A DNA stretch of 23,341 bases from a virus. Below the pieces are notes generated by a model. The model did not search any database. It had not been told where the DNA came from and saw nothing but the letters and a program-made list of their open reading frames with translations. The position numbers and the translations under genes are program-made. Below, one piece after another: positions 1 to 23,341 of this stretch. Positions within the stretch are counted from its first letter, which is position 1, and each line of letters opens with the position of its first letter. The DNA lies in IMG/VR virus record IMGVR_UViG_3300017776_000194, positions 1-23,341 of that record; one strand, given 5' to 3'.

Positions 1-7
1 GCTGGAT

Positions 8-385
8 TTGAATACAAAACTTATAAAAGATTTGCTAAAACAAGGTTTAACACCAAAAGAAATAGCAAAAAAATATAGTGTTAAATACTATGTTATTTAT
101 GATTTAATAAATAAAGATGAAATAACACTATTAATGATTCAAGGGTACACTATGAGAGAAATATCTAAAAAACTAAATTTAACATATACTATTGTTAAAA
201 AATATATAAACAGATATAGAAGGAATACTGTACCAGTTCATTTTGATTCAAAAACTGAAGCATATTATAATAATGAAGATGACTATTTAAGGATTCCAGA
301 ATATACTTTGGAGTCCTTGGATATCAATGAAATACTTGCTTACAATAGATATAACAATAAACACAAAGCATACTATGGAATATAA
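8..385 (+). CDS. Tandem helix-turn-helix DNA-binding protein (5' end uncertain)
   Basis: Small basic protein with two successive helix-turn-helix-like units. The first is roughly residues 8-36 (LLKQGLTPKEIAKKYSV followed by a recognition-helix-like stretch); the second is roughly 40-70 (MIQGYTMREISKKLNLTY then TIVKKYINRYR). Each has the 'G-T-x-x-E-I-x-K' pattern common in resolvase- and sigma-region-4-type HTHs. The C-terminal 50 residues are acidic and Tyr-rich and resemble nothing I recognise. The start given is TTG, and the frame stays open to the window edge, so the true start may lie upstream. The next gene overlaps the end by 11 nt, placing it in the replication operon. A transcriptional regulator or an accessory DNA-binding protein is likely; the role is not known. 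Confidence 0.7.
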   Translation: MNTKLIKDLLKQGLTPKEIAKKYSVKYYVIYDLINKDEITLLMIQGYTMREISKKLNLTYTIVKKYINRYRRNTVPVHFDSKTEAYYNNEDDYLRIPEYTLESLDINEILAYNRYNNKHKAYYGI

Positions 386-740
386 TAATGATTTTAAATA
401 TGATTTAAAATTTGGTAATAAAGGAGAAAATTTATTAGCTAATATTTTAAAATCTAAAGGTGATACAATAGAAGTTAAAACCGATAAAGATGCCATTAAA
501 AACAAAAAAACTGGTAATGTATTTATTGAATATCAATATAAAAATAAAGCAAGTGGAATAAGTAAAAGCAAAGCTATTTGGTATGCTTTTGTTATTAGTA
601 ATGAAAATATTATTATAATAGAAACAAAAAAATTAAAAAACATTTGCAGAAAGTATTTAAATACTAAAAGAGATGTAAAAGGTGGAGATAACAATACCTC
701 CAAAGGAATTTTATTACCTTTAAATGAACTAACTATATAA
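375..740 (+). CDS. PD-(D/E)XK-like phage nuclease
   Basis: A 121-residue protein. I chose the ATG at 375 because the conserved part starts just after it and it gives a typical 11-nt overlap with the preceding gene; an in-frame ATG at 327 would give a much larger overlap. Visible motifs: a YDLKFGNKGE segment near the N-terminus (E18), the catalytic-type E-V-K triad at 33-35 (TIEVKTD), TGNVFIEY around 47-53, and SGISKSKAIWY around 60-70. This set is typical of small phage PD-(D/E)XK nucleases that act on DNA during replication or recombination. The Asp partner of ExK is not obvious, so catalytic competence is inferred. It is followed after 3 nt by the replication initiator gene. Confidence 0.7.
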   Translation: MEYNNDFKYDLKFGNKGENLLANILKSKGDTIEVKTDKDAIKNKKTGNVFIEYQYKNKASGISKSKAIWYAFVISNENIIIIETKKLKNICRKYLNTKRDVKGGDNNTSKGILLPLNELTI

Positions 741-743
741 ACT

Positions 744-1247
744 ATGAAAGAATTACCATACTTTAAATTTTATCCATCACAATGGATTACGGGCAACATA
801 AGCTTTTTAAGCTTTAAAGAACAAGGAGCATTTATGAAAGCATGTTGCTTTTATTGGGCGCAAGATTGCAAATTAAAAACACAACAAGTTAAAAGAATAA
901 TTGATGAAGATTTATACAATTCATTATTAGATAATGGATTAATAAAATCTGATGGTGAATATATAATAATATCATGGTTGGATGAACAATTAGAAGAAAG
1001 GAAAAAAAGACATGAAGCTAATGTAAAAAATGGTAAGAAAGGCGGCAAAAAATCTGCTGAATTAAGAGCATCAAACCAAGGGGGGCTTGAGGGTGGCTCA
1101 AGGGTGGGGGTTGACCATGGCTCAAGCATTAAGATAAGAAAAGAAAAGATAAGAAAAGAAAAGATAAAAGGGGTTGTAGGGGAAAAACAATTTTCTGACC
1201 CAAATTTACATGTTGATGATGAATTAAAAAATATTTTAACCAAATGA
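744..1247 (+). CDS. DUF1376-like replication initiator / organizer protein
   Basis: The N-terminal 90 residues match the DUF1376/YdaU type of phage replication protein: PYFKFYPSQWITGNISFLSF, then EQGAFMKACCFYWAQ, then a short helix-strand segment ending in SWLDEQLEERKKRHE. These winged-helix-like domains bind the phage origin. The middle (about 95-145) is low complexity, Gly/Ser-rich and then KIRKEK-rich, and is encoded by a strange G-rich block plus a tandem repeat (see the origin feature). The C-terminal tail (about 150-167) is acidic and could contact the helicase, by analogy with lambda O and other organizers. The stop codon overlaps the ATG of the ATPase gene by 4 nt (ATGA), so the two proteins are probably translationally coupled and act together in replication initiation. 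Confidence 0.75.
   Translation: MKELPYFKFYPSQWITGNISFLSFKEQGAFMKACCFYWAQDCKLKTQQVKRIIDEDLYNSLLDNGLIKSDGEYIIISWLDEQLEERKKRHEANVKNGKKGGKKSAELRASNQGGLEGGSRVGVDHGSSIKIRKEKIRKEKIKGVVGEKQFSDPNLHVDDELKNILTK
1078..1167 (+). other. Candidate replication origin inside the initiator gene
   Basis: A G-rich island at about 1078-1128 stands out from the A+T-rich background. It holds three copies of CTCAAG: inverted at 1086-1091, direct at 1097-1102 and 1121-1126. The longer TGGCTCAAG is repeated exactly at 1094-1102 and 1118-1126, 24 bp apart. The first two copies form a hairpin (CTTGAG-ggtgg-CTCAAG). Immediately downstream is a purine-only-like A-rich tract with a 15-bp tandem repeat (1132-1167). Iteron-like repeats followed by a strand-asymmetric AT-rich tract inside an initiator gene is the architecture of lambda ori within gene O. 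Function is inferred from this layout. Confidence 0.5.
1132..1167 (+). repeat. 15-bp tandem repeat, 2.4 copies
   Basis: The unit agataagaaaagaaa occurs at 1132-1146 and 1147-1161, with a partial third copy (agataa) at 1162-1167. It encodes IRKEK-type repeats in the initiator protein. The strand is almost entirely A and G, so it could serve as an easily melted, strand-asymmetric segment next to the G-rich repeats upstream. Confidence 0.85.
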
Positions 1248-2104
1248 TTTTAAAAAACAAAGATTCATTAGATTATTTATTTAGGTTTCAGGAAGGTAAA
1301 ATAAAACTTGGTTTAGGTATTAATACAGAATTAGATAATTACATTAGATACAAGCAAGGTAATTTCAATGTTATTGTAGGACTTGACAATGTTGGTAAAA
1401 CTGCTTGGATATTATACTACTTTCTTTGCTTAACTAAACACCATAATATTAAACATGTTATCTGGTCAGGTGAAAATAAAGCTGGTCAATTAATAAGAGA
1501 TTTAATTCAAATGTATACTGGTAAAAAATTAAATGAATTAACTAAAGAAGAAATAAGATTTAATAATAATTTATTAAGTAAGTATTTTATTTTTATAGAT
1601 AATTCAAAAGTATATGACCATAAAGAATTATTTAAACTATTTAAAGAATCTGGTGCGGATAATTGTTTAATTGACCCTTTTACTGGCATGAACCACAATA
1701 GAAGTGTTAACCAGTTTGAACGTAATTACCAATTTTGTAATGATGTTAGACAATTTTGTAATGAAACTAAAAAATCAGTTTACATAAATACACATCCACA
1801 AACAGAATCAGCAAGGAGAGTTTATCCAGCTAATCATTTATTGGAAGGTTACATACAACCTTGTAAAAAATCAGATGTGGAAGGTGGCCAAGTGTTTGCA
1901 AACAGATGTGATGACTTTATAAGCATACATAGATTAATTAACCACCCTGATTTATGGATGCTAACAGAAATTAGAATAGAAAAAATTAAAGACAAGGAAA
2001 CTGGTGGGAGATGTACAAACCTTTCTGAACCTTTGAGATTTGACTTCAATGCTGGAATGGGTTTTACAATTGGCGGTGTAAATGCTTTAAAAACTAAAAA
2101 CTAA
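1244..2104 (+). CDS. DnaB/RecA-fold replicative ATPase (probable helicase)
   Basis: A 286-residue single-domain P-loop ATPase. It has an N-terminal lead (KLGLGINTELDNYIRYKQGN), Walker A GLDNVGKT at 46-53, a WSGENKAGQL segment at about 74-83 that fits the RecA-fold strand-2 glutamate, and Walker B NCLIDPF at about 140-146. A sensor-type strand (YINTHPQTESARR) lies near 180-192. This combination is typical of Bacteroidota phage proteins related to the DnaB/AAA_25 group. It lacks the N-terminal primase-binding domain of full DnaB, so it is about half the usual size. ATGA overlap with the DUF1376-like initiator supports an initiator-helicase (or helicase loader) pair. It could be a loader rather than the helicase itself. 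Confidence 0.8.
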   Translation: MILKNKDSLDYLFRFQEGKIKLGLGINTELDNYIRYKQGNFNVIVGLDNVGKTAWILYYFLCLTKHHNIKHVIWSGENKAGQLIRDLIQMYTGKKLNELTKEEIRFNNNLLSKYFIFIDNSKVYDHKELFKLFKESGADNCLIDPFTGMNHNRSVNQFERNYQFCNDVRQFCNETKKSVYINTHPQTESARRVYPANHLLEGYIQPCKKSDVEGGQVFANRCDDFISIHRLINHPDLWMLTEIRIEKIKDKETGGRCTNLSEPLRFDFNAGMGFTIGGVNALKTKN

Positions 2105-2108
2105 AACT

Positions 2109-2384
2109 ATGGATGAATTAGAATTACTATTAAGAAAGAATGAATTACATATCTTAATTATAAAGGCCTTGCATGACATTGATAAGGGTAATGCTCCAAA
2201 AAGTAAATTAAAGGCCTTAGAAACTCTTAGAATGACTTTAGAGACCATTAATGAGTTAGCTGAACTAAATAGAAACAAAGATAAAGCATATAGGAAACTA
2301 AGAGTTGATAATGCATTACAGACAAAAGAAATAGTTGAATTAAAACTAAAAATTACTAAATTACAAGAATTAAAAGAACTATAA
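2109..2384 (+). CDS. Small coiled-coil protein of unknown function
   Basis: A 91-residue, highly charged, Leu-rich protein that is almost certainly all alpha-helical. It has long runs with leucine/isoleucine spacing suited to coiled coils (for example LETLRMTLETINELAELNRN and the C-terminal EIVELKLKITKLQELKEL). There are no cysteines, membrane segments or catalytic motifs. It starts 4 nt after the ATPase gene and ends 2 nt before a small membrane protein gene, so it belongs to the same transcript. It might be a partner of the replication ATPase, but nothing in the sequence proves this. Confidence 0.65.
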   Translation: MDELELLLRKNELHILIIKALHDIDKGNAPKSKLKALETLRMTLETINELAELNRNKDKAYRKLRVDNALQTKEIVELKLKITKLQELKEL

Positions 2385-2386
2385 TT

Positions 2387-2503
2387 ATGAATGAAACAAT
2401 AGATATAGTATTTTACTTAATGTTAGTTTCTCACTTTTTAGCAGTAATTGCTGGAATGTGTATAGTTAAAATAATAGATGAATATATAAACAATAAACAA
2501 TAA
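2387..2503 (+). CDS. 38-residue single-pass membrane protein
   Basis: A short gene whose ATG lies 2 nt after the previous stop. The protein starts MNETIDIVFYLMLV and contains one continuous hydrophobic segment of about 24 residues (roughly 6-29), followed by a short charged tail ending EYINNKQ. The short acidic N-terminus and mixed C-terminus do not settle its orientation. It is too small and has too few features to name. A holin-like or membrane-anchoring role is possible, but no endolysin is near. Tight spacing on both sides (2 and 3 nt) argues that it is a real gene. Confidence 0.6.
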   Translation: MNETIDIVFYLMLVSHFLAVIAGMCIVKIIDEYINNKQ

Positions 2504-2506
2504 GTT

Positions 2507-2641
2507 ATGCCAAAGCCAAAACCAAATGAAAAGAAAAAAGATTTCATGTATAGATGTGTCCCTGAAGTTATAAAAGAAGGTTATCAAAGTAACCAAGCCA
2601 TTGCAATATGCAGCAAGTATTATGAAAACAAATCTAAATAA
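2507..2641 (+). CDS. 44-residue protein with phage head-type C-x(n)-C motif
   Basis: The protein starts with a Lys/Pro-rich basic leader (MPKPKPNEKKK) followed by a compact motif, DFMYRCVPEVIKEG, then YQSNQAIAICSKYYE. The pattern F-x-x-R-C-x-x-x-x-x-x-x-E-G-x-x-x-x-Q-A-x-A-I-C is one I recognise from the C-termini of phage head proteins (protease or portal neighbours); here it stands alone. The two cysteines (17 and 35) and the amphipathic helices suggest a small helical fold. The start is 3 nt after the previous stop; the end overlaps the next small gene by 20 nt. The function is unknown. Confidence 0.65.
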   Translation: MPKPKPNEKKKDFMYRCVPEVIKEGYQSNQAIAICSKYYENKSK

Positions 2642-2777
2642 ATATAGACAAGTAAAAGATAGTGTTTATACACATCCTCACCAAAGGATAAATAAAAACA
2701 TAATTAAACACTATTGTGAGTTATACCCTAATGACAAAGAACTTGGAGAACAAATAAGAAAATTATATTTTAAATGA
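2622..2777 (+). CDS. 51-residue basic protein of unknown function
   Basis: A small basic protein (MKTNLNKYRQVKD at the start, ending EQIRKLYFK) with His-containing segments (TYP-like SVYTHPHQRINKN and IIKHYCELYP). It overlaps the preceding gene by 20 nt, and its stop codon overlaps the ATG of the methyltransferase gene (ATGA), which supports translation. I do not recognise a family. A small DNA-binding or accessory role is possible because of the charge, but this is a guess. Confidence 0.5.
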   Translation: MKTNLNKYRQVKDSVYTHPHQRINKNIIKHYCELYPNDKELGEQIRKLYFK

Positions 2778-3424
2778 AGATATTAAATTTATATGCTTGT
2801 TTAGGTGGTAACAGGTACAAATGGGATGAGGTTACAGATATTGAAGTAACAGCAGTTGAATTAGATGAAGAACTTGCAAAATTATATAAAGAAAGGTTTC
2901 CTAATGATAAAGTAATTGTAGCAGATGCACATGAATATTTATTAGAGCATTATAAAGAATTTGATTTTATTTGGAGTTCGCCACCCTGTCCAACACATTC
3001 TTCTTTTCAACATTCTATGAAAAACAAAAGAAAAATGAAGTATCCAGATATGAAATTATATGAAGAGATTATTTTATTGGATAATTTTTTTAATGGCAAA
3101 TATTGCGTAGAAAATGTAATACCATTTTATAAACCATTAATACCAGCAAAAAAAAGGCATAGACATTTATTTTGGACTAATTTTAATTTACCTAATGATT
3201 TAACATATAGAAATCCTCCAAACATCACAAGAATAGATAATGAATTAAAATCTTGGATAAAATTTTATAATTATGATATAACTAAATATAAAGGCAAAAA
3301 AGATAAAAGAAGATTATTTAGAAACATGGTTGATTATGAAGCTGGTAAAACAATATTAGAAACAGCAGTAGGAATAACAAGAAAACAAAATGTAAAACAA
3401 AAAACTATATTTGATGAATCCTAA
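2774..3424 (+). CDS. Compact cytosine-C5 DNA methyltransferase-like protein
   Basis: A Rossmann-type SAM-dependent methyltransferase. Motif I is LNLYACLGGNRYKW (4-17), the acidic motif II residue lies in VTAVELDEEL (E29), and motif III is VADAHEYL (49-56). Motif IV is FIWSSPPCPTHSS with the expected catalytic Cys72. ENV (113-115) matches motif VI, and RHRHLFW (128-134) resembles the QRRxRxF motif VIII. A late NMVDYEAGKTILETA segment fits the last conserved motifs. At 216 residues it is far shorter than typical C5 enzymes (over 300), with little room for a target-recognition domain. No restriction partner is near, so it is probably an orphan that protects phage DNA or marks it for replication or packaging. 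Confidence 0.8.
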   Translation: MKILNLYACLGGNRYKWDEVTDIEVTAVELDEELAKLYKERFPNDKVIVADAHEYLLEHYKEFDFIWSSPPCPTHSSFQHSMKNKRKMKYPDMKLYEEIILLDNFFNGKYCVENVIPFYKPLIPAKKRHRHLFWTNFNLPNDLTYRNPPNITRIDNELKSWIKFYNYDITKYKGKKDKRRLFRNMVDYEAGKTILETAVGITRKQNVKQKTIFDES

Positions 3425-3653
3425 TAGACAAATAAAAAAATCATTAACAAAAGAAGTAATCAAAGAAATTAATAAAGCACATATGTGGTGCGCCTTAATG
3501 ATGGATGAAAAAAGTAAAATTAAGATTAAAGCACCTAATCAAAAAAATTTAAGTGTGATTGCAGTATTACTATTTTCTAATCCAGATTTGCATGAATACA
3601 TAAATGAATTAATTGATTTAATGAAAGCTGAAGAATCAAAACAAAATAAATAA
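3414..3653 (+). CDS. Hypothetical 79-residue protein
   Basis: The ATG at 3414 (MNPNRQIKKSL) is preferred over the TTG at 3411; the gene overlaps the methyltransferase by 11 nt and ends 3 nt before the resolvase-like gene. The protein has a basic N-terminal third with an HMWCALMMDE segment, a short basic strand region (KIKIKAPN), a hydrophobic stretch (LSVIAVLLFSN) and an acidic helical end. It is not a convincing membrane protein. No family recognised. Its place between a methyltransferase and a nuclease suggests DNA metabolism. Confidence 0.55.
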   Translation: MNPNRQIKKSLTKEVIKEINKAHMWCALMMDEKSKIKIKAPNQKNLSVIAVLLFSNPDLHEYINELIDLMKAEESKQNK

Positions 3654-3656
3654 ATT

Positions 3657-4022
3657 ATGGGAGGAAGGTCAAGCCAACAAAAGGGCAAAAGATTTGAATT
3701 ATCTATTGCTAATAAACTAAAAGAATTATTTAAAATTAAAGTAAGAAGAACACCATTAAGTGGTGGAATGGATTTCAAAGGTGACATTATTTGTATTGAT
3801 GACAATAGTATAATAAGTGAATTTAGTTTTGAATGTAAAAATCAAGAAAAGCTAAACATCTGGAAGGCATTAGAACAAAGCAGAAATGATGCACCAAGAG
3901 GCAAAACACCATTAGTAGTATTCACTAAAAACTTTCAATTAGATTATTGTGCAATAGAATTTAATGACTTTTTAAATTTATTATTAGAACTTGAAGAATT
4001 TAGGAATGAAAAAAATTTATAG
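3657..4022 (+). CDS. Holliday-junction-resolvase-like PD-(D/E)XK nuclease
   Basis: A 121-residue protein with the archaeal-Hjc/RecU-like nuclease core: KGKRFELSIANKLKE with Glu14 near the N-terminus, VRRTPLSGGMDFKGDI with Asp43, and FECKNQEKLNIWKALEQ with the E-x-K pair 59-61. These are the E...D...ExK metal-binding residues of PD-(D/E)XK resolvases. In phages such enzymes cut branched DNA before packaging. This fits its position upstream of the terminase genes. Starts 3 nt after the preceding gene. A related VRR-NUC-type nuclease with another substrate is the main alternative. Confidence 0.8.
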   Translation: MGGRSSQQKGKRFELSIANKLKELFKIKVRRTPLSGGMDFKGDIICIDDNSIISEFSFECKNQEKLNIWKALEQSRNDAPRGKTPLVVFTKNFQLDYCAIEFNDFLNLLLELEEFRNEKNL

Positions 4023-4034
4023 TTTTGTAACAAG

Positions 4035-4535
4035 GTGGATAAAAATAAAGTATTATCATTATTAGCTGAATACCATAATAAATGGATTTCAAATGTTGAT
4101 GCTTTAATAAATGATGAAAACATAGATGCAGAAGATATAGTACAAGATATGTATTTAAAAATTCATGGTTCAAAAGATGAAGTAATTAAAAAAGCAATAC
4201 AAAACAATAAACCACATATTGGATATGTGAATAAAATTTTGTACACTATGTATTTAAATGCACAAAAACAAGAAAGCTTAAAAACAGAATTAAAAGATAA
4301 CCATACAATAGAAACTAAAGAACCTGAAATAAACAAATTCAATATAGAAAAGAAGATAGATGAAATAGTAAATTCTTTTTATTGGTTTGATAGAAAACTA
4401 TTTAATTTATACAGAAAGGAATTTCACACAATTAGAAGCTTAAGTAAAGCAACTAAAATTAGTCATGTAGTAGTACAAAACACCATAAGCAAGTGTAAAA
4501 AAAAAATTAAAAGAAAATTAAAAAATGAAATCTAA
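4035..4535 (+). CDS. Phage sigma-70-family-like factor
   Basis: GTG is the only usable start: an in-frame stop lies 15 nt upstream (the TAG ending the previous gene) and no other start codon lies between. Residues 30-44 (IDAEDIVQDMYLKIH) match the region 2 signature of ECF-type sigma factors (x-AEDIVQDxxLxL). The C-terminal 40 residues (about 122-166) form a region-4-like helix-turn-helix (LYRKEFHTIRSLSKATKIS, then VVVQNTISKCKKKIKRKL). The middle is a variable linker. At 166 residues it is ECF-sized. It overlaps the next gene by 11 nt. It likely redirects host RNA polymerase to phage promoters; the repeated 37-bp element at 6528 and 15174 is a possible target. A role without sigma activity cannot be excluded. 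Confidence 0.7.
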   Translation: MDKNKVLSLLAEYHNKWISNVDALINDENIDAEDIVQDMYLKIHGSKDEVIKKAIQNNKPHIGYVNKILYTMYLNAQKQESLKTELKDNHTIETKEPEINKFNIEKKIDEIVNSFYWFDRKLFNLYRKEFHTIRSLSKATKISHVVVQNTISKCKKKIKRKLKNEI

Positions 4536-4890
4536 AGGACTTGGAGACAGTATAGAAAAGATAACTAAAGCAACTGGAATAGATAAAGTAGCTAAATTTA
4601 TTCTTGGTGAGGACTGCGGCTGTGAAGCCAGAAAGGAAAAACTAAATAAACTATTCCCATATAAAAATGCTAAATGCTTAATAGAAGATGAATACAATTA
4701 TCTAAAAGAATTCTTCAGCAAACATAGAAACACATTAACCAACTTAGAACAAAAAGAATTATTAAAAATATTCAATAGAGTATTTAATGCCAAAAAAGAA
4801 TCATCAAACTGTGGAAGTTGTGTAAGGGACTTAATACAACAAATGAAAACTTTATACAAAACCTATGAAGAAGAAAACAAAGAAAAGTGA
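4525..4890 (+). CDS. Conserved Cys-pair protein upstream of terminase
   Basis: A 121-residue protein of a type I recognise from Bacteroidota phages. The N-terminus is GLGDSIEKITKATGIDKV, followed by GEDCGCEARKEKLNKLFPYK (C31, C33) and a C-terminal NCGSCVRDLIQQMKTLYKTY (C96, C99). A C-x-C and a C-x-x-C pair would suit a zinc site or a redox switch. The rest is helical. It overlaps the sigma-like gene by 11 nt and precedes the terminase small subunit, so a role in DNA packaging or late control is plausible. The family's function is not known to me. Confidence 0.75.
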   Translation: MKSKGLGDSIEKITKATGIDKVAKFILGEDCGCEARKEKLNKLFPYKNAKCLIEDEYNYLKEFFSKHRNTLTNLEQKELLKIFNRVFNAKKESSNCGSCVRDLIQQMKTLYKTYEEENKEK

Positions 4891-4987
4891 ACACAAAACA
4901 AGAAAACAAACTGAAGAAAAATTATTATTATATTTAGAACAGTTAGAACAAATCAACAATGAAAATACAATGAATGATGGCAAATGA
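4865..4987 (+). CDS. Small basic/coiled-coil ORF bridging to terminase
   Basis: A 40-residue frame, starting MKKKTKKSEHKTRKQ and continuing as a Leu/Glu-rich helix (EEKLLLYLEQLEQINNEN). It fills the 83-nt gap that would otherwise separate its neighbours, overlapping the upstream gene by 26 nt and the terminase small subunit by 14 nt. The overlap pattern matches the rest of the genome, but the A-rich DNA makes chance short frames of this composition easy to obtain. Unknown function. Confidence 0.4.
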   Translation: MKKKTKKSEHKTRKQTEEKLLLYLEQLEQINNENTMNDGK

Positions 4988-5321
4988 AGAAAATTTAAAA
5001 AGTTGGACAAAAGGACAAAGCGGAAATCCTAAAGGCAGACCTAAAGGAAGTAAGAATAGAAGTACAGTAGTAAGAGAATTATTAGAAGTTTTATTAAAAA
5101 GAAAAAATCCATTAACTGGCAAAGAAGAATGGTTAAGTGCTGAACATCATATGACTATTGCAGTATTACAAAAGGCATTTGAAAAAGGTGATGTAAATGC
5201 TTATAATGCATTAATGAATTCAGGCTATGGTTCACCAAAAGATACAGTAGATTTAAACACAACAGAAACAGTTTCACATGACTTTAAACAATTAGTTAGT
5301 GCAATTAAGTTTAAGCAATAA
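4974..5321 (+). CDS. terS: Terminase small subunit-like protein (DUF5681 type)
   Basis: The N-terminus carries the hallmark KGQSGNPKGRPKGSKNR segment of DUF5681-type phage proteins, which lie next to and act as small terminase subunits in many phages. It is followed by a helical region (VVRELLEVLLKRKNP, then SAEHHMTIAVLQKAFEKGDVNAYNALMNSGYG) and a short tail. Two adjacent ATGs (4974 and 4977) could serve as starts; the second gives MANEENL. It overlaps the large subunit gene by 23 nt. The expected role is recognising phage DNA and loading it on the packaging motor. Confidence 0.8.
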   Translation: MMANEENLKSWTKGQSGNPKGRPKGSKNRSTVVRELLEVLLKRKNPLTGKEEWLSAEHHMTIAVLQKAFEKGDVNAYNALMNSGYGSPKDTVDLNTTETVSHDFKQLVSAIKFKQ

Positions 5322-6507
5322 ATACAAAATATTTGAAGAATCTGATTCACGTTATTTTATTGTAACTGGTGGTAGAGGTTCTGGCAAATCCTTTGCTATT
5401 AACACATTCTTACTATTACTAACATATGAAGCTGGGCATACTATTCTATTTACAAGATATACTTTGCGTTCTGCATCAATATCTATAATACCTGAGTTCA
5501 TAGAAAAAATAGAACTACTAAAAAAAACAGATGATTTTGTAATAACTAAAGATGAGGTATTAAACAAAGTAACTAAATCTAAAATACTATTTAGAGGAAT
5601 CAAAACAAGTTCTGGTGACCAAACTGCAAATCTTAAATCATTACAAGGAATAACTACATGGGTATTTGATGAAGCTGAAGAAATGAGTGATGAAGATATG
5701 TTTGATAAAATAGATTTATCAGTACGTCAAAAGGGTTTAGACAATAGAGTAATATTAATACTAAATCCAACAACTAAAGAGAACTTTATATACCAAAGAT
5801 GGTTTGAAGCAAGAGGTGTAGAAGCTGGAAGTAATATAACTAAAGATGATACAACCTACATTCACACAACTTATTTAGATAACATTGAAAACCTCAGCAC
5901 AAGTTATATAGAGCAAATAGAAAGAATGAAAGAAAGAAGGCCAAGTAGGTACAAGCACACTATACTTGGTTCATGGTTAGATAAAGCAGAAGGTGTAATA
6001 TTTACTAATTGGAAAATAGGAAAGTTTAAGCAAGTAGGTAAAAATGTATTTGGCCAAGATTATGGATTTAGCAATGACCCTACAACATTAGTACAAACCA
6101 ATATAGATAAAGAGAATAAACTAATTTATGTTAAGTTATGTTTTTACCAACCTAAACTCACAACAAGTGATATAGCAACACTAAACACTAAATTTGCAAA
6201 TAGAGATTTAATAGTAGGTGATTCAGCAGAACCAAGATTAATTTCTGAGTTAACAAGAAACAATAATATAGTAGCAGCAATAAAAGGCCAAGGTTCAATA
6301 ACTTATGGCATTAGCTTATTGCAAGATTATGATTTAATCATTGATGAAGAAAGTACAGATTTAATTAAGGAACTAAACAACTACTGTTGGTTGGAAAAGA
6401 AATCACAAACACCAATAGATAAATTTAACCATGCTATTGATGCATTAAGATATGCAGTAAGCTACCAATTACAGAACCCAAATAAAGGTGAATATTACTA
6501 TTATTAA
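5299..6507 (+). CDS. terL: Terminase large subunit
   Basis: A 402-residue packaging ATPase/nuclease (PBSX/Terminase_3 type). ATPase domain: Walker A GGRGSGKS (24-31), a coupling region around LKSLQGITT, Walker B WVFDEAEE (121-128) and the motif III-like ILILNPTT (152-159). The RNase H-like nuclease domain has its acidic residues in GQDYGFSNDP (D254), VGDSAEP (D308) and HAIDALRYA (D381). The start is GTG within the small subunit gene; downstream starts would cut into the lead before Walker A. The full set of motifs is present, so it should be active. It cuts and translocates phage DNA into proheads. Confidence 0.95.
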   Translation: MQLSLSNKYKIFEESDSRYFIVTGGRGSGKSFAINTFLLLLTYEAGHTILFTRYTLRSASISIIPEFIEKIELLKKTDDFVITKDEVLNKVTKSKILFRGIKTSSGDQTANLKSLQGITTWVFDEAEEMSDEDMFDKIDLSVRQKGLDNRVILILNPTTKENFIYQRWFEARGVEAGSNITKDDTTYIHTTYLDNIENLSTSYIEQIERMKERRPSRYKHTILGSWLDKAEGVIFTNWKIGKFKQVGKNVFGQDYGFSNDPTTLVQTNIDKENKLIYVKLCFYQPKLTTSDIATLNTKFANRDLIVGDSAEPRLISELTRNNNIVAAIKGQGSITYGISLLQDYDLIIDEESTDLIKELNNYCWLEKKSQTPIDKFNHAIDALRYAVSYQLQNPNKGEYYYY

Positions 6508-6527
6508 AAATAAATATTAAATTCCTA

Positions 6528-6564
6528 TATAACAAAGTCAAAAAAAAAACATTTATATAATATG
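6528..6564 (+). promoter_or_regulatory. 37-bp repeated upstream element, copy 1
   Basis: TATAACAA at 6528-6535, then a run of ten A (6540-6549), then CATTTATATAATATG ending at the ATG of a small frame. It matches copy 2 (15174-15210) without gaps, with 33 of 37 positions identical by eye. It sits in the only longer non-coding gap after the terminase gene. The 3' end resembles a -10 box (TATAAT), but this directly abuts the ATG, so a standard promoter would initiate downstream of that ATG. A phage-specific promoter or a translation leader is inferred. Confidence 0.55.
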
Positions 6565-6660
6565 AAGCTTATTAAAAAGATAATTAAATACATTAAATAT
6601 ATTGAACAAGAAAAATTTAAATTAAGTATTAAAGCATTTACACCAACTAACATTTTTTAA
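6562..6660 (+). CDS. 32-residue basic ORF after the repeated element
   Basis: A short frame (MKLIKKIIKYIKYIEQEKFK at the start) that begins at the ATG ending the first repeated 37-bp element and stops 1 nt before the next gene. It is basic and amphipathic. If the upstream element is a promoter with its -10 box next to the ATG, the transcript may not contain this start codon, so the frame may not be translated. No family recognised. Confidence 0.35.
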   Translation: MKLIKKIIKYIKYIEQEKFKLSIKAFTPTNIF

Positions 6661-6661
6661 T

Positions 6662-7306
6662 ATGGCAATTAAACTAACTATACCAGAATCACTAAATGAA
6701 ATTACATTAGGCCAATATCAAAAATGGCTTAAAATAACTGATGGCAAAGAAATGAATACTTTTTACCAACAGAAGATGATTGAGATATTTTGTAAAACAA
6801 GATTAATAGATGCTTTAAGAATGAAGGTAACAGACATTAATAAAATTACTTTTGACTTAAATAAAATATTTGAAGATAAACCAGCATTTAAAGATAGATT
6901 CAGAATGAATGAAAAAGAATTTGGATTCATTCCTAAATTAGATGATATGACTTTTGGAGAGTATGTTGATTTAGATAATTATCTTAATGAATGGGAAACA
7001 ATGGATAAAGCTATGGGTGTTTTATTTAGGCCAATATCATTTAAAAGAAAAGGGCAATACAGAATTGAAGAATATGAAACTGCAAGTAAATACAATATGA
7101 AAAATATGCCTTTAGATATTGTAATGGCTTCATTGCTTTTTTTTTGGAATTTAAAAAGAGAATTATTGAAACATATAGTGAACTATTTACAGAATCAGCA
7201 AGAAGTGAATTTGCCTCCACATCTGATAGCTTCATTAAAAAATGGGGTTGGTATCAATCCATTTACGGACTCAGTAAGGGAGATATTAGAAACATATCAG
7301 AAGTGA
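6662..7306 (+). CDS. Putative tail assembly chaperone, frame-0 product
   Basis: A 214-residue soluble protein. The conserved-looking core includes IPESLNEITLGQYQKWLKI at the start, LDDMTFGEYVDLDNYLNEWE in the middle, AMGVLFRPISFK, and MASLLFFWNLKRELLKHIVNYL near residue 155. It ends with SLKNGVGINPF and a short helical tail. I recognise this as the frame-0 half of a Bacteroidota phage pair in which the second half (see 7144-7404) lies in the -1 frame of the same region. The arrangement mirrors G/GT tail assembly chaperones, which escort the tape measure protein. It follows the terminase and leads the tail module. The chaperone role is inferred from architecture. Confidence 0.65.
   Translation: MAIKLTIPESLNEITLGQYQKWLKITDGKEMNTFYQQKMIEIFCKTRLIDALRMKVTDINKITFDLNKIFEDKPAFKDRFRMNEKEFGFIPKLDDMTFGEYVDLDNYLNEWETMDKAMGVLFRPISFKRKGQYRIEEYETASKYNMKNMPLDIVMASLLFFWNLKRELLKHIVNYLQNQQEVNLPPHLIASLKNGVGINPFTDSVREILETYQK
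7138..7144 (+). other. Candidate -1 slippery heptamer T TTT TTT
   Basis: A run of nine T (7137-7145) contains T_TTT_TTT in the frame of the 6662 gene: the codons are CTT TTT TTT TGG. After a -1 slip the next codon is TTG at 7144, leading directly into the KWGWY-containing frame. It lies well upstream of the conserved part of that frame. Transcriptional slippage on the T run is also possible. Confidence 0.45.
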
Positions 7307-7404
7307 CTAAATTAAAGTTGCATCAATGTTTGTATATGTTATCATTTGAAAAGGACAAAGCAAAAGTAGAAGAAAGTATTTTAAAAAGAAATGCAAAAGG
7401 ATAA
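7144..7404 (+). CDS. -1 frame extension of the tail assembly chaperone (GT-like)
   Basis: This frame is open from 7090 to 7404 (a TAA at 7087-7089 closes it upstream) and overlaps the frame-0 gene by over 160 nt. It has no ATG ahead of its conserved part; only a TTG at 7144 could start it. It encodes the recognisable phage segment FIKKWGWYQSIYGLSKGDI, then EVTKLKLHQCLYMLSFEKDKAKVEE. A -1 shift from the 6662 frame gives a 247-residue fusion. Two in-frame slippery heptamers are available (7138-7144 and 7237-7243). The extension ends inside the next gene (14-nt overlap). Expression by ribosomal frameshifting is inferred. Confidence 0.7.
   Translation: MEFKKRIIETYSELFTESARSEFASTSDSFIKKWGWYQSIYGLSKGDIRNISEVTKLKLHQCLYMLSFEKDKAKVEESILKRNAKG
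7237..7243 (+). other. Candidate -1 slippery heptamer A AAA AAT
   Basis: In the frame of the 6662 gene the codons are TTA AAA AAT GGG (L-K-N-G). A_AAA_AAT fits the X_XXY_YYZ pattern; a -1 slip gives K-K then TGG, joining frame 0 precisely at the WGWY segment. Because frame 0 upstream of this point looks protein-like (RELLKHIVNYL), this site seems the more likely of the two. Confidence 0.5.
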
Positions 7405-7657
7405 AATAATAGAAGAATTAATAGAAAGAAAACTATTCTTAGAAGATGATGTAATTGTTCTTGCAGATGGTTATGAAGATGCCATGATTGGTGTTACTGC
7501 TACAAAACCATTAAGAGTGATATATGACTTTTGGAAATGTTTAGACATTACAATAAAAGATGAAGATATGAGTTTTGATGATGCATTAGATTTTTTAAAT
7601 GAATTTATAGAAGAAGATATGGGTGGACATTCTCCCCTATACATAAAAAATATATAG
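7391..7657 (+). CDS. Conserved small phage protein (DxxxGVT...YDxxKC type)
   Basis: An 88-residue acidic protein of a pattern widespread in phages: DAMIGVTATKPLRVIYDFWKCLD, then DEDMSFDDALDFLNEFIEEDMGG and SPLYI. The usual signature is D-A-x-x-G-V, Y-D-x-x-K-C, D-x-M-x-x-x-x-A-x-x-x-x-x-x-N and a terminal P-x-(F/Y). No catalytic function is known to me. It starts 14 nt before the end of the chaperone extension and is followed after 1 nt by the next tail gene. A structural or assembly role is inferred from position only. Confidence 0.65.
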   Translation: MQKDKIIEELIERKLFLEDDVIVLADGYEDAMIGVTATKPLRVIYDFWKCLDITIKDEDMSFDDALDFLNEFIEEDMGGHSPLYIKNI

Positions 7658-7658
7658 T

Positions 7659-8114
7659 ATGAATAGTTTTTACAGAGTAATAGACAATATTAAAAATGCA
7701 ATAAGTGCTGAACCATTTAACCACCAAGTTACATTTGGAGATATAGCAGACATTGATTTGCAAAAACAAAGCTTATATCCATTGTGCCATATAATGATTA
7801 ATAATGCAACTATTACTAATAACATAGTTCAGCAGAACATGACAATATTTTTAATGGATTTAGTAGATGTAAGCAACTCTGAAGATGCAAGTTTATTTTT
7901 AGGTAATGACAATAGGCAAGACATACTAAATACTCAATTAGCATTAGGCACAAGAATAATGAGGGTATTACAAAAAGCTGATGCATATAGAGATGAATTT
8001 GAAATTGTAGGAGATGCAACTTGTGAACCATTTACAGAAAGGTTTGAAAACATGTTAGCTGGCTGGGCAATAACATTTACTATTAACACTTATACAGATA
8101 TGACATATTGCTAA
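7659..8114 (+). CDS. Putative tail terminator / completion protein
   Basis: A 151-residue protein with helix at the N-terminus (FYRVIDNIKNAIS), a strand pair (SLYPLCHIMINNATITNN, then NMTIFLMDLVD), a helix (DILNTQLALGTRIMRVLQ) and a final strand region (MLAGWAITFTINTYTDM). This alternation, with the LAGWAITFTI strand near the end, resembles Bacteroidota phage tail-terminator-like proteins. It stops at the ATG of the gp10-like gene (TAATG, 1-nt overlap). The tail terminator and gp10-like genes are often adjacent, which supports the call. The family assignment is tentative. Confidence 0.5.
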   Translation: MNSFYRVIDNIKNAISAEPFNHQVTFGDIADIDLQKQSLYPLCHIMINNATITNNIVQQNMTIFLMDLVDVSNSEDASLFLGNDNRQDILNTQLALGTRIMRVLQKADAYRDEFEIVGDATCEPFTERFENMLAGWAITFTINTYTDMTYC

Positions 8115-8608
8115 TGAAAAATTTTGAAGAAGCATTAAAGAAGTATGCAGAATATGTAACTAAAAAAGCTAAGGAAAATTTAGCTAAGGGTGGCAAATAT
8201 GGTTCACAAGATAAAACTGGTGCTTTATCAAATAGCTTAAGTTATAATATTAATAAAGGCAAGGTTTCATTTTTAGCAGAAAATTATGGAGTGTTTCAAG
8301 ACCAAGGTGTAAAAGGTGCAAAGTTAACTTACCCTGAAAGTAGAACATCACCATTTAAATACACAACTAAAATGCCACCAAGCAGTGTATTTGATAAATG
8401 GAGCATTAGAAGTGGAATAGCACCAAGAGATAAAAAGGGAAGGTTTATTAAAAGAAAGTCATTAAACTTTTTAATAGCCAGAAGCATATATAAAAAAGGA
8501 ATTAGAGCAACTATGTTTTTTACTAAACCATTTGAAGAAGCTTTGCCCTTATTTGAAGATGAAATATTAGAAGGGTTTTTAGAAGATAATTTAAATTTAG
8601 AAGAATGA
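8114..8608 (+). CDS. HK97 gp10-like head-tail/tail completion protein
   Basis: The ATG at 8114 (MKNFEEALKKYAEYV) is preferred over the TTG at 8108, giving a 1-nt overlap with the preceding stop. The protein has an N-terminal helix, a KTGALSNSLSYNI segment, then AENYGVFQDQGVKG, matching the Y-G-x-x-x-x-x-G pattern of HK97-gp10-like proteins. A basic middle (FDKWSIRSGIAPRDKKGRFIKR) and a C-terminal helical part (ARSIYKKGIRATMFFTKPFEEA) follow; the last segment is a common ending in this family. It probably joins the tail to the head-completion complex. It overlaps the next gene by 4 nt (ATGA). Confidence 0.65.
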   Translation: MKNFEEALKKYAEYVTKKAKENLAKGGKYGSQDKTGALSNSLSYNINKGKVSFLAENYGVFQDQGVKGAKLTYPESRTSPFKYTTKMPPSSVFDKWSIRSGIAPRDKKGRFIKRKSLNFLIARSIYKKGIRATMFFTKPFEEALPLFEDEILEGFLEDNLNLEE

Positions 8609-9639
8609 GTACAAGAATACAAACAAGGTCTCCATATTATATAAGACCAGCAAATGTAACTGGATTAACATCAACGCAATTAAAGTTATATATTTTTAGT
8701 GGTGTGATTGGAGATAAACCAGCTTCACCACAATATACACTAACTAAAAAACCCATCAACAGTGAAACAAGTGTTACATTTGAAATAAGTGAATTAATAC
8801 AAGATTACTTTTCACATGCTTTTACAGGTTCATATTCTGGTGCTGGTTCAACTCTATGGGTGATTGCTGATTTTCAATATACAACATCAAGTGCGGTAAC
8901 AACTTCATCAAGTACATTTTTAGCATTTGATTCATTTAGTGAGTTTAAGAATGGCGCAAACTATCTTTTGAATTTAGATGATTTAGTAACTGCAAGTTAT
9001 ATGCAATATAATAAAGGAACTACAATAGTATTACCAATAAATGCAGAATCAGCAACTAATGTAACATTTAAATTAAACGGCTCTAATGTTCAAACAACTG
9101 CAATCACAGATAATGGAAACACAAACCAAAAAATACAATATATTACTTATTCTGGTACTGCTGATAGAATTGATATTGCTGGGAATGTAGGTGATACAAT
9201 TATAACACTTGAAGAAGTAGAAGAATGTAAATACACACCTATTAAAATAACATTCATAAATAAGAATGGAGCATTGCAGAATTTATGGTTCTTTAAAAAG
9301 TCATTAGAAAACATGAATGTAACTAAAAACCAATTCAATAGGAATTTATTAGATAGAGTTAATGTAAGTTATACAACAACAGAAGCTTCAAAAAGAACAT
9401 ATGACATAAATGCAAATGAATCAATTAGTATTAATTCAGGTTTTGTAGATGAAGCCATGAATCCAACATTTGAAGAATTATTAGTTAGCAATTTAGTGTG
9501 GATGACAAAAGACAGTACAGTATTTCCAATGAAAGTTGCTGATAGTTCACTAAGTTTTAAAACAAGTTTAAATGATAAATTAATAAACTATGCTATCAAT
9601 TTTGAATATGCATTTGATTTAATTAATAACGTACATTAA
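8605..9639 (+). CDS. Virion protein, probable tail/baseplate component
   Basis: A 344-residue, Thr/Ser/Asn-rich, beta-rich protein with no signal peptide or membrane segment. It begins TRIQTRSPYYIRPANVT and has strand-like repeats typical of tail adaptor or baseplate proteins. A conserved-looking piece is KITFINKNGALQNLWFFKKS in the second half, where a phage structural domain often has 'F.N..G....f.f..k'. It overlaps the previous gene by 4 nt and the next by 1 nt, and both flanking genes look structural. The precise role is unknown; a distal tail or baseplate hub partner is my best inference. Confidence 0.55.
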   Translation: MSTRIQTRSPYYIRPANVTGLTSTQLKLYIFSGVIGDKPASPQYTLTKKPINSETSVTFEISELIQDYFSHAFTGSYSGAGSTLWVIADFQYTTSSAVTTSSSTFLAFDSFSEFKNGANYLLNLDDLVTASYMQYNKGTTIVLPINAESATNVTFKLNGSNVQTTAITDNGNTNQKIQYITYSGTADRIDIAGNVGDTIITLEEVEECKYTPIKITFINKNGALQNLWFFKKSLENMNVTKNQFNRNLLDRVNVSYTTTEASKRTYDINANESISINSGFVDEAMNPTFEELLVSNLVWMTKDSTVFPMKVADSSLSFKTSLNDKLINYAINFEYAFDLINNVH

Positions 9640-11813
9640 TGCAAGAATTAATATTATATATTAGGCCACAATTTAGAAACAATGTCACACAAGATTATGT
9701 GAAGGTAGATATGTTTAGTGATGAAAATGTAACATTAACACAAGTCATACAAGATGTAAGAGATATTGACAAAGTATTTACAGATTTTTCACAGACGTTT
9801 AGTTTGCCAGCATCACAAATTAATAATAAACTATTTCAACATTGGTACAATCCTGATATAGATGGATTTGATAGCAATATACAAAGTGAAGCAATCATTG
9901 AACTAAATTACCAACCTTTTAAAAGTGGCAAAATACAACTTCAAGAAGTTAAGATGAAGAACAATAAGCCAAGTGTTTACAAGGTTACTTTTTTTGGTAA
10001 AACAGTTTCATTAAATAATACATTTGGTGAGGACCAGTTAGATGATTTAGTTTGGTTAAATAATTTCACTTTTGCAAATAATTATGCTAATGTAAAAGCT
10101 GGTTTAAATTTAGGATTAGATTTTACTGTTAATTCTGTTTCATATACTGATGCAATTATACACCCATTAATTTCAAGGCAACAAAGATATATTTTTGATA
10201 GTAGTGGGAATGGTTCAGATGCTGGAAATATTTCAGCTTCACTTGCAACTAATAATGGTAAAAGAGGTGTATTCCCAGAAGATTTAAAACCAGCTATAAA
10301 AGCAAGTTTAATAATTAAGGCAATAGAAGAACAATACGGAATTACATTTAAATCAAGTGAATTTTTTGATTCAACTGAATTTAGTAATTTATATTTATGG
10401 TTAAATAGAAAAATAGGAAAGTATTCTTTTATTTATGATGTAAGTGTTAGCACTACATTTTCTTGTGTTAATGATATTAGTGGTTCTTGTACATTTTTTG
10501 CATCAACCTCAACTTCATTATTTGATAATGGTAAATATAAAATTAAATCAGTTACTGACAGAGATGTTTTTACTTATAAAGCAACTGTAACACCAACAGT
10601 AGCAACTGCAATTTATACAATAGAAATAGTTGATGAATTAACAGATACAGTAGTAGCAACAATTACTGGAAGTGGTACACAAAATGTTTCAGTTTTGTAT
10701 GCTTTAATTTCTAATACTCAAATTCCAATTGGAGAATCTAAACATTTAGTCACAAGAGTTGTTTCAAATGCTGCATTAACTTTTTCATTAGAATTACAAG
10801 TTGATTATGATGAAATTTCTGGTGTTACTACATTACAATCTTATCAAAGCACATATACTTCTTCTGGTTCAATAAATGCAGTTGCTGCCAATTTGTTTCC
10901 AACACAAGAAATACCAGAAATGAAAATACTTGACTTTTTAAAAGGTTTATTTAAGCAATTTAATTTAACTGCATTTCTAAATGATAGTGATGAAATAGTA
11001 GTAAAAACATTAGATTATTTTTATGGTGATTCTTCTACTACTCATGATATTAGCCAATATGTTAAAACAGATGAAAATACAGTAAGTGAAGCATTGCCAT
11101 TTACTGACATTAATTTTAGTTATCCTGAAGCAAGTACAAAACTATCACAAGCATATAGCAACATTCACAATAGACAATATGGTAAATTAGATTATGAAGC
11201 CAATGCAAGTAGGGGTTCACAATATAAAATAGATTCACCATTTGGCCATATGTTATTTGAAAGATTACAAGATTTAGATGATGATTCATATACAGAAATA
11301 CAATATGGTTTAAGTGTTAATGAATCTGATAATGAAGTATTAACAAAACCATTATTATTTTATGGAGTTTACCAATCATCAATAAGTAGTGCAATTAATA
11401 TGATAGATAATGTTAGACCTGAAGATGGCGGTTTACCAAGCGGTTCAGTATCAAATGATTCATTAACTGCTTATTGGATGCCTCACAATGCAAATGAATT
11501 AGGAACTGCATCTACTGCCCCAGCATTTAATTTAAACTTTGGTAGTGAAATAAATAGTTACACATTAACTGACTATGGTGGAAACAATAATTCTTTATTT
11601 CAAAAGTTTTATGAAAATTATATAGTAAGAGTATTCAATACAAGAACAAGAATATTTAAATACAAAGCCATATTACCATTAAAGTTTTTATTAACTTATT
11701 CATTAGCTGATAAAGTTTTTGTAAATGGAAGGGCATTTACTATAAATAAAATAACAACTAAACTACAAACTGGAGAATCATCACTTGAATTATTAAATGA
11801 ACCAACATCATGA
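9639..11813 (+). CDS. Large tail/baseplate protein
   Basis: A 724-residue virion protein of a type common in Bacteroidota phages. Near the N-terminus it has DIDKVFTDFSQTFSLPAS and NNKLFQHWYNPDIDGF, a conserved marker segment. A Thr/Val-rich insertion at about 265-405 reads like one or two beta-sandwich (Ig-like) units. It is followed by MKILDFLKGLFKQFNLTAFL (near 428) and DEIVVKTLDYFYG. The C-terminal end (VFNGRAFTINKITTKL-like, TGESSLELLNE) resembles endings of tail hub proteins. It starts by a 1-nt overlap and ends overlapping the next small gene (ATGA). A central hub/baseplate function is inferred from size and place before the tape measure. Confidence 0.6.
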   Translation: MQELILYIRPQFRNNVTQDYVKVDMFSDENVTLTQVIQDVRDIDKVFTDFSQTFSLPASQINNKLFQHWYNPDIDGFDSNIQSEAIIELNYQPFKSGKIQLQEVKMKNNKPSVYKVTFFGKTVSLNNTFGEDQLDDLVWLNNFTFANNYANVKAGLNLGLDFTVNSVSYTDAIIHPLISRQQRYIFDSSGNGSDAGNISASLATNNGKRGVFPEDLKPAIKASLIIKAIEEQYGITFKSSEFFDSTEFSNLYLWLNRKIGKYSFIYDVSVSTTFSCVNDISGSCTFFASTSTSLFDNGKYKIKSVTDRDVFTYKATVTPTVATAIYTIEIVDELTDTVVATITGSGTQNVSVLYALISNTQIPIGESKHLVTRVVSNAALTFSLELQVDYDEISGVTTLQSYQSTYTSSGSINAVAANLFPTQEIPEMKILDFLKGLFKQFNLTAFLNDSDEIVVKTLDYFYGDSSTTHDISQYVKTDENTVSEALPFTDINFSYPEASTKLSQAYSNIHNRQYGKLDYEANASRGSQYKIDSPFGHMLFERLQDLDDDSYTEIQYGLSVNESDNEVLTKPLLFYGVYQSSISSAINMIDNVRPEDGGLPSGSVSNDSLTAYWMPHNANELGTASTAPAFNLNFGSEINSYTLTDYGGNNNSLFQKFYENYIVRVFNTRTRIFKYKAILPLKFLLTYSLADKVFVNGRAFTINKITTKLQTGESSLELLNEPTS

Positions 11814-11971
11814 AAGAATTAATTGAAGCATTAGAATTTTGCAAGGAAAATAATATATATGATAAAAACATAAATATTGCATTAGGTAAAAATTTATATG
11901 CACAAACTTTTGAAGAAGGTGCAATACAAAAAAAAATAAAAGAATATGAAAACTATCTTAGTAGAAATTGA
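11810..11971 (+). CDS. 53-residue hypothetical protein before the tape measure
   Basis: A small acidic/basic helical protein (MKELIEALEFCKENNIYDKN at the start, ending KEYENYLSRN). Its ATG overlaps the preceding stop (ATGA) and its end overlaps the tape measure gene by 26 nt, which fits the coupling seen throughout. One cysteine, no membrane segment. No family recognised; its position suggests a tail assembly factor. Confidence 0.55.
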   Translation: MKELIEALEFCKENNIYDKNINIALGKNLYAQTFEEGAIQKKIKEYENYLSRN

Positions 11972-13895
11972 TGTAGAGGGCGCACCGCAGGCCATTAAGA
12001 ATATTAATGACTTAGAAAATGCTATTGGTTCATTAGAAGATGAATTAAAACAAGCTGAATTTGGTAGTGAAGAATTTAAAAAATTATCAAGGGAATTAAC
12101 TAAAGCACAACAACAATTAAAGAATACAGAACTTGCATTAGAATCTTTAGATTCAGAACAAGTTGCAAGTGAGTTTGGCGCATTAACTGGGGCAGTAGGT
12201 GATTTAACTGGTGCATTTGTTTTGCTTGGTGGTGATGATAGCCCAGTAGCAGAAGTTGGTGAAAAAATAAGTACTGCTATTGGTATATCAATGGCATTTA
12301 AAGGAGCAATTGAAGGTATCAGTGCTGGTAGAAAATTATTAAACAATGCATTAGCAACATCAAACACATTACAAAAAATTAATAATACTGTTACAGTTGC
12401 AGCTACTGCAATTATGGGTTTATTTAGTAAATCTGTAAAAACTACATCATTATCATTTAAAGTTTTAAAAGGTGCAATAATGGCAACAGGTATTGGTGCT
12501 TTAGTTATTGGATTATCTGCTGCAATAAGTAAAATTGGAGATTGGATTAGTGGAACTGGTGATGCTGAAGAAGCAGCTGAAAAATTTGCAGCAGAAATAG
12601 AAGAAACTAACAAAGCATTAGATAAACAAACTAAAGCTTTTCAAAATGTTGGTAGAGAATTAGATAGAAATTTAAAACTTCAAGTGGCATTAGCAAAAGC
12701 ACAAGGCAAATCAAATAAGGAAATTGCTAAGATGGAAGAAAATGCATTGAAGCAAAAAATATTAAACATTAATAAAGAAATAGCTGCAACAACTAAAATG
12801 TATAAACTAAAACTTGAACAAAATGAAGATGCAATTTTGATGGGTTTTACTGAACAACAATTAAGAGAACAAAATGCAAGCGGCATGGGTGATTTAGTTA
12901 ATAAAGAAGCCGAACTGCAACAACAAAGAAAAGATTTAGCTGTTGACTTAGCAATAATGATTAAAACAAATAATGCTAATGAAATAAAAGAAGAAAAAAA
13001 GAAACAAGAAAAAATAACAGAAGATGCAAAAAAAGCATCTGATAAAAGAAAAGAAGAAGCAAATAAAAATAAAGAACAAGCTGAAAAAGATGCTAAAGAA
13101 CAAGCTGAAAAAGAATTACAAATACTAAAAGAAAAACAACAAAAGGAAAGAGAACTTAGAAATGAATTTTTATTAGAGTTAGAAGAAGAATCTAAATTAT
13201 TTACAGAAAACTTTTTAATAAGTGAACAAGAAAAAGAAATATTAGCAGTAGAAGATAAATATAGTATATTAAAAAATAAAGCAGAACAATTTAATAAAGA
13301 TACTACACAAATAGTAGCAAATGAAGAAAAAGCAAAAGCAGATATTAGAAAAAAGTTTGCTGATGAAGAATTAAACAACAGAAGAGATTTAGCTCAACAA
13401 CAACTTTCAATTGCATCTGATGCTTTAGGTGCTATAAATGATTTAGTACAAGCATTTGCAAAAGAAGATAAAAAAAGTGCAAAAAAAGCATTTAAAGTAA
13501 ATAAAGCAATAGGAATAGCGCAAGCAATTGTTTCTACTGCTCAAGGTATAATGGCGCAACTTGCAGTGCCTCAAGATGCTTTGACTGGTGCAAACTTTGT
13601 GAAAGCTGGAATAGTGGCAGCAACTGGAGCAGCGCAAATAGCAGTAATATCAAAAACAAGATTTGAGAGTAAAGAACAAGCACCAGCACCACCAGCGCCA
13701 TCAACTGGCATAGGTGGGGGAACTGGGGCAACAACACAACCACCAGCATTTAATGTAGTAGGCCAATCAGGATTTAATCAAATAGCAACTGCATTAGGTC
13801 AAGGCCAACCACCTATACAAGCATTTGTAGTGTCTCAAGATGTTACAACAGCACAACAATTAGACAACGCAATAATACAAACCGCAACTTTTTAA
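11946..13895 (+). CDS. Tape measure protein
   Basis: A 649-residue mostly helical protein. The N-terminus (MKTILVEIDVEGAPQAIKNI, then SLEDELKQAE and FKKLSRELTKAQQQL) is the usual start of Bacteroidota phage tape measures. A hydrophobic segment (ATGIGALVIGLSAAISKIGDWI, about 179-200) could cross the host membrane during DNA ejection. A long charged coiled coil spans about 340-480, rich in K, E and Q. Near 520-585 is the conserved AIGIAQAIVSTAQGIMAQL, then GAAQIAVISKTRF. A Pro/Gly-rich region and a typical C-terminal FVVSQDVTTAQQLDNAI finish it. By the rough rule of 1.5 angstrom per residue, a tail of about 0.1 micrometre is expected. Long antisense frames opposite it are shadows. Confidence 0.9.
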   Translation: MKTILVEIDVEGAPQAIKNINDLENAIGSLEDELKQAEFGSEEFKKLSRELTKAQQQLKNTELALESLDSEQVASEFGALTGAVGDLTGAFVLLGGDDSPVAEVGEKISTAIGISMAFKGAIEGISAGRKLLNNALATSNTLQKINNTVTVAATAIMGLFSKSVKTTSLSFKVLKGAIMATGIGALVIGLSAAISKIGDWISGTGDAEEAAEKFAAEIEETNKALDKQTKAFQNVGRELDRNLKLQVALAKAQGKSNKEIAKMEENALKQKILNINKEIAATTKMYKLKLEQNEDAILMGFTEQQLREQNASGMGDLVNKEAELQQQRKDLAVDLAIMIKTNNANEIKEEKKKQEKITEDAKKASDKRKEEANKNKEQAEKDAKEQAEKELQILKEKQQKERELRNEFLLELEEESKLFTENFLISEQEKEILAVEDKYSILKNKAEQFNKDTTQIVANEEKAKADIRKKFADEELNNRRDLAQQQLSIASDALGAINDLVQAFAKEDKKSAKKAFKVNKAIGIAQAIVSTAQGIMAQLAVPQDALTGANFVKAGIVAATGAAQIAVISKTRFESKEQAPAPPAPSTGIGGGTGATTQPPAFNVVGQSGFNQIATALGQGQPPIQAFVVSQDVTTAQQLDNAIIQTATF

Positions 13896-13907
13896 AAACA
13901 AAACAAA
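13893..13907 (+). promoter_or_regulatory. A-rich translation leader (TAAAAACAAA type), copy 1
   Basis: TAAAAACAAAACAAA directly abuts the ATG of the protease gene and begins with the stop codon of the tape measure gene. The same TAAAAACAAA core abuts the ATGs at 15868 and 16877. There is no Shine-Dalgarno sequence. Bacteroidota ribosomes often use A-rich leaders instead, so a strong-initiation leader is inferred. Confidence 0.55.
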
Positions 13908-14990
13908 ATGGAAATAATAGAACTTTTATTAGATGAAGAAAATGAAACTGCTGGAATAGATGCAATAAGTATTGTATCATCACCAGCTATTGAATCTGAT
14001 TTTATAAAACTAAAATCACAAGAAATCAAATTTGCAAAAGTAGATGATGAAAAGCGCATCTTAATGGGTGCTGCTTTAATACCAAATAAACCCATATACA
14101 GAAAGGATGAAAGAAAAGAATACTATGTTTATTTTTCTGCTGATACAGTACGTAAAGCAAGTGAGTTATTCTTTATGAATGGAAATCAAAACAATACAAC
14201 ATTAGAGCATAATATGGCATTAAATGGTTTAACTGTTGTTGAATCATGGATAGTAGAAGATGCTGAAATGGATAAAACTAAAAAATATGGTTTAGATGTT
14301 CCAGTAGGTACATGGATGGTATCTATGAAAGTAAACAATGATGAAATCTGGAATGAATATGTGAAAACAGATAAAGTAAAAGGTTTTTCAATTGAAGGTT
14401 ACTTTGCTGATAAAGCAAACATAAAAGCAAGTGTAGAAGATATTGCTGAAAAAGAAGCAGAAGAAAAAATAGAAGAAATAAGAAACCTATTTAAAAAAAA
14501 AAAGATTGAATTAGAAACTTACAATGATTATCCTGATGCAGTTAGTAATAATGCTAAAAGGGGAATAGAACTAAATAAAAAAGTAAATAATAAATGTGCC
14601 ACTTTAGTTGGCAAAAATAGGGCAGCCACTTTGGCTAAAAAAGGCAATATTTCATTATCAACTATTAAAAGAATGTATAGCTATCTAAGTAGGGCTGAAA
14701 CATATTATGATGAAAGTGATACTGAAGCATGTGGAACAATATCTTATTTATTGTGGGGTGGCAAAGCTGGTTTAAGATGGTCATTAAGTAAACTTAAAGA
14801 ACTTGATGAAGTTAATTTAAAATCAATGGTAATTGATGAAGATTATGCAGTAATAGATGATAGATTAGCATATAGCACACAAGCCAAAGCAGAAGAAATG
14901 GCAATCAATATTGGGTGTAAAGGTTTTCATACACATGAATTTGAAAATAAAACTTGGTACATGCCATGTGAAAAACATATAAATAAATAA
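13908..14990 (+). CDS. XkdF-like prohead protease fused to a second conserved domain
   Basis: Residues 1-170 form an XkdF/S78-type protease: MEIIELLLDEENETAGIDAI and SIVSSPAIE at the start, a strand region KRILMGAALIPNKPIYR, the likely catalytic His101 in TTLEHNMAL and Ser161 in VKGFSIEGYF. A charged linker (171-203, with four lysines at 196-199) leads to a second domain: YNDYPDAVSNNAKRGIELN, then ISLSTIKRMYSYLSRAETYYD and CGTISYLLWGGKAGLRWS (205-300). This DYP...CGTISYLLWGG module recurs in Bacteroidota phage head proteins and has no known function. The final GFHTHEFENKTWYMPCEKH carries His and Cys residues. It sits before the scaffold and capsid genes as expected. An A11 run at the linker is described separately. 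Confidence 0.8.
   Translation: MEIIELLLDEENETAGIDAISIVSSPAIESDFIKLKSQEIKFAKVDDEKRILMGAALIPNKPIYRKDERKEYYVYFSADTVRKASELFFMNGNQNNTTLEHNMALNGLTVVESWIVEDAEMDKTKKYGLDVPVGTWMVSMKVNNDEIWNEYVKTDKVKGFSIEGYFADKANIKASVEDIAEKEAEEKIEEIRNLFKKKKIELETYNDYPDAVSNNAKRGIELNKKVNNKCATLVGKNRAATLAKKGNISLSTIKRMYSYLSRAETYYDESDTEACGTISYLLWGGKAGLRWSLSKLKELDEVNLKSMVIDEDYAVIDDRLAYSTQAKAEEMAINIGCKGFHTHEFENKTWYMPCEKHINK
14493..14504 (+). other. A11G slippery run between protease domains (dnaX-like)
   Basis: Eleven A followed by G (codons AAA AAA AAA AAG, K196-K199) contain A_AAA_AAG in frame (14498-14504). A -1 slip gives GAT then TGA, so translation would stop at a 200-residue product made only of the protease half. The +1 frame also stops within a few codons (TAG at 14512-14514). 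Whether slipping happens is not shown by the sequence. Confidence 0.4.
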
Positions 14991-14992
14991 AA

Positions 14993-15139
14993 ATGGGAAA
15001 TAAACTAACAGAAGGAGAAAAAAGCAGAACCTCACCAAAGGGTGGTAAAAGAGGTTGTTTATGTAAAGACAATACATACAATGTTAAATGTTGTGATGGT
15101 TCATTAAGGGCGCAAGGAATAGGCAAAACACAAGCATAA
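14993..15139 (+). CDS. 48-residue Cys-rich conserved protein
   Basis: Starts 2 nt after the protease stop. The sequence has GGKRGCLCKDNTYNVKCCDG and SLRAQGIGKTQA. The C-x-C...C-C-x-G pattern with QGIG is one I recognise from many small marine Bacteroidota phage proteins, sometimes as C-terminal tails. Four cysteines (22, 24, 33, 34) within 13 residues suit a metal site or a disulfide-stapled loop. It sits between protease and scaffold, so a head-associated role is likely. Confidence 0.65.
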   Translation: MGNKLTEGEKSRTSPKGGKRGCLCKDNTYNVKCCDGSLRAQGIGKTQA

Positions 15140-15173
15140 AAACAAGCATAATTAAAAAAAAATAAAAAAAAGG

Positions 15174-15210
15174 TATAACAAGTTAAAAAAAAAAACATTT
15201 ATATAGTATG
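15174..15210 (+). promoter_or_regulatory. 37-bp repeated upstream element, copy 2
   Basis: TATAACAA at 15174-15181, an A11 run at 15185-15195, then CATTTATATAGTATG ending in the ATG of the scaffold-like gene. It matches copy 1 (6528-6564) at 33 of 37 positions without gaps. It follows a 35-nt A-rich non-coding stretch and precedes the scaffold and capsid genes, which need high late expression. If TATAGT were a -10 box, the transcript would begin past the first ATG and translation could start at the ATG at 15223 (MLNKIKTI). Confidence 0.55.
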
Positions 15211-15855
15211 AAAGCAAATGATATGTTAAATAAAATCAAAACCATTATAGGTGGAATTGAACTAACTGAAGAAGTTAGAGAAATTGAATTAGCTGAAATG
15301 AAACTACAAAATGGAACAGTAGTAGAAGCAGAAGAATTTAAAAAAGGGGAAGCTATATTCATTAAATCAGATGATGAAAGAATTGCAATGCCAGTTGGAG
15401 AGTATGTTCTTGAAGATGGTAAGCTTTTAGTAGTTGAAGAAGAAGGAATTATAGCAGACATGAGAGACGTGTCTGATGATGTACCCGCAAAAGAAGAAGA
15501 TATGAAAGAAGATATCAAAGAAGAAATGGCTGAAGAAGCAGCTGTTTATGATTGGCAAGGAATGGAAAAGCGCATAAAGCAGCTTGAAGATGCGATTGCT
15601 GACCTTAAAGCAGATAAAGTTGATGCACCTGAAGATGTAGAAGCAACAGAAGAACTTTCTGAAGAAACTAAAGAAGAAGTTAATGCAGAACTTAAAGAAG
15701 AAATTAAAGAAAATGTAGATGTAGAACTTTCAGCTGAAGTTGCTGAACCTGTAAAACACAATCCAGAAGCTTCAAATGAAAGTAAGTTTACATTAAATAA
15801 AACTAATTATCCTAAGACATTACAACAAAGGATATATGACAAATTAAATAACTAA
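15208..15855 (+). CDS. Acidic head-assembly/scaffold-like protein
   Basis: A 215-residue, strongly acidic protein between the protease and major capsid genes. The N-terminal half has a small beta domain with the conserved-looking MPVGEYVLEDGKLLVVEEEG; the second half is a highly charged coiled coil (MEKRIKQLEDAIADLKADK, then repeated EE/KEE stretches) and the C-terminus ends TLQQRIYDKLNN. Composition, coiled coil and position fit a scaffolding or capsid-decoration role. I cannot tell these two apart. The start may be either the ATG at 15208 or the one at 15223, depending on where transcription starts. Confidence 0.65.
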   Translation: MKANDMLNKIKTIIGGIELTEEVREIELAEMKLQNGTVVEAEEFKKGEAIFIKSDDERIAMPVGEYVLEDGKLLVVEEEGIIADMRDVSDDVPAKEEDMKEDIKEEMAEEAAVYDWQGMEKRIKQLEDAIADLKADKVDAPEDVEATEELSEETKEEVNAELKEEIKENVDVELSAEVAEPVKHNPEASNESKFTLNKTNYPKTLQQRIYDKLNN

Positions 15856-15867
15856 AAACAAATAAAA
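15853..15867 (+). promoter_or_regulatory. A-rich translation leader (TAAAAACAAA type), copy 2
   Basis: TAAAAACAAATAAAA abuts the ATG of the major capsid gene and begins with the stop codon of the scaffold-like gene. It shares the first ten bases with the leaders at 13893 and 16861. Confidence 0.55.
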
Positions 15868-16809
15868 ATGGCAACAAGTTTAACAACTACATATGCTGGT
15901 GAATTTAAAGATAAATACATTGCAGCAGCATTAACAAGTGGAAAAACACTTGACAATGGAGGTGTAACAATACTTCCAAACATTGCTTATAAAGAAGTAA
16001 TGCAAAAATCAGTAATGGGTGATGATTTAATAGTAAATGCTGGGTGTGATTACACTGATGCTGGTACTTTAACACTTACTGAAAGAGTTCTTGAAGTAGA
16101 AGAATTTCAAATTAACAAAACAGAATGTAAAAAGACATTTGCTCAATCTTGGCAATCTGCTGAAATGGGTTATTCTGTACAAAACCAAAGTTTACCAAAA
16201 TCATTTGCAGATTTTATTGTTCAGCAGTATGTGGCTAAAATTGCTGCTAAAACTGAAACTACAATTTGGAGTGGCGTTACGGCCAATCCGGGAGAGTATG
16301 ATGGATTTACAACTATTGCTGGTGCTAACATAGCTGATTTAGCTGGTGGTGCAATTGTAGTTGGAACAGATGTTACTGCTTCAAATGTAATTACTGAATT
16401 AGGCAAGGTGGTTGACCATGTTGCTACTAACACTCCTGCAATCTTAGATAAAGAAGATTTAAGAATTTATGTTGGAAACAAAGTATTTCAAGCTTATGTA
16501 AGAGCACTTGGTGGTTTTGCATTAACTGGTGGTGCTGGTACTGATGATAAAATGACACAATGGTATAATGGTGGTGGACTTACTTTTGATGGTATTCCAA
16601 TCTTTTTAGCACCGGGTATGCCAGCTAACAAAATGATGTGTACGCAAATTTCAAACCTATTCTTCGGATGTGGTGTTCTTGGAGATTTATCTGAATTAAG
16701 ATTAATTGATACTGCTGATACTTTAGGTGACCAAAATGTAAGATTTGTTGCACGTTTTAAAGCTGGTGTTCAAATCGGTCTTTTAGGTGAAGTAACTTAT
16801 TATACCTAA
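15868..16809 (+). CDS. Major capsid protein
   Basis: A 313-residue protein in the usual size range for HK97-fold capsid proteins. It begins MATSLTTTYAGEFKDKYIAA, has an early E-rich segment (RVLEVEEFQINKTECKKTF), an SWQSAEMGY segment and a long helix (LPKSFADFIVQQYVAKIAAK, about 110-129) consistent with the spine helix. Later come DLRIYVGNKVFQAYVRAL and, near the end, GIPIFLAPGMPANKM, typical of Bacteroidota phage capsids. No N-terminal delta domain of the HK97 type is visible, consistent with a separate scaffold-like gene. Followed by a G/C hairpin. Probably the most highly expressed gene here. Confidence 0.85.
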   Translation: MATSLTTTYAGEFKDKYIAAALTSGKTLDNGGVTILPNIAYKEVMQKSVMGDDLIVNAGCDYTDAGTLTLTERVLEVEEFQINKTECKKTFAQSWQSAEMGYSVQNQSLPKSFADFIVQQYVAKIAAKTETTIWSGVTANPGEYDGFTTIAGANIADLAGGAIVVGTDVTASNVITELGKVVDHVATNTPAILDKEDLRIYVGNKVFQAYVRALGGFALTGGAGTDDKMTQWYNGGGLTFDGIPIFLAPGMPANKMMCTQISNLFFGCGVLGDLSELRLIDTADTLGDQNVRFVARFKAGVQIGLLGEVTYYT

Positions 16810-16830
16810 GATATAATTTAATTAATAACC

Positions 16831-16860
16831 ATTAAAGGGGGTTTAATTACCCCCCTTAAT
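16831..16860 (+). terminator. G/C-stem hairpin after the capsid gene
   Basis: ATTAAAGGGGG (16831-16841) pairs with CCCCCCTTAAT (16850-16860) around an 8-nt loop, with one A-C mismatch. It is rare in this A-rich genome. The downstream sequence is A-rich, not T-rich, so it is not a classic intrinsic terminator on this strand; an RNA-stabilising or attenuating hairpin between the capsid and tail tube genes is likely. Confidence 0.65.
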
Positions 16861-16876
16861 TAAAAACAAAAACAAG
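16861..16876 (+). promoter_or_regulatory. A-rich translation leader (TAAAAACAAA type), copy 3
   Basis: TAAAAACAAAAACAAG abuts the ATG of the tail-tube-like gene, directly after the hairpin. It shares the first ten bases with the leaders at 13893 and 15853, but here it does not include a stop codon of the preceding gene. Confidence 0.55.
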
Positions 16877-17425
16877 ATGGCATGTGATATTAGTTTAGGG
16901 AGAAAAGTCCCTTGTAAAGATGTAATAGGCGGAATAACTAAAGTGTATTTTGTTAATTTTGGGGATTTAGGTACAGTAACTACAAATTCAGGTGATGAGA
17001 TAAGTGATATGACTGGAACTGCTTCAGTATATCAATATGATGTAAAAGGAACAAGTGCTTTAGAACAAGCTATTAACTCATCAAGAGATAATGGTACAAC
17101 ATTCTTTGAGCAAACCTTGACACTATCTTTACCAAAATTAAGCAAAGAAGATAATAAAGAAGTAAAATTACTTTCATACGGCCGACCCCATATAGTGGTT
17201 GAGGATTCAAATAATAATTGTGTTATGATGGGCGTTGAGTATGGTTGTGATGTAACTGGTGGTTCAATTGCTACTGGTGCTGCAATGGGTGATTTTGCTG
17301 GTTATTCTTTGACACTTGTTGGAATGGAAAAACTTCCAGCACAGTTCATTGAAAGTGCAGTTGCTGGCAATCCTTTTGCTGGAATGAGTGGAACATTTAC
17401 AATTGTTCAGGGAACCAATAGTTAA
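16877..17425 (+). CDS. Probable major tail (tube) protein
   Basis: A 182-residue beta-rich protein. It starts MACDISLGRKVPCKDVIGGI and has a KVYFVNFGDLGTV strand pair, FFEQTLTLSLPKLSKEDNKE (about 76-95), RPHIVVEDSNNNCVMMGVEYG (a conserved strand-turn-strand) and a C-terminal GAAMGDFAGYSLTLVGMEKLP. The size and fold pattern fit a siphophage tail tube subunit, and the GxxMGDxxGYxLTxxGxE segment is familiar from Bacteroidota phages. It lies between a hairpin and an intrinsic terminator, so its expression can differ from that of its neighbours. It is separated from the tape measure gene by the head genes, which is unusual. Confidence 0.65.
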   Translation: MACDISLGRKVPCKDVIGGITKVYFVNFGDLGTVTTNSGDEISDMTGTASVYQYDVKGTSALEQAINSSRDNGTTFFEQTLTLSLPKLSKEDNKEVKLLSYGRPHIVVEDSNNNCVMMGVEYGCDVTGGSIATGAAMGDFAGYSLTLVGMEKLPAQFIESAVAGNPFAGMSGTFTIVQGTNS

Positions 17426-17478
17426 AATAGGCACAAAATTCATAGTTTAGTGTGATTCAATATATAGTTAAGTTGGCT

Positions 17479-17516
17479 AAAGGAGGGTTACAAATTTGTT
17501 TCTCTCCTTTTTTTTT
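17479..17516 (+). terminator. Intrinsic terminator after the tail tube gene
   Basis: AAAGGAGGG (17479-17487) pairs with CTCTCCTTT (17502-17510) with one mismatch, around a 14-nt loop containing the palindrome ACAAATTTGT (17490-17499). The stem runs straight into a T tract to 17516. This is the clearest rho-independent terminator in the window. It would end the capsid/tail tube transcript before the portal gene set. The rest of the gap (17426-17535) shows nothing else except an A-rich leader before the next ATG. Confidence 0.8.
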
Positions 17517-17535
17517 AAAAGTAAAATAAAAAAAG

Positions 17536-17886
17536 ATGCAAATAATTACAAAAAGCGGAACAAGATTACTAAATTTAATGCCAAGGGAAACTATTGATAA
17601 TTCTAAGGTGTATAAACTAACTATAAAAAGTGAAGAACAAAATAAAGTTATTTTAACGGACTCTAATGCATCTTTTAGCTTAGTCAAGTACTATTACACT
17701 TATAGCACAACACAAGCCCTTGATGAAGCTAATTTTTATACTGTGGAAGTTAATAATACAACGGATGGTACTTTAATATTTAAAGATAAATTATTTTGTA
17801 CTGACCAAACATTATCAACTTTTGAAATTAGCAATAATGTATATATTGAAAAATCAACAAGCAATAATGAATACATTTATGCTTAA
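17536..17886 (+). CDS. Small beta-rich phage protein of unknown function
   Basis: A 116-residue protein with alternating strands (YKLTIKSEEQNKVILTD, then YTVEVNNTTDGTLIFKDKLFCTDQ) ending SNNEYIYA. The pattern 'Y-x-(L/V)-x-(L/I)-x-(S/T)', an 'Y-y-Y' core and a final N-x-E-Y-I-Y is one I recognise as a small protein recurring near head or tail genes in Bacteroidota phages. It has no cysteine pair or helix-rich region. It begins after the terminator with an A-rich leader and is 13 nt before the portal gene. Probably a virion or assembly protein. Confidence 0.6.
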   Translation: MQIITKSGTRLLNLMPRETIDNSKVYKLTIKSEEQNKVILTDSNASFSLVKYYYTYSTTQALDEANFYTVEVNNTTDGTLIFKDKLFCTDQTLSTFEISNNVYIEKSTSNNEYIYA

Positions 17887-17899
17887 ATAAAATATTTAG

Positions 17900-19726
17900 A
17901 TGGATAATTTACATTTAATACAATTAAACCAATATGAAAGACCAGTAATCACTGAAGAAAAAAACAGAGATTGGATTGGTATTGGTGAACATAATGACTA
18001 CTATCAGAATTTGATAGATGCATTTATGGATTCAACTACTAACAATGCAGTAATAAATGGTATTGTAGATAGAATCTATGGTAAAGGTTTAGATGCTACT
18101 GATAGCCATAAAAAGCCAGAAGAATATGCAAACATGAAATCTATCTTGAAGAAAAAAGATTTAAGAAGGGTTTGTCAAGATTTAAAATTATTGGGTGAAG
18201 GTGCATTTCAGGTTACATATCAAGGCAATAAAATAAAAAGCATTACACATTTTCCAAGAGAAACTTTACGTGCTGAAAAATGCAATGAAGAAGGAGATAT
18301 AGAAGCTTACTATTACAGTGCTGATTGGAAAGATGTTACAAGAAATACAAAATTAAAAAGATTTCCAGTATTTGGCTCAGGTGCGCAGAATGAAATATTT
18401 ATAGTAAGAAGATATGTAACTGGATATTATTACTACTCACCAGCTGATTATCAAATAAGCTACGCAACATTAGAAAAAGAAATTGCAGATTATTTAATTA
18501 ATGATTGCCAGAATGGTTTTTCAGGTACTAAAGTGGTGAACTTTAACAATGGTGTACCAGATAGGGAAAAACAATTAAACATCAAGAATGACGTAATGTC
18601 TAAACTTACTGGTAGTTATGGTGAAAAGGTTATAATAGCTTTTAATAATGATGCAGAAAGTAAAACAACTATTGATGATGTACCTTTAAATGATGCACCG
18701 GCACATTATTCATACCTTAGTGAAGAATGCTCTAAAAAGATAATGGTAACACATAGGGTAACATCACCAATTTTAATCGGTTTAAACTCAGCTAATGGCT
18801 TTTCAAGTAATGCTGATGAAATTAAAAATGCTTCATTATTATTTGATAATGTAGTTATAAAACCTTATCAAGAATTGCTATTAGATGCATTAGATGAAAT
18901 GTTTGCAGTAAATGATATTTCATTAAATCTTTATTTCCAAACTATTGAACCTTTAGAATTCATTGAAATAGATAAAGATATGGATGCTGAAGTAATAGAA
19001 GAAGAAACTGGTATTGATGTAGAAGACCAAGATTTTAAAGAAGAAGATGAATATCAACAAATAGAAGAAATCATTAGTAAATCTAAACTAAGCAAAGAAG
19101 AATTAAGTGATGAAGATTATGAAGTTGTTTTGGATGGTTTACAAGGTGAAGTAATGGATGAAGATTGGGAAGAAGTTGCTGAACGTGATTATTTAGAAAC
19201 TAATGATGAAGAAGATTGGGCAAATAGTTTAATTAAAACTGATTTAGCAAGTATTGATGATAGGCCAAGCGGATTTAGTATTTTAGATAAATCATATTAC
19301 AAGATTAGATTTAAATATACTAAGGGTTCTAATAAGCCAAATAAAGAAGGAAATACATCCAGACCATTTTGCCAAGCAATGATGGCAAGAACTGCAAATA
19401 AAATAGTTTATAGAATTGAGGATATAGATAAAGCCAGTAATTATGCATTTGAAAAATCTGCTAAATTACCTATGCATAATAAACAAGAATATTCACTCTT
19501 TAAATTCAAAGGTGGTGTGTACTGCAAACACAAGTGGGTTCAAATTTTATATAAAATGAAAACAAAAGAAGCACTTGAAGGTAAAAAAGGAAGTAAAGAT
19601 ATAGAAGATTACAAAAGAGTAAAAGAAATACCTAAAACATACAGACGTTCACCAGCTGGAAGCAATAAAGCAAAAGTAGCGCCAATTAACATGCCTAATA
19701 ACGGACATTATCCAGGAGTAAAATAA
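17900..19726 (+). CDS. Portal protein with acidic linker and Cys/His C-terminal domain
   Basis: A 608-residue protein. Residues 1-365 read as a portal: RDWIGIGEHNDYYQNLIDAF, ILKKKDLRRVCQDLKLLGEGAFQ, the HFPRETLRAEKC strand region and a long conserved end VTSPILIGLNSANGFSSNADE followed by a helix (about 280-345). A very acidic linker (about 360-450) rich in E and D follows. Residues 465-560 form a separate module: YYKIRFKYTKGSNKPNKEGN, SRPFCQAMMARTANKIVYR (C491), and FKGGVYCKHKWVQILYKM (C542, H544). This type of Cys/His tail occurs on other Bacteroidota head proteins and may bind zinc. The tail end is basic. Placed downstream of the capsid gene, not beside the terminase. Confidence 0.85.
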   Translation: MDNLHLIQLNQYERPVITEEKNRDWIGIGEHNDYYQNLIDAFMDSTTNNAVINGIVDRIYGKGLDATDSHKKPEEYANMKSILKKKDLRRVCQDLKLLGEGAFQVTYQGNKIKSITHFPRETLRAEKCNEEGDIEAYYYSADWKDVTRNTKLKRFPVFGSGAQNEIFIVRRYVTGYYYYSPADYQISYATLEKEIADYLINDCQNGFSGTKVVNFNNGVPDREKQLNIKNDVMSKLTGSYGEKVIIAFNNDAESKTTIDDVPLNDAPAHYSYLSEECSKKIMVTHRVTSPILIGLNSANGFSSNADEIKNASLLFDNVVIKPYQELLLDALDEMFAVNDISLNLYFQTIEPLEFIEIDKDMDAEVIEEETGIDVEDQDFKEEDEYQQIEEIISKSKLSKEELSDEDYEVVLDGLQGEVMDEDWEEVAERDYLETNDEEDWANSLIKTDLASIDDRPSGFSILDKSYYKIRFKYTKGSNKPNKEGNTSRPFCQAMMARTANKIVYRIEDIDKASNYAFEKSAKLPMHNKQEYSLFKFKGGVYCKHKWVQILYKMKTKEALEGKKGSKDIEDYKRVKEIPKTYRRSPAGSNKAKVAPINMPNNGHYPGVK

Positions 19727-19734
19727 ATTAAGAT

Positions 19735-20094
19735 ATGAAAACAATAGAAACAGTATACAATAAATTAAACAATGCTAAAACAAAATTAGCAACGCATAAA
19801 GTTGAATTAAGTTTGGTAGATGATTTAAAAGAATTGAAAAATAAATTTGATAAAGAAATAACACCAATTTATAAAGAAGTATCAAAAGAAAAAAACAAGT
19901 TAAGAGCAAAAGCAGAAAAAGCAGAACAAATTTTAGATAAAGTTGATAATCAAATAGAACAAAAATTAAAACTTGTTGAAAAAACTGCAAAAGAATTAGG
20001 TATAAGTGTTAGTGAAATAAATGATTATAAATCTTTAAAAAGTTTATTAAGCATTGTACCTGATATGAAAACAGTTTTTAAATCGGTTCAATAA
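19735..20094 (+). CDS. Coiled-coil protein, paralog A
   Basis: A 119-residue helical protein that begins MKTIETVYNKLNNAKTKLAT and continues HKVELS. The middle is a Lys/Glu coiled coil (about 30-85), followed by AKELGISVSEINDYKSLKS (85-103). It is a tandem paralog of the next gene: 22 of the first 30 residues are identical, and the C-terminal segment also aligns, while the middles do not. The start is 8 nt after the portal stop. Probably an assembly or neck-associated protein, but no function is known to me. Confidence 0.65.
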   Translation: MKTIETVYNKLNNAKTKLATHKVELSLVDDLKELKNKFDKEITPIYKEVSKEKNKLRAKAEKAEQILDKVDNQIEQKLKLVEKTAKELGISVSEINDYKSLKSLLSIVPDMKTVFKSVQ

Positions 20095-20107
20095 AAATTA
20101 TTAAAAA

Positions 20108-20524
20108 ATGAAAACAATAGAAACAGTATATAGCAAACTAAATTCAGATAAAACTGAATTAGGTACACATAAAGTTGAATTATCAGTAGCAAGTGACATA
20201 AAAAAAGCAATAAAAGCTTTGATTAAACAAGAAAAAGAAATGGACAGAGCAAAAGCTGAAATGGATAAAGCTATTAATTTATTAACACAAGCAAAAAAAC
20301 AATCTGAATCAGTTTATGAAAAATATAAAGCTGGTATATCTGGCCAACTTTCAATTAACCCTTTTACAGTTTTAAAAGAAGCAAGAGCAATAGCAAAAGA
20401 TTTAGGTATTAATGTAAGTGCTATAAAAGATTTTGATACTTTAGAATCAGATATTGGATTTAATGAAGATTTAAAAAAGAAAGTAGAACAAGATAGAGAT
20501 GAACTTGAAAAATTAATAAAATAA
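20108..20524 (+). CDS. Coiled-coil protein, paralog B
   Basis: A 138-residue protein, paralog of the preceding gene. It starts MKTIETVYSKLNSDKTELGT and continues HKVELSVASD, has a basic coiled coil (about 33-75), a Pro-containing break (GQLSINPFTVLKEA) and AKDLGINVSAIKDFDTLES (96-114). A final charged helix ends it. The conserved ends with a replaced middle suggest that the ends bind a common partner and the middle differs in length or contact. It is 13 nt after paralog A and 7 nt before the connector gene. Confidence 0.65.
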   Translation: MKTIETVYSKLNSDKTELGTHKVELSVASDIKKAIKALIKQEKEMDRAKAEMDKAINLLTQAKKQSESVYEKYKAGISGQLSINPFTVLKEARAIAKDLGINVSAIKDFDTLESDIGFNEDLKKKVEQDRDELEKLIK

Positions 20525-20531
20525 TTAAAAC

Positions 20532-21041
20532 ATGAAAGCACTTTTCATAACAAGACAAGATTTAGTCACTTTTACAAGTGCCAATGGGAGCTTAGACCCA
20601 GATAAATTCTTACCCTATATACGTTTGGCGCAAGATATACACATGCAAAACTACTTAGGAACTGATTTGTATGAAAAGATTGAAAAGCTTATTAGAGATG
20701 GTGAATTGACTGAATTATTAAATCCTAACTATTTTAATTTAGTAAAAGATTATTTGAAAGATATGTTAATATATTGGGCAATGGTAGAATATTTGCCATT
20801 TGCTGGTGTTAACATAACTAATGGTGGAATCTTTTCACATAGTCCAGAAAATGCAACTGCATTAGATAAAGATAGAGTAGATTTTTTAATTGAAAATACA
20901 AGAACTAAAGCACAACATTATACAAATAGGTTCATTGATTACATTTGTTTTAACACTAATTTATTCCCTGAATATAATAGTAATTCAAATGGTGATATAG
21001 ACCCTGATACAGTTGCTAATTTTGGTGGTTGGGTTTTATAA
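20532..21041 (+). CDS. DUF6712-like head-tail connector protein
   Basis: A 169-residue helical protein. The N-terminus ALFITRQDLVTFTSANGSLDPDK leads to KFLPYIRLAQDIHMQNYLGTDLYEKI, the signature of DUF6712-like connectors (D-x-x-K-x-x-P-x-I-x-x-A-Q-x-x-x-I/M-x-x-x-L-G-T-x-L-Y). A helix (DYLKDMLIYWAMVEYLPF) and NGGIFSHSPENATAL follow, then a long helix and a short tail. Such proteins complete the head at the portal exit. Position after the portal gene fits. It starts 7 nt after paralog B. Confidence 0.75.
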   Translation: MKALFITRQDLVTFTSANGSLDPDKFLPYIRLAQDIHMQNYLGTDLYEKIEKLIRDGELTELLNPNYFNLVKDYLKDMLIYWAMVEYLPFAGVNITNGGIFSHSPENATALDKDRVDFLIENTRTKAQHYTNRFIDYICFNTNLFPEYNSNSNGDIDPDTVANFGGWVL

Positions 21042-21058
21042 ATATTAAATAAAAAAGT

Positions 21059-21961
21059 ATGTCAGATTTTGGTAAAATATATGAAAGTTCTTATTGGGGT
21101 GTTGGTGTTTGTGATAATACTATTGGATGGGGTTCAATATATAAATCAATAGCAAACTGTACTGATGCTTCTTTCAGTTATGCTGAATCAAGTTATGCAA
21201 CAAATGGTACAGACCCTACACCAACTATTACTGGTGATGCTGGAGGTACTTTTACTGCATCTCCTGAAGGTTTAAGTATTAATTCATCAACTGGTGAAAT
21301 AACATTATCAACATCAAGTATAAATTCATATACAGTAAGATATACATTACCAGATGCAACATTTGCAGAACAATCATTAGGCATTACTGCCCCAGCTTTC
21401 ACAAACACAAGTAGTTTTACATTTGATGGGGTGAATGACTACTTTAGTGCTGGAAATCCAACAGCATTACAAATTACTGGAGCAATTACTTTTTCAAGTT
21501 GGATAAAAACATCAAGTGCAACTTATCAATTAATTATTAGTAAAGATGATGTTACAAATAGATGTTATAATTTTGGCTTTTTAAATAACGGTGAAGTATA
21601 TGGTCAAGTTTTTAGTTCTGGAAGTGCTACAACAGTACAAACAGCAACAACTTGGAAAGATGGAAACTGGCACCATATTGCTTTTGTCTATATACCATCA
21701 ACATCTATACAAATCTACGTTGATGGAAGTAGTCAAATTTTATCAACATCAAGTATACCAGCTTCAATAGATAATGACCCAGCAGATTTTAATATTGGTA
21801 GAAGAAGTGATGGAGCAAGATATTTTTCTGGTAATATAGATGAAGTAGCTATCTGGAATAGTGCTTTAACAAGTGGAAATATTAGTACAATTTATGGTTC
21901 GGGAACTCCAAGTGATTTATCAACATTAAATCCATTAGCTTGGTATAGAATGGGTGATTAA
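21059..21961 (+). CDS. LamG/ConA-like tail fibre or receptor-binding protein
   Basis: A 300-residue protein. The first 40 residues ([20 protein letters not shown]) are a likely virion-attachment part. Residues 50-115 resemble an Ig-like (He_PIG/cadherin-like) domain, with [14 protein letters not shown] and [10 protein letters not shown]. Residues about 119-285 form a LamG-type jelly roll: [45 protein letters not shown] and [17 protein letters not shown]. The end is PLAWYRMGD. LamG domains bind glycans, so recognition of host surface sugars is inferred. The domain is a close relative of the second LamG unit in the next gene. Confidence 0.75.
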
Positions 21962-21983
21962 AAAATGATTAATTAAAAAAAAT

Positions 21984-23341
21984 ATGGCAACAGAATTTAT
22001 ATCAAATAGTTGGCTTATGCCAGAAAATAGCAATCAGGATAAACTTGCTAACTACTCTTTAACATTTGATGCTGCAAGTAGTAACTATATTAATCTATAC
22101 AATGGAACTGTTGCAAATTTACCTTCTCAATTTAATATAGGTGCTTCAGATTCATATAGTTTTAGTTTTTGGATTAAAAGTAATGTAACTACAAGTAATA
22201 ATTTCTTTTATACTCAAAGAGGGTCAGCGCCTTATTTAAGATTTTACACAACCTATGTTGGTGGTGATGATAGTTATAGAGCATATTTTACAGTCAGAGA
22301 TGATTCATATGTAGAGGTTAGCGAGAATTCAGATGCTACAAACATAGTTAATAGGAATCAATGGAATCATATTGTAGGTGTTATTGATAGGGCAGCTTCA
22401 AAACTTTATGTATATGTAAATGGAGTAGTGACTGGAACTGGAACAAGTTTAGGTTCATTAGGCGCTATAACACAAATAACAGATGCTGCAATCGGGGGTG
22501 ACCCTTATCCATCTGGTTCAATAAGGTTTGAGTTTGATGGAGAAATAAGCAGTTCATCAATATTTGATTATGCTCTTTCAGCATCACAAGTCACACAATT
22601 GTATGGAACAGGTTCAGCTATTGGCAACCCTATGGCAATAACAAACGGAAGAAAACCAGTTGCATATTACCCACTTTCAAATGCTGGATTTAACGGTGAG
22701 TTTTTAGCAAGTAATGGAGCAGAACAAGATTATGTATTTTCATTTGATGGGAGTAATGATTATATTACTTGTGGAAATCCAACAGAATTACAAATTACTG
22801 GACAACTCACTCTTTCTTTATGGTTTAAAACAAGCACAACACCAGCAGCAAATAAATATTTAATATCAAAGGGAACAGGTTCATATACTCAAAGAAATTT
22901 TGGTATTTGGCAAAGTAACACAAATACTATAAGAGCATTTATAAACGGAGTTGGAGCTGGTGTTACATCTCCTTTATCATATGCAGATGGTAATTGGCAT
23001 CACCTTGCAGTTACATATACTCCAAGTACTTCTTTAATTTTATATATAGATGGCTCTGCAGTTGATACAAATACGTCATCAATTCCAGCGGCAATAAATA
23101 ATAACACTTCAGATTTTGAGATAGGTAGATGGGTTAGTGATTATTGGACAGGAAATATGAATAATGTATCAATATTCAATACAGCTCTACCAGCAACAGG
23201 AACAGAATCTGTTGAATCTTTATACAACTACGGTACTCCGCCAAATATAGCTTCTTATAGTGGTTTACAGGGATGGTGGGAATTAGATGCTTCATCAACT
23301 TTTGATGGTTCTAATTGGAGTATTCCAGATGCTTCAAGTAA
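21984..23341 (+). CDS. Double LamG-domain tail protein (3' end cut off)
   Basis: The frame from ATG 21984 stays open to the window edge (452 codons), so the gene is incomplete. After a short lead (MATEFISNSWLMPENS) it has a first LamG unit (about 28-215: YSLTFDAASSNYINL, FSFWIKSNV, NQWNHIVGVIDR, KLYVYVNGVV, FDGEISSSSIFDYAL) and a second (about 250-415: FSFDGSNDYITCGNPTELQI, DGNWHHLAVTYTPSTS, LYIDGSAV, GNMNNVSIFNTALP). The second is much closer to the LamG of the upstream gene than to its own partner. Ends in a GLQGWWELD segment. Likely a fibre or receptor-binding protein. Confidence 0.8.
   Translation, partial: MATEFISNSWLMPENSNQDKLANYSLTFDAASSNYINLYNGTVANLPSQFNIGASDSYSFSFWIKSNVTTSNNFFYTQRGSAPYLRFYTTYVGGDDSYRAYFTVRDDSYVEVSENSDATNIVNRNQWNHIVGVIDRAASKLYVYVNGVVTGTGTSLGSLGAITQITDAAIGGDPYPSGSIRFEFDGEISSSSIFDYALSASQVTQLYGTGSAIGNPMAITNGRKPVAYYPLSNAGFNGEFLASNGAEQDYVFSFDGSNDYITCGNPTELQITGQLTLSLWFKTSTTPAANKYLISKGTGSYTQRNFGIWQSNTNTIRAFINGVGAGVTSPLSYADGNWHHLAVTYTPSTSLILYIDGSAVDTNTSSIPAAINNNTSDFEIGRWVSDYWTGNMNNVSIFNTALPATGTESVESLYNYGTPPNIASYSGLQGWWELDASSTFDGSNWSIPDASS

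Follow-up and report, generated by a model that had tools for sequence, protein, structure and literature searches.

Most phage origins of replication are unmapped. In bacteriophage lambda (NC_001416), the origin lies in the middle of the initiator gene O, where four iterons of 18 bp, spaced at 20, 24 and 23 bp, are followed after a short gap by a run in which purines are distributed asymmetrically between the strands; a review describes the A+T-rich region as having almost all of its purines on one strand (PMC5043065). In Tuc2009 (NC_002703), the rep gene (rep2009) is annotated 'contains origin of replication', and four 11-bp repeats (GCAACCAAGTG, TCAACCATTCC, GCAACCAAATG and ACAACCAAATG) precede a tract with a 5-bp period; Rep2009 is reported to bind the direct-repeat regions inside its own gene, which serve as ori (PMC8965321). 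TP901-1 also has its origin in the rep gene, where inspection by eye found iteron-like repeats and no purine pentad tract; it was therefore set aside as a second positive control. SPP1, compared here through its published description, has two origins, oriL in gene 38 and oriR in intergenic DNA, both reported to consist of direct repeats with an AT-rich unwinding region (PMC6316719). In oriC, the chromosomal origin of Bacillus subtilis, TnnT motifs that lie in pairs on one strand are reported to be bound by DnaD (PMC10201434).

The DNA analyzed here, hereafter the window, is an IMG/VR virus fragment of 23,341 bases, an incomplete genome. In our assessment, as judged from sequence comparison, the block at 1084-1173 very probably serves this phage as its replication origin, acting in cis as DNA from inside the linker of the phage's own initiator gene. 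The relevant features, all on the + strand, are as follows:

744..1247, +: initiator ORF, 167 aa, matching phrog_29280 (2.8e-19) and phrog_9327 'primosomal protein' (5.4e-6)
744..1076, +: proposed iteron binder, the N-terminal winged-helix-like domain and the following helix (aa 1-111) in the AlphaFold model
1085..1092, +: iteron 1, GCTTGAGG, 8 bp
1096..1103, +: iteron 2, GCTCAAGG, 11 bp after iteron 1
1109..1116, +: iteron 3, degenerate, GGTTGACC, with 2 mismatches to GCTHRAGC, 13 bp after iteron 2
1120..1127, +: iteron 4, GCTCAAGC, 11 bp after iteron 3, fused to ATTAAGA and anchored in 81/81 ORFs of the family described below
1131..1173, +: purine tract of AAGAN pentads, with a 15-bp tandem repeat (1131-1167) inside it
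1089..1196, +: linker (aa 116-151) with pLDDT < 50 in the model, overlapping most of the iteron/tract block
1218..1241, +: C-terminal helix (aa 159-166) in the model, with similar tails in an alignment
1244..2104, +: DnaB/RecA-like helicase ORF, matching phrog_18375 (7.5e-24)

The helicase ORF, which also matches DnaB-like and primase-helicase profiles, overlaps the initiator stop with its start by four bases (ATGA). Between it and the terminase gene lie ORFs resembling a C5 cytosine methylase (2774-3424), a RusA/PDDEXK nuclease (3657-4022) and a sigma factor (4035-4535).

A preliminary description of this DNA had pointed to a G-rich island carrying repeats and followed by a strand-asymmetric A/G tract, and each of these elements was recovered. 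The G-richest 50-mer of the window starts at 1077, and the 50-mer at 1078, with a GC content of 0.64, falls in the top 0.05% of window 50-mers. CTCAAG occurs three times within 41 bases, once inverted (1086-1091, - strand) and twice direct (1097-1102 and 1121-1126, + strand); as a hexamer it is not rare across the window (6 found versus 6.64 expected). The exact repeat TGGCTCAAG, at 1094 and 1118, 24 bp apart, was seen in 0/100 shuffles. If exact direct repeats of 9-mers are required to have five or more G/C and a spacing of 9-40 bp, it is the sole one in the window. Because the iteron core is nearly palindromic, the direct and inverted CTCAAG copies are one element, and the repeats are better read as four near-palindromic iterons of 8 bp, spaced at 11, 13 and 11 bp. 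In the tract, the 15-bp tandem repeat AAGATAAGAAAAGAA runs through 1131-1167 at 100% match, and the 43-mer 1131-1173 contains 40/43 purines, a unique maximum in the window. The window is AT-rich, with about 10% of its 40-mers less stable than the tract; purine asymmetry, rather than low stability, is the standout property of this element.

Of the earlier proposal of a lambda-type origin, the layout stands while the family assignment does not. As in lambda, four iterons are followed by a run with strand-asymmetric purines; the site lies inside the initiator gene, between the DNA-binding and C-terminal parts; the tract adjoins the iterons on the same side and in the same orientation; and a helicase-related gene is the neighbor of the initiator gene. 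In contrast, where lambda-O origins have iterons of 18-20 bp at about two helical turns, the window has 8-bp cores at 11/13/11 bp; the next gene encodes the DnaB/RecA-like helicase rather than a helicase loader like lambda P; and its initiator lacks an O-like family match, with no O-like phrog found for the ORF at E <= 0.01 in the profile search. With direct repeats and a putative unwinding tract inside an initiator gene, the window has what broadly defines an in-gene iteron origin, and it appears to be of this kind, lambda-like in layout and outside the lambda-O family. Tuc2009 shares with it the in-gene position and the succession of 11-bp repeats and a tract of 5-bp period, but has another iteron sequence, pentads of the GATAG/GTTAG type with more T, and a Gram-positive host. 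By analogy, the origin of the window probably works like those of lambda, SPP1 and Tuc2009. There is also a likeness to B. subtilis oriC, in which double-strand binding sites stand beside a short-unit repeat that is recognized as single strand: the complement of the AAGAN pentads is a run of TnnT, as in the DnaD element, a weak motif that serves as a lead only. Unlike the window, oriC is a bacterial chromosome origin with DnaA. In one relative, phage phi10:1 (KC821618), a gene at 16259-16720 is annotated 'DnaA protein' and is of possible interest for origin firing.

The AlphaFold model of the initiator has a mean pLDDT of 72.6, with a confident winged-helix-like N-terminal domain (pLDDT 90-94 in blocks 21-90). 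Residues 112-144, approximately, are encoded by the iteron/tract block and fall mostly within the unstructured linker at 116-151, in agreement with the earlier placement of the repeats in the linker. The C-terminal helix is a possible helicase-contact peptide, going by the model. A Foldseek search with the model returned 0 matches at E <= 0.001 (best E 0.097); the N-terminal domain of DnaD (2vn2) is a weak match at Z 5.7, unrelated winged helices score Z 5-7 as well, and the VIA-align rows are without power to exclude any fold. The initiator had been called DUF1376-like. The protein itself has no Pfam family at E <= 0.01, DUF1376 (PF07120) included, although the depositors of a homolog, morran9-1 gp44, annotated it as PF07120.

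Initiator binding, melting, strand choice and helicase loading are steps that we infer. The winged-helix domain of the initiator would bind the iterons, copies of which, being spaced about one helical turn apart, would come to lie on the same face of the helix. Strain from the phased initiator would then open the adjoining purine tract, which we propose to be an unwinding or single-strand capture element. One open strand would be captured, perhaps the T/C strand with its TCTTN repeats, which is suggested by the fit of TCTTN to the TnnT motif recognized by B. subtilis DnaD. Loading of the DnaB/RecA-like helicase, the product of the gene that follows, would take place at the opened tract.

The repeats could alternatively do no more than encode a charged, flexible linker, the DNA pattern being a by-product of amino-acid choice or of codon slippage. 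The stretch is of low complexity and predicted to be disordered, simple repeats do slip, and of the three frames of a coding pentad tract just one is open, so that the encoded peptide is always similar. What such a by-product would not be expected to do is persist when the reading frame changes. A protein search with the window initiator yielded relatives of which 80 of 136 were kept, giving with the window 81 ORFs (family A); these collapse to 16 at 90% identity, so counts over the 81 are not independent, and all counts are samples. The tract with the last-iteron motif is present in 81/81, as is a second iteron copy, spaced exactly 11 bp from the last iteron on its upstream side, and the earlier expectation that related phages would keep the repeats was thus borne out. 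Compared with GCTHRAGC, this upstream copy is perfect in 63 ORFs, with one mismatch in 9 and two in 9, against a background in which two or fewer mismatches occur at only 194/19,440 positions. Yet the shared block GGCTCAAGCATTAAGA is read in one frame in the clade of the window (10 ORFs; GGC TCA AGC ATT AAG) and in another in the remaining 71 (GCT CAA GCA TTA AGA or a variant); L007 and L009, which carry GACTCAAGC, were put in the window clade by eye.

The strength of this out-of-frame identity was assessed by keeping both proteins and reshuffling their synonymous codons 300 times per relative. The longest identity between the window and L011, 16 nt, was matched by 0/300 reshuffles, and the observed values were likewise reached in 0/300 for L012, L013, L014, L019 and L034, and in 1/300 for L016; the result is weak for L035 (14 nt) and L017 (13 nt), with 8/300 each. 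Over conserved N-terminal residues, identical codons range from 41/57 (L011) down to 24/44 (L034). Repeats exceed the synonymous null in 8/16 family A linkers, compared with 1/16 N-terminal control regions, and do not exceed it in the other 8/16 linkers. By eye, the same linker in morran9-1, Arctus_1, phi10:1 and Nekkels_1 contains a purine-rich tract and repeats particular to each phage. L002-L081 share a nearly identical 5' part, but on the 3' side of the tract their C-terminal peptides are exchanged among several unrelated modules (..DNLLKVNDEVQKLLDQ, ..DPYLTTTFIK, ..TDSINQYLKEK.. and, in L080, a longer domain), which gives the origin the look of a recombination joint.

GC skew, which the preliminary description had put forward as a further check, does not point to the site. 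Cumulative minima lie away from the homologous site by 6.1 kb in phi10:1, 5.5 kb in morran9-1 and 5.4 kb in Arctus_1, that is, in 3/3 complete relatives, probably because skew follows gene direction; in the window it is positive almost throughout. Skew was therefore dropped as an origin marker.

The block also exists where it encodes nothing. The pattern AAGCATTWAGA, scanned in 34 contigs (33 of the family and L142), has 48 matches, compared with 0 for the reversed control pattern. Sixteen contigs have two matches, and one second site was examined in each. In 15/16 this site consists of iterons and tract with no open frame longer than 35 codons (G011, G012, G014, G016-G022, G026, G027, G029, G030 and G033), in the same orientation as the in-gene site; 12 lie directly behind the terminase gene. 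The second site of G024 was rejected as a chance match. L142, in which a related gene follows the terminase, has a gap of about 790 bases that contains four GGCTTAAG-type repeats and the tract. These intergenic copies speak against the pattern being a by-product of the linker peptide. Together with the in-gene sites, they form a candidate two-origin system that mirrors the in-gene and intergenic origins of SPP1, whereas the window itself has one copy only: no second site was found behind its own terminase. By the exact AAGCATTWAGA pattern, the window and the contigs of its clade have one site each, except for two contigs that have none. In L231, L268, L299, L300 and L315, intergenic AAATG(C/G)TNAGC repeats with exact 11-bp spacing, a different iteron family, accompany a pentad tract; the DNA examined yielded no in-gene partner for them.

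The existence of two sites in relatives, and the fact that the window is only a fragment, raise the question of whether the initiator binds the in-gene site in a secondary role only, as at a late origin or fork barrier comparable to SPP1 oriR, with the main origin outside the fragment. One of the two SPP1 sites has indeed been proposed to stall forks, but the in-gene oriL is reported to be bound by gp38 and to serve theta replication, which was reconstituted in vitro (PMC6316719). In addition, the window clade retains only the in-gene site in the DNA examined. A merely secondary role thus seems to us quite unlikely, and we continue to regard the in-gene block as the probable origin.

The tract extends well beyond this family. 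A scan with a 19-mer tract pattern, whose figures refer to the matches listed, found at least 106 distinct contexts, at least 67 in ORFs of 90 codons or more and at least 39 not; among the latter matches listed, 38/39 do not fall within an ORF that reaches 80 aa, and L307 lies within an ORF on the opposite strand. Dereplication left 62 of the listed sites. In 52/62 of them, 14 or more of the 90 upstream nt are covered by repeated 7-mers; among control windows taken at the same loci the fraction is 26.8%. Among the 48 tract-bearing ORFs listed, 34 match named initiator, primosomal, replisome or replication families, and five match, of the relevant phrogs, only phrog_29280 of the window, unnamed extras aside (phrog_19415 in L277 and phrog_15768 in L266); of the rest, one matches only phrog_15768, five have no match and three are plainly unrelated. 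The Pfam families among the listed ORFs are Phage_rep_org_N (4), DUF1376 (4), Lin1244_N (4) and DnaT (1). Three matches, in a virion protein (L204), an antirepressor (L210) and a repressor (L228), have a repeat coverage of 0 and were rejected as chance; they were left out of the spacing counts and tract profile (62 to 59 sites), while seven further sites scoring 0 in the 7-mer test were retained.

In 38/59 of these listed sites the nearest-copy repeat spacing is 11 bp, compared with 2.3% of 5,530 control windows. As 11 is not a multiple of three, neighboring iterons are read in different frames, and the persistence of this spacing in 27/47 coding sites, alongside 11/12 non-coding sites (matches listed), is hard to reconcile with a pattern dictated by amino acids. 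The pentad rhythm continues past the searched 19-mer: positions -4 to -1 of the listed sites read AGAT at frequencies of 0.85, 0.85, 0.88 and 0.76. In L082, 28 nt identical to part of the tract of the window stand behind wholly different repeats, which at 10440-10545 are G/C-rich iterons of another type directly before the tract, in an ORF without a phrog match.

The block could also be an autoregulatory operator, whose iterons the initiator would bind to govern its operon, or an element acting in RNA, in translation or processing. Initiators are often self-regulating, and most of the intergenic copies among the matches listed are in the sense orientation relative to flanking genes. However, the copies lie in the middle of genes or behind the terminase, away from gene starts, and one (L276) is antisense to both flanking ORFs. 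Tuc2009, with the same anatomy, is reported as a demonstrated origin (PMC8965321). We attach very little probability to an operator or RNA element in place of an origin.

Initiators chosen without reference to the tract give a further view of the origin. Family B comprises initiators of the Phage_rep_org_N type that were retrieved with the first 120 residues as query, with 80 of 455 kept and 59 remaining after dereplication; N-terminal queries of two other families gave 4 and 3 loci only, and were left out of the statistics. Of 54 family B linkers, 80% have repeats at 12-bp spacing, and repeats exceed the synonymous null in 31/54, compared with 5/54 N-terminal control regions. The linkers contain a purine-rich stretch with a sequence unlike the AAGAN tract. 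In the charged stretch, Ile is encoded by ATA in 86/92 cases versus 276/1,054 elsewhere, and Arg by AGR in 43/44 versus 351/686, with p-values that are too small owing to the relatedness of the members. Across families A and B, the net charge of the linker varies from -0.78 to +0.56 per residue, while mean purine content is steady at about 0.87-0.88. Neither the codon bias nor the varying charge fits a sequence maintained for the sake of a charged linker, and we consider that explanation highly improbable. Conservation in a second frame, retention in 81/81 relatives, intergenic copies and codon choice instead support the earlier suggestion that selection acts on the DNA of the block rather than on the peptide. 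KIREDKIRED and KIRKDKIRK stretches in phage initiators would be explained as DNA signals, not protein features. As family B has repeats with a different purine stretch, the exact AAGAN pentad would thus be one type within a wider purine-tract theme.

The AAGAN tract common to unrelated initiators appears to be a new part; with the 11-bp phase, it seems to set this origin apart as a new variant. In the literature searched, judged from titles and the openings of abstracts, we recognized no description of a tract shared across phages, and five chosen tract strings (peptide or DNA) retrieved no paper. The two-part signature of repeats about 11 bp apart and a purine pentad tract spans several unrelated initiator families as well as intergenic DNA, and would allow the origins of metagenomic phages to be located in a manner open to testing. 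A conserved tract with variable iterons raises the question of which protein reads the tract. Tentatively, and with rather less than even confidence, we suggest that AAGAN/TCTTN is a single-strand recognition code shared by many unrelated phage initiators, with private iterons and pentads read by a common partner. Candidates for this reader would be a conserved feature of the helicase or helicase loader, or a DnaD-type mode of capture. If true, the code would give phages an equivalent of the DnaA-trio / DnaD recognition element, and phage origins could be found from sequence alone.

In bacterial genomes, 88 tract stretches were reported, of which 80 loci were examined and 78 scored. Repeats are over the threshold in 39/78, compared with a control fraction of 0.25; the tract alone is therefore not diagnostic, and many of the bacterial matches are chance or unrelated. 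The tract sites in eight contigs (L328, L336, L347, L353, L359, L367, L375 and L384) have the look of prophage origins, with repeats and then the tract. As the titles of these contigs include Bacillales, Endomicrobia, Thermoguttaceae, Phycisphaerae, Clostridia, Desulfovibrionaceae and others, the iteron/tract layout may span phyla.

Follow-up and report, generated by a model that had tools for sequence, protein, structure and literature searches.

The late promoters of phage T4 are marked by a TATAAATA-type box and depend on the sliding clamp. Phage phiEco32 encodes gp36, an ECF-like sigma factor that sends host RNA polymerase to a few late-module promoters, and the gp36 homolog of phage SU10 is annotated as an ECF sigma (PMC4281155; PMC5312081). 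In the open complex of Mtb sigma-H, a -35 GGAACA is followed by a 17 bp spacer and a -10 with G-11, T-10 and T-9 (PMC6411747), and a conserved CGT box is present in the ECF-type promoters known from flavobacteria (PMC9723704). The mRNAs of Flavobacterium psychrophilum have a median leader of 24 nt, with 5.5% being leaderless (PMC9723704), and in F. johnsoniae leaders exceed 10 nt in 87% of cases (PMC6847099). We found no description of phage ECF sigmas or of leaderless late genes in Bacteroidetes phages in the open-access literature that was searched.

Here we analyze a virus record of 23,341 bases, referred to in its entirety as the window, from a marine phage akin to Bacteroidetes phages. 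We consider it highly probable that two near-identical elements in this window are late promoters read by an ECF sigma of the phage itself, with transcription starting at, or within about 2 nt of, the ATG that ends each element.

Two copies of a 37-base element

Read directly, the first copy (6528-6564) is TATAACAAAGTCAAAAAAAAAACATTTATATAATATG and the second (15174-15210) is TATAACAAGTTAAAAAAAAAAACATTTATATAGTATG. The copies are identical at 33 of 37 positions without gaps, leaving 4 mismatches, and an ATG terminates each exactly, at 6562 and at 15208. According to the ORF list, they lie in non-coding gaps at 6508-6561 and about 15140-15207. Direct reading thus bears out an earlier note on this DNA, which had described such a pair of ungapped, ATG-terminated elements in non-coding gaps. 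Gene duplication was discarded as the source of the match, as the flanking proteins are unrelated and duplication is unnecessary to account for it.

A 22-base core, AAAAAAACATTTATATARTATG, searched with up to 3 mismatches, occurs at just these two sites in the window; shuffled sequence yields a mean of 0.02, and two copies in none of 100 shuffles. Because a 15-base core alone, with 3 mismatches allowed, is found in the window at chance frequency, the significance is carried by the long form. A further scan of the window separates the sites well: scored by their two boxes (see below), the copies reach 18.4 and 19.4 and the next-best site 11.4, and there are therefore exactly two copies in this genome fragment. 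The features of the locus are as follows:

4035..4535, + strand: ECF-type sigma factor of the phage (166 aa, start codon GTG), proposed to read both promoters
5299..6507, + strand: terminase large subunit, immediately 5' of promoter 1
6526..6533, + strand: -35 box TATATAAC of putative late promoter 1 (tail module), kept in 80/80 relatives
6534..6549, + strand: spacer of promoter 1, 16 bp, an A-tract here; in relatives variable in sequence and fixed in length
6550..6557, + strand: -10 box CATTTATA of promoter 1; C(A/G)TTTATA in relatives
6562, + strand: predicted start of promoter 1, the A of the ATG (leaderless) or at most about 2 nt upstream
6562..6660, + strand: 32-aa ORF (MKLIKKIIKYIKYIEQEK...), which heads the tail transcript in the window's subclade
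6662..7306, + strand: first gene of the tail module, 214 aa, phrog_32199
15172..15179, + strand: -35 box GGTATAAC of putative late promoter 2 (scaffold/capsid module)
15180..15195, + strand: spacer of promoter 2, 16 bp; a T-tract of equal length in relatives L129 and L130
15196..15203, + strand: -10 box CATTTATA of promoter 2
15208, + strand: predicted start of promoter 2, the A of the ATG, with the geometry of promoter 1
15208..15855, + strand: scaffold-like gene, starting at 15208 and not 15223 (first ATG conserved)
15868..16809, + strand: major capsid protein candidate, 3' of promoter 2 (P12024S gp02 homology; phrog_11320)

Conservation and anatomy of the element

When IMG/VR was scanned for exact matches to the 22-base core, 27 loci came up, 26 of which carry the true element before the same two genes; several contigs among these loci hold both copies. 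Wider sets of relatives were gathered with the tail protein (80 loci, 56-100% identity) and the capsid protein (32 loci). Both boxes are present at 80 of 80 tail loci from IMG/VR, where the -35 is of the ATAAC type in 59 cases and of the ATATCA type in 21, and the scaffold-gene element is present in relatives wherever the scaffold start is. Conservation in relatives, which had been put forward as a check on the element, is therefore clear. The suggestion of an unusual promoter class opening the tail and scaffold/capsid modules is supported too, in the form of a conserved two-box element before the same genes.

In divergent relatives the element shrinks to a -35 box, (T/G)ATAAC, and a -10 box, C(A/G)TTTATA or CG(A/G)(C/A)TTA. 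We sorted the relatives into clades labeled A to D for this analysis, with the window in clade A. The -35 of clade D is TATATCA instead of (T/G)ATAAC. Clades A and C have a gap of 16 between the boxes and clade D one of about 15 (from TATATCA); clade B has 16 up to TACATTA or 18 up to CATTA, and its motif lies 2 nt nearer the ATG. Gap sequence varies freely (poly-A, mixed or poly-T) with its length fixed within clades, and the poly-A tract is dispensable, being replaced by poly-T at unchanged length in four loci (L113, L114, L129 and L130).

The letters that touch the ATG are the most variable ones across relatives (TATAGT, ATATAA, AGTAT, ATAATA, CTATT), while AAC and C(G/A)T stay. The earlier note had pointed to a TATAAT/TATAGT box abutting the ATG, which would leave the start codon upstream of the transcript. 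As a -10 box that candidate was rejected in favor of the conserved boxes, (T/G)ATAAC and C(A/G)TTTATA; since the latter starts 12 nt before the ATG, the start codon is not left upstream.

An AAC -35, a CGT(T) -10 and a rigid spacer of 16-17 bp, the marks of an ECF-type promoter, are found in the clade C elements, which read AAC-16-CGTTTATA, and in those related to Nonlabens phage P12024S. This two-box layout points to ECF-sigma promoter architecture. The window copies read AAC-16-CATTTATA, with G changed to A at -11 (CATT, not CGTT) and with spacing and register preserved, the ATG falling 12 nt after the C of the -10 box in both. Given the CATT of the window's clade and the shift in clade B, the exact start may shift by 1-3 nt from one clade to another. 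The clade C scaffold copy has intact boxes and an ATG 24 nt after the C, from which a 12-nt leader is predicted for that copy.

Genes behind the two copies

At about half of the tail copies in close relatives, the ATG of the element is the tail gene's own start (MAIKLNIPESL...). In the window's subclade the 32-aa ORF occupies this place, one base before the tail gene, and it is missing from relatives whose tail gene starts at the same ATG. Reassignment of the scaffold start codon to 15223, at which the earlier note had hinted, is neither needed nor supported. The first ATG is conserved, and at the tail copy it directly starts the tail gene in the relatives just mentioned. Where the window has its second scaffold ATG, at 15223, relatives have GTA or ATA codons (MKAQEV, MKANEV, MKANDIL). 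The product of 15868..16809 probably has the capsid role, judging by its position. Immediately before the scaffold promoter region, 13908-14990 encodes an XkdF-like protease with a C-terminal DUF3721.

Two repeats were also observed further along the window. The products of 19735-20094 and 20108-20524 share near-identical N-termini, MKTIETVY(N/S)KLN...THKVELS, and then diverge, which suggests a tandem duplication. A 96-base repeat (21416-21511 and 22737-22832, 77% identity) lies within two nearby genes; it is LamG-like (SFDG.NDYI.CGNPTELQITG), indicating duplicated domains in fibre-like proteins.

A phage ECF-type sigma factor

The phage sigma-like protein mentioned in the earlier note is the product of ORF 4035-4535, which its profile matches and modeled fold identify as an ECF-type sigma factor. 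A Pfam search of this product gave no sigma match, and NCBIfam profiles and fold comparison were needed. Full-length matches were obtained to NF058625 (E 3e-7) and TIGR02985 (E 6e-7), and together with TIGR02937 these cover residues 10-164 with E-values from 3e-7 to 9e-6. All scores fall under the curated cut-offs, so the protein is a remote ECF member. Its homologs match TIGR02937 in 35 of 35 cases and PHROG 1740 (sigma factor) in 34 of 35. Comparison of the window sigma with PDB sequences by phmmer gave chance matches only, and no relative emerged when bacterial genomes were scanned with the sigma profile.

The AlphaFold2 model (pLDDT 81, with a low-confidence linker at 84-99) contains sigma2 and sigma4 joined by a linker, with no sigma1.1 or sigma3, as in the ECF fold. 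Its top 13 Foldseek matches against the PDB are all ECF sigmas (E 1e-3 to 2e-2), including Mtb sigma-E, sigma-L and sigma-H, E. coli sigma-E, AlgU and SigW. Region 4 of the model fits that of sigma-E in complex with -35 DNA (TM 0.76, rmsd 1.8 A); the domains are arranged differently, which makes for a low TM over the whole chain. A full-length ECF match occurs once per record in 22 of 22 records of the group, and the sigma gene lies 5' of the terminase genes in every relative having that region. The start of the recognition helix follows the -35 type at 53 of 53 loci (ATAAC with SH or GH, n=38; ATATCA with SY, n=15), a raw association to which shared ancestry may contribute.

At the edge of the window, positions 2-385 encode a truncated protein of 127 aa that matches HTH models and, weakly, sigma region 4 (PF08281, E 1e-4; TIGR02937, weak, at 122-223), a possible second transcription regulator.

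The start-codon register in Nonlabens phage P12024S

The nearest cultured relative is Nonlabens phage P12024S (capsid 27%, portal 32%, TerL 54%). Its gp33, annotated as sigma-70 region 2, precedes the terminase genes as the window sigma does, and the two sigmas show a distant likeness (pairwise E 3e-4). The next TerL relative, Riemerella phage RAP44, has a different gene order and no annotated sigma, and was left out of the further comparison. Among the database entries, the terminase match of OQ791282.1 (Shigella phage Henu10) has the same coordinates and scores as that of Riemerella phage vB_RanS_PT15, and the Shigella host stated for it looks doubtful.

Seven of the 59 P12024S genes (gp01, gp05, gp08, gp35, gp41, gp44 and gp45) are preceded by AAC-N16/17-CGTT with the ATG 11-12 nt after the C. 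These seven putative promoters all open late or packaging modules, at the head of the protease/capsid, portal, terminase and tail-side gene groups, the terminase one being intergenic, before gp35. The full pattern with an ATG at 11-13 nt was observed 9 times, where 0.47 would be expected and no more than 3 were obtained in any of 300 simulated sequences.

The register was counted over P12024S and related contigs, with CGT alone required of the -10 box and with an ATG that opens an ORF of at least 70 aa. In 46 distinct elements the ATG stands exactly 12 nt after the C of CGT, compared with a mean of 1.5 at other distances, and neither GTG nor TTG is found as a start at 12 nt (0 each). Spacers of 16 and 17 account for 19 and 27 of these elements, with counts of 0 to 7 at other spacers. 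Position -9 is always T though CGT alone was required, and in the 17-spacer elements positions -34 and -33 are 96% A. When the sigma-H geometry is laid on AAAACA-17-GTT, +1 falls on the A of the ATG. By this analogy, leaderless mRNAs are predicted to the base for the P12024-like subgroup, and to within 0-2 nt for the window. The register and the exclusive use of ATG would be consistent with a 5' end at the A of AUG.

Each of two small minus-strand genes of P12024S (2750-2980 and 5123-5365 of L146) adjoins a late promoter and has, on the opposite strand, TATATTTG, a box of the host type that overlaps the region of the late promoter. Early and late transcripts may run against each other at these sites.

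A copy inside the sigma gene of clade C

Clade C carries a third copy, which lies inside the sigma gene, 5' of the terminase genes, and reads in codons TAT AAC GAT TCT TTA AAT AAA GCG TTT ATA TAT. In 14 distinct clade C sigma genes AAC is invariant, although it makes up 28% of Asn codons, and the CG is kept by means of GCG or TCG, which make up 5.9% of the Ala and 2.5% of the Ser codons, also at sites where Ala has given way to Ser. All six box codons have an invariant third base, as do 25% of the codons in the rest of the gene, and it is at the box codons that the gene's longest stretch of such bases ends. Strong in-gene copies include those at L091:183-221 and G008:9841-9880. An in-frame ATG after the copy would yield a 97-aa protein of region 4 only. 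The in-gene copy may serve to transcribe the terminase genes or to produce a shortened sigma. A terminase promoter such as those of clade C and P12024S was sought in the window's clade, and none was found above background.

Other readings of the element

The element might instead be a 5' leader or translation enhancer (A-rich, S1- or Kozak-like) transcribed from a host sigma-ABfr promoter, TAnnTTTG, further upstream. Bacteroidetes have no Shine-Dalgarno sites and use A-rich contexts instead (PMC6847099), and at the tail copies of clades B and C TATATTTG or AAATTTG abuts TATATAAC on its upstream side, which would give a leader of about 33 nt. We nevertheless regard this explanation as unlikely. 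Scans found TAnnTTTG missing upstream of both window copies, of the scaffold copies and of those in P12024S. The sigma-ABfr box belongs at -7, and no TA(H)(H)TTTG lies near either window copy; a host promoter with a 37-nt leader was rejected for these two. A leader would also fit poorly with the exchange of poly-A for poly-T at constant length, with a clade C copy that retains rare GCG or TCG codons within the sigma coding sequence for the CG of its box, and with the intact scaffold boxes of clade C despite an ATG 24 nt away. The tail copies of clades B and C may have a second, host-type promoter overlapping the late promoter. At clade C loci (e.g. L068, about 5250-5290), we also observed a conserved terminator-like hairpin, GGTAGTCGGCAAAAGAGCGTTACCTACTTTTTTTT, directly 5' of the tail late promoter, running into TATATTTG, a perfect host -7 box.

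It is less likely still that the promoters are read by a host ECF sigma rather than the phage protein. Several ECF sigmas are indeed present in flavobacteria, along with a class of ECF-like promoters that have a CGT box (PMC9723704), but the phage's own ECF sigma is encoded 5' of the terminase genes in every relative having the region, and its recognition-helix motif tracks the -35 type. Some other protein-binding site (an operator, packaging or recombination site), as two copies flanking the tail module about 8.6 kb apart might suggest, is very improbable, given that relatives carry 2 to 7 copies in the coding direction and, except for the clade C in-sigma copy, by gene starts, and that the element is non-palindromic and the start-codon register would serve no role there.

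Proposed mechanism and comparison with known systems

In the proposed mechanism, in which the copies are late promoters of a phage sigma, host RNA polymerase would transcribe the phage ECF sigma gene early in infection. The sigma would then bring host core polymerase to the -35 box, (T/G)ATAAC, and to the -10 box 16 bp on, C(A/G)TTTATA. Transcripts would begin on the A of the ATG or no more than about 2 nt from it, giving leaderless or near-leaderless mRNAs: a tail transcript from 6562 and a scaffold-capsid-portal transcript from 15208. The computation establishes the two copies, their conservation, the paired boxes at constant spacing, the sigma's ECF identity and co-occurrence with the element, and the sharp register of the start codon; we infer the binding of the sigma to these boxes, the late timing and the exact start.

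More broadly, and with somewhat less assurance, it seems probable that a Bacteroidetes-type siphophage lineage makes its late structural proteins from leaderless mRNAs, with a phage ECF sigma setting the transcription start on the very start codon of each late operon and one element thus fixing both the 5' end and the start of reading, and that one clade has an additional promoter in the sigma gene for the terminase genes. Leader-dependent initiation would then be bypassed in hosts without Shine-Dalgarno pairing. If leaderless, these mRNAs would represent a systematic use for phage structural genes in a phylum with only a small share of such mRNAs (5.5% in F. psychrophilum, PMC9723704). The analysis proposes, from sequence alone, a late-transcription switch for widespread and poorly understood marine Bacteroidetes-type phages, one that can be tested in cultured P12024S, where start sites are predicted to the base. 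Clade-specific pairs of sigma and promoter would lend themselves naturally to use as orthogonal expression parts in Bacteroidetes.

That a phage ECF sigma can have late promoters of its own is already known from phiEco32; new here are the lineage, the start-codon register and the promoter copy within the sigma gene of one clade. T4 gp55 likewise is a phage sigma directing late transcription, as cited in PMC5312081, but it is a reduced sigma with other promoters. The E. coli podophage phiEco32, with its middle/late promoters, is similar in having few phage promoters that open late modules and a phage-encoded ECF-like sigma. It differs in host phylum and in its motif, tAATGTATAtA, located 6-8 nt upstream of the start, and the available part of its description mentions neither a -35 AAC box nor a fixed start-codon register. 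The promoters of F. psychrophilum SM6 differ in serving cellular T9SS and stress genes, with 5.5% of mapped mRNAs leaderless. Bacterial ECF sigma promoters (Mtb sigma-H, GGAACA-17-GTT) have the -35 AAC, -10 CGTT/GTT, rigid spacer of 16-17 bp and G at -11 (PMC6411747) that the P12024-like elements also show; the system proposed here is distinguished from them by being phage-borne, by a -35 of ATAAC or AAAAC rather than GGAAC, by the CATT of the window's clade and by an ATG predicted to lie at +1.
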